A DNA stretch of 64,000 bases from Henricia sp. BOLD:AAB3569. Taxonomy: Eukaryota; Echinodermata; Asteroidea; Spinulosida; Echinasteridae. This document shows positions 1 to 64,000 of the stretch, piece after piece. The DNA lies in the NCBI GenBank assembly GCA_037783545.1, contig JBBELK010001090.1:58462-122461 (forward strand), read 5' to 3'. The notes below the pieces were generated by a model. That model saw nothing but the letters and a program-made list of their open reading frames with translations. It did not search any database and was not told the origin of the DNA. The position numbers were made by a program, and so were the translations under genes. Position 1 is the first letter of the stretch; each line of letters starts with the position of its first letter.

Positions 1-343
1 GAAAATCTGTCAATTTTGCATGACAAGTGCGGAATATATACAGTTTGGAGCATGCAAAATTTGAAGTTGGTTGGAAAATTCCTTGATTTCCAAATTTGCC
101 GGCATTTGGGACACACTTTGACCTAATTCCCGTCACAATCTGGGGTGAGTCAACGGCCGTACAAATGAACACCAGCGCCGCGCAGGGTGTACCAACAGCC
201 ACGGTTAGGGGAATAACCACGTAGCCGAGCTCCGCTTTCCCTAAACTCTGAAATTTCTCCGTCATTTCCCAGCGCAAATCTGTCAATTTTGCATGGCAAG
301 TGCGGAATATATACAGTTTGGAGCATGCAAAATTTGAAGTTGG

Positions 344-366
344 TTGGAAAATTCCTTGATTTCCAA
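344..366. other. Dyad 1 of the unit: 7-bp inverted repeat with 9-base loop
   Basis: TTGGAAA (344-350) is the exact reverse complement of TTTCCAA (360-366). The dyad is present in nearly every class 1 and class 2 unit. It overlaps the bases that define the unit classes: the two class 2 changes fall in the loop and leave the arms intact, whereas the extra class 3 change (GGAAA to GGACA) breaks the left arm. A looser outer dyad surrounds it, GCAAAATTTG against CAAATTTGC with one bulged base. It could be a protein-binding or hairpin site, but no function is shown by sequence alone. Confidence 0.6.
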
Positions 367-418
367 ATTTGCCGGCATTTGGGACACACTTTGACCTAAT
401 TCCCGTCACAATCTGGGG

Positions 419-425
419 TGAGTCA
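419..425. promoter_or_regulatory. Perfect AP-1/GCN4-type bZIP heptamer TGAGTCA (once per unit)
   Basis: The unit junction spells TGAGTCA, the consensus heptamer bound by AP-1, GCN4 and related bZIP proteins. It is listed here once as a representative; it recurs every 273 bases. About 30 units carry GGGGCGAGTCA instead and so lose the first T, and the divergent unit near 43000 has lost the heptamer altogether, leaving roughly 200 intact copies. That the site is bound is only an inference; any 7-mer in a satellite is repeated this often. Confidence 0.4.
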
Positions 426-695
426 ACGGCCGTACAAATGTACACCAGCGCCGCGCAGGGTGTACCAACAGCCACGGTTAGGGGAATAACCACGTAGCCG
501 AGCTCCGCTTTCCCTAAACTCTGAAATTTCTCCGTCATTTCCCAGCGAAAATCTGTCAATTTTGCATGACAAGTGCGGAATATATACAGTTTGGAGCATG
601 CAAAATTTGAAGTTGGTTGGAAAATTCCTTGATTTCCAAATTTGCCGGCATTTGGGACACACTTTGACCTAATTCCCGTCACAATCTGGGGTGAG
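423..695 (+). repeat. Reference unit of the satellite (class 1 consensus)
   Basis: This unit matches the class 1 majority at every diagnostic site I used, so it serves as the reference. From its start it holds CGGCCGTACAAATGTACACC, then CAGCGCCGCGCAGG, CCACGGTTAGGGG, CGTAGCCGAGCTCCGC, CTCCGTCATTTCCCAGCG, GCATGACAAGTGCGG, a short AT run AATATATAC, GGAGCATGCAAAATTTG, GGAAAATTCCTTGATTTCC and GCCGGCATTTGGGACAC, and ends at GGGGTGAG. It has 14 CpG sites by my count. Identical or nearly identical units recur, for example at 2061, 5063, 5881, 6700, 9156, 9703, 16528 and 50646. Confidence 0.95.
440..465. other. Dyad 2 of the unit: 7-bp inverted repeat with GC-rich loop
   Basis: GTACACC (440-446) pairs exactly with GGTGTAC (459-465) around a 12-base loop AGCGCCGCGCAG that carries three CpG sites. 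It recurs in most units. Some variants alter it: the right arm reads GGTATAC in units at 58556, 59918, 63188 and 63733, and the left-arm or loop bases change in units carrying AAATCTACACC or AGCGACGCG in the right-hand part of the array. A role is not known; a weak hairpin is the simplest reading. Confidence 0.55.
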
Positions 696-2879
696 TCAAC
701 GGCCGTACAAATGTACACCAGCCCCGCGCAGGGTGTACCAACAGCCACGGTTAGGGGAATAACCACGTAGCCGAGCTCCGCTTTCCCTAAACTCTGAAAT
801 TTCTCCGTCATTTCCCAGCGAAAATCTGTCAATTTTGCATGACAAGTGCGGAATATATACAGTTTGGAGCATGCAAAATTTGAAGTTGGTTGGAAAATTC
901 CTTGATTTCCAAATTTGCCGGCATTTGGGACACACTCTGACCTAATTCCCGTCACAATCTGGGGTGAGTCAACGGCCGTACAAATGTACACCAGCGCCGC
1001 GCAGGGTGTACCAACAGCCACGGTTAGGGGAATAACCACGTAGCCGAGCTCCGCTTTCCCTAAACTCTGAAATTTCTCCGTCATTTCCCAGCGAAAATCT
1101 GTCAATTTTGCATGACAAGTGCGGAATATATACAGTTTGGAGCATGCACAATTTGAAGTTGGTTGGAAAATTCCTTGATTTCCAAATTTGCCGGCATTTG
1201 GGACACACTTTGACCTAATTCCCGTCACAATCTGGGGTGAGTCAACGGCCGTACAAATGTACACCAGCGCCGCGCAGGGTGTACCAACAGCCACGGTTAG
1301 GGGAATAACCACGTAGCCGAGCTCCGCTTTCCCTAAACTCTGAAATTTCTCCGTCATTTCCCAGCGAAAATCTGTCAATTTTGCATGACAAGTGCGGAAT
1401 ATATACAGTTTGGAGCATGCAAAATTTGAAGTTGGTTGGAAAATTCCTTGATTTCCAAATTTGCCGGCATTTGGGACACACTTTGACCTAATTCCCGTCA
1501 CAATCTGGGGTGAGTCAACGGCCGTACAAATGTACACCAGCGCCGCGCAGGGTGTACCAACAGCCACGGTTCGGGGAATAACCACGTAGCCGAGCTCCGC
1601 TTTCCCTAAACTCTGAAATTTCTCCGTCATTTCAAAGCGAAAATCCGTCAATTTTGCATGACAAGTGCGGAATATATACAGTTTGGAGCATGCAAAATTT
1701 GAAGTTGGTTGGAAAATTCCTTGATTTCCAAATTTGCCGGCATTTGGGACACACTTTGACCTAATTCCCGTCACAATCTGGGGTGAGTCAACGGCCGTAC
1801 AAATGTACACCAGCGCCGCGCAGGGTGTACCAACAGCCACGGTTAGGGGAATAACCACGTAGCCGAGCTCCGCTTTCCCTAAACTCTGAAATTTCTCCGT
1901 CATTTCCCAGCGAAAACCTGTCAATTTTGCATGACAAGTGCGGAATATATACAGTTTGGAGCATGCAAAATTTGAAGTTGGTTGGAAAATTCCTTGATTT
2001 CCAAATTTGCCGGCATTTGGGACACACTCTGACCTAATTCCCGTCACAATCTGGGGTGAGTCAACGGCCGTACAAATGTACACCAGCGCCGCGCAGGGTG
2101 TACCAACAGCCACGGTTAGGGGAATAACCACGTAGCCGAGCTCCGCTTTCCCTAAACTCTGAAATTTCTCCGTCATTTCCCAGCGAAAATCTGTCAATTT
2201 TGCATGACAAGTGCGGAATATATACAGTTTGGAGCATGCAAAATTTGAAGTTGGTTGGAAAATTCCTTGATTTCCAAATTTGCCGGCATTTGGGACACAC
2301 TTTGACCTAATTCCCGTCACAATCTGGGGTGAGTCAACGGCCGTACAAATGTACACCAGCGCCGCGCAGGGTGTACCAACAGCCACGGTTAGGGGAATAA
2401 CCACGTAGCCGAGCTCCGCTTTCCCTAAACTCTGAAATTTCTCCGTCATTTCCCAGCGAAAATCTGTCAATTTTGCATGACAAGTGCGGAATATATACAG
2501 TTTGGAACATGCAAAATTTGAAGTTGGTTGGAAAATTCCTTGATTTCCAAATTTGCCGGCATTTGGGACACACTTTGACCTAATTCCCGTCACAATCTGG
2601 GGTGAGTCAACGGCCGTACAAATGTACACCAGCGCCGCGCAGGGTGTACCAACAGCCACGGTTCGGGGAATAACCACGTAGCCGAGCTCCGCTTTCCCTA
2701 AACTCTGAAATTTCTCCGTCATTTCCCAGCGAAAATCTGTCAATTTTGCATGACAAGTGCGGAATATATACAGTTTGGAGCATGCAAAATTTGAAGTTGG
2801 TTGGAAAATTCCTTGATTTCCAAATTTGCCGGCATTTGGGACACACTTTTACCTAATTCCCGTCACAATCTGGGGTGAG
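696..2879 (+). repeat. Eight-unit block, copy 1 (second copy at 6154-8336)
   Basis: The order of variant units is the same as in the block 20 units downstream. It runs CCAGCCCCGCG with CTCTGACC, then GCACAATTT, plain, GGTTCGGG, AAAACCTG with CTCTGACC, plain, GGAACATGC, and GGTTCGGG. All eight positions correspond to units 6154, 6427, 6700, 6973, 7246, 7519, 7791 and 8064. The next units (2880 and 8337) no longer match, so the block ends there. The CCAGCCCC variant is found only in these two copies, which argues strongly for shared descent. Confidence 0.85.
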
Positions 2880-3151
2880 TCAACGGCCGTACAAATGTAC
2901 ACCAGCGCCGCGCAGGGTGTACCAACAGCCACGGTTAGGGGAATAACCACGTAGCCGAGCTCCGCTTTCCCTAAACTCTGAAATTTCTCCGTCATTTCCC
3001 AGCGAAAACCTGTCAATTTTGCATGACAAGTGCGGAATATATACAGTTTGGAGCATGCAAAATTTGAAGTTGGTTGGAAAATTCCTTGATTTCCAAATTT
3101 GCCGGCATTTGGGACACACTCTGACCTAATTCCCGTCACAATCTGGGTGAG

Positions 3152-5062
3152 TCAACGGCCGTACAAATGTACACCAGCGCCGCGCAGGGTGTACCAACAG
3201 CCACGGTTAGGGGAATAACCACGTAGCCGAGCTCCGCTTTCCCTAAACTCTGAAATTTCTCCGTCATTTCTCAGCGAAAATCTGTCAATTTTGCATGACA
3301 AGTGCGGAATATATACAGTTTGGAGCATGCACAATTTGAAGTTGGTTGGAAAATTCCTTGATTTCCAAATTTGCCGGCATTTGGGACACACTTTGACCTA
3401 ATTCCCGTCACAATCTGGGGTGAGTCAACGGCCGTACAAATGTACACCAGCGCCGCGCAGGGTGTACCAACAGCCACGGTTAGGGGAATAACCACGTAGC
3501 CGAGCTCCGCTTTCCCTAAACTCTGAAATTTCTCCGTCATTTCCCAGCGAAAATCTGTCAATTTTGCATGACAAGTGCGGAATATATACAGTTTGGAGCA
3601 TGCAAAATTTGAAGTTGGTTGGAAAATTCCTTGATTTCCAAATTTGCCGGCATTTGGGACACACTTTGAGCTAATTCCCGTCACAATCTGGGGTGAGTCA
3701 ACGGCCGTACAAATGTACACCAGCGCCGCGCAGGGTGTACCAACAGCCACGGTTAGGGGAATAACCACGTAGCCGAGCTCCGCTTTCCCTAAACTCTGAA
3801 ATTTCTCCGTCATTTCCCAGCGAAAACCTGTCAATTTTGCATGACAAGTGCGGAATATATACAGTTTGGAGCATGCAAAATTTGAAGTTGGTTGGAAAAT
3901 TCCTTGATTTCCAAATTTGCCGGCATTTGGGACACACTCTGACCTAATTCCCGTCACAATCTGGGGTGAGTCAACGGCCGTACAAATGTACACCAGCGCC
4001 GCGCAGGGTGTACCAACAGCCACGGTTAGGGGAATAACCACGTAGCCGAGCTCCGCTTTCCCTAAACTCTGAAATTTCTCCGTCATTTCTCAGCGAAAAT
4101 CTGTCAATTTTGCATGACAAGTGCGGAATATATACAGTTTGGAGCATGCAAAATTTGAAGTTGGTTGGAAAATTCCTTGATTTCCAAATTTGCCGGCATT
4201 TGGGACACACTTTTACCTAATTCCCGTCACAATCTGGGGTGAGTCAACGGCCGTACAAATGTACACCAGCGCCGCGCAGGGTGTACCAACAGCCACGGTT
4301 AGGGGAATAACCACGTAGCCGAGCTCCGCTTTCCCTAAACTCTGAAATTTCTCCGTCATTTCCCAGCGAAAACCTGTCAATTTTGCATGACAAGTGCGGA
4401 ATATATACAGTTTGGAGCATGCAAAATTTGAAGTTGGTTGGAAAATTCCTTGATTTCCAAATTTGCCGGCATTTGGGACACACTTTTACCTAATTCCCGT
4501 CACAATCTGGGGTGAGTCAACGGCCGTACAAATGTACACCAGCGCCGCGCAGGGTGTACCAACAGCCACGGTTAGGGGAATAACCACGTAGCTGAGCTCC
4601 GCTTTCCCTAAACTCTGAAATTTCTCCGTCATTTCCCAGCGAAAACCTGTCAATTTTGCATGACAAGTGCGGAATATATACAGTTTGGAGCATGCAAAAT
4701 TTGAAGTTGGTTGGAAAATTCCTTGATTTCCAAATTTGCCGGCATTTGGGACACACTCTGACCTAATTCCCGTCACAATCTGGGGTGAGTCAACGGCCGT
4801 ACAAATGTACACCAGCGCCGCGCAGGGTGTACCAACAGCCACGGTTAGGGGAATAACCACGTAGCCGAGCTCCGCTTTCCCTAAACTCTGAAATTTCTCC
4901 GTCATTTCTCAGCGAAAATCTGTCAATTTTGCATGACAAGTGCGGAATATATACAGTTTGGAGCATGCAAAATTTGAAGTTGGTTGGAAAATTCCTTGAT
5001 TTCCAAATTTGCCGGCATTTGGGACACACTTTGACCTAATTCCCGTCACAATCTGGGGTGAG
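3152..5062 (+). repeat. Three-unit higher-order repeat, two copies plus one unit
   Basis: The marker TCTCAGCG (instead of CCCAGCG) occurs at units 3152, 3971 and 4790, exactly 819 bases apart. Each is followed two units later by AAAACCTG with CTCTGACC (3698 and 4517). The middle unit differs between copies: plain at 3425, AAAACCTG with CTTTTACC at 4244. This makes a 3-unit higher-order repeat of about 819 bases. A one-base shortening (CTGGGTGAG) lies just before it, at 3146. Confidence 0.75.
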
Positions 5063-6153
5063 TCAACGGCCGTACAAATGTACACCAGCGCCGCGCAGGG
5101 TGTACCAACAGCCACGGTTAGGGGAATAACCACGTAGCCGAGCTCCGCTTTCCCTAAACTCTGAAATTTCTCCGTCATTTCCCAGCGAAAATCTGTCAAT
5201 TTTGCATGACAAGTGCGGAATATATACAGTTTGGAGCATGCAAAATTTGAAGTTGGTTGGAAAATTCCTTGATTTCCAAATTTGCCGGCATTTGGGACAC
5301 ACTTTGACCTAATTCCCGTCACAATCTGGGGTGAGTCAACGGCCGTACAAATGTACACCAGCGCCGCGCAGGGTGTACCAACAGCCACGGTTAGGGGAAT
5401 AACCACGTAGCCGAGCTCCGCTTTCCCTAAACTCTGAAATTTCTCCGTCATTTCCCAGCGAAAATCTGTCAATTTTGCATGACAAGTGCGGAATATATAC
5501 AGTTTGGAGCATGCAAAATTTGAAGTTGGTTGGAAAATTCCTTGATTTCCAAATTTTCCGGCATTTGGGACACACTTTGACCTAATTCCCGTCACAATCT
5601 GGGGTGAGTCAACGGCCGTACAAATGTACACCAGCGCCGCGCAGGGTGTACCAACAGCCATGGTTCGGGGAATAACCACGTAGCCGAGCTCCGCTTTCCT
5701 AAACTCTGAAATTTCTCCGTCATTTCCCAGTGAAAATCTGTCAATTTTGCATGACAAGTGCGGAATATATACAGTTTGGAGCATGCAAAATTTGAAGTTG
5801 GTTGGAAAATTCCTTGATTTCCAAATTTGCCGGCATTTGGGACACACTTTGACCTAATTCCCGTCACAATCTGGGGTGAGTCAACGGCCGTACAAATGTA
5901 CACCAGCGCCGCGCAGGGTGTACCAACAGCCACGGTTAGGGGAATAACCACGTAGCCGAGCTCCGCTTTCCCTAAACTCTGAAATTTCTCCGTCATTTCC
6001 CAGCGAAAATCTGTCAATTTTGCATGACAAGTGCGGAATATATACAGTTTGGAGCATGCAAAATTTGAAGTTGGTTGGAAAATTCCTTGATTTCCAAATT
6101 TGCCGGCATTTGGGACACACTTTGACCTAATTCCCGTCACAATCTGGGGTGAG

Positions 6154-8336
6154 TCAACGGCCGTACAAATGTACACCAGCCCCGCGCAGGGTGTACCAAC
6201 AGCCACGGTTAGGGGAATAACCACGTAGCCGAGCTCCGCTTTCCCTAAACTCTGAAATTTCTCCGTCATTTCCCAGCGAAAATCTGTCAATTTTGCATGA
6301 CAAGTGCGGAATATATACAGTTTGGAGCATGCAAAATTTGAAGTTGGTTGGAAAATTCCTTGATTTCCAAATTTGCCGGCATTTGGGACACACTCTGACC
6401 TAATTCCCGTCACAATCTGGGGTGAGTCAACGGCCGTACAAATGTACACCAGCGCCGCGCAGGGTGTACCAACAGCCACGGTTAGGGGAATAACCACGTA
6501 GCCGAGCTCCGCTTTCCCTAAACTCTGAAATTTCTCCGTCATTTCCCAGCGAAAATCTGTCAATTTTGCATGACAAGTGCGGAATATATACAGTTTGGAG
6601 CATGCACAATTTGAAGTTGGTTGGAAAATTCCTTGATTTCCAAATTTGCCGGCATTTGGGACACACTTTGACCTAATTCCCGTCACAATCTGGGGTGAGT
6701 CAACGGCCGTACAAATGTACACCAGCGCCGCGCAGGGTGTACCAACAGCCACGGTTAGGGGAATAACCACGTAGCCGAGCTCCGCTTTCCCTAAACTCTG
6801 AAATTTCTCCGTCATTTCCCAGCGAAAATCTGTCAATTTTGCATGACAAGTGCGGAATATATACAGTTTGGAGCATGCAAAATTTGAAGTTGGTTGGAAA
6901 ATTCCTTGATTTCCAAATTTGCCGGCATTTGGGACACACTTTGACCTAATTCCCGTCACAATCTGGGGTGAGTCAACGGCCGTACAAATGTACACCAGCG
7001 CCGCGCAGGGTGTACCAACAGCCACGGTTCGGGGAATAACCACGTAGCCGAGCTCCGCTTTCCCTAAACTCTGAAATTTCTCCGTCATTTCCCAGCGAAA
7101 ATCTGTCAATTTTGCATGACAAGTGCGGAATATATACAGTTTGGAGCATGCAAAATTTGAAGTTGGTTGGAAAATTCCTTGATTTCCAAATTTGCCGGCA
7201 TTTGGGACACACTTTGACCTAATTCCCGTCACAATCTGGGGTGAGTCAACGGCCGTACAAATGTACACCAGCGCCGCGCAGGGTGTACCAACAGCCACGG
7301 TTAGGGGAATAACCACGTAGCCGAGCTCCGCTTTCCCTAAACTCTGAAATTTCTCCGTCATTTCCCAGCGAAAACCTGTCAATTTTGCATGACAAGTGCG
7401 GAATATATACAGTTTGGAGCATGCAAAATTTGAAGTTGGTTGGAAAATTCCTTGATTTCCAAATTTGCCGGCATTTGGGACACACTCTGACCTAATTCCC
7501 GTCACAATCTGGGGTGAGTCAACGGCCGTACAAATGTACACCAGCGCCGCGCAGGGTGTACCAACAGCCACGGTTAGGGGAATAACCACGTAGCCGAGCT
7601 CCACTTTCCCTAAACTCTGAAATTTCTCCGTCATTTCCCAGCGAAAATCTGTCAATTTTGCATGACAAGTGCGGAATATATACAGTTTGGAGCATGCAAA
7701 ATTTGAAGTTGGTTGGAAAATTCCTTGATTTCCAATTTGCCGGCATTTGGGACACACTTTGACCTAATTCCCGTCACAATCTGGGGTGAGTCAACGGCCG
7801 TACAAATGTACACCAGCGCCGCGCAGGGTGTACCAACAGCCACGGTTAGGGGAATAACCACGTAGCCGAGCTCCGCTTTCCCTAAACTCTGAAATTTCTC
7901 CGTCATTTCCCAGCGAAAATCTGTCAATTTTGCATGACAAGTGCGGAATATATACAGTTTGGAACATGCAAAATTTGAAGTTGGTTGGAAAATTCCTTGA
8001 TTTCCAAATTTGCCGGCATTTGGGACACACTTTGACCTAATTCCCGTCACAATCTGGGGTGAGTCAACGGCCGTACAAATGTACACCAGCGCCGCGCAGG
8101 GTGTACCAACAGCCACGGTTCGGGGAATAACCACGTAGCCGAGCTCCGCTTTCCCTAAACTCTGAAATTTCTCCGTCATTTCCCAGCGAAAATCTGTCAA
8201 TTTTGCATGACAAGTGCGGAATATATACAGTTTGGAGCATGCAAAATTTGAAGTTGGTTGGAAAATTCCTTGATTTCCAAATATGCCGGCATTTGGGACA
8301 CACTTTGACCTAATTCCCGTCACAATCTGGGGTGAG
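6154..8336 (+). repeat. Eight-unit block, copy 2 (first copy at 696-2879)
   Basis: This is the downstream counterpart of the block at 696, displaced by 20 units. It has gained private changes since duplication: a one-base deletion (TTTCCAATTTGCC) near 7733, CTCCACTTTCC near 7602 and AAATATGCC near 8282. Its trio of plain, GGTTCGGG and AAAACCTG units (6700-7518) also reappears 11 units further on at 9703-10520, so this segment was copied more than once. Confidence 0.85.
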
Positions 8337-9702
8337 TCAACGGCCGTACAAATGTACACCAGCGCCGCGCAGGGTGTACCAACAGCCACGGTTAGGGGAA
8401 TAACCACGTAGCCGAGCTCCGCTTTCCCTAAACTCTGAAATTTCTCCGTCATTTCCCAGCGAAAATCTGTCAATTTTGCATGACAAGTGCGGAATATATA
8501 CAGTTTGGAACATGCAAAATTTGAAGTTGGTTGGAAAATTCCTTGATTTCCAAATTTGTCGGCATTTGGGACACACTTTGACCTAATTCCCGTCACAATC
8601 TGGGGTGAGTCAACGGCCGTACAAATGTACACCAGCGCCGCGCAGGGTGTACCAACAGCCACGGTTAGGGGAATAACCACGTAGCCGAGCACCGCTTTCC
8701 CTAAACTCTGAAATTTCTCCGTCATTTCCCAGCGAAAATCTGTCAATTTTGCATGACAAGTGCGGAATATATACAGTTTGGAGCATGCAAAATTTGAAGT
8801 TGGTTGGAAAATTCCTTGATTTCCAAATTTGCCGGCATTTGGGACACACTTTGACCTAATTCCCGTCACAATCTGGGGTGAGTCAACGGCCGTACAAATG
8901 TACACCAGCGCCGCGCAGGGTTTACCAACAGCCACGGTTAGGGGAATAACCACGTAGCCGAGCTCCGCTTTCCCTAAACTCTGAAATTTATCCGTCATTT
9001 CCCAGCGAAAATCTGTCAATTTTGCATGACAAGTGCGGAATATATACAGTTTGGAGCATGCAAAATTTGAAGTTGGTTGGAAAATTCCTTGATTTCCAAA
9101 TTTGCCGGCATTTGGGACACACTTTGACCTAATTCCCGTCACAATCTGGGGTGAGTCAACGGCCGTACAAATGTACACCAGCGCCGCGCAGGGTGTACCA
9201 ACAGCCACGGTTAGGGGAATAACCACGTAGCCGAGCTCCGCTTTCCCTAAACTCTGAAATTTCTCCGTCATTTCCCAGCGAAAATCTGTCAATTTTGCAT
9301 GACAAGTGCGGAATATATACAGTTTGGAGCATGCAAAATTTGAAGTTGGTTGGAAAATTCCTTGATTTCCAAATTTGCCGGCATTTGGGACACACTTTGA
9401 CCTAATTCCCGTCACAATCTGGGGTGAGTCAACGGCCGTACAAATGTACACCAGCGCCGCGCAGGGTGTACCAACAGCCACGGTTAGGGGAATAACCACG
9501 TAGCCGAGCTCCGCTTTCCCTAAACTCTAAAAAATTCTCCGTCATTTCCCAGCGAAAATCTGTCAATTTTGCATGACAAGTGCGGAATATATACAGTTTG
9601 GAGCATGCAAAATTTGAAGTTGGTTGGAAAATTCCTTGATTTCCAAATTTGCCGGCATTTGGGACACACTTTGACCTAATTCCCGTCACAATCTGGGGTG
9701 AG

Positions 9703-10520
9703 TCAACGGCCGTACAAATGTACACCAGCGCCGCGCAGGGTGTACCAACAGCCACGGTTAGGGGAATAACCACGTAGCCGAGCTCCGCTTTCCCTAAACT
9801 CTGAAATTTCTCCGTCATTTCCCAGCGAAAATCTGTCAATTTTGCATGACAAGTGCGGAATATATACAGTTTGGAGCATGCAAAATTTGAAGTTGGTTGG
9901 AAAATTCCTTGATTTCCAAATTTGCCGGCATTTGGGACACACTTTGACCTAATTCCCGTCACAATCTGGGGTGAGTCAACGGCCGTACAAATGTACACCA
10001 GCGCCGCGCAGGGTGTACCAACAGCCACGGTTCGGGGAATAACCACGTAGCCGAGCTCCGCTTTCCCTAAACTCTGAAATTTCTCCGTCATTTCCCAGCG
10101 AAAATCTGTCAATTTTGCATGACAAGTGCGGAATATATACAGTTTGGAGCATGCAAAATTTGAAGTTGGTTGGAAAATTCCTTGATTTCCAAATTTGCCG
10201 GCATTTGGGACACACTTTGACCTAATTCCCGTCACAATCTGGGGTGAGTCAACGGCCGTACAAATGTACACCAGCGCCGCGCAGGGTGTACCAACAGCCA
10301 CGGTTAGGGGAATAACCACGTAGCCGAGCTCCGCTTTCCCTAAACTCTGAAATTTCTCCGTCATTTCCAGCGAAAACCTGTCAATTTTGCATGACAAGTG
10401 CGGAATATATACAGTTTGGAGCATGCAAAATTTGAAGTTGGTTGGAAAATTCCTTGATTTCCAAATTTGCCGGCATTTGGGACACACTCTGACCTAATTC
10501 CCGTCACAATCTGGGGTGAG
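9703..10520 (+). repeat. Trio of plain, GGTTCGGG and AAAACCTG units, third copy
   Basis: Units 9703, 9976 and 10249 repeat the order seen at 1242-2060 and 6700-7518: a plain unit, a GGTTCGGG unit and a unit with AAAACCTG plus CTCTGACC. The last unit has lost one base (CATTTCCAGCG), making the trio 818 bases long. It is the last segment of the left-domain type; the next unit opens the transition. Confidence 0.75.
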
Positions 10521-11339
10521 TCAACGGCCGTACAAATGTACACCAGCGCCGCGCAGGGTGTACCAACAGCCACGGTTAGGGGAATAACCACGTAGCCGAG
10601 CTCCGCTTTCCCTAAACTCTGAAATTTCTCCGTCATTTCCCAGCGAAAATCTGTCAATTTTGCATGACAAGTGCGGAATATATACAGTTTGGATCATGCA
10701 AAATTTGAAGTTGGTTGGAAAATTCCTTGATTTCCAAATTTGCCGGCATTTGGGACACACTTTGACCTAATTCCCGTCACAATCTGGGGCGAGTCAACGG
10801 CCGTACAAATGTACACCAGCGCCGCGCAGGGTGTACCAACAGCCACGGTTAGGGGAATAACCACGTAGCCGAGCTCCGCTTTCCCTAAACTCTGAAATTT
10901 CTCCGTCATTTCCCAGCGAAAATCTGTCAATTTTGCATGACAAGTGCGGAATATATACAGTTTGGAGCATGCAAAATTTGAAGTTGGTTGGAAAATTCCT
11001 TGATTTCCAAATTTGCCGGCATTTGGGACACACTTTGACCTAATTCCCGTCACAATCTGGGGCGAGTCAACGGCCGTACAAATGTACACCAGCGCCGCGC
11101 AGGGTGTACCAACAGCCACGGTTAGGGGAATAACCACGTAGCCGAGCTCCGCTTTCCCTAAACTCTGAAATTTCTCCGTCATTTCCCAGCGAAAATCTGT
11201 CAATTTTGCATGACAAGTGCGGAATATATACAGTTTGGAGCATGCAAAATTTGAAGTTGGTTGGAAAAATCCTTAATTTCCAAATTTGCCGGCATTTGGG
11301 ACACACTTTGACCTAATTCCCGTCACAATCTGGGGTGAG
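10521..11339 (+). repeat. Trio opening the transition: GGATC/CGAG, CGAG, class 2
   Basis: Three new markers appear together. Unit 10521 has GGATCATGC and ends in GGGGCGAG, unit 10794 ends in GGGGCGAG, and unit 11067 is the first class 2 unit of the window. The same three units in the same order recur at 19258-20076 and 44640-45458, which makes this a founder-type module used in distant parts of the array. Confidence 0.8.
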
Positions 11340-13251
11340 TCAACGGCCGTACAAATGTACACCAGCGCCGCGCAGGGTGTACCAACAGCCACGGTTAGGG
11401 GAATAACCACGTAGCCGAGCTCCGCTTTCCCTAAACTCTGAAATTTCTCCGTCATTTCCCAGCGAAAATCTGTCAATTTTGCATGACAAGTGCGGAATAT
11501 ATACAGTTTGGAACATGCAAAATTTGAAGTTGGTTGGAAAATTCCTTGATTTCCAAATTTGCCGGCATTTGGGACACACTTTGACCTAATTCCCGTCACA
11601 ATCTGGGGTGAGTCAACGGCCGTACAAATGTACACCAGCGCCGCGCAGGGTGTACCAACAGCCACGGTTAGGGGAATAACCACGTAGCCGAGCTCCGCTT
11701 TCCCTAAACTCTGAAATTTCTCCGTCATTTCCGAGCGAAAATCTGTCAATTTTGCATGACAAGTGCGGAATATATACAGTTTGGAGCATGCAAAATTTGA
11801 AGTTGGTTGGAAAATTCCTTGATTTCCAAATTTGCCGGCATTTGGGACACACTTTGACCTAATTCCCGTCACAATCTGGGGTGAGTCAACGGCCGTACAA
11901 ATGTACACCAGCGCCGCGCAGGGTGTACCAACAGCCACGGTTAGGGGAATAACCACGTAGCCGAGCTCCGCTTTCCCTAAACTCTGAAATTTCTCCGTCA
12001 TTTCCCAGCGAAAAGCTGTCAATTTTGCATGACAAGTGCGGAATATATACAGTTTGGAGCATGCAAAATTTTGTAGTTGGTTGGAAAATTCCTTGATTTC
12101 CAAATTTGCCGGCATTTGGGACACACTCTGACCTAATTCCCGTCACAATCTGGGGTGAGTCAACGGCCGTACAAATGTACACCAGCGCCGCGCAGGGTGT
12201 ACCAACAGCCACGGTTAGGGGAATAACCACGTAGCCGAGCACCGCTTTCCCTAAACTCTGAAATTTCTCTGTCATTTCCCAGCGAAAATCTGTCAATTTT
12301 GCATGACAAGTGCGGAATATATACAGTTTGGAGCATGCAAAATTTGAAGTTGGTTGGAAAATTCCTTGATTTCCAAATTTGCCGGCATTTGGGACACACT
12401 TTGACCTAATTCCCGTCACAATCTGCGGTGAGTCAACGGCCGTACAAATGTACACCAGCGCCGCGCAGGGTGTACCAACAGCCACGGTTAGGGGAATAAC
12501 CACGTAGCCGAGCTCCGCTTTCCCTAAACTCTGAAATTTCTCCGTCATTTCCCAGCGAAAATCTGTCAATTTTGCATGACAAGTGCGGAATATATACAGT
12601 TTGGAGCATGCAAAATTTGAAGTTGGTTGAAAAATTCCTTGATTTCCAAATTTGCCGGCATTTGGGACACACTTTGACCTAATTCCCGTCACAATCTGGG
12701 GTGAGTCAACGGCCGTACAAATGTACACCAGCGCCGCGCAGGGTGTACCAACAGCCACGGTTAGGGGAATAACCACGTAGCCGAGCTCCGCTTTCCCTAA
12801 ACTCTGAAATTTCTCCGTCATTTCCCAGCGAAAATCTGTCAATTTTGCATGAAAAGTGCGGAATATATACAGTTTGGAGCATGCAAAATTTGAAGTTGGT
12901 TGGAAAATTCCTTGATTTCCAAATTTGCCGGCATTTGGGACACACTTTGACCTAATTCCCGTCACAATCTGGGGTGAGTCAACGGCCGTACAAATGTACA
13001 CCAGCGCCGCGCAGGGTGTACCAACAGCCACGGTTAGGGGAATAACCACGTAGCCGAGCTCTGCTTTCCCTAAACTCTGAAATTTCTCCGTCATTTCCTA
13101 GCGAAAATCTGTCAATTTTGCATGACAAGTGCGGAATATATACAGTTTGGAGCATGCAAAATTTGAAGTTGGTTGGAAAATTCCTTGATTTCCAAATTTG
13201 CCGGCATTTGGGACACACTTTGACCTAATTCCCGTCACAATCTGGGGTGAG
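11340..13251 (+). repeat. Transition units with many private changes
   Basis: Seven units of class 1 follow, most with their own changes: GGAACATGC (11340), TTCCGAGCG (11613), AAAAGCTG plus a one-base insertion in ATTTTGTAG (11886), GAGCACCGC with CTGCGGTGAG (12160), GGTTGAAAAATTCC (12433), GCATGAAAAGTG (12706), and GAGCTCTGC with TTCCTAGCG (12979). GCATGAAAAG and GAGCTCTGC later become common at 23-38 kb. I see no clear higher-order period here. Confidence 0.75.
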
Positions 13252-14616
13252 TCAACGGCCGTACAAATGTACACCAGCGCCGCGCAGGGTGTACCAACAG
13301 CCACGGTTAGGGGAATAACCACGTAGCCGAGCTCCGCTTTCCCTAAACTCTGAAATTTCTCCGTCATTTCCCAGCGAAAATCTGTCAATTTTGCATGACA
13401 AGTGCGGAATATATACAGTTTGGAACATGCAAAATTTGAAGTTGGTTGGACAAATCCTTAATTTTCAAATTTGCCGGCATTTGGGACACACTTTGACCTA
13501 ATTCCCGTCACAATCTGGGGTGAGTCAACGGCCGTACAAATGTACACCAGCGCCGCGCAGGGTGTACCAACAGCCACGGTTAGGGGAATAACCACGTAGC
13601 CGAGCTCCGCTTTCCCTAAACTCTGAAATTTCTCCGTCATTTCCCAGCGAAAATCTGTCAATTTTGCATGACAAGTGCGGAATATATACAGTTTGGAGCA
13701 TGCAAAATTTGAAGTTGGTTGGAAAATTCCTTGATTTCCAAATTTGCCGGCATTTGAGACACACTTTGACCTAATTCCCGTCACAATCTGGGGTGAGTCA
13801 ACGGCCGTACAAATGTACACCAGCGCCGCGCAGGGTGTACCAACAGCCACGGTTAGGGGAATAACCACGTAGCCGAGCTCCGCTTTCCCTAAACTCTGAA
13901 ATTTCTCCGTCATTTCCCAGCGAAAATCTGTCAATTTTGCATGACAAGTGCGGAATATATACAGTTTGGAGCATGCACAATTTGAAGTTGGTTGGAAAAA
14001 TCCTTAATTTCCAAATTTGCCGGCATTTGGGACACACTTTGACCTAATTCCCGTCACAATCTGGGGTGAGTCAACGGCCGTACAAATGTACACCAGCGCC
14101 GCGCAGGGTGTACCAACAGCCACGGTTAGGGGAATAACCACGTAGCCGAGCTCCGCTTTCCCTAAACTCTGAAATTTCTCCGTAATTTCCCGGCGAAAAT
14201 CTGTCAATTTTGCATGACAAGTGCGGAATATATACAGTTTGGAGCATGCAAAATTTGAAGTTGGTTGGAAAATTCCTTGATTTCCAAATTTGCCGGCATT
14301 TGGGACACACTTTGACCTAATTCCCGTCACAATCTGGGGTGAGTCAACGGCCGTACAAATGTACACCAGCGCCGCGCAGGGTGTTCCAACAGCCACGGTT
14401 AGGGGAATAACCACGTAGCCGAGCTCCGCTTTCCCTAAACTCTGAAATTTCTCCGTCATTTCCCAGCGAAAATCTGTCAATTTTGCATGACAAGTGCGGA
14501 ATATATACAGTTTGGAGCATGCAAAATTTGAAGTTGGTTGGAAAAATCCTTAATTTCCAAATTTGCCGGCATTTGGGACACACTTTGACCTAATTCCCGT
14601 CACAATCTGGGGTGAG
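13252..14616 (+). repeat. Five-unit higher-order repeat, copy 1
   Basis: The five units are GGAACATGC with class 3 and TTTTCAAA (13252), CATTTGAGAC (13525), GCACAATTT with class 2 (13798), GTAATTTCCCGGCG (14071), and class 2 (14344). All five markers recur 1365 bases later. The only distinguishing change I noticed between the copies is GTGTTCCAAC in unit 14344. This is also where class 3 units begin. Confidence 0.9.
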
Positions 14617-15981
14617 TCAACGGCCGTACAAATGTACACCAGCGCCGCGCAGGGTGTACCAACAGCCACGGTTAGGGGAATAACCACGTAGCCGAGCTCC
14701 GCTTTCCCTAAACTCTGAAATTTCTCCGTCATTTCCCAGCGAAAATCTGTCAATTTTGCATGACAAGTGCGGAATATATACAGTTTGGAACATGCAAAAT
14801 TTGAAGTTGGTTGGACAAATCCTTAATTTTCAAATTTGCCGGCATTTGGGACACACTTTGACCTAATTCCCGTCACAATCTGGGGTGAGTCAACGGCCGT
14901 ACAAATGTACACCAGCGCCGCGCAGGGTGTACCAACAGCCACGGTTAGGGGAATAACCACGTAGCCGAGCTCCGCTTTCCCTAAACTCTGAAATTTCTCC
15001 GTCATTTCCCAGCGAAAATCTGTCAATTTTGCATGACAAGTGCGGAATATATACAGTTTGGAGCATGCAAAATTTGAAGTTGGTTGGAAAATTCCTTGAT
15101 TTCCAAATTTGCCGGCATTTGAGACACACTTTGACCTAATTCCCGTCACAATCTGGGGTGAGTCAACGGCCGTACAAATGTACACCAGCGCCGCGCAGGG
15201 TGTACCAACAGCCACGGTTAGGGGAATAACCACGTAGCCGAGCTCCGCTTTCCCTAAACTCTGAAATTTCTCCGTCATTTCCCAGCGAAAATCTGTCAAT
15301 TTTGCATGACAAGTGCGGAATATATACAGTTTGGAGCATGCACAATTTGAAGTTGGTTGGAAAAATCCTTAATTTCCAAATTTGCCGGCATTTGGGACAC
15401 ACTTTGACCTAATTCCCGTCACAATCTGGGGTGAGTCAACGGCCGTACAAATGTACACCAGCGCCGCGCAGGGTGTACCAACAGCCACGGTTAGGGGAAT
15501 AACCACGTAGCCGAGCTCCGCTTTCCCTAAACTCTGAAATTTCTCCGTAATTTCCCGGCGAAAATCTGTCAATTTTGCATGACAAGTGCGGAATATATAC
15601 AGTTTGGAGCATGCAAAATTTGAAGTTGGTTGGAAAATTCCTTGATTTCCAAATTTGCCGGCATTTGGGACACACTTTGACCTAATTCCCGTCACAATCT
15701 GGGGTGAGTCAACGGCCGTACAAATGTACACCAGCGCCGCGCAGGGTGTACCAACAGCCACGGTTAGGGGAATAACCACGTAGCCGAGCTCCGCTTTCCC
15801 TAAACTCTGAAATTTCTCCGTCATTTCCCAGCGAAAATCTGTCAATTTTGCATGACAAGTGCGGAATATATACAGTTTGGAGCATGCAAAATTTGAAGTT
15901 GGTTGGAAAAATCCTTAATTTCCAAATTTGCCGGCATTTGGGACACACTTTGACCTAATTCCCGTCACAATCTGGGGTGAG
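14617..15981 (+). repeat. Five-unit higher-order repeat, copy 2
   Basis: Units 14617, 14890, 15163, 15436 and 15709 carry the same five markers in the same order as 13252-14616, with no length change. The last two units are also the first two units of the 7-unit repeat that starts at 15436, so the two higher-order repeats overlap. Confidence 0.9.
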
Positions 15982-17346
15982 TCAACGGCCGTACAAATGT
16001 ACACCAGCGCCGCGCAGGGTGTACCAACAGCCACGGTTAGGGGAATAACCACGTAGCCGAGCTCCGCTTTCCCTAAACTCTGAAATTTCTCCGTCATTTC
16101 CCAGCGAAAATCTGTCAATTTTGCATGACAAGTGCGGAATATATACAGTTTGGAGCATGCAAAATTTGAAGTTGGTTGGAAAAATCCTTAATTTCCAAAT
16201 TTGCCGGCATTTGGGACACACTTTGACCTAATTCCCGTCACAATCTGGGGTGAGTCAACGGCCGTACAAATGTACACCAGCGCCGTGCAGGGTGTACCAA
16301 CTGCCACGGTTAGGGGAATAACCACGTAGCCGAGCTCCGCTTTCCCTAAACTCTGAAATTTCTCCGTCATTTCCCAGCGAAAATCTGTCAATTTTGCATG
16401 ACAAGTGCGGAATATATACAGTTTGGAGCATGCAAAATTTGAAGTTGGTTGGACAAATCCTTAATTTCCAAATTTGCCGGCATTTGGGACACACTTTGAC
16501 CTAATTCCCGTCACAATCTGGGGTGAGTCAACGGCCGTACAAATGTACACCAGCGCCGCGCAGGGTGTACCAACAGCCACGGTTAGGGGAATAACCACGT
16601 AGCCGAGCTCCGCTTTCCCTAAACTCTGAAATTTCTCCGTCATTTCCCAGCGAAAATCTGTCAATTTTGCATGACAAGTGCGGAATATATACAGTTTGGA
16701 GCATGCAAAATTTGAAGTTGGTTGGAAAATTCCTTGATTTCCAAATTTGCCGGCATTTGGGACACACTTTGACCTAATTCCCGTCACAATCTGGGGTGAG
16801 TCAACGGCCGTACAAATGTACACCAGCGCCGTGCAGGGTGTACCAACTGCCACGGTTAGGGGAATAACCACGTAGCCGAGCTCCGCTTTCCCTAAACTCT
16901 GAAATTTCTCCGTCATTTCCCAGCGAAAATCTGTCAATTTTGCATGACAAGTGCGGAATATATACAGTTTGGAGCATGCAAAATTTGAAGTTGGTTGGAC
17001 AAATCCTTAATTTCCAAATTTGCCGGCATTTGGGACACACTTTGACCTAATTCCCGTCACAATCTGGGGTGAGTCAACGGCCGTACAAATGTACACCAGC
17101 GCCGCGCAGGGTGTACCAACAGCCACGGTTAGGGGAATAACCACGTAGCCGAGCTCCGCTTTCCCTAAACTCTGAAATTTCTCCGTCATTTCCCAGCGAA
17201 AATCTGTCAATTTTGCATGACAAGTGCGGAATATATACAGTTTGGAGCATGCAAAATTTGAAGTTGGTTGGAAAATTCCTTGATTTCCAAATTTGCCGGC
17301 ATTTGGGACACACTTTGACCTAATTCCCGTCACAATCTGGGGTGAG
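15436..17346 (+). repeat. Seven-unit higher-order repeat, copy 1 (1911 bp)
   Basis: The order is GTAATTTCCCGGCG, class 2, class 2, GCCGTGCAG with CAACTGCC and class 3, class 1, GCCGTGCAG with CAACTGCC and class 3, class 1. All seven recur in 17347-19257. Within it, the pair of GTGCAG unit plus class 1 unit is itself doubled (16255-16800 and 16801-17346), so a 2-unit duplication preceded the 7-unit one. Confidence 0.92.
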
Positions 17347-19257
17347 TCAACGGCCGTACAAATGTACACCAGCGCCGCGCAGGGTGTACCAACAGCCACG
17401 GTTAGGGGAATAACCACGTAGCCGAGCTCCGCTTTCCCTAAACTCTGAAATTTCTCCGTAATTTCCCGGCGAAAATCTGTCAATTTTGCATGACAAGTGC
17501 GGAATATATACAGTTTGGAGCATGCAAAATTTGAAGTTGGTTGGAAAATTCCTTGATTTCCAAATTTGCCGGCATTTGGGACACACTTTGACCTAATTCC
17601 CGTCACAATCTGGGGTGAGTCAACGGCCGTACAAATGTACACCAGCGCCGCGCAGGGTGTACCAACAGCCACGGTTAGGGGAATAACCACGTAGCCGAGC
17701 TCCGCTTTCCCTAAACTCTGAAATTTCTCCGTCATTTCCCAGCGAAAATCTGTCAATTTTGCATGACAAGTGCGGAATATATACAGTTTGGAGCATGCAA
17801 AATTTGAAGTTGGTTGGAAAAATCCTTAATTTCCAAATTTGCCGGCATTTGGGACACACTTTGACCTAATTCCCGTCACAATCTGGGGTGAGTCAACGGC
17901 CGTACAAATGTACACCAGCGCCGCGCAGGGTGTACCAACAGCCACGGTTAGGGGAATAACCACGTAGCCGAGCTCCGCTTTCCCTAAACTCTGAAATTTC
18001 TCCGTCATTTCCCAGCGAAAATCTGTCAATTTTGCATGACAAGTGCGGAATATATACAGTTTGGAGCATGCAAAATTTGAAGTTGGTTGGAAAAATCCTT
18101 AATTTCCAAATTTGCCGGCATTTGGGACACACTTTGACCTAATTCCCGTCACAATCTGGGGTGAGTCAACGGCCGTACAAATGTACACCAGCGCCGTGCA
18201 GGGTGTACCAACTGCCACGGTTAGGGGAATAACCACGTAGCCGAGCTCCGCTTTCCCTAAACTCTGAAATTTCTCCGTCATTTCCCAGCGAAAATCTGTC
18301 AATTTTGCATGACAAGTGCGGAATATATACAGTTTGGAGCATGCAAAATTTGAAGTTGGTTGGACAAATCCTTAATTTCCAAATTTGCCGGCATTTGGGA
18401 CACACTTTGACCTAATTCCCGTCACAATCTGGGGTGAGTCAACGGCCGTACAAATGTACACCAGCGCCGCGCAGGGTGTACCAACAGCCACGGTTAGGGG
18501 AATAACCACGTAGCCGAGCTCCGCTTTCCCTAAACTCTGAAATTTCTCCGTCATTTCCCAGCGAAAATCTGTCAATTTTGCATGACAAGTGCGGAATATA
18601 TACAGTTTGGAGCATGCAAAATTTGAAGTTGGTTGGAAAATTCCTTGATTTCCAAATTTGCCGGCATTTGGGACACACTTTGACCTAATTCCCGTCACAA
18701 TCTGGGGTGAGTCAACGGCCGTACAAATGTACACCAGCGCCGTGCAGGGTGTACCAACTGCCACGGTTAGGGGAATAACCACGTAGCCGAGCTCCGCTTT
18801 CCCTAAACTCTGAAATTTCTCCGTCATTTCCCAGCGAAAATCTGTCAATTTTGCATGACAAGTGCGGAATATATACAGTTTGGAGCATGCAAAATTTGAA
18901 GTTGGTTGGACAAATCCTTAATTTCCAAATTTGCCGGCATTTGGGACACACTTTGACCTAATTCCCGTCACAATCTGGGGTGAGTCAACGGCCGTACAAA
19001 TGTACACCAGCGCCGCGCAGGGTGTACCAACAGCCACGGTTAGGGGAATAACCACGTAGCCGAGCTCCGCTTTCCCTAAACTCTGAAATTTCTCCGTCAT
19101 TTCCCAGCGAAAATCTGTCAATTTTGCATGACAAGTGCGGAATATATACAGTTTGGAGCATGCAAAATTTGAAGTTGGTTGGAAAATTCCTTGATTTCCA
19201 AATTTGCCGGCATTTGGGACACACTTTGACCTAATTCCCGTCACAATCTGGGGTGAG
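17347..19257 (+). repeat. Seven-unit higher-order repeat, copy 2 (1911 bp)
   Basis: This matches the seven units of 15436-17346 one for one, with the same length. Reading the two copies side by side I saw no private change in the marker sites, so this is one of the younger duplications of the window. Confidence 0.92.
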
Positions 19258-22200
19258 TCAACGGCCGTACAAATGTACACCAGCGCCGCGCAGGGTGTAC
19301 CAACAGCCACGGTTAGGGGAATAACCACGTAGCCGAGCTCCGCTTTCCCTAAACTCTGAAATTTCTCCGTCATTTCCCAGCGAAAATCTGTCAATTTTGC
19401 ATGACAAGTGCGGAATATATACAGTTTGGATCATGCAAAATTTGAAGTTGGTTGGAAAATTCCTTGATTTCCAAATTTGCCGGCATTTGGGACACACTTT
19501 GACCTAATTCCCGTCACAATCTGGGGCGAGTCAACGGCCGTACAAATGTACACCAGCGCCGCGCAGGGTGTACCAACAGCCACGGTTAGGGGAATAACCA
19601 CGTAGCCGAGCTCCGCTTTCCCTAAACTCTGAAATTTCTCCGTCATTTCCCAGCGAAAATCTGTCAATTTTGCATGACAAGTGCGGAATATATACAGTTT
19701 GGAGCATGCAAAATTTGAAGTTGGTTGGAAAATTCCTTGATTTCCAAATTTGCCGGCATTTGGGACACACTTTGACCTAATTCCCGTCACAATCTGGGGC
19801 GAGTCAACGGCCGTACAAATGTACACCAGCGCCGCGCAGGGTGTACCAACAGCCACGGTTAGGGGAATAACCACGTAGCCGAGCTCCGCTTTCCCTAAAC
19901 TCTGAAATTTCTCCGTCATTTCCCAGCGAAAATCTGTCAATTTTGCATGACAAGTGCGGAATATATACAGTTTGGAGCATGCAAAATTTGAAGTTGGTTG
20001 GAAAAATCCTTAATTTCCAAATTTGCCGGCATTTGGGACACACTTTGACCTAATTCCCGTCACAATCTGGGGTGAGTCAACGGCCGTACAAATGTACACC
20101 AGCGCCGCGCAGGGTGTACCAACAGCCACGGTTAGGGGAATAACCACGTAGCCGAGCTCCGCTTTCCCTAAACTCTGAAATTTCTCCGTCATTTCCAAGC
20201 GAAAATCTGTCAATTTTGCATGACAAGTGCGGAATATATACAGTTTGGAGCATGCAAAATTTGAAGTTGGTTGGACAAATCCTTAATTTTCAAATTTGCC
20301 GGCATTTGGGACACACTTTGACCTAATTCCCGTCACAATCTGGGGTGAGTCAACGGCCGTACAAATGTACACCAGCGCCGCGCAGGGTGTACCAACAGCC
20401 ACGGTTAGGGGAATAACCACGTAGCCGAGCTCCGCTTTCCCTAAACTCTGAAATTTCTCCGTCATTTCCCAGCGAAAATCTGTCAATTTTGCATGACAAG
20501 TGCGGAATATATACAGTTTGGAGCATGCAAAATTTGAAGTTGGTTGGACAAATCCTTAATTTCCAAATTTGCCGGCATTTGGGACACACTTTGACCTAAT
20601 TCCCGTCACAATCTGGGGTGAGTCAACGGCCGTACAAATGTACACCAGCGCCGCGCAGGGTGTACCAACAGCCACGGTTAGGGGAATAACCACGTAGCCG
20701 AGCTCCGCTTTCCCTAAACTCTGAAATTTCTCCGTCATTTCCCAGCGAAAATCTGTCAATTTTGCATGACAAGTGCGGAATATATACAGTTTGGAGCATG
20801 CACAATTTGAAGTTGGTTGGAAAAATCCTTAATTTCCAAATTTGCCGGCATTTGGGACACACTTTGACCTAATTCCCGTCACAATCTGGGGTGAGTCAAC
20901 GGCCGTACAAATGTACACCAGCGCCGCGCAGGGTGTACCAACAGCCACGGTTAGGGGAATAACCACGTAGCCGAGCTCCGCTTTCCCTAAACTCTGAAAT
21001 TTCTCCGTAATTTCCCGGCGAAAATCTGTCAATTTTGCATGACAAGTGCGGAATATATACAGTTTGGAGCATGCAAAATTTGAAGTTGGTTGGAAAATTC
21101 CTTGATTTCCAAATTTGCCGGCATTTGGGACACACTTTGACCTAATTCCCGTCACAATCTGGGGTGAGTCAACGGCCGTACAAATGTACACCAGCGCCGC
21201 GCAGGGTGTACCAACAGCCACGGTTAGGGGAATAACCACGTAGCCGAGCTCCGCTTTCCCTAAACTCTGAAATTTCTCCGTCATTTCCCAGCGAAAATCT
21301 GTCAATTTTGCATGACAAGTGCGGAATATATACAGTTTGGAGCATGCAAAATTTGAAGTTGGTTGGAAAAATCCTTAATTTCCAAATTTGCCGGCATTTG
21401 GGACACACTTTGACCTAATTCCCGTCACAATCTGGGGTGAGTCAACGGCCGTACAAATGTACACCAGCGCCGCGCAGGGTGTACCAACAGCCACGGTTAG
21501 GGGAATAACCACGTAGCCGAGCTCCGCTTTCCCTAAACTCTGAAATTTCTCCGTCATTTCCCAGCGAAAATCTGTCAATTTTGCATGACAAGTGCGGAAT
21601 ATATACAGTTTGGAGCATGCAAAATTTGAAGTTGGTTGGAAAAATCCTTAATTTCCAAATTTGCCGGCATTTGGGACACACTTTGACCTAATTCCCGTCA
21701 CAATCTGGGGTGAGTCAACGGCCGTACAAATGTACACCAGCGCCGTGCAGGGTGTACCAACTGCCACGGTTAGGGGAATAACCACGTAGCCGAGCTCCGC
21801 TTTCCCTAAACTCTGAAATTTCTCCGTCATTTCCCAGCGAAAATCTGTCAATTTTGCATGACAAGTGCGGAATATATACAGTTTGGAGCATGCAAAATTT
21901 GAAGTTGGTTGGACAAATCCTTAATTTCCAAATTTGCCGGCATTTGGGACACACTTTGACCTAATTCCCGTCACAATCTGGGGTGAGTCAACGGCCGTAC
22001 AAATGTACACCAGCGCCGCGCAGGGTGTACCAACAGCCACGGTTAGGGGAATAACCACGTAGCCGAGCTCCGCTTTCCCTAAACTCTGAAATTTCTCCGT
22101 CATTTCCCAGCGAAAATCTGTCAATTTTGCATGACAAGTGCGGAGTATATACAGTTTGGAGCATGCAAAATTTGAAGTTGGTTGGACAAATCCTTAGTTT

Positions 22201-22806
22201 CCAAATTTGCCGGCATTTGGGACACACTTTGACCTAATTCCCGTCACAATCTGGGGTGAGTCAACGGCCGTACAAATGTACACCAGCGCCGCGCAGGGTG
22301 TACCAACAGCCACGGTTAGGGGAATAACCACGTAGCCGAGCTCCGCTTTCCCTAAACTCTGAAATTTCTCCGTCATTTCCCAGCGAAAATCTGTCAATTT
22401 TGCATGACAAGTGCGGAATATATACAGTTTGGAGCATGCAAAATTTGAAGTTGGTTGGAAAATTCCTTGATTTCCAAATTTGCCGGCATTTGAGACACAC
22501 TTTGACCTAATTCCCGTCACAATCTGGGGTGAGTCAACGGCCGTACAAATGTACACCAGCGCCGCGCAGGGTGTACCAACAGCCACGGTTAGGGGAATAA
22601 CCACGTAGCCGAGCTCCGCTTTCCCTAAACTCTGAAATTTCTCCGTCATTTCCCAGCGAAAATCTGTCAATTTTGCATGACAAGTGCGGAATATATACAG
22701 TTTGGAGCATGCAAAATTTGAAGTTGGTTGGAAAATTCCTTGATTTCCAAATTTGCCGGCATTTGAGACACACTTTGACCTAATTCCCGTCACAATCTGG
22801 GGTGAG
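19258..22806 (+). repeat. Thirteen-unit block, copy 1 (distant copy at 44640-48188)
   Basis: The order is GGATC with CGAG; CGAG; class 2; CCAAGCG with class 3 and TTTTCAAA; class 3; GCACAATTT with class 2; GTAATTT; class 2; class 2; CAACTGCC with class 3; GGAGTAT with CCTTAGTTTCC; CATTTGAGAC; CATTTGAGAC. Eleven of thirteen positions agree with the block at 44640-48188. Both blocks are followed by a unit that joins GTAATTT to GGATC and CGAG (22807 and 48189). Confidence 0.8.
20896..21987 (+). repeat. Partial third copy of the seven-unit repeat (four units)
   Basis: Units 20896 (GTAATTTCCCGGCG), 21169 and 21442 (class 2) and 21715 (GCCGTGCAG, CAACTGCC, class 3) repeat the first four units of the 7-unit block. 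After that the order changes to GCGGAGTAT with CCTTAGTTTCC, so the copy is truncated. It lies inside the 13-unit block that starts at 19258. Confidence 0.85.
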
Positions 22807-23898
22807 TCAACGGCCGTACAAATGTACACCAGCGCCGCGCAGGGTGTACCAAAAGCCACGGTTAGGGGAATAACCACGTAGCCGAGCTCCGCTTTCCCTA
22901 AACTCTGAAATTTCTCCGTAATTTCCCAGCGAAAATCTGTCAATTTTGCATGACAAGTGCGGAATATATACAGTTTGGATCATGCAAAATTTGAAGTTGG
23001 TTGGAAAATTCCTTGATTTCCAAATTTGCCGGCATTTGGGACACACTTTGACCTAATTCCCGTCACAATCTGGGGCGAGTCAACGGCCGTACAAATGTAC
23101 ACCAGCGCCGCGCAGGGTGTACCAACAGCCACGGTTAGGGGAATAACCACGTAGCCGAGCTCCGCTTTCCCTAAACTCTGAAATTTCTCCGTCATTTCCC
23201 AGCGAAAATCTGTCAATTTTGCATGACAAGTGCGGAATATATACAGTTTGGAGCATGCAAAATTTGAAGTTGGTTGGAAAAATCCTTAATTTCCAAATTT
23301 GCCGGCATTTGGGACACACTTTGACCTAATTCCCGTCACAATCTGGGGTGAGTCAACGGCCGTACAAATGTACACCAGCGCCGCGCAGGGTGTACCAACA
23401 GCCACGGTTAGGGGAATAACCACGTAGCCGAGCTCCGCTTTCCCTAAACTCTGAAATTTCTCCGTCATTTCCCAGCGAAAATCTGTCAATTTTGCATGAC
23501 AAGTGCGGAATATAAACAGTTTGGAGCATGCAAAATTTGAAGTTGGTTGGACAAATCCTTAATTTCCAAATTTGCCGGCATTTGGGACACACTTTGACCT
23601 AATTCCCGTCACAATCTGGGGTGAGTCAACGGCCGTACAAATGTACACCAGCGCCGCGCAGGGTGTACCAACAGCCACGGTTAGGGGAATAACCACGTAG
23701 CCGAGCTCCGCTTTCCCTAAACTCTGAAATTTCTCCGTCATTTCCCAGCGAAAATCTGTCAATTTTGCATGAAAAGTGCGGAATATATACAGTTTGGAGC
23801 ATGCAAAATTTGAAGTTGGTTGGAAAATTCCTTGATTTCCAAATTTGCCGGCATTTGGGACACACTTTGACCTAATTCCCGTCACAATCTGGGGTGAG
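21988..23898 (+). repeat. Seven-unit duplicated block, copy 1 (second copy at 25537)
   Basis: The units are GGAGTAT with CCTTAGTTTCC, CATTTGAGAC, CATTTGAGAC, a unit with CCAAAAGCC plus GTAATTT plus GGATC plus CGAG, class 2, ATATAAACAG with class 3, and GCATGAAAAG. All recur 13 units downstream. The CCAAAAGCC variant at 22807 is found only in this pair, which proves direct duplication. Confidence 0.9.
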
Positions 23899-25263
23899 TC
23901 AACGGCCGTACAAATGTACACCAGCGCCGCGCAGGGTGTACCAACAGCCACGGTTAGGGGAATAACCACGTAGCCGAGCTCCGCTTTCCCTAAACTCTGA
24001 AATTTCTCCGTCATTTCCCAGCGAAAATCTGTCAATTTTGCATGACAAGTGCGGAGTATATACAGTTTGGAGCATGCAAAATTTGAAGTTGGTTGGAAAA
24101 ATCCTTAATTTCCAAATTTGCCGGCATTTGGGACACACTTTGACCTAATTCCCGTCACAATCTGGAGTGAGTCAACGGCCGTACAAATGTACACCAGCGC
24201 CGCGCAGGGTGTACCAACAGCCACGGTTAGGGGAATAACCACGTAGCCAAGCTCCGCTTTCCCTAAACTCTGAAATTTCTCCGTCATTTCCCAGCGAAAA
24301 TCTGTCAATTTTGCATGACAAGTGCGGAGTATATACAGTTTGGAGCATGCAAAATTTGAAGTTGGTTGGACAAATCCTTAATTTCCAAATTTGCCGGCAT
24401 TTGGGACACACTTTGACCTAATTCCCGTCACAATCTGGGGTGAGTCAACGGCCGTACAAATGTACACCAGCGCCGCGCAGGGTGTACCAACAGCCACGGT
24501 TAGGGGAATAACCACGTAGCCGAGCTCCGCTTTCCCTAAACTCTGAAATTTCTCCGTCATTTCCCAGCGAAAATCTGTCAATTTTGCATGACAAGTGCGG
24601 AATATATACAGTTTGGAGCATGCAAAATTTGAAGTTGGTTGGAAAATTCCTTGATTTCCAAATTTGCCGGCATTTGGGACACACTTTGACCTAATTCCCG
24701 TCACAATCTGGGGTGAGTCAACGGCCGTACAAATGTACACCAGCGCCGCGCAGGGTGTACTAACAGCCACGGTTAGGGGAATAACCACGTAGCCGAGCTC
24801 CGCTTTCCCTAAACTCTGAAATTTCTCCGTCATTTCCCAGCGAAAATCTGTCAATTTTGCATGACAAGTGCGGAATATAAACAGTTTGGAGCATGCAAAA
24901 TTTGAAGTTGGTTGGACAAATCCTTAATTTCCAAATTTGCCGGCATTTGGGACACACTTTGACCTAATTCCCGTCACAATCTGGGGTGAGTCAACGGCCG
25001 TACAAATGTACACCAGCGCCGCGCAGGGTGTACCAACAGCCACGGTTAGGGGAATAACCACGTAGCCGAGCTCCGCTTTCCCTAAACTCTGAAATTTCTC
25101 CGTCATTTCCCAGCGAAAATCTGTCAATTTTGCATGAAAAGTGCGGAATATATACAGTTTGGAGCATGCAAAATTTGAAGTTGGTTGGAAAATTCCTTGA
25201 TTTCCAAATTTGCCGGCATTTGGGACACACTTTGACCTAATTCCCGTCACAATCTGGGGTGAG
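23626..25263 (+). repeat. Six-unit duplicated block, copy 1 (second copy at 28813)
   Basis: The units are GCATGAAAAG, class 2 with TGGAGTGAG, GGAGTAT with class 3, class 1, GTACTAAC with ATATAAACAG and class 3, and GCATGAAAAG. They recur 19 units downstream. Private changes include GTAGCCAAGCTCC in unit 24172. The GTACTAAC change makes a stop in the short minus-strand frame, which is why that frame is shorter here. Confidence 0.8.
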
Positions 25264-25536
25264 TCAACGGCCGTACAAATGTACACCAGCGCCGCGCAGG
25301 GTGTACCAACAGCCACGGTTAGGGGAATAACCACGTAGCCGAGCTCCGCTTTCCCTAAACTCTGAAATTTCTCCGTCATTTCCCAGCGAAAATCTGTCAA
25401 TTTTGCATGACAAGTGCGGAATATATACAGTTTGGAGCATGCAAAATTTGAAGTTGGTTGGACAAATCCTTAATTTCCAAATTTGCCGGCATTTGGGACA
25501 CACTTTGACCTAATTCCCGTCACAATCTGGGGTGAG

Positions 25537-27447
25537 TCAACGGCCGTACAAATGTACACCAGCGCCGCGCAGGGTGTACCAACAGCCACGGTTAGGGGAA
25601 TAACCACGTAGCCGAGCTCCGCTTTCCCTAAACTCTGAAATTTCTCCGTCATTTCCCAGCGAAAATCTGTCAATTTTGCATGACAAGTGCGGAGTATATA
25701 CAGTTTGGAGCATGCAAAATTTGAAGTTGGTTGGACAAATCCTTAGTTTCCAAATTTGCCGGCATTTGGGACACACTTTGACCTAATTCCCGTCACAATC
25801 TGGGGTGAGTCAACGGCCGTACAAATGTACACCAGCGCCGCGCAGGGTGTACCAACAGCCACGGTTAGGGGAATAACCACGTAGCCGAGCTCCGCTTTCC
25901 CTAAACTCTGAAATTTCTCCGTCATTTCCCAGCGAAAATCTGTCAATTTTGCATGACAAGTGCGGAATATATACAGTTTGGAGCATGCAAAATTTGAAGT
26001 TGGTTGGAAAATTCCTTGATTTCCAAATTTGCCGGCATTTGAGACACACTTTGACCTAATTCCCGTCACAATCTGGGGTGAGTCAACGGCCGTACAAATG
26101 TACACCAGCGCCGCGCAGGGTGTACCAACAGCCACGGTTAGGGGAATAACCACGTAGCCGAGCTCCGCTTTCCCTAAACTCTGAAATTTCTCCGTCATTT
26201 CCCAGCGAAAATCTGTCAATTTTGCATGACAAGTGCGGAATATATACAGTTTGGAGCATGCAAAATTTGAAGTTGGTTGGAAAATTCCTTGATTTCCAAA
26301 TTTGCCGGCATTTGAGACACACTTTGACCTAATTCCCGTCACAATCTGGGGTGAGTCAACGGCCGTACAAATGTACACCAGCGCCGCGCAGGGTGTACCA
26401 AAAGCCACGGTTAGGGGAATAACCACGTAGCCGAGCTCCGCTTTCCCTAAACTCTGAAATTTCTCCGTAATTTCCCAGCGAAAATCTGTCAATTTTGCAT
26501 GACAAGTGCGGAATATATACAGTTTGGATCATGCAAAATTTGAAGTTGGTTGGAAAATTCCTTGATTTCCAAATTTGCCGGCATTTGGGACACACTTTGA
26601 CCTAATTCCCGTCACAATCTGGGGCGAGTCAACGGCCGTACAAATGTACACCAGCGCCGCGCAGGGTGTACCAACAGCCACGGTTAGGGGAATAACCACG
26701 TAGCCGAGCTCCGCTTTCCCTAAACTCTGAAATTTCTCCGTCATTTCCCAGCGAAAATCTGTCAATTTTGCATGACAAGTGCGGAATATATACAGTTTGG
26801 AGCATGCAAAATTTGAAGTTGGTTGGAAAAATCCTTAATTTCCAAATTTGCCGGCATTTGGGACACACTTTGACCTAATTCCCGTCACAATCTGGGGTGA
26901 GTCAACGGCCGTACAAATGTACACCAGCGCCGCGCAGGGTGTACCAACAGCCACGGTTAGGGGAATAACCACGTAGCCGAGCTCCGCTTTCCCTAAACTC
27001 TGAAATTTCTCCGTCATTTCCCAGCGAAAATCTGTCAATTTTGCATGACAAGTGCGGAATATAAACAGTTTGGAGCATGCAAAATTTGAAGTTGGTTGGA
27101 CAAATCCTTAATTTCCAAATTTGCCGGCATTTGGGACACACTTTGACCTAATTCCCGTCACAATCTGGGGTGAGTCAACGGCCGTACAAATGTACACCAG
27201 CGCCGCGCAGGGTGTACCAACAGCCACGGTTAGGGGAATAACCACGTAGCCGAGCTCCGCTTTCCCTAAACTCTGAAATTTCTCCGTCATTTCCCAGCGA
27301 AAATCTGTCAATTTTGCATGAAAAGTGCGGAATATATACAGTTTGGAGCATGCAAAATTTGAAGTTGGTTGGAAAATTCCTTGATTTCCAAATTTGCCGG
27401 CATTTGGGACACACTTTGACCTAATTCCCGTCACAATCTGGGGTGAG
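25537..27447 (+). repeat. Seven-unit duplicated block, copy 2
   Basis: Units 25537, 25810, 26083, 26356, 26629, 26902 and 27175 match 21988-23898 one for one, including the rare CCAAAAGCC of 26356. Past 27447 the match weakens: unit 27448 shares class 2 and TGGAGTGAG with 23899 but has new changes GTCAATTCCC and TTTTACATG. Confidence 0.9.
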
Positions 27448-27720
27448 TCAACGGCCGTACAAATGTACACCAGCGCCGCGCAGGGTGTACCAACAGCCAC
27501 GGTTAGGGGAATAACCACGTAGCCGAGCTCCGCTTTCCCTAAACTCTGAAATTTCTCCGTCAATTCCCAGCGAAAATCTGTCAATTTTACATGACAAGTG
27601 CGGAATATATACAGTTTGGAGCATGCAAAATTTGAAGTTGGTTGGAAAAATCCTTAATTTCCAAATTTGCCGGCATTTGGGACACACTTTGACCTAATTC
27701 CCGTCACAATCTGGAGTGAG
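26356..27720 (+). repeat. Five-unit block, copy 1 (second copy at 27994)
   Basis: Units 26356, 26629, 26902, 27175 and 27448 (GGATC with CGAG, class 2, ATATAAACAG, GCATGAAAAG, GTCAATTCCC) recur six units later. Only the right half of unit 26356 matches its partner 27994, because that partner is a chimera. Confidence 0.85.
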
Positions 27721-27993
27721 TCAACGGCCGTACAAATGTACACCAGCGCCGCGCAGGGTGTACCAACAGCCACGGTTAGGGGAATAACCACGTAGCCGAG
27801 CTCCGCTTTCCCTAAACTCTGAAATTTCTCCGTCATTTCCCAGCGAAAATCTGTCAATTTTGCATGAAAAGTGCGGAATATATACAGTTTGGAGCATGCA
27901 AAATTTGAAGTTGGTTGGAAAATTCCTTGATTTCCAAATTTGCCGGCATTTGGGACACACTTTGACCTAATTCCCGTCACAATCTGGGGTGAG

Positions 27994-29358
27994 TCAACGG
28001 CCGTACAAATGTACACCAGCGCCGCGCAGGGTGTACCAACAGCCACGGTTAGGGGAATAACCACGTAGCCGAGCTCCGCTTTCCCTAAACTCTGAAATTT
28101 CTCCGTCAATTCCCAGCGAAAATCTGTCAATTTTACATGACAAGTGCGGAATATATACAGTTTGGATCATGCAAAATTTGAAGTTGGTTGGAAAATTCCT
28201 TGATTTCCAAATTTGCCGGCATTTGGGACACACTTTGACCTAATTCCCGTCACAATCTGGGGCGAGTCAACGGCCGTACAAATGTACACCAGCGCCGCGC
28301 AGGGTGTACCAACAGCCACGGTTAGGGGAATAACCACGTAGCCGAGCTCCGCTTTCCCTAAACTCTGAAATTTCTCCGTCATTTCCCAGCGAAAATCTGT
28401 CAATTTTGCATGACAAGTGCGGAATATATACAGTTTGGAGCATGCAAAATTTGAAGTTGGTTGGAAAAATCCTTAATTTCCAAATTTGCCGGCATTTGGG
28501 ACACACTTTGACCTAATTCCCGTCACAATCTGGGGTGAGTCAACGGCCGTACAAATGTACACCAGCGCCGCGCAGGGTGTACCAACAGCCACGGTTAGGG
28601 GAATAACCACGTAGCCGAGCTCCGCTTTCCCTAAACTCTGAAATTTCTCCGTCATTTCCCAGCGAAAATCTGTCAATTTTGCATGACAAGTGCGGAATAT
28701 AAACAGTTTGGAGCATGCAAAATTTGAAGTTGGTTGGACAAATCCTTAATTTCCAAATTTGCCGGCATTTGGGACACACTTTGACCTAATTCCCGTCACA
28801 ATCTGGGGTGAGTCAACGGCCGTACAAATGTACACCAGCGCCGCGCAGGGTGTACCAACAGCCACGGTTAGGGGAATAACCACGTAGCCGAGCTCCGCTT
28901 TCCCTAAACTCTGAAATTTCTCCGTCATTTCCCAGCGAAAATCTGTCAATTTTGCATGAAAAGTGCGGAATATATACAGTTTGGAGCATGCAAAATTTGA
29001 AGTTGGTTGGAAAATTCCTTGATTTCCAAATTTGCCGGCATTTGGGACACACTTTGACCTAATTCCCGTCACAATCTGGGGTGAGTCAACGGCCGTACAA
29101 ATGTACACCAGCGCCGCGCAGGGTGTACCAACAGCCACGGTTAGGGGAATAACCACGTAGCCGAGCTCCGCTTTCCCTAAACTCTGAAATTTCTCCGTCA
29201 ATTCCCAGCGAAAATCTGTCAATTTTACATGACAAGTGCGGAATATATACAGTTTGGAGCATGCAAAATTTGAAGTTGGTTGGAAAAATCCTTAATTTCC
29301 AAATTTGCCGGCATTTGGGACACACTTTGACCTAATTCCCGTCACAATCTGGAGTGAG
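27994..29358 (+). repeat. Five-unit block, copy 2, opened by a chimeric unit
   Basis: The left half of unit 27994 carries GTCAATTCCC and TTTTACATG, as in 27448. Its right half carries GGATCATGC, class 1 and GGGGCGAG, as in 26356. The next four units then follow the order of 26629-27720. The switch must lie between 28135 and 28167, and it marks an unequal exchange that added six units. Confidence 0.85.
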
Positions 29359-30449
29359 TCAACGGCCGTACAAATGTACACCAGCGCCGCGCAGGGTGTA
29401 CCAACAGCCACGGTTAGGGGAATAACCACGTAGCCGAGCTCCGCTTTCCCTAAACTCTGAAATTTCTCCGTCATTTCCCAGCGAAAATCTGTCAATTTTG
29501 CATGACAAGTGCGGAGTATATACAGTTTGGAGCATGCAAAATTTGAAGTTGGTTGGACAAATCCTTAATTTCCAAATTTGCCGGCATTTGGGACACACTT
29601 TGACCTAATTCCCGTCACAATCTGGGGTGAGTCAACGGCCGTACAAATGTACACCAGCGCCGCGCAGGGTGTACCAACAGCCACGGTTAGGGGAATAACC
29701 ACGTAGCCGAGCTCCGCTTTCCCTAAACTCTGAAATTTCTCCGTCATTTCCCAGCGAAAATCTGTCAATTTTGCATGACAAGTGCGGAATATATACAGTT
29801 TGGAGCATGCAAAATTTGAAGTTGGTTGGAAAATTCCTTGATTTCCAAATTTGCCGGCATTTGGGACACACTTTGACCTAATTCCCGTCACAATCTGGGG
29901 TGAGTCAACGGCCGTACAAATGTACACCAGCGCCGCGCAGGGTGTACTAACAGCCACGGTTAGGGAATAACCACGTAGCCGAGCTCCGCTTTCCCTAAAC
30001 TCTGAAATTTCTCCGTCATTTCCCAGCGAAAATCTGTCAATTTTGCATGACAAGTGCGGAATATAAACAGTTTGGAGCATGCAAAATTTGAAGTTGGTTG
30101 GACAAATCCTTAATTTCCAAATTTGCCGGCATTTGGGACACACTTTGACCTAATTCCCGTCACAATCTGGGGTGAGTCAACGGCCGTACAAATGTACACC
30201 AGCGCCGCGCAGGGTGTACCAACAGCCACGGTTAGGGGAATAACCACGTAGCCGAGCTCCGCTTTCCCTAAACTCTGAAATTTCTCCGTCATTTCCCAGC
30301 GAAAATCTGTCAATTTTGCATGAAAAGTGCGGAATATATACAGTTTGGAGCATGCAAAATTTGAAGTTGGTTGGAAAATTCCTTGATTTCCAAATTTGCC
30401 GGCATTTGGGACACACTTTGACCTAATTCCCGTCACAATCTGGGGTGAG
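28813..30449 (+). repeat. Six-unit duplicated block, copy 2
   Basis: Units 28813, 29086, 29359, 29632, 29905 and 30177 follow the order of 23626-25263. Unit 29905 has lost one G (GGTTAGGGAATAACC), the first length change since 12.1 kb, so the copy is 1637 bases long. Unit 29086 carries GTCAATTCCC and TTTTACATG, which are absent from 23899 but present in 27448. Confidence 0.8.
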
Positions 30450-32633
30450 TCAACGGCCGTACAAATGTACACCAGCGCCGCGCAGGGTGTACCAACAGCC
30501 ACGGTTAGGGGAATAACCACGTAGCCGAGCTCCGCTTTCCCTAAACTCTGAAATTTCTCCGTCAATTCCCAGCGAAAATCTGTCAATTTTACATGACAAG
30601 TGCGGAATATATACAGTTTGGAGCATGCAAAATTTGAAGTTGGTTGGAAAAATCCTTAATTTCCAAATTTGCCGGCATTTGGGACACACTTTGACCTAAT
30701 TCCCGTCACAATCTGGAGTGAGTCAACGGCCGTACAAATGTACACCAGCGCCGCGCAGGGTGTACCAACAGCCACGGTTAGGGGAATAACCACGTAGCCG
30801 AGCTCCGCTTTCCCTAAACTCTGAAATTTCTCCGTCATTTCCCAGCGAAAATCTGTCAATTTTGCATGACAAGTGCGGAGTATATACAGTTTGGAGCATG
30901 CAAAATTTGAAGTTGGTTGGACAAATCCTTAATTTCCAAATTTGCCGGCATTTGGGACACACTTTGACCTAATTCCCGTCACAATCTGGGGTGAGTCAAC
31001 GGCCGTACAAATGTACACCAGCGCCGCGCAGGGTGTACCAACAGCCACGGTTAGGGGAATAACCACGTAGCCGAGCTCCGCTTTCCCTAAACTCTGAAAT
31101 TTCTCCGTAATTTCCCAGCGAAAATCTGTCAATTTTGCATGACAAGTGCGGAATATATACAGTTTGGAGCATGCAAAATTTGAAGTTGGTTGGAAAATTC
31201 CTTGATTTCCAAATTTGCCGGCATTTGGGACACACTTTGACCTAATTCCCGTCACAATCTGGGGTGAGTCAACGGCCGTACAAATGTACACCAGCGCCGC
31301 GCAGGGTGTACTAACAGCCACGGTTAGGGGGATAACCACGTAGCCGAGCTCCGCTTTCCCTAAACTCTGAAATTTCTCCGTCATTTCCCAGCGAAAATCT
31401 GTCAATTTTGCATGACAAGTGCGGAATATATACAGTTTGGAGCATGCAAAATTTGAAGTTGGTTGGAAAATCCTTAATTTCCAAATTTGCCGGCATTTGG
31501 GACACACGTTGACCTAATTCCCGTCACAATCTGGGGTGAGTCAACGGCCCGTACAAATGTACACCAGCGCCGCGCAGGGTGTACCAACAGCCACGGTTAG
31601 GGGAATAACCACGTAGCCGAGCTCTGCTTTCCCTAAACTCTGAAATTTCTCCGTCATTTCCCAGCGAAATTCTGTCAATTTTGCATGACAAGTGCGGAAT
31701 ATATACAGTTTGGAGCATGCAAAATTTGAAGTTGGTTGAAAAATTCCTTGATTTCCAATTTGCCGGCATTTGGGACACACTTTGACCTAATTCCCGTCAC
31801 AATCTGGGGGTGAGTCAACGGCCGTACAAATGTACACCAGCGCCGCGCAGGGTGTACCAACAGCCACGGTTAGGGGAATAACCACGTAGCCGAGCTCTGC
31901 TTTCCCTAAACTCTGAAATTTCTCCGTCATTTCCCAGCGAAAATCTGTCAATTTTGCATGACAAGTGCGGAATATATACAGTTTGGAGCATGCAAAATTT
32001 GAAGTTGGTTGGAAAATTCCTTGATTTCCAAATTTGCCGGCATTTGGGACACACTTTGACCTAATTCCCGTCACAATCTGGGGTGAGTCAACGGCCGTAC
32101 AAATGTACACCAGCGCCGCGCAGGGTGTACCAACAGCCACGGTTAGGGGAATAACCACGTAGCCGAGCTCCGCTTTCCCTAAACTCTGAAATTTCTCCGT
32201 AATTTCCCATCGAAAATCTGTCAATTTTGCATGACAAGTGCGGAATATATACAGTTTGGAGCATGCAAAATTTGAAGTTGGTTGGAAAATTCCTTGATTT
32301 CCAAATTTGCCGGCATTTGGGACACACTTTGACCTAATTCCCGTCACAATCTGGGGTGAGTCAACGGCCGTACAAATGTACACCAGCGCCGCGCAGGGTG
32401 TACTAACAGCCACGGTTAGGGGAATAACCACGTAGCCGAGCTCCGCTTTCCCTAAACTCTGAAATTTCTCCGTCATTTCCCAGCGAAAATCTGTCAATTT
32501 TGCATGACAAGTGCGGAATATATACAGTTTGGAGCATGCAAAATTTGAAGTTGGTTGGAAAAATCCTTAATTTCCAAATTTGCCGGCATTTGGGACACAC
32601 TTTGACCTAATTCCCGTCACAATCTGGGGTGAG
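30177..32633 (+). repeat. Nine-unit higher-order repeat, copy 1 (2457 bp)
   Basis: The units are GCATGAAAAG; GTCAATTCCC with TTTTACATG and TGGAGTGAG; GGAGTAT with class 3; GTAATTT; GTACTAAC with class 2 and CACGTTGACC; GAGCTCTGC; GAGCTCTGC; GTAATTT; GTACTAAC with class 2. All nine recur in 32634-35090. This copy has more private damage, especially in units 31269 and 31541, but its net length is unchanged because the small length changes cancel. Confidence 0.92.
31541..31814 (+). repeat. Damaged unit with three single-base length changes
   Basis: In a core where length changes are rare, this unit has an extra C (CGGCCCGTAC), a missing A (TTCCAATTTGCC) and an extra G (TGGGGGTGAG), plus the substitutions GCGAAATTCTG and GGTTGAAAAATTCC. 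Its counterpart at 33999 has none of these. The preceding unit 31269 also lacks one A and has GGGGGATAACC. Local assembly error and local lack of homogenisation are both possible explanations. Confidence 0.8.
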
Positions 32634-35090
32634 TCAACGGCCGTACAAATGTACACCAGCGCCGCGCAGGGTGTACCAACAGCCACGGTTAGGGGAATAA
32701 CCACGTAGCCGAGCTCCGCTTTCCCTAAACTCTGAAATTTCTCCGTCATTTCCCAGCGAAAATCTGTCAATTTTGCATGAAAAGTGCGGAATATATACAG
32801 TTTGGAGCATGCAAAATTTGAAGTTGGTTGGAAAATTCCTTGATTTCCAAATTTGCCGGCATTTGGGACACACTTTGACCTAATTCCCGTCACAATCTGG
32901 GGTGAGTCAACGGCCGTACAAATGTACACCAGCGCCGCGCAGGGTGTACCAACAGCCACGGTTAGGGGAATAACCACGTAGCCGAGCTCCGCTTTCCCTA
33001 AACTCTGAAATTTCTCCGTCAATTCCCAGCGAAAATCTGTCAATTTTACATGACAAGTGCGGAATATATACAGTTTGGAGCATGCAAAATTTGAAGTTGG
33101 TTGGAAAAATCCTTAATTTCCAAATTTGCCGGCATTTGGGACACACTTTGACCTAATTCCCGTCACAATCTGGAGTGAGTCAACGGCCGTACAAATGTAC
33201 ACCAGCGCCGCGCAGGGTGTACCAACAGCCACGGTTAGGGGAATAACCACGTAGCCGAGCTCCGCTTTCCCTAAACTCTGAAATTTCTCCGTCATTTCCC
33301 AGCGAAAATCTGTCAATCTTGCATGACAAGTGCGGAGTATATACAGTTTGGAGCATGCAAAATTTGAAGTTGGTTGGACAAATCCTTAATTTCCAAATTT
33401 GCCGGCATTTGGGACACACTTTGACCTAATTCCCGTCACAATCTGGGGTGAGTCAACGGCCGTACAAATGTACACCAGCGCCGCGCAGGGTGTACCAACA
33501 GCCACGGTTAGGGGAATAACCACGTAGCCGAGCTCCGCTTTCCCTAAACTCTGAAATTTCTCCGTAATTTCCCAGCGAAAATCTGTCAATTTTGCATGAC
33601 AAGTGCGGAATATATACAGTTTGGAGCATGCAAAATTTGAAGTTGGTTGGAAAATTCCTTGATTTCCAAATTTGCCGGCATTTGGGACACACTTTGACCT
33701 AATTCCCGTCACAATCTGGGGTGAGTCAACGGCCGTACAAATGTACACCAGCGCCGCGCAGGGTGTACTAACAGCCACGGTTAGGGGAATAACCACGTAG
33801 CCGAGCTCCGCTTTCCCTAAACTCTGAAATTTCTCCGTCATTTCCCAGCGAAAATCTGTCAATTTTGCATGACAAGTGCGGAATATATACAGTTTGGAGC
33901 ATGCAAAATTTGAAGTTGGTTGGAAAAATCCTTAATTTCCAAATTTGCCGGCATTTGGGACACACGTTGACCTAATTCCCGTCACAATCTGGGGTGAGTC
34001 AACGGCCGTACAAATGTACACCAGCGCCGCGCAGGGTGTACCAACAGCCACGGTTAGGGGAATAACCACGTAGCCGAGCTCTGCTTTCCCTAAACTCTGA
34101 AATTTCTCCGTCATTTCCCAGCGAAAATCTGTCAATTTTGCATGACAAGTGCGGAATATATACAGTTTGGAGCATGCAAAATTTGAAGTTGGTTGGAAAA
34201 TTCCTTGATTTCCAAATTTGCCGGCATTTGGGACACACTTTGACCTAATTCCCGTCACAATCTGGGGTGAGTCAACGGCCGTACAAATGTACACCAGCGC
34301 CGCGCAGGGTGTACCAACAGCCACGGTTAGGGGAATAACCACGTAGCCGAGCTCTGCTTTCCCTAAACTCTGAAATTTCTCCGTCATTTCCCAGCGAAAA
34401 TCTGTCAATTTTGCATGACAAGTGCGGAATATATACAGTTTGGAGCATGCAAAATTTGAAGTTGGTTGGAAAATTCCTTGATTTCCAAATTTGCCGGCAT
34501 TTGGGACACACTTTGACCTAATTCCCGTCACAATCTGGGGTGAGTCAACGGCCGTACAAATGTACACCAGCGCCGCGCAGGGTGTACCAACAGCCACGGT
34601 TAGGGGAATAACCACGTAGCCGAGCTCCGCTTTCCCTAAACTCTGAAATTTCTCCGTAATTTCCCAGCGAAAATCTGTCAATTTTGCATGACAAGTGCGG
34701 AATATATACAGTTTGGAGCATGCAAAATTTGAAGTTGGTTGGAAAATTCCTTGATTTCCAAATTTGCCGGCATTTGGGACACACTTTGACCTAATTCCCG
34801 TCACAATCTGGGGTGAGTCAACGGCCGTACAAATGTACACCAGCGCCGCGCAGGGTGTACTAACAGCCACGGTTAGGGGAATAACCACGTAGCCGAGCTC
34901 CGCTTTCCCTAAACTCTGAAATTTCTCCGTCATTTCCCAGCGAAAATCTGTCAATTTTGCATGACAAGTGCGGAATATATACAGTTTGGAGCATGCAAAA
35001 TTTGAAGTTGGTTGGAAAAATCCTTAATTTCCAAATTTGCCGGCATTTGGGACACACGTTGACCTAATTCCCGTCACAATCTGGGGTGAG
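32634..35090 (+). repeat. Nine-unit higher-order repeat, copy 2 (2457 bp)
   Basis: All nine units match 30177-32633 in order. A smaller period is visible inside: GTAATTT, GTACTAAC and GAGCTCTGC follow each other at 33453-34271 and again at 34545-35363, so a 4-unit step generated part of the 9-unit repeat. A private change is TCAATCTTGC in unit 33180. Confidence 0.92.
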
Positions 35091-35363
35091 TCAACGGCCG
35101 TACAAATGTACACCAGCGCCGCGCAGGGTGTACCAACAGCCACGGTTAGGGGAATAACCACGTAGCCGAGCTCTGCTTTCCCTAAACTCTGAAATTTCTC
35201 CGTCATTTCCCAGCGAAAATCTGTCAATTTTGCATGACAAGTGCGGAATATATACAGTTTGGAGCATGCAAAATTTGAAGTTGGTTGGAAAATTCCTTGA
35301 TTTCCAAATTTGCCGGCATTTGGGACACACTTTGACCTAATTCCCGTCACAATCTGGGGTGAG

Positions 35364-36455
35364 TCAACGGCCGTACAAATGTACACCAGCGCCGCGCAGG
35401 GTGTACCAACAGCCACGGTTAGGGGAATAACCACGTAGCCGAGCTCCGCTTTCCCTAAACTCTGAAATTTCTCCGTCATTTCCCAGCGAAAATCTGTCAA
35501 TTTTGCATGACAAGTGCGGAATATATACAGTTTGGAGCATGCAAAATTTGAAGTTGGTTGGAAAAATCCTTAATTTCCACATTTGCCGGCATTTGGGACA
35601 CACTTTGACCTAATTCCCGTCACAATCTGGGGTGAGTCAACGGCCGTACAAATGTACACCAGCGCCGCGCAGGGTGTACCAACAGCCACGGTTAGGGGAA
35701 TAACCACGTAGCCGAGCTCCGCTTTCCCTAAACTCTGAAATTTCTCCGTCATTTCCCAGCGAAAATCTGTCAATTTTGCATGACAAGTGCGGAATATATA
35801 CAGTTTGGAGCATGCAAAATTTGAAGTTGGTTGGAAAATTCCTTGATTTCCAAATTTGCCGGCATTTGGGACACACTTTGACCTAATTCCCGTCACAATC
35901 TGGGGCGAGTCAACGGCCGTACAAATGTACACCAGCGCCGCGCAGGGTGTACCAACAGCCACGGTTAGGGGAATAACCACGTAGCCGAGCTCCGCTTTCC
36001 CTAAACTCTGAAATTTCTCCGTCATTTCCCAGCGAAAATCTGTCAATTTTGCATGACAAGTGCGGAATATATACAGTTTGGAGCATGCAAAATTTGAAGT
36101 TGGTTGGAAAAATCCTTAATTTCCAAATTTGCCGGCATTTGGGACACACTTTGACCTAATTCCCGTCACAATCTGGGGTGAGTCAACGGCCGTACAAATG
36201 TACACCAGCGCCGCGCAGGGTGTACCAACAGCCACGGTTAGGGGAATAACCACGTAGCCGAGCTCCGCTTTCCCTAAACTCTGAAATTTCTCCGTCATTT
36301 CCCAGCGAAAATCTGTCAATTTTGCATGACAAGTGCGGAATATAAACAGTTTGGAGCATGCAAAATTTGAAGTTGGTTGGACAAATCCTTAATTTCCAAA
36401 TTTGCCGGCATTTGGGACACACTTTGACCTAATTCCCGTCACAATCTGGGGTGAG
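35364..36455 (+). repeat. Four-unit higher-order repeat, copy 1
   Basis: The units are class 2 with TTTCCACATTTG (35364), class 1 with GGGGCGAG (35637), class 2 (35910), and ATATAAACAG with class 3 (36183). The set recurs at 36456-37547, and its last three units recur again at 38640-39458. The preceding unit 35091 (GAGCTCTGC) pairs with 37821, ten units later. Confidence 0.85.
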
Positions 36456-37547
36456 TCAACGGCCGTACAAATGTACACCAGCGCCGCGCAGGGTGTACCA
36501 ACAGCCACGGTTAGGGGAATAACCACGTAGCCGAGCTCCGCTTTCCCTAAACTCTGAAATTTCTCCGTCATTTCCCAGCGAAAATCTGTCAATTTTGCAT
36601 GAAAAGTGCGGAATATATACAGTTTGGAGCATGCAAAATTTGAAGTTGGTTGGAAAAATCCTTAATTTCCACATTTGCCGGCATTTGGGACACACTTTGA
36701 CCTAATTCCCGTCACAATCTGGGGTGAGTCAACGGCCGTACAAATGTACACCAGCGCCGCGCAGGGTGTACCAACAGCCACGGTTAGGGGAATAACCACG
36801 TAGCCGAGCTCCGCTTTCCCTAAACTCTGAAATTTCTCCGTCATTTCCCAGCGAAAATCTGTCAATTTTGCATGACAAGTGCGGAATATATACAGTTTGG
36901 AGCATGCAAAATTTGAAGTTGGTTGGAAAATTCCTTGATTTCCAAATTTGCCGGCATTTGGGACACACTTTGACCTAATTCCCGTCACAATCTGGGGCGA
37001 GTCAACGGCCGTACAAATGTACACCAGCGCCGCGCAGGGTGTACCAACAGCCACGGTTAGGGGAATAACCACGTAGCCGAGCTCCGCTTTCCCTAAACTC
37101 TGAAATTTCTCCGTCATTTCCCAGCGAAAATCTGTCAATTTTGCATGACAAGTGCGGAATATATACAGTTTGGAGCATGCAAAATTTGAAGTTGGTTGGA
37201 AAAATCCTTAATTTCCAAATTTGCCGGCATTTGGGACACACTTTGACCTAATTCCCGTCACAATCTGGGGTGAGTCAACGGCCGTACAAATGTACACCAG
37301 CGCCGCGCAGGGTGTACCAACAGCCACGGTTAGGGGAATAACCACGTAGCCGAGCTCCGCTTTCCCTAAACTCTGAAATTTCTCCGTCATTTCCCAGCGA
37401 AAATCTGTCAATTTTGCATGACAAGTGCGGAATATAAACAGTTTGGAGCATGCAAAATTTGAAGTTGGTTGGACAAATCCTTAATTTCCAAATTTGCCGG
37501 CATTTGGGACACACTTTGACCTAATTCCCGTCACAATCTGGGGTGAG
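36456..37547 (+). repeat. Four-unit higher-order repeat, copy 2, with chimeric first unit
   Basis: This copy repeats 35364-36455 one for one, except that unit 36456 begins with GCATGAAAAG (a marker normally on class 1 units) and then switches to class 2 with TTTCCACATTTG. The same chimera appears again at 37548, which starts a third, incomplete copy. Confidence 0.85.
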
Positions 37548-40004
37548 TCAACGGCCGTACAAATGTACACCAGCGCCGCGCAGGGTGTACCAACAGCCAC
37601 GGTTAGGGGAATAACCACGTAGCCGAGCTCCGCTTTCCCTAAACTCTGAAATTTCTCCGTCATTTCCCAGCGAAAATCTGTCAATTTTGCATGAAAAGTG
37701 CGGAATATATACAGTTTGGAGCATGCAAAATTTGAAGTTGGTTGGAAAAATCCTTAATTTCCACATTTGCCGGCATTTGGGACACACTTTGACCTAATTC
37801 CCGTCACAATCTGGGGTGAGTCAACGGCCGTACAAATGTACACCAGCGCCGCGCAGGGTGTACCAACAGCCACGGTTAGGGGAATAACCACGTAGCCGAG
37901 CTCTGCTTTCCCTAAACTCTGAAATTTCTCCGTCATTTCCCAGCGAAAATCTGTCAATTTTGCATGACAAGTGCGGAATATATACAGTTTGGAGCATGCA
38001 AAATTTGAAGTTGGTTGGAAAATTCCTTGATTTCCAAATTTGCCGGCATTTGGGACACACTTTGACCTAATTCCCGTCACAATCTGGGGTGAGTCAACGG
38101 CCGTACAAATGTACACCAGCGCCGCGCAGGGTGTACCAACAGCCACGGTTAGGGGAATAACCACGTAGCCGAGCTCCGCTTTCCCTAAACTCTGAAATTT
38201 CTCCGTCATTTCCCAGCGAAAATCTGTCAATTTTGCATGACAAGTGCGGAATATATACAGTTTGGAGCATGCAAAATTTGAAGTTGGTTGGAAAAATCCT
38301 TAATTTCCACATTTGCCGGCATTTGGGACACACTTTGACCTAATTCCCGTCACAATCTGGGGTGAGTCAACGGCCGTACAAATGTACACCAGCGCCGCGC
38401 AGGGTGTACCAACAGCCACGGTAAGGGGAATAACCACGTAGCCGAGCTCCGCTTTCCCTAAACTCTGAAATTTCTCCGTCATTTCCCAGCGAAAATCTGT
38501 CAATTTTGCATGACAAGTGCGGAATATATACAGTTTGGAGCATGCAAAATTTGAAGTTGGTTGGAAAAATCCTTAATTTCCAAATTTGCCGGCATTTGGG
38601 ACACACTTTGACCTAATTCCCGTCACAATCTGGGGTGAGTCAACGGCCGTACAAATGTACACCAGCGCCGCGCAGGGTGTACCAACAGCCACGGTTAGGG
38701 GAATAACCACGTAGCCGAGCTCCGCTTTCCCTAAACTCTGAAATTTCTCCGTCATTTCCCAGCGAAAATCTGTCAATTTTGCATGACAAGTGCGGAATAT
38801 ATACAGTTTGGAGCATGCAAAATTTGAAGTTGGTTGGAAAATTCCTTGATTTCCAAATTTGCCGGCATTTGGGACACACTTTGACCTAATTCCCGTCACA
38901 ATCTGGGGCGAGTCAACGGCCGTACAAATGTACACCAGCGCCGCGCAGGGTGTACCAACAGCCACGGTTAGGGGAATAACCACGTAGCCGAGCTCCGCTT
39001 TCCCTAAACTCTGAAATTTCTCCGTCATTTCCCAGCGAAAATCTGTCAATTTTGCATGACAAGTGCGGAATATATACAGTTTGGAGCATGCAAAATTTGA
39101 AGTTGGTTGGAAAAATCCTTAATTTCCAAATTTGCCGGCATTTGGGACACACTTTGACCTAATTCCCGTCACAATCTGGGGTGAGTCAACGGCCGTACAA
39201 ATGTACACCAGCGCCGCGCAGGGTGTACCAACAGCCACGGTTAGGGGAATAACCACGTAGCCGAGCTCCGCTTTCCCTAAACTCTGAAATTTCTCCGTCA
39301 TTTCCCAGCGAAAATCTGTCAATTTTGCATGACAAGTGCGGAATATAAACAGTTTGGAGCATGCAAAATTTGAAGTTGGTTGGACAAATCCTTAATTTCC
39401 AAATTTGCCGGCATTTGGGACACACTTTGACCTAATTCCCGTCACAATCTGGGGTGAGTCAACGGCCGTACAAATGTACACCAGCGCCGCGCAGGGTGTA
39501 CCAACAGCCACGGTTAGGGGAATAACCACGTAGCCGAGCTCCGCTTTCCCTAAACTCTGAAATTTCTCCGTCATTTCCCAGCGAAAATCTGTCAATTTTA
39601 CATGACAAGTGCGGAATATATACAGTTTGGAGCATGCAAAATTTGAAGTTGGTTGGAAAAATCCTTAATTTCCAAATTTGCCGGCATTTGGGACACACTT
39701 TGACCTAATTCCCGTCACAATCTGGAGTGAGTCAACGGCCGTACAAATGTACACCAGCGCCGCGCAGGGTGTACCAACAGCCACGGTTAGGGGAATAACC
39801 ACGTAGCCGAGCTCCGCTTTCCCTAAACTCTGAAATTTCTCCGTCATTTCCCAGCGAAAATCTGTCAATTTTGCATGACAAGTGCGGAGTATATACAGTT
39901 TGGAGCATGCAAAATTTGAAGTTGGTTGGACAAATCCTTAATTTCCAAATTTGCCGGCATTTGGGACACACTTTGACCTAATTCCCGTCACAATCTGGGG
40001 TGAG
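37548..40004 (+). repeat. Partial copies of four-unit modules and linker units
   Basis: Unit 37548 is the chimeric GCATGAAAAG plus CACATTTG type. Units 37821 and 38094 repeat 35091 and 35364. Unit 38367 is class 2 with GGTAAGGGG. Units 38640, 38913 and 39186 repeat 35637-36455. Units 39459 (TTTTACATG, class 2, TGGAGTGAG) and 39732 (GGAGTAT, class 3) resemble the second and third units of the 9-unit repeat, so this stretch is a mosaic of neighbouring modules. Confidence 0.75.
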
Positions 40005-41369
40005 TCAACGGCCGTACAAATGTACACCAGCGCCGCGCAGGGTGTACCAACAGCCACGGTTAGGGGAATAACCACGTAGCCGAGCTCCGCTTTCCCTAAA
40101 CTCTGAAATTTCTCCGTAATTTCCCAGCGAAAATCTGTCAATTTTGCATGACAAGTGCGGAATATATACAGTTTGGAGCATGCAAAATTTGAAGTTGGTT
40201 GGAAAATTCCTTGATTTCCAAATTTGCCGGCATTTGGGACACACTTTGACCTAATTCCCGTCACAATCTGGGGTGAGTCAACGGCCGTACAAATGTACAC
40301 CAGCGCCGCGCAGGGTGTACCAACAGCCACGGTTAGGGGAATAACCACGTAGCCGAGCTCCGCTTTCCCTAAACTCTGAAATTTCTCCATCATTTCCCAG
40401 CGAAAATCTGTCAATTTTGCATGACAAGTGCGGAATATATACAGTTTGGAGCATGCAAAATTTGAAGTTGGTTGGAAAATTCCTTGATTTCCAAATTTGC
40501 CGGCATTTGAGACACACTTTGACCTAATTCCCGTCACAATCTGGGGTGAGTCAACGGCCGTACAAATGTACACCAGCGCCGCGCAGGGTGTACCAACAGC
40601 CACGGTTAGGGGAATAACCACGTAGCCGAGCTCCGCTTTCCCTAAACTCTGAAATTTCTCCGTCATTTCCCAGCGAAAATCTGTCAATTTTGCATGACAA
40701 GTGCGGAATATATACAGTTTGGAGCATGCAAAATTTGAAGTTGGTTGGACAATTCCTTGATTTCCAAATTTGCCGGCATTTGGGACACACTTTGACCTAA
40801 TTCCCGTCACAATCTGGGGCGAGTCAACGGCCGTACAAATGTACACCAGCGCCGCGCAGGGTGTACCAACAGCCACGGTTAGGGGAATAACCACGTAGCC
40901 GAGCTCCGCTTTCCCTAAACTCTGAAATTTCTCCGTCATTTCCCAGCGAAAATCTGTCAATTTTGCATGACAAGTGCGGAATATATACAGTTTGGAGCAT
41001 GCAAAATTTGAAGTTGGTTGGAAAATTCCTTGATTTCCAAATTTGCCGGCATTTGGGACACACTTTGACCTAATTCCCGTCACAATCTGGGGTGAGTCAA
41101 CGGCCGTACAAATGTACACCAGCGCCGCGCAGGGTGTACCAACAGCCACGGTTAGGGGAATAACCACGTAGCCGAGCTCCGCTTTCCCTAAACTCTGAAA
41201 TTTCTCCGTAATTTCCCAGCGAAAATCTGTCAATTTTGCATGACAAGTGCGGAGTATATACAGTTTGGAGCATGCAAAATTTGAAGTTGGTTGGACAAAT
41301 CCTTAATATCCAAATTTGCCGGCATTTGGGACACACTTTGACCTAATTCCCGTCACAATCTGGGGTGAG
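40005..41369 (+). repeat. Five-unit repeat ending in a chimeric unit
   Basis: The units are GTAATTT; CTCCATCATT with CATTTGAGAC; GGACAATTCC with CGAG; plain; and unit 41097, which combines GTAATTT on its left with GGAGTAT and class 3 on its right. The set is followed by 6-unit versions of the same module. The GGACAATTCC form, meaning the class 3 change on a class 1 background, exists only in this module. Confidence 0.85.
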
Positions 41370-43007
41370 TCAACGGCCGTACAAATGTACACCAGCGCCG
41401 CGCAGGGTGTACCAACAGCCACGGTTAGGGGAATAACCACGTAGCCGAGCTCCGCTTTCCCTAAACTCTGAAATTTCTCCGTAATTTCCCAGCGAAAATC
41501 TGTCAATTTTGCATGACAAGTGCGGAATATATACAGTTTGGAGCATGCAAAATTTGAAGTTGGTTGGAAAATTCCTTGATTTCCAAATTTGCCGGCATTT
41601 GGGACACACTTTGACCTAATTCCCGTCACAATCTGGGGTGAGTCAACGGCCGTACAAATGTACACCAGCGCCGCGCAGGGTGTACCAACAGCCACGGTTA
41701 GGGGAATAACCACGTAGCCGAGCTCCGCTTTCCCTAAACTCTGAAATTTCTCCATCATTTCCCAGCGAAAATCTGTCAATTTTGCATGACAAGTGCGGAA
41801 TATATACAGTTTGGAGCATGCAAAATTTGAAGTTGGTTGGAAAATTCCTTGATTTCCAAATTTGCCGGCATTTGAGACACACTTTGACCTAATTCCCGTC
41901 ACAATCTGGGGTGAGTCAACGGCCGTACAAATGTACACCAGCGCCGCGCAGGGTGTACCAACAGCCACGGTTAGGGGAATAACCACGTAGCCGAGCTCCG
42001 CTTTCCCTAAACTCTGAAATTTCTCCGTCATTTCCCAGCGAAAATCTGTCAATTTTGCATGACAAGTGCGGAATATATACAGTTTGGAGCATGCAAAATT
42101 TGAAGTTGGTTGGACAATTCCTTGATTTCCAAATTTGCCGGCATTTGGGACACACTTTGACCTAATTCCCGTCACAATCTGGGGCGAGTCAACGGCCGTA
42201 CAAATGTACACCAGCGTCGCGCAGGGTGTACCAACAGCCACGGTTAGGGGAATAACCACGTAGCCGAGCTCCGCTTTCCCTAAACTCTGAAATTTCTCCG
42301 TCATTTCCCAGCGAAAATCTGTCAATTTTGCATGACAAGTGCGGAATATATACAGTTTGGAGCATGCAAAATTTGAAGTTGGTTGGAAAATTCCTTGATT
42401 TCCAAATTTGCCGGCATTTGGGACACACTTTGACCTAATTCCCGTCACAATCTGGGGTGAGTCAACGGCCGTACAAATGTACACCAGCGCCGCGCAGGGT
42501 GTACCAACAGCCACGGTTAGGGGAATAACCACGTAGCCGAGCTCCGCTTTCCCTAAACTCTGAAATTTCTCCGTAATTTCCCAGCGAAAATCTGTCAATT
42601 TTGCATGACAAGTGCGGAATATATACAGTTTGGAGCATGCAAAATTTGAAGTTGGTTGGAAAATTCCTTGATTTCCAAATTTGCCGGCATTTGGGACACA
42701 CTTTGACCTAATTCCCGTCACAATCTGGGGTGAGTCAACGGCCGTACAAATGTACACCAGCGCCGCGCAGGGTGTACCAACAGCCACGGTTAGGGGAATA
42801 ACCACGTAGCCGAGCTCCGCTTTCCCTAAACTCTGAAATTTCTCCGTCATTTCCCAGCGAAAATCTGTCAATTTTGCATGACAAGTGCGGAATATATACA
42901 GTTTGGAGCATGCAAAATTTGAAGTTGGTTGGAAAATTCCTTGATTTCCAAATTTGCCGGCATTTGGGACACACTTTGACTTAATTCCCGTCACAATCTG
43001 CGCTGCG
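41370..43007 (+). repeat. Six-unit higher-order repeat, copy 1
   Basis: The units are GTAATTT (41370), CTCCATCATT with CATTTGAGAC (41643), GGACAATTCC with CGAG (41916), class 1 with GCGTCGCGC (42189), GTAATTT (42462) and class 1 (42735). The last five correspond to units in 43275-44639. Its end runs into the divergent patch. Confidence 0.85.
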
Positions 43008-43125
43008 GCCGTACAAATGTACACAAGCGCAGCGCGGGGTGTCCCAACAGCCACGGTTAGAAGAATAACCACGTAGCCGAGCTGCGCTTTCCCTAAACTC
43101 TGAAATTTCTCCGTCATTTCCCAGC
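42859..43125 (+). repeat. Divergent 267-bp satellite unit with clustered changes
   Basis: Counted from GAAAATCTG to the next GAAAATCTG, this repeat is 267 bases instead of 273. All its differences lie between 42981 and 43084: C to T at 42981, replacement of 11 bases by CGCTG after 43000, and substitutions at 43025, 43031, 43036, 43043, 43061, 43062 and 43084. The bases on either side match the consensus for over 100 bases. No other unit in the window shares any of these changes that I could find. Confidence 0.95.
43000..43035. other. Perfect 8-bp inverted repeat unique to the divergent unit
   Basis: GCGCTGCG (43000-43007) is the exact reverse complement of CGCAGCGC (43028-43035), with a 20-base spacer. 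Neither arm exists in the consensus unit: the left arm comes from the replaced bases and the right arm from the C-to-A change at 43031. This could record a template-switch event or be a rare imported unit; the sequence alone does not decide. Confidence 0.8.
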
Positions 43126-44639
43126 GAAAATCTGTCAATTTTGCATGACAAGTGCGGAATATATACAGTTTGGAGCATGCAAAATTTGAAGTTGGTTGGA
43201 AAATTCCTTGATTTCCAAATTTGCCGGCATTTGGGACACACTTTGACCTAATTCCCGTCACAATCTGGGGTGAGTCAACGGCCGTACAAATGTACACCAG
43301 CGCCGCGCAGGGTGTACCAACAGCCACGGTTAGGGGAATAACCACGTAGCCGAGCTCCGCTTTCCCTAAACTCTGAAATTTCTCCATCATTTCCCAGCGA
43401 AAATCTGTCAATTTTGCATGACAAGTGCGGAATATATACAGTTTGGAGCATGCAAAATTTGAAGTTGGTTGGAAAATTCCTTGATTTCCAAATTTGCCGG
43501 CATTTGAGACACACTTTGACATAATTCCCGTCACAATCTGGGGTGAGTCAACGGCCGTACAAATGTACACCAGCGCCGCGCAGGGTGTACCAACAGCCAC
43601 GGTTAGGGGAATAACCACGTAGCCGAGCTCCGCTTTCCCTAAACTCTGAAATTTCTCCGTCATTTCCCAGCGAAAATCTGTCAATTTTGCATGACAAGTG
43701 CGGAATATATACAGTTTGGAGCATGCAAAATTTGAAGTTGGTTGGACAATTCCTTGATTTCCAAATTTGCCGGCATTTGGGACACACTTTGACCTAATTC
43801 CCGTCACAATCTGGGGCGAGTCAACGGCCGTACAAATGTACACCAGCGCCGCGCAGGGTGTACCAACAGCCACGGTTAGGGGAATAACCACGTAGCCGAG
43901 CTCCGCTTTCCCTAAACTCTGAAATTTCTCCGTCATTTCCCAGCGAAAATCTGTCAATTTTGCATGACAAGTGCGGAATATATACAGTTTGGAGCATGCA
44001 AAATTTGAAGTTGGTTGGAAAATTCCTTGATTTCCAAATTTGCCGGCATTTGGGACACACTTTGACCTAATTCCCGTCACAATCTGGGGTGAGTCAACGG
44101 CCGTACAAATGTACACCAGCGCCGCGCAGGGTGTACCAACAGCCACGGTTAGGGGAATAACCACGTAGCCGAGCTCCGCTTTCCCTAAACTCTGAAATTT
44201 CTCCGTAATTTCCCAGCGAAAATCTGTCAATTTTGCATGACAAGTGCGGAATATATACAGTTTGGAGCATGCAAAATTTGAAGTTGGTTGGAAAATTCCT
44301 TGATTTCCAAATTTGCCGGCATTTGGGACACACTTTGACCTAATTCCCGTCACAATCTGGGGTGAGTCAACGGCCGTACAAATGTACACCAGCGCCGCGC
44401 AGGGTGTACCAACAGCCACGGTTAGGGGAATAACCACGTAGCCGAGCTCCGCTTTCCCTAAACTCTGAAATTTCTCCGTCATTTCCCAGCGAAAATCTGT
44501 CAATTTTGCATGACAAGTGCGGAATATATACAGTTTGGAGCATGCAAAATTTGAAGTTGGTTGGAAAATTCCTTGATTTCCAAATTTGCCGGCATTTGGG
44601 ACACACTTTGACCTAATTCCCGTCACAATCTGGGGTGAG
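43008..44639 (+). repeat. Six-unit higher-order repeat, copy 2, 6 bp short
   Basis: The first unit is the divergent one. The next five (43275, 43548, 43821, 44094, 44367) follow 41643-43007 in order. The 6-base shortfall comes entirely from the divergent patch, which makes the left boundary approximate. All units are class 1, which is why the minus-strand frame stays open through this region. Confidence 0.85.
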
Positions 44640-47600
44640 TCAACGGCCGTACAAATGTACACCAGCGCCGCGCAGGGTGTACCAACAGCCACGGTTAGGG
44701 GAATAACCACGTAGCCGAGCTCCGCTTTCCCTAAACTCTGAAATTTTTCCGTCATTTCCCAGCGAAAATCTGTCAATTTTGCATGACAAGTGCGGAATAT
44801 ATACAGTTTGGATCATGCAAAATTTGAAGTTGGTTGGAAAATTCCTTGATTTCCAAATTTGCCGGCATTTGGGACACACTTTGACCTAATTCCCGTCACA
44901 ATCTGGGGCGAGTCAACGGCCGTACAAATGTACACCAGCGCCGCGCAGGGTGTACCAACAGCCACGGTTAGGGGAATAACCACGTAGCCGAGCTCCGCTT
45001 TCCCTAAACTCTGAAATTTCTCCGTCATTTCCCAGCGAAAATCTGTCAATTTTGCATGACAAGTGCGGAATATATACAGTTTGGAGCATGCAAAATTTGA
45101 AGTTGGTTAGAAAATTCCTTGATTTCCAAATTTGCCGGCATTTGGGACACACTTTGACCTAATTCCCGTCACAATCTGGGGCGAGTCAACGGCCGTACAA
45201 ATGTACACCAGCGCCGCGCAGGGTGTACCAACAGCCACGGTTAGGGGAATAACCACGTAGCCGAGCTCCGCTTTCCCTAAACTCTGAAATTTCTCCGTCA
45301 TTTCCCAGCGAAAATCTGTCAATTTTGCATGACAAGTGCGGAATATATACAGTTTGGAGCATGCAAAATTTGAAGTTGGTTGGAAAAATCCTTAATTTCC
45401 AAATTTGCCGGCATTTGGGACACACTTTGACCTAATTCCCGTCACAATCTGGGGTGAGTCAACGGCCGTACAAATGTACACCAGCGCCGCGCAGGGTGTA
45501 CCAACAGCCACGGTTAGGGGAATAACCACGTAGCCGAGCTCCGCTTTCCCTAAACTCTGAAATTTCTCCGTCATTTCCAAGCGAAAATCTGTCAATTTTG
45601 CATGACAAGTGCGGAATATATACAGTTTGGAGCATGCAAAATTTGAAGTTGGTTGGACAAATCCTTAATTTTCAAATTTGCCGGCATTTGGGACACACTT
45701 TGACCTAATTCCCGTCACAATCTGGGGTGAGTCAACGGCCGTACAAATGTACACCAGCGCCGCGCAGGGTGTACCAACAGCCACGGTTAGGGGAATAACC
45801 ACGTAGCCGAGCTCCGCTTTCCCTAAACTCTGAAATTTCTCCGTCATTTCCCAGCGAAAATCTGTCAATTTTGCATGACAAGTGCGGAATATATACAGTT
45901 TGGAGCATGCAAAATTTGAAGTTGGTTGGAAAATTCCTTGATTTCCAAATTTGCCGGCATTTGAGACACACTTTGACCTAATTCCCGTCACAATCTGGGG
46001 TGAGTCAACGGCCGTACAAATGTACACCAGCGCCGCGCAGGGTGTACCAACAGCCACGGTTAGGGGAATAACCACGTAGCCGAGCTCCGCTTTCCCTAAA
46101 CTCTGAAATTTCTCCGTCATTTCCCAGCGAAAATCTGTCAATTTTGCATGACAAGTGCGGAATATATACAGTTTGGAGCATGCACAATTTGAAGTTGGTT
46201 GGAAAAATCCTTAATTTCCAAATTTGCCGGCATTTGGGACACACTTTGACCTAATTCCCGTCACAATCTGGGGTGAGTCAACGGCCGTACAAATGTACAC
46301 CAGCGCCGCGCAGGGTGTACCAACAGCCACGGTTAGGGGAATAACCACGTAGCCGAGCTCCGCTTTCCCTAAACTCTGAAATTTCTCCGTAATTTCCCAG
46401 CGAAAATCTGTCAATTTTGCATGACAAGTGCGGAATATATACAGTTTGGAGCATGCAAAATTTGAAGTTGGTTGGAAAATTCCTTGATTTCCAAATTTGC
46501 CGGCATTTGGGACACACTTTGACCTAATTCCCGTCACAATCTGGGGTGAGTCAACGGCCGTACAAATGTACACCAGCGCCGCGCAGGGTGTACCAACAGC
46601 CACGGTTAGGGGAATAACCACGTAGCCGAGCTCCGCTTTCCCTAAACTCTGAAATTTCTCCGTCATTTCCCAGCGAAAATCTGTCAATTTTGCATGACAA
46701 GTGCGGAATATATACAGTTTGGAGCATGCAAAATTTGAAGTTGGTTGGAAAAATCCTTAATTTCCAAATTTGCCGGCATTTGGGACACACTTTGACCTAA
46801 TTCCCGTCACAATCTGGGGTGAGTCAACGGCCGTACAAATGTACACCAGCGCCGCGCAGGGTGTACCAACAGCCACGGTTAGGGGAATAACCACGTAGCC
46901 GAGCTCCGCTTTCCCTAAACTCTGAAATTTCTCCGTCATTTCCCAGCGAAAATCTGTCAATTTTGCATGACAAGTGCGGAATATATACAGTTTGGAGCAT
47001 GCAAAATTTGAAGTTGGTTGGAAAAATCCTTAATTTCCAAATTTGCCGGCATTTGGGACACACTTTGACCTAATTCCCGTCACAATCTGGGGTGAGTCAA
47101 CGGCCGTACAAATGTACACCAGCGCCGCGCAGGGTGTACCAACTGCCACGGTTAGGGGAATAACCACGTAGCCGAGCTCCGCTTTCCCTAAACTCTGAAA
47201 TTTCTCCGTCATTTCCCAGCGAAAATCTGTCAATTTTGCATGACAAGTGCGGAATATATACAGTTTGGAGCATGCAAAATTTGAAGTTGGTTGGACAAAT
47301 CCTTAATTTCCAAATTTGCCGGCATTTGGGACACACTTTGACCTAATTCCCGTCACAATCTGGGGTGAGTCAACGGCCGTACAAATGTACACCAGCGCCG
47401 CGCAGGGTGTACCAACAGCCACGGTTAGGGGAATAACCACGTAGCCGAGCTCCGCTTTCCCTAAACTCTGAAATTTCTCCGTCATTTCCCAGCGAAAATC
47501 TGTCAATTTTGCATGACAAGTGCGGAGTATATACAGTTTGGAGCATGCAAAATTTGAAGTTGGTTGGACAAATCCTTAGTTTCCAAATTTGCCGGCATTT

Positions 47601-48188
47601 GGGACACACTTTGACCTAATTCCCGTCACAATCTGGGGTGAGTCAACGGCCGTACAAATGTACACCAGCGCCGCGCAGGGTGTACCAACAGCCACGGTTA
47701 GGGGAATAACCACGTAGCCGAGCTCCGCTTTCCCTAAACTCTGAAATTTCTCCGTAATTTCACAGCGAAAATCTGTCAATTTTGCATGACAAGTGCGGAA
47801 TATATACAGTTTGGAGCATGCAAAATTTGAAGTTGCTTGGAAAATTCCTTGATTTCCAAATTTGCCGGCATTTGGGACACACTTTGACCTAATTCCCGTC
47901 ACAATCTGGGGTGAGTCAACGGCCGTACAAATGTACACCAGCGCCGCGCAGGGTGTACCAACAGCCACGGTTAGGGGAATAACCACGTAGCCGAGCTCCG
48001 CTTTCCCTAAACTCTGAAATTTCTCCGTCATTTCCCAGCGAAAATCTGTCAATTTTGCATGACAAGTGCGGAATATATACAGTTTGGAGCATGCAAAATT
48101 TGAAGTTGGTTGGAAAATTCCTTGATTTCCAAATTTGCCGGCATTTGAGACACACTTTGACCTAATTCCCGTCACAATCTGGGGTGAG
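44640..48188 (+). repeat. Thirteen-unit block, copy 2, about 25 kb from copy 1
   Basis: This has the same unit order as 19258-22806 except at the fifth position (CATTTGAGAC at 45732 instead of class 3) and the twelfth (a GTAATTTCACAGCG unit at 47643). Smaller differences include GTAATTTCCCAGCG rather than CCCGGCG at 46278 and loss of GCCGTGCAG at 47097. Its length is exactly 3549 bases. The 21.8 kb between the two copies is filled with quite different higher-order repeats. Confidence 0.8.
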
Positions 48189-49280
48189 TCAACGGCCGTA
48201 CAAATGTACACCAGCGCCGCGCAGGGTGTACCAACAGCCACGGTTAGGGGAATAACCACGTAGCCGAGCTCCGCTTTCCCTAAACTCTGAAATTTCTCCG
48301 TAATTTCCCAGCGAAAATCTGTCAATTTTGCATGACAAGTGCGGAATATATACAGTTTGGATCATGCAAAATTTGAAGTTGGTTGGAAAATTCCTTGATT
48401 TCCAAATTTGCCGGCATTTGGGACACACTTTGACCTAATTCCCGTCACAATCTGGGGCGAGTCAACGGCCGTACAAATGTACACCAGCGCCGCGCAGGGT
48501 GTACCAACAGCCACGGTTAGGGGAATAACCACGTAGCCGAGCTCCGCTTTCCCTAAACTCTGAAATTTCTCCGTCATTTCCAAGCGAAAATCTGTCAATT
48601 TTGCATGACAAGTGCGGAATATATACAGTTTGGAGCATGCAAAATTTGAAGTTGGTTGGACAAATCCTTAATTTTCAAATTTGCCGGCATTTGGGACACA
48701 CTTTGACCTAATTCCCGTCACAATCTGGGGTGAGTCAACGGCCGTACAAATGTACACCAGCGCCGCGCAGGGTGTACCAACAGCCACGGTTAGGGGAATA
48801 ACCACGTAGCCGAGCTCCGCTTTCCCTAAACTCTGAAATTTCTCCGTCATTTCCCAGCGAAAATCTGTCAATTTTGCATGACAAGTGCGGAATATATACA
48901 GTTTGGAGCATGCACAATTTGAAGTTGGTTGGAAAAATCCTAAATTTCCAAATTTGCCGGCATTTGGGACACACTTTGACCTAATTCCCGTCACAATCTG
49001 GGGTGAGTCAACGGCCGTACAAATGTACACCAGCGCCGCGCAGGGTGTACCAACAGCCACGGTTAGGGGAATAACCACGTAGCCGAGCTCCGCTTTCCCT
49101 AAACTCTGAAATTTCTCCGTAATTTCCCAGCGAAAATCTGTCAATTTTGCATGACAAGTGCGGAATATATACAGTTTGGAGCATGCAAAATTTGAAGTTG
49201 GTTGGAAAATTCCTTGATTTCCAAATTTGCCGGCATTTGGGACACACTTTGACCTAATTCCCGTCACAATCTGGGGTGAG
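48189..49280 (+). repeat. Four-unit module (GGATC, CCAAGCG, GCACAATTT, GTAATTT)
   Basis: Unit 48189 joins GTAATTT to GGATC and CGAG. Units 48462 (CCAAGCG, class 3, TTTTCAAA), 48735 (GCACAATTT with CCTAAATTTCC) and 49008 (GTAATTT) follow. It resembles a shortened version of the block at 44640 and is followed by a 5-unit version with one extra CATTTGAGAC unit. Confidence 0.75.
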
Positions 49281-50645
49281 TCAACGGCCGTACAAATGTA
49301 CACCAGCGCCGCGCAGGGTGTACCAACAGCCACGGTTAGGGGAATAACCACGTAGCCGAGCTCCGCTTTCCCTAAACTCTGAAATTTCTCCGTCATTTCC
49401 CAGCGAAAATCTGTCAATTTTGCATGACAAGTGCGGAATATATACAGTTTGGATCATGCAAAATTTGAAGTTGGTTGGAAAATTCCTTGATTTCCAAATT
49501 TGCCGGCATTTGGGACACACTTTGACCTAATTCCCGTCACAATCTGGGGCGAGTCAACGGCCGTACAAATGTACACCAGCGCCGCGCAGGGTGTACCAAC
49601 AGCCACGGTTAGGGGAATAACCACGTAGCCGAGCTCCGCTTTCCCTAAACTCTGAAATTTCTCCGTCATTTCCAAGCGAAAATCTGTCAATTTTGCATGA
49701 CAAGTGCGGAATATATACAGTTTGGAGCATGCAAAATTTGAAGTTGGTTGGACAAATCCTTAATTTTCAAATTTGCCGGCATTTGGGACACACTTTGACC
49801 TAATTCCCGTCACAATCTGGGGTGAGTCAACGGCCGTACAAATGTACACCAGCGCCGCGCAGGGTGTACCAACAGCCACGGTTAGGGGAATAACCACGTA
49901 GCCGAGCTCCGCTTTCCCTAGACTCTGAAATTTCTCCGTCATTTCCCAGCGAAAATCTGTCAATTTTGCATGACAAGTGCGGAATATATACAGTTTGGAG
50001 CATGCAAAATTTGAAGTTGGTTGGAAAATTCCTTGATTTCCAAATTTGCCGGCATTTGAGACACACTTTGACCTAATTCCCGTCACAATCTGGGGTGAGT
50101 CAACGGCCGTACAAATGTACACCAGCGCCGCGCAGGGTGTACCAACAGCCACGGTTAGGGGAATAACCACGTAGCCGAGCTCCGCTTTCCCTAAACTCTG
50201 AAATTTCTCCGTCATTTCCAAGCGAAAATCTGTCAATTTTGCATGACAAGTGCGGAATATATACAGTTTGGAGCATGCACAATTTAAAGTTGGTTGGAAA
50301 AATCCTTAATTTCCAAATTTGCCGGCATTTGGGACACACTTTGACCTAATTCCCGTCACAATCTGGGGTGAGTCAACGGCCGTACAAATGTACACCAGCG
50401 CCGCGCAGGGTGTACCAACAGCCACGGTTAGGGGAATAACCACGTAGCCGAGCTCCGCTTTCCCTAAACTCTGAAATTTCTCCGTAATTTCCCAGCGAAA
50501 ATCTGTCAATTTTGCATGACAAGTGCGGAATATATACAGTTTGGAGCATGCAAAATTTGAAGTTGGTTGGAAAATTCCTTGATTTCCAAATTTGCCGGCA
50601 TTTGGGACACACTTTGACCTAATTCCCGTCACAATCTGGGGTGAG
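49281..50645 (+). repeat. Five-unit version of the preceding module
   Basis: The order is GGATC with CGAG (49281); CCAAGCG with class 3 and TTTTCAAA (49554); CATTTGAGAC (49827); CCAAGCG with GCACAATTTAAAG and class 2 (50100); GTAATTT (50373). The last class 3 unit of the window is 49554. Carriage of CCAAGCG on the GCACAATTT unit suggests another exchange inside unit 50100. Confidence 0.7.
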
Positions 50646-52010
50646 TCAACGGCCGTACAAATGTACACCAGCGCCGCGCAGGGTGTACCAACAGCCACGG
50701 TTAGGGGAATAACCACGTAGCCGAGCTCCGCTTTCCCTAAACTCTGAAATTTCTCCGTCATTTCCCAGCGAAAATCTGTCAATTTTGCATGACAAGTGCG
50801 GAATATATACAGTTTGGAGCATGCAAAATTTGAAGTTGGTTGGAAAATTCCTTGATTTCCAAATTTGCCGGCATTTGGGACACACTTTGACCTAATTCCC
50901 GTCACAATCTGGGGTGAGTCAACGGCCGTACAAATGTACACCAGCGCCGCGCAGGGTGTACCAACAGCCACGGTTAGGGGAATAACCACGTAGCCGAGCT
51001 CCGCTTTCCCTAAACTCTGAAATTTCTCCGTCATTTCCCAGCGAAAATCTGTCAATTTTGCATGACAAGTGCGGAATATATACAGTTTGGAGCATGCAAA
51101 ATTTGAAGTTGGTTGGAAAATTCCTTGATTTCCAAATTTGCCGGCATTTGGGACACACTTTGACCTAATTCTCGTCTCAATCTGGGGCGAGTCAACGGCC
51201 GTACAAATGTACACCAGCGCCGCGCAGGGTGTACCAACAGCCACGGTTAGGGGAATAACCACGTAGCCGAGCTCCGCTTTCCCTAAACTCTGAAATTTCT
51301 CCGTCATTTCCCAGCGAAAATCTGTCAATTTTGCATGACAAGTGCGGAAAATATACAGTTTGGAGCATGCAAAATTTGAAGTTGGTTGGAAAAATCCTTA
51401 ATTTCCAAATTTGCCGGCATTTGGGACACACTTTGACCTAATTCCCGTCACAATCTGGGGTGAGTCAACGGCCGTACAAATGTACACCAGCGCCGCGCAG
51501 GGTGTACCAACAGCCACGGTTAGGGGAATAACCACGTAGCCGAGCTCCGCTTTCCCTAAACTCTGAAATTTCTCCGTCATTTCCCAGCGAAAATCTGTCA
51601 ATTTTGCATGACAAGTGCGGAATATATACAGTTTGGAGCATGCAAAATTTGAAGTTGGTTGGAAAAATCCTTAATTTCCAAATTTGCCGGCATTTGGGAC
51701 ACACTTTGACCTAATTCCCGTCACAATCTGGGGCGAGTCAACGGCCGTACAAATGTACACCAGCGCCGCGCAGGGTGTACCAACAGCCACGGTTAGGGGA
51801 ATAACCACGTAGCCGAGCTCCGCTTTCCCTAAACTCTGAAATTTCTCCGTCATTTCCCAGCGAAAATCTGTCAATTTTGCATGACAAGTGCGGAATATAT
51901 ACAGTTTGGAGCATGCAAAATTTGAAGTTGGTTGGAAAAATCCTTAATTTCCAAATTTGCCGGCATTTGGGACACACTTTGACCTAATTCCCGTCACAAT
52001 CTGGGGTGAG
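50646..52010 (+). repeat. Boundary units leading into the right domain
   Basis: Units 50646 and 50919 are class 1; the second has CTCGTCTCAATC near 51172. Units 51192, 51465 and 51738 are class 2. Unit 51192 has GCGGAAAATATAC, a marker that becomes common on the right side. No class 3 unit occurs from here to the end. Confidence 0.75.
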
Positions 52011-53102
52011 TCAACGGCCGTACAAATGTACACCAGCGCCGCGCAGGGTGTACCAACAGCCACGGTTAGGGGAATAACCACGTAGCCGAGCTCCGCTTTC
52101 CCTAAACTCTGAAATTTCTCAATCATTTCCCAGCGAAAATCTGTCAATTTTGCATGACAAGTGCGGAATATATACAGTTTGGAGCATGCAACATTTGAAG
52201 TTGGTTGGAAAATTCCTTGATTTCCAAATTTGCCGGCATTTGGGACACACTTTGACCTAATTCCCGTCACAATCTGGGGTGAGTCAACGGCCGTTCAAAT
52301 GTACACCAGCGACGCGCAGGGTGTACCAACAGCCACGGTTAGGGGAATAACCACGTAGCCGAGCTCCGCTTTCCCTAAACTCTGAAATTTCTCCGTCATT
52401 TCCCAGCGAAAATCTGTCAATTTTGCATGACAAGTGCGGAATATATACAGTTTGGAGCATGCAAAATTTGAAGTTGGTTGGAAAAATCCTTAATTTCCAA
52501 ATTTGCCGGCATTTGGGACACACTTTGACCTAATTCCCGTCACAATCTGGCGTGAGTCAACGGCCGTACAAATGTACACCAGCGCCGCGCAGGGTGTACC
52601 AACAGCCACGGTTAGGGGAATAACCACGTAGCCGAGCTCCGCTTTCCCTAAACTCTGAAATTTCTCCGTCATTTCCCAGCGAAAATCTGTCAATTTTGCA
52701 TGACAAGTGCGGAATATATACAGTTTGGAGCATGCAAAATTTGAAGTTGGTTGGAAAAATCCTTAATTTCCAAATTTGCCGGCATTTGGGACACACTTTG
52801 ACCTAATTCCCGTCACAATCTGGGGCGAGTCAACGGCCGTACAAATGTACACCAGCGCCGCGCAGGGTGTACCAACAGCCACGGTTAGGGGAATAACCAC
52901 GTAGCCGAGCTCCGCTTTCCCTAAACTCTGAAATTTCTCCGTCATTTCCCAGCGAAAATCTGTCAATTTTGCATGACAAGTGCGGAATATATACAGTTTG
53001 GAGCATGCAAAATTTGAAGTTGGTTGGAAAAATCCTTAATTTCCAAATTTGCCGGCATTTGGGACACACTTTGACCTAATTCCCGTCACAATCTGGGGTG
53101 AG
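52011..53102 (+). repeat. Four-unit higher-order repeat of the right domain, copy 1
   Basis: The units are CTCAATCATT with GCAACATTT and class 1 (52011), CCGTTCAAATG with AGCGACGCG and class 2 (52284), class 2 with CGAG (52557), and class 2 (52830). The same four follow at 53103-54195. Confidence 0.88.
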
Positions 53103-54195
53103 TCAACGGCCGTACAAATGTACACCAGCGCCGCGCAGGGTGTACCAACAGCCACGGTTAGGGGATTAACCACGTAGCCGAGCTCCGCTTTCCCTAAACT
53201 CTGAAATTTCTCAATCATTTCCCAGCGAAAATCTGTCAATTTTGCATGACAAGTGCGGAATATATACAGTTTGGAGCATGCAACATTTGAAGTTGGTTGG
53301 AAAATTCCTTGATTTCCAAATTTGCCGGCATTTGGGACACACTTTGACCTAATTCCCGTCACAATCTGGGGTGAGTCAACGGCCGTTCAAATGTACACCA
53401 GCGACGCGCAGGGTGTACCAACAGCCACGGTTAGGGGAATAACCACGTAGCCGAGCTCCGCTTTTCCTAAACTCTGAAATTTCTCCGTCATTTCCCAGCG
53501 AAAATCTGTCAATTTTGCATGACAAGTGCGGAATATATACAGTTTGGAGCATGCAAAATTTGAAGTTGGTTGGAAAAATCCTTACTTTCCAAATTTGCCG
53601 GCATTTGGGACACACTTTGACCTAATTCCCGTCACAATCTGGGGCGAGTCCAACGGCCGTACAAATGTACACCAGCGCCGCGCAGGGTGTACCAACAGCC
53701 ACGGTTAGGGGAATAACCACGTAGCCGAGCTCCGCTTTCCCTAAACTCTGAAATTTCTCCGTCATTTCCGAGCGAAAATCTGTCAATTTTGCATGACAAG
53801 TGCGGAATATATACAGTTTGGAGCATGCAAAATTTGAAGTTGGTTGGAAAAATCCTTAATTTCCAAATTTGCCGGCATTTGGGACACACTTTGACCTAAT
53901 TCCCGTCACAATCTGGGGTGAGTCAACGGCCGTACAAATGTACACCAGCGCCGCGCAGGGTGTACCAACAGCCACGGTTAGGGGAATAACCACGTAGCCG
54001 AGCTCCGCTTTCCCTAAACTCTGAAATTTCTCCGTCATTTCCCAGCGAAAATCTGTCAATTTTGCATGACAAGTGCGGAATATATACAGTTTGGAGCATG
54101 CAAAATTTGAAGTTGGTTGGAAAAATCCTTAATTTCCAAATTTGCCGGCATTTGGGACACACTTTGACCTAATTCCCATCACAATCTGGGGCGAG
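53103..54195 (+). repeat. Four-unit higher-order repeat of the right domain, copy 2
   Basis: Units 53103, 53376, 53650 and 53923 repeat 52011-53102. Private changes are GGGATTAACC, CTTTTCCTAAAC, CCTTACTTTCC and one inserted base in GAGTCCAACGG near 53650, giving 1093 bases. The markers of its first two units return at 60190-60735. Confidence 0.85.
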
Positions 54196-54467
54196 TCAAC
54201 GGCCGTACAAATGTACACCAGCGCTGCGCAGGGTGTACCAACAGCCACGGTTAGGGGAATAACCACGTAGCCGAGCTCCGCTTTCCCTAAACTCTGAAAT
54301 TTCTCCGTCATTTCCCAGCGAAAATCTGTCAATTTTGCATGACAAGTGCGGAATATATACAGTTTGGAGCATGCAAAATTTGAAGTTGGTTGGAAAATTC
54401 CTTGATTTCCAAATTTGCCGCATTTGGGACACACTTTGACCTAATTCCCGTCACAATCTGGGGTGAG

Positions 54468-55557
54468 TCAACGGCCGTACAAATGTACACCAGCGCCGCG
54501 CAGGGTGTACCAACAGCCACGGTTAGGGAAATAACCACGTAGCCGAGCTCCGCTTTCCCTAAACTCTGAAATTTCTCCGTCATTTCCCAGCGAAAATCTG
54601 TCAATTTTGCATGACAAGTGCGGAATATATACAGTTTGGAGCATGCAAAATTTGAAGTTGGTTGGAAAATTCATTGATTTCCAAATTTGCCGGCATTTGG
54701 GACACACTTTGACCTAATTCCCGTCACAATCTGGGGTGAGTCAACGGCCGTACAAATCTACACCAGCGCCGCGCAGGGTGTACCAACAGCCACGGTTAGG
54801 GGAATAACCACGTAGCCGAGCTCCGCTTTCCCTAAACTCTAAATTTCTCCGTCATTTCCCAGCGAAAATCTGTCAATTTTGCATGACAAGTGCGGAATAT
54901 ATACAGTTTGGAGCATGCAAAATTTGAAGTTGGTTGGAAAATTCCTTGATTTCCAATTTGCCGGCATTTGGGACACACTTTGACCTAATTCCCGTCACAA
55001 TCTGGGGTGAGTCAACGGCCGTACAAATATACACCAGCGCCGCGCAGGGTGTACCAACAGCCACGGTTAGGGGAATAACCACGTAGCCGAGCTCCGCTTT
55101 CCCTAAACTCTGAAATTTCTCCGTCATTTCCCAGCGAAAATCTGTCAATTTTGCATGACAAGTGCGGAATATATACAGTTTGGAGCATGCAAAATTTAAA
55201 GTTGGTTGGAAAATTCCTTGATTTCCAAATTTGCCTGCATTTGGGACACACTTTGACCTAATTCCCGTCACAATCTGGGGCGAGTCAACGGCCGTACAAA
55301 TGTACACCAGCGCCGCGCAGGGTGTACCAACAGCCACGGTTAGGGGAATAACCACGTAGCCGAGCTCCGCTTTCCCTAAACTCTGAAATTTCTCCGTCAT
55401 TTCCCAGCGAAAATCTGTCAATTTTGCATGACAAGTGCGGAAAATATACAGTTTGGAGCATGCAAAATTTGAAGTTGGTTGGAAAAATCCTTAATTTCCA
55501 AATTTGCCGGCATTTGGGACACACTTTGACCTAATTCCCGTCACAATCTGGGGTGAG
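54468..55557 (+). repeat. Four-unit module of the right domain, copy 1
   Basis: The order is ATTCATTGATTT (54468), AAATCTACACC (54741), ATTTAAAG with TTGCCTGC and CGAG (55012), and GCGGAAAATATAC with class 2 (55285). The same order returns at 57467-58555, and a version lacking the second unit is at 59102-59917. Two single-base losses are in unit 54741. Confidence 0.8.
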
Positions 55558-55830
55558 TCAACGGCCGTACAAATGTACACCAGCGCCGCGCAGGGTCTAC
55601 CAACAGCCACGGTTAGGGGAATAACCACGTAGCCGAGCTCCGCTTTCCCTAAACTCTGAAATTTCTCCGTCATTTCCCAGCGAAAATCTGTCAATTTTGC
55701 ATGACAAGTGCGGAATATATACAGTTTGGAGCATGCAAAATTTGAAATTGGTTGGAAAATTCCTTGATTTCCAAATTTGCCGGCATTTGGGACACACTTT
55801 GACCTAATTCCCGTCACAATCTGGGGTGAG

Positions 55831-56648
55831 TCAACGGCCGTACAAATGCACACCAGCGACGCGCAGGGTGTACCAACAGCCACGGTTAGGGGAATAACCA
55901 CGTAGCCGAGCTCCGCTTTCCCTAAACTCTGAAATTTCTCCGTCATTTCCCAGCGAAAATCTGTCAATTTTGCATGACAAGTGCGGAATATATACAGTTT
56001 GGAGCATGCAAAATTTGAAGTTGGTTGGAAAAATCCTTAATTTCCAAATTTGCCGGCATTTGGGACACACTTTGACCTAATTCCCGTCACAATCTGGGGC
56101 GAGTCAACGGCCGTACAAATGTACACCAGCGCCGCGCAGGGTGTACCAACAGCCACGGTTAGGGGAATAACCACGTAGCCGAGCTCCGCTTTCCCTAAAC
56201 TCTGAAATTTCTCCGTCATTTCCTAGCGAAAATCTGTCAATTTTGCATGACAAGTGCGGAATATATACAGTTTGGAGCATGCAAAATTTGAAGTTGGTTG
56301 GAAAATTCCTTGATTTCCAAATTTGCCGGCATTTGGGACCCACTTTGACCTAATTCCCGTCACAATCTGGGGTGAGTCAACGGCCGTACAAATGTACACC
56401 AGCGCCGCGCAGGGTGTACCAACAGCCACGGTTAGGGGAATAACCACATAGCCGAGCTCCACTTTCCCTAAACTCTGAAATTTCTCCGTCATTTCCCAGC
56501 GAAAATCTGTCAATTTTGCATGACAAGTGCGGAATATATACAGTTTGGAGCATGCAAAATTTGAAGTTGGTTGAAAATTCCTTGATTTCCAAATTTGCCG
56601 GCATTTGGGACACACTTTGACCTAATTCCCGTCACAATCTGGGGTGAG
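55831..56648 (+). repeat. Trio AGCGACGCG, TTCCTAGCG, CTCCACTTT, first copy
   Basis: Units 55831 (AGCGACGCG, class 2, CGAG), 56104 (TTCCTAGCG, GGGACCCAC) and 56377 (CTCCACTTT, ACCACATAGCC) appear in the order seen again at 60463-61281 and 61555-62368. The last unit has lost one base near 56575. Confidence 0.8.
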
Positions 56649-57466
56649 TCAACGGCCGTACAAATCTACACCAGCGCCGCGCAGGATGTACCAACAGCCA
56701 CGGTTAGGGGAATAACCACGTAGCCGAGCTCCGCTTTCCCTAAACTCTGATATTTCTCCGTCATTTCCCAGCGAAAATCTGTCAATTTTGCATGACAAGT
56801 GCGGAATATATACAGTTTGGAGCATTCAAAATTTGAAGTTGGTTGGAAAAATCCTTAATTTCCAAATTTGCCGGCATTTGGGACACACTTTGACCTAATT
56901 CCCGTCACAATCTGGGGTGAGTCAACGGCCGTACAAATGTACACCAGCGCCGCGCAGGGTGTACCAACAGCCACGGTTAGGGGAATAACCACGTAGCCGA
57001 GCTCCGCTTTCCCTAAACTCTGAAATTTCTCCGTCATTTCCCAGCGAAAATCTGTCAATTTTGCATGACAAGTGCGGAATATATACAGTTTGGAGCATGC
57101 AAAATTTGAAGTTGGTTGGAAAATTCCTTGATTTCCAAATTTGCCGGCATTTGGGACACACTTTGACCTAATTCCCGTCACAATCTGGGGTGAGTCAACG
57201 GCCGTACAAATGTACACCAGCGCCGCGCAGGGTGTACCAACAGCCACGGTTAGGGGAATAACCACGTAGCCGAGCTCCGCTTTCCCTAAACTCTGAAATT
57301 TCTCCGTCATTTCCCAGCGAAAATCTGTCAATTTTGCATGACAAGTGCGGAATATATACAGTTTGGAGCATGCAAAATTTGAAGTTGGTTGGAAAATTCC
57401 TTGATTTCCAAATTTGCCGGCATTTGGGACACACTTTGACCTAATTCCCGTCACAATCTGGGTGAG

Positions 57467-58555
57467 TCAACGGCCGTACAAATGTACACCAGCGCCGCGC
57501 AGGGTGTACCAACAGCCACGGTTAGGGGAATAACCACGTAGCCGAGCTCCGCTTTCCCTAAACTCTAAAATTTCTCCGTCATTTCCCAGCGAAAATCTGT
57601 CAATTTTGCATGACAAGTGCGGAATATATACAGTTTGGAGCATGCAAAATTTGAAGTTGGTTGGAAAATTCATTGATTTCCAATTTGCCGGCATTTGGGA
57701 CACACTTTGACCTAATTCCCGTCACAATCTGGGGTGAGTCAACGGCCGTACAAATCTACACCAGCGCCGCGCAGGGTGTACCAACAGCCACGGTTAGGGG
57801 AATAACCACGTAGCCGAGCTCCGCTTTCCCTAAACTCTGAAATTTCTCCGTCATTTCCCAGCGAAAATCTGTCAATTTTGCATGACAAGTGCGGAATATA
57901 TACAGTTTGGAGCATGCAAAATTTGAAGTTGGTTGGAAAATTCCTTGATTTCCAAATTTGCCGGCATTTGGGACACACTTTGACCTAATTCCCGTCACAA
58001 TCTGGGGTGAGTCAACGGCCGTACAAATGTACACCAGCGCCGCGCAGGGTGTACCAACAGCCACGGTTAGGGGAATAACCACGTAGCCGAGCTCCGCTTT
58101 CCCTAAACTCTGAAATTTCTCCGTCATTTCCCAGCGAAAATCTGTCAATTTTGCATGACAAGTGCGGAATATATACAGTTTGGAGCATGCAAAATTTAAA
58201 GTTGGTTGGAAAATTCCTTGATTTCCAAATTTGCCTGCATTTGGGACACACTTTGACCTAATTCCCGTCACAATCTGGGCGAGTCAACGGCCGTACAAAT
58301 GTACACCAGCGCCGCGCAGGGTGTACCAACAGCCACGGTTAGGGGAATAACCACGTAGCCGAGTTCCGCTTTCCCTAAACTCTGAAATTTCTCCGTCATT
58401 TCCCAGCGAAAATCTGTCAATTTTGCATGACAAGTGCGGAAAATATACAGTTTGGAGCATGCAAAATTTGAAGTTGGTTGGAAAAATCCTTAATTTCCAA
58501 ATTTGCCGGCATTTGGGACACACTTTGACCTAATTCCCGTCACAATCTGGGTGAG
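57467..58555 (+). repeat. Four-unit module of the right domain, copy 2
   Basis: Units 57467, 57739, 58012 and 58284 match 54468-55557 in order, about 11 units later. Unit 57467 also has CTCTAAAATTT, shared with unit 59102. The module is followed by GGTATACC (58556) and CTTTCTCTAAAC (58829) units, a pair that returns at 63188-63732. Confidence 0.8.
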
Positions 58556-59101
58556 TCAACGGCCGTACAAATGTACACCAGCGCCGCGCAGGGTATACCA
58601 ACAGCCACGGTTAGGGGAATAACCACGTAGCCGAGCTCCGCTTTCCCTAAACTCTGAAATTTCTCCGTCATTTCCCAGCGAAAATCTGTCAATTTTGCAT
58701 GACAAGTGCGGAATATATACAGTTTGGAGCATGCAAAATTTGAAGTTGGTTGGAAAATTCCTTGATTTCCAAATTTGCCGGCATTTGGGACACACTTTGA
58801 CCTAATTCCCGTCACAATCTGGGGTGAGTCAACGGCCGTACAAATGTACACCAGCGCCGCGCAGGGTGTACCAACAGCCACGGTTAGGGGAATAACCACG
58901 TAGCCGAGCTCCGCTTTCTCTAAACTCTGAAATTTCTCCGTCATTTCCCAGCGAAAATCTGTCAATTTTGCATGACAAGTGCGGAATATATACAGTTTGG
59001 AGCATGCAAAATTTGAAGTTGGTTGGAAAAATCCTTAATTTCCAAATTTGCCGGCATTTGGGACACACTTTGACCTAATTCCCGTCACAATCTGGGGTGA
59101 G

Positions 59102-59917
59102 TCAACGGCCGTACAAATGTACACCAGCGCCGCGCAGGGTGTACCAACAGCCACGGTTAGGGGAATAACCACGTAGCCGAGCTCCGCTTTCCCTAAACTC
59201 TAAAATTTCTCCGTCATTTCCCAGCGAAAATCTGTCAATTTTGCATGACAAGTGCGGAATATATAGTTTGGAGCATGCAAAATTTGAAGTTGGTTGGAAA
59301 ATTCATTGATTTCCATATTTGCCGGCATTTGGGACACACTTTGACCTAATTCCCGTCACAATCTGGGGTGAGTAAACGGCCGTACAAATGTACACCAGCG
59401 CCGCGCAGGGTGTACCAACAGCCACGGTTAGGGGAATAACCACGTAGCCGAGCTCCGCTTTCCCTAAACTCTGAAATTTCTCCGTCATTTCCCAGCGAAA
59501 ATCTGTCAATTTTGCATGACAAGTGCGGAATATATACAGTTTGGAGCATGCAAATTTAAAGTTGGTTGGAAAATTCCTTGATTTCCAAATTTGCCTGCAT
59601 TTGGGACACACTTTGACCTAATTCCCGTCACAATCTGGGGCGAGTCAACGGCCGTACAAATGTACACCAGCGCCGCGCAGGGTGTACCAACAGCCACGGT
59701 TAGGGGAATAACCACGTAGCCGAGCTCCGCTTTCCCTAAACTCTGAAATTTCTCCGTCATTTCCCAGCGAAAATCTGTCAATTTTGCATGACAAGTGCGG
59801 AAAATATACAGTTTGGAGCATGCAAAATTTGAAGTTGGTTGGAAAAATCCATAATTTCCAAATTTGCCGGCATTTGGGACACACTTTGACCTAATTCCCG
59901 TCACAATCTGGGGTGAG
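59102..59917 (+). repeat. Shortened copy of the module, one unit missing
   Basis: Units 59102 (CTCTAAAATT, ATTCATTGATTT, two bases lost in ATATAGTTTGG), 59373 (ATTTAAAG, TTGCCTGC, CGAG) and 59645 (GCGGAAAATATAC) follow the module, but the AAATCTACACC unit is absent between the first two. A whole-unit loss by unequal exchange explains this most simply. Confidence 0.75.
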
Positions 59918-60189
59918 TCAACGGCCGTACAAATGTACACCAGCGCCGCGCAGGGTATACCAACAGCCACGGTTAGGGGAATAACCACGTAGCCGAGCTC
60001 CGCTTTCCCTAAACTCTGAAATTTCTCCGTCATTTCCCAGCGAAAATCTGTCAATTTTGCATGACAAGTGCGGAATATATACAGTTTGGAGCATGCAAAA
60101 TTTGAAATTGGTTGGAAAAATCCTTAATTTCCAATTTGCCGGCATTTGGGACACACTTTGACCTAATTCCCGTCACAATCTGGGGCGAG

Positions 60190-61281
60190 TCAACGGCCGT
60201 ACAAATGTACACCAGCGCCGCGCAGGGTGTACCAACAGCCACGGTTAGGGGAATAACCACGTAGCCGAGCTCCGCTTTCCCTAAACACTGAAATTTCTCC
60301 ATCATTTCCCAGCGAAAATCTGTCAATTTTGCATGACAAGTGCGGAATATATACAGTTTGGAGCATGCAACATTTGAAGTTGGTTGGAAAATTCCTTGAT
60401 TTCCAAATTTGCCGGCATTTGGGACACACTTTGACCTAATTCCCGTCACAATCTGGGGTGAGTCAACGGCCGTACAAATGTACACCAGCGACGCGCAGGG
60501 TGTACCAACAGCCACGGTTAGGGGAATAACCACGTAGCCGAGCTCCGCTTTCCCTAAACTCTGAAATTTCTCCGTCATTTCCCAGCGAAAATCTGTCAAT
60601 TTTGCATGACAAGTGCGGAATATATACAGTTTGGAGCATGCAAAATTTGAAGTTGGTTGGAAAAATCCTTAATTTCCAAATTTGCCGGCATTTGGGACAC
60701 ACTTTGACCTAATTCCCGTCACAATCTGGGGCGAGTCAACGGCCGTACAAATGTACACCAGCGCCGCGCAGGGTGTACCAACAGCCACGGTTAGGGGAAT
60801 AACCACGTAGCCGAGCTCCCGCTTTCCCTAAACTCTGAAATTTCTCCGTCATTTCCTAGCGAAAATCTGTCAATTTTGCATGACAAGTGCGGAATATATA
60901 CAGTTTGGAGCATGCAAAATTTGAAGTTGGTTGGAAAATTCCTTGATTTCCAAATTTGCCGGCATTTGGGACACACTTTGACCTAATTCCCGTCACAATC
61001 TGGGGTGAGTCAACGGCCGTACAAATGTACACCAGCGCCGCGCAGGGTGTACCAACAGCCACGGTTAGGGGAATAACCACGTAGCCGAGCTCCACTTTCC
61101 CTAAACTCTGAAATTTCTCCGTCATTTCCCAGCGAAAATCTGTCAATTTTGCATGACAAGTGCGGAATATATACAGTTTGGAGCATGCAAAATTTGAAGT
61201 TGGTTGAAAAATACCTTGATTTCCAAATTTGCCGGCATTTGGGACACACTTTGACCTAATTCCCGTCACAATCTGGGTGAG
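60190..61281 (+). repeat. Four-unit higher-order repeat near the right end, copy 1
   Basis: The units are CTCCATCATT with GCAACATTT (60190), AGCGACGCG with class 2 and CGAG (60463), TTCCTAGCG (60736, with one inserted C near 60820), and CTCCACTTT with AATACCTTGATTT (61010, one G lost near 61275). The period is 1092 bases. Confidence 0.85.
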
Positions 61282-62368
61282 TCAACGGCCGTACAAATCT
61301 ACACCAGCGCCGCGCAGGGTGTACCAACAGCCACGGTTAGGGGAATAACCACGTAGCCGAGCTTCGCTTTCCCTAAACTCTGAAATTTCTCCATCATTTC
61401 CCAGCGAAAATCTGTCAATTTTGCATGACAAGTGCGGAATATATACAGTTTGGAGCATGCAACATTTGAAGTTGGTTGGAAAATTCCTTGATTTCCAAAT
61501 TTGCCGGCATTTGGGACACACTTTGACCTAATTCCCGTCACAATCTGGGGTGAGTCAACGGCCGTACAAATGTACACCAGCGACGCGCAGGGTGTACCAA
61601 CAGCCACGGTTAGGGGAATAACCACGTAGCCGAGCTCCGCTTTCCCTAAACTCTGAAATTTCTCCGTCATTTCCCAGCGAAAATCTGTCAATTTTGCATG
61701 ACAAGTGCGGAATATATACAGTTTGGAGCATGCAAAATTTGAAGTTGGTTGGAAAAATCCTTAATTTCCAAATTTGCCGGCATTTGGGACACACTTTGAC
61801 CTAATTCCCGTCACAATCTGGGGCGAGTCAACGGCCGTACAAATGTACACCAGCGCCGCGCAGGGTGTACCAACAGCCACGGTTAGGGAATAACCACGTA
61901 GCCGAGCTCCGCTTTCCCTAAACTCTGAATTTCTCCGTCATTTCCTAGCGAAAATCTGTCAATTTGCATGACAAGTGCGGAATATATACAGTTTGGAGCA
62001 TGCAAAATTTGAAGTTGGTTGGAAAATTCCTTGATTTCCAAATTTGCCGGCATTTGGGACACACTTTGACCTAATTCCCGTCACAATCTGGGGTGAGTCA
62101 ACGGCCGTACAAATGTACACCAGCGCCGCGCAGGGTGTACCAACAGCCACGGTTAGGGGAATAACCACGTAGCCGAGCTCCACTTTCCCTAAACTCTGAA
62201 ATTTCTCCGTCATTTCCCAGCGAAAATTTTCAATTTTGCATGACAAGTGCGGAATATATACAGTTTGGAGCATGCAAATTTGAAGTTGGTTGAAAAATAC
62301 CTTGATTTCCAAATTTGCCGGCATTTGGGACACACTTTGACCTAATTCCCGTCACAATCTGGGGTGAG
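61282..62368 (+). repeat. Four-unit higher-order repeat near the right end, copy 2
   Basis: Units 61282, 61555, 61828 and 62098 repeat 60190-61281 in order but five bases shorter, with three losses in unit 61828 and two in unit 62098. A third, partial copy follows at 62369-63187, whose first unit is a blend of AAATCTACACC, CTGATATTT, class 2 and CGAG. Confidence 0.85.
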
Positions 62369-64000
62369 TCAACGGCCGTACAAATCTACACCAGCGCCGC
62401 GCAGGGTGTACCAACAGCCACGGTTAGGGGAATAACCACGTAGCCGAGCTCCGCTTTCCCTAAACTCTGATATTTCTCCGTCATTTCCCAGCGAAAATCT
62501 GTCAATTTTGCATGACAAGTGCGGAATATATACAGTTTGGAGCATGCAAAATTTGAAGTTGGTTGGAAAAATCCTTAATTTCCAAATTTGCCGGCATTTG
62601 GGACACACTTTGACCTAATTCCCGTCACAATCTGGGGCGAGTCAACGGCCGTACAAATGTACACCAGCGCCGCGCAGGGTGTACCAACAGCCACGGTTAG
62701 GGGAATAACCACGTAGCCGAGCTCCGCTTTCCCTAAACTCTGAAATTTCTCCGTCATTTCCTAGCGAAAATCTGTCAATTTTGCATGACAAGTGCGGAAT
62801 ATATACAGTTTGGAGCATGCAAAATTGAAGTTGGTTGGAAAATTCCTTGATTTCCAAATTTGCCGGCATTTGGGACACACTTTGACCTAATTCCCGTCAC
62901 AATCTGGGGTGAGTCAACGGCCGTACAAATGTACACCAGCGCCGCGCAGGGTGTACCAACAGCCACGGTTAGGGGAATAACCACGTAGCCGAGCTCCACT
63001 TTCCCTAAACTCTGAAATTTCTCCGTCATTTCCCAGCGAAAATCTGTCAATTTTGCATGACAAGTGCGGAAAATATACAGTTTGGAGCATGCAAAATTTG
63101 AAGTCTGGTTGGAAAAATCCTTAATTTCCAAATTTGCCGGCATTTGGGACACACTTTGACCTAATTCCCGTCACAATCTGGGGTGAGTCAACGGCCGTAC
63201 AAATGTACACCAGCGCCGCGCAGGGTATACCAACAGCCACGGTTAGGGGAATAACCAAGTAGCCGAGCTCCGCTTTCCCTAAACTCTGAAATTTCTCCGT
63301 CATTTCCCAGCGAAAATCTGTCAATTTTGCATGACAAGTGCGGAATATATACAGTTTGGAGCATGCAAAATTTGAAGTTGGTTGGAAAATTCCTTGATTT
63401 CCAAATTTGCCGGCATTTGGGACACACTTTGACCTAATTCCCGTCACAATCTGGGGTGAGTCAACGGCCGTACAAATGTACACCAGCGCCGCGCAGGGTG
63501 TACCAACAGCCACGGTTAGGGGAATAACCACGTAGCCGAGCTCCGCTTTCTCTAAACTCTGAAATTTCTCCGTCATTTCCCAGCGAAAATCTGTCAATTT
63601 TGCATGACAAGTGCGGAAAATATACAGTTTGGAGCATGCAAAATTGAAGTTGGTTGGAAAAATCCTTAATTTCCAAATTTGCCGGCATTTGGGACACACT
63701 TTGACCTAATTCCCGTCACAATCTGGGGTGAGTCAACGGCCGTACAAATGTACACCAGCGCCGCGCAGGGTATACCAACAGCCACGGTTAGGGGAATAAC
63801 CACGTAGCCGAGCTCCGCTTTCCCTAAACTCTGAAATTTCTCCGTCATTTCCCAGCGAAAATCTGTCAATTGTGCATGACAAGTGCGGAATATATACAGT
63901 TTGGAGCATGCAAAATTTGAAGTTGGTTGGAAAATTCCTTGATTTCCAAATTTTCCGGCATTTGGGACACACTTTGACCTAATTCCGTCACAATCTGGGG
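62369..64000 (+). repeat. Terminal units of the window, partial module copies
   Basis: Unit 62369 carries AAATCTACACC, CTGATATTT, class 2 and CGAG. It is followed by TTCCTAGCG (62642, one base lost), CTCCACTTTCC with GCGGAAAATATAC and one inserted base (62914), GGTATACC (63188), CTTTCTCTAAAC with GCGGAAAATATAC (63461), and GGTATACC with CAATTGTGC and ATTTTCCGGC (63733). The array continues to the last base; no flank is reached. Confidence 0.8.

Follow-up and report, generated by a model that had tools for sequence, protein, structure and literature searches.

A single repeat unit of a homogeneous 273-bp satellite array, at positions 42859 to 43125, carries one sharply bounded divergent patch (42981 to 43084) that is genuinely present in the sequence provided. 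Its origin in one event is well supported, because the changes are dense, their bounds are sharp and they are absent from the matching unit of a neighboring block. With a probability of roughly 0.6, we regard the patch as copied, through a short ectopic conversion or a templated repair event, from a related satellite that differs by about 10% and lies outside the window, by which we mean the whole 64,000-nucleotide stretch that was analyzed; we infer, rather than observe, the donor, the repair pathway and the succession of events.

The array and its repeat units

The entire window (1 to 64000) was resolved by TRF as a single satellite array with a period of 273 and 98% matches, which together with our unit table divides into 235 head-to-tail units on the forward strand, the last of them partial. 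All counts of events and of inverted repeats given here refer to the 234 full units, the partial unit at 63857 to 64000 being excluded. Most full units are 273 bp long (206), and the others measure 272 bp (19), 274 bp (5), 271 bp (3) or, in the patch unit alone, 267 bp. Two adjacent units at 31393 to 31938 each combine one single-base deletion with one single-base insertion, and both therefore stay at 273 bp. The array also contains two main unit types, distinguished by T79A and G85A, which lie six bases apart and are almost always found in the same unit (present in 89 and 90 of 231 units; 11191 to 63856). A76C is found mostly on the T79A/G85A type; it occurs apart from that type, together with T146C, at 40675, 42040 and 43672.

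The satellite has a GC content of about 47%. A search of Rfam with both strands of 42313 to 43671 and E values up to 5 returned zero matches, and six unit pieces of 16 to 20 bases, taken from one strand, were absent from the paper text searched. TcSAT1 of Tanacetum is likewise 273 bp long but was rejected as a counterpart, its reported GC content being 33.7% (PMC6532368). A literature match for a 273-bp satellite was also obtained in Cycloramphus (PMC7806164, as far as its indexed text goes), and PMC12885004 was set aside, the matching text being a genome size that ends in 273.

A dense and sharply bounded cluster of changes

Relative to the 273-bp consensus, the patch comprises ten substitutions (C123T, G143C, G145C, C173A, C179A, A184G, A191C, G209A, G210A and C232G) and one 6-bp deletion of consensus bases 148 to 153. 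The original prediction described the same changes as eight substitutions and an 11-to-5-base replacement; the two descriptions are equivalent, since the replaced stretch holds G143C, G145C and the deletion, and two substitutions with a single 6-bp gap make the simpler alignment. It had placed these changes at exactly the coordinates that we find, and its expectation of over 100 consensus-matching bases on each side understated the flanks, of which the left (42576 to 42980) is identical to the consensus for 405 bases and the right (43085 to 43385) for 301. Every change in the unit is confined to the patch, so that 11 events form one contiguous cluster in 104 bp between identical flanks, as in a conversion tract.

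This concentration is exceptional in the array. The patch unit has the maximum number of events of any full unit (11, against a mean of 2.59; the top counts are 6, 6, 7, 7, 8 and 11). All but one of its 11 events are private, compared with 75 private events in the other 233 full units together (mean 0.32), 181 of which have zero; the Poisson probability of ten private events in a unit is 2.5e-12, or 5.7e-10 after multiplication by 234. No other 104-bp stretch exceeds four private events, or seven events of all kinds. Among the 36 listed indel events, the 6-bp deletion is the only one longer than 2 bp. G143C is the sole patch substitution that recurs in the window, once, in unit 12284, and the full set of changes is found in no other unit of the window.

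The pattern of the changes is close to ordinary divergence between homologs and lacks both the mark of one deamination type and single-base slips. The patch remains in register with the consensus, and its scattered substitutions and one indel, at a density of about 10%, are as would be seen between diverged homologs. The ten substitutions are of seven kinds, and transitions make up 4 of 10, compared with 50 of 111 distinct substitutions elsewhere in the array (Fisher P 1.0). CpG decay was rejected as a source (0 of 10 substitutions in the patch, 12 of 111 elsewhere), as were mutation hot columns, since 5 of the 10 patch columns vary elsewhere compared with 34 of 110 columns (hypergeometric P 0.16). 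One feature that the conversion reading does not explain is that 8 of the 10 substitutions fall at G or C (with two at A and none at T), which compares with 66 of 111 elsewhere.

The patch and the neighboring higher-order blocks

Three higher-order blocks, one of five units and then two of six, follow one another from 40129 to 44763, and their first four unit types come in a common order: G261A, G109A, A76C with T146C, and C263A. Block A (40129 to 41493) has five units, and its fifth belongs to a different type (A34G and others). Block B (41494 to 43125) carries C178T as an additional change in its third unit and ends with a consensus fifth unit followed by the patch unit as its sixth. Block C (43126 to 44763) is an apparent tandem duplicate of B, with a consensus fifth unit and a sixth unit (44491 to 44763) that carries C257T and lacks the patch. 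Apart from the patch, B and C differ by three substitutions (C178T, C123A and C257T) over about 1.6 kb, compared with a change density of about 10% within the patch.

The correspondence of the sixth units of B and C is deduced from the order of unit types and from spacing, the consensus units having no marker of their own. Since the sixth unit of C reads as consensus where B has the patch, the simplest order is that the B/C duplication came first and the patch was gained later, the alternative being its loss from C; the recipient state can thus be seen in a close paralog.

Inverted repeats gained with the patch

The stretch occupied by the patch contains three perfect inverted repeats with arms of 8 to 9 bp, where the same stretch of the consensus has none. 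Two were gained outright: one spans 43000 to 43035, with 8-bp arms (43000 to 43007 and 43028 to 43035) that form a predicted stem, and the other spans 43025 to 43089, with 9-bp arms (43025 to 43033 and 43081 to 43089). The third (42964 to 43047) was completed by A191C and has 9-bp arms at 42964 to 42972, which is unchanged sequence, and at 43039 to 43047. Two of the three have one arm in common. Counting repeats with arms of at least 8 bp in this stretch, 230 of the 234 full units have none, three have one and the patch unit has three. The contrast is smaller over whole units, with four in the patch unit, three in one unit, two in 11, one in 202 and none in 19. The consensus unit itself has one perfect 11-bp inverted repeat, formed by bases 12 to 22 and 51 to 61 (AATTTTGCATG and its complement), which may be the one repeat counted in each of the 202 units.

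The tests of this excess and of folding were all post hoc, having been devised with the sequence already seen. At least three repeats arose by chance with a P of 0.0003 in 3000 simulations that used the same substitution spectrum and a randomly placed 6-bp deletion; P was 0.0007 when real array variants were used and 0.005 when the replacement was held fixed (3000 simulations each). A weighted count gave P 0.0013, and the control with direct repeats showed no significant excess (P 0.15 to 1.0). The length of the longest arm was a weak signal by itself (P 0.049 in 3000 simulations, P 0.039 in 2000). Folded as single-stranded DNA, the patched stretch had a z of -2.23 relative to shuffles, of which 5 of 200 were as good, compared with -0.06 and 90 of 200 for the corresponding stretch of the consensus unit just before it; the folding energy had a P of 0.0075 in 2000 simulations.

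Apart from A191C, local sequence does not clearly predict the derived bases, and in two of the three repeats both arms have to change. The repeats are therefore more indicative of a donor that had an independent history, or of chance, than of a single switch of template nearby. Four of the substitutions (C123T, A184G, G209A and G210A) fall outside all three perfect repeats. Short dyad symmetries are described as common in the centromeres of several organisms in the part of PMC8997354 that was available.

Alternative origins of the patch

Local mutagenesis in one event, whether an error-prone repair tract or template switching guided in place by inverted repeats, would account for the extreme clustering of the changes and for the net gain of inverted repeats, and A191C, which completes a 9-bp repeat with the unchanged bases 42964 to 42972, is the kind of change it would make. 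Switching between short imperfect inverted repeats is described as making their arms match and as producing multinucleotide mutations (PMC8604942, in the sections available). When the reverse complement of the consensus was compared with the ten derived bases, matches ran to 4 to 9 bases and reached at least 8 only over A191C. Their summed length was 56, where the simulations averaged 49.7 (P 0.08), and P was 0.08 for the longest match and 0.24 for the number of matches of at least 8 (5000 simulations with substitutions only, the deletion being excluded). As a template for the inverted repeats of the patch, the local consensus is thus not clearly better than chance. No one segment copied from a nearby reverse complement accounts for the patch, switches producing single changes being possible, and a single local templated error is disfavored because of the two repeats that need changes in both arms. 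The mixed spectrum is, in addition, unlike that of one deamination type, and about 10% substitutions with single-base indels absent is more than would be expected of a translesion polymerase. We therefore judge an origin by local mutagenesis unlikely.

The same mosaic could have been reached from the opposite direction, if an old diverged monomer had its flanks overwritten by homogenization until an island of 104 bp was left. Such a relic would give an identical product, and homogenization within arrays can be imperfect according to a review (PMC8997354, as excerpted). This reading requires that block C lost the relic, given that 44491 to 44763 is consensus across the patch and that B and C are otherwise three substitutions apart. 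Nor is the surrounding sequence rich in private events: with the patch set aside, there are 6 in the bin from 40001 to 48000 and 21 in that from 56001 to 64000. Survival of an old monomer is, in our view, improbable.

We also give little weight to an error in the assembled consensus, such as a poorly covered or wrongly polished stretch. Base-level error is conceivable in this window, as 20 of the 36 indel events lie in 56001 to 64000 and 13 of those 20 are single-base deletions in runs of at least three equal bases. The neighborhood of the patch is clean by comparison, with zero other indels between 31806 and 53650, and the patch is made of substitutions and one 6-bp gap rather than homopolymer slips. 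A misjoined assembly was dismissed, the array resuming in register on both sides.

As a separate observation, the right end of the array (53500 to 63856) is less homogeneous than the middle, and deletions of G142 and A92 recur there, which could reflect either an aging array edge or local base-level error.

Proposed copying from a diverged satellite relative

The original prediction had proposed a single event, either conversion or error-prone repair. The single event holds up; the choice between the two is a matter of interpretation, and we infer that the pattern of changes is better matched by copying from a diverged relative than by error-prone repair. Under the conversion reading, a break or stalled fork in unit 42859 to 43125 would have been repaired with a related satellite repeat from outside the window as the in-register template for 104 bp or more, this template differing by about 10% (ten substitutions and one 6-bp gap). 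The pathway may have been ectopic gene conversion, synthesis-dependent annealing or break-induced replication, and the event probably came after the six-unit block was last duplicated locally.

A point against conversion is that a donor was found neither in the window nor in the viral, prokaryotic, plasmid and phage sets. With the patch masked, exact matches in the window on both strands extended over the changed bases for only 6 to 9 bases, except for two longer matches, one of 21 bases at G143C (also present in unit 12284) and one of 19 bases where the replacement ends on the right. There was no exact sharing of 21 to 40 bases with viral contigs or prokaryote genomes, and blastn at E 1e-5 gave no match in plasmids and phages; the silence of these sets says little, because a eukaryotic-type satellite would not be expected there. 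Sequences about 10% diverged are also poor substrates for recombination where mismatch repair is active, which counts against conversion as well.

The patch is of a known kind, as published work already describes both gene conversion at centromeres and models of templated repair in satellite arrays. The conversion reported for maize centromere cores is alike in being a short non-reciprocal replacement in a repeat-rich region, with noncrossover tracts described as short; it differs in that markers were followed in a population between homologs, whereas here a single sequence is at hand and the inferred donor is about 10% diverged (PMC2834710, from the portions available). The break-induced replication model for satellite arrays shares out-of-register templated repair, and block duplications of the B/C type would fit it, but in its available text the model concerns higher-order structure and copy number rather than a diverged tract of 104 bp (PMC8997354). 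Quasi-palindrome correction, or inverted-repeat template switching, resembles the patch in leaving clustered changes and longer perfect inverted repeats, by criteria of arms of at least 7 bp and spacers up to 70; in the patch, unlike the process outlined there, the local consensus does not clearly predict the derived bases, and four substitutions lie outside the repeats (PMC8604942, as extracted). A literature search combining interlocus conversion, clustered mutations and template switching returned no match.

Implications

At present the patch is one well-bounded example, and the process behind it is likely an ordinary one. We suggest, tentatively and as a possibility on the doubtful side, that the donor belongs to a dyad-rich sister satellite subfamily, which would make the patch a fresh jump between subfamilies across roughly 10% divergence and about 100 bp. 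If so, new variation would have been seeded in a homogeneous array, and short hairpin-forming dyads, of a sort reported for several centromeres, would have been brought along with it. Should the donor be found, the patch would provide a single event, ordered relative to a local duplication, with which to gauge how short and how diverged the conversion tracts of satellites can be, and it would indicate that homogeneous arrays gain variants from other subfamilies as well as by point mutation.
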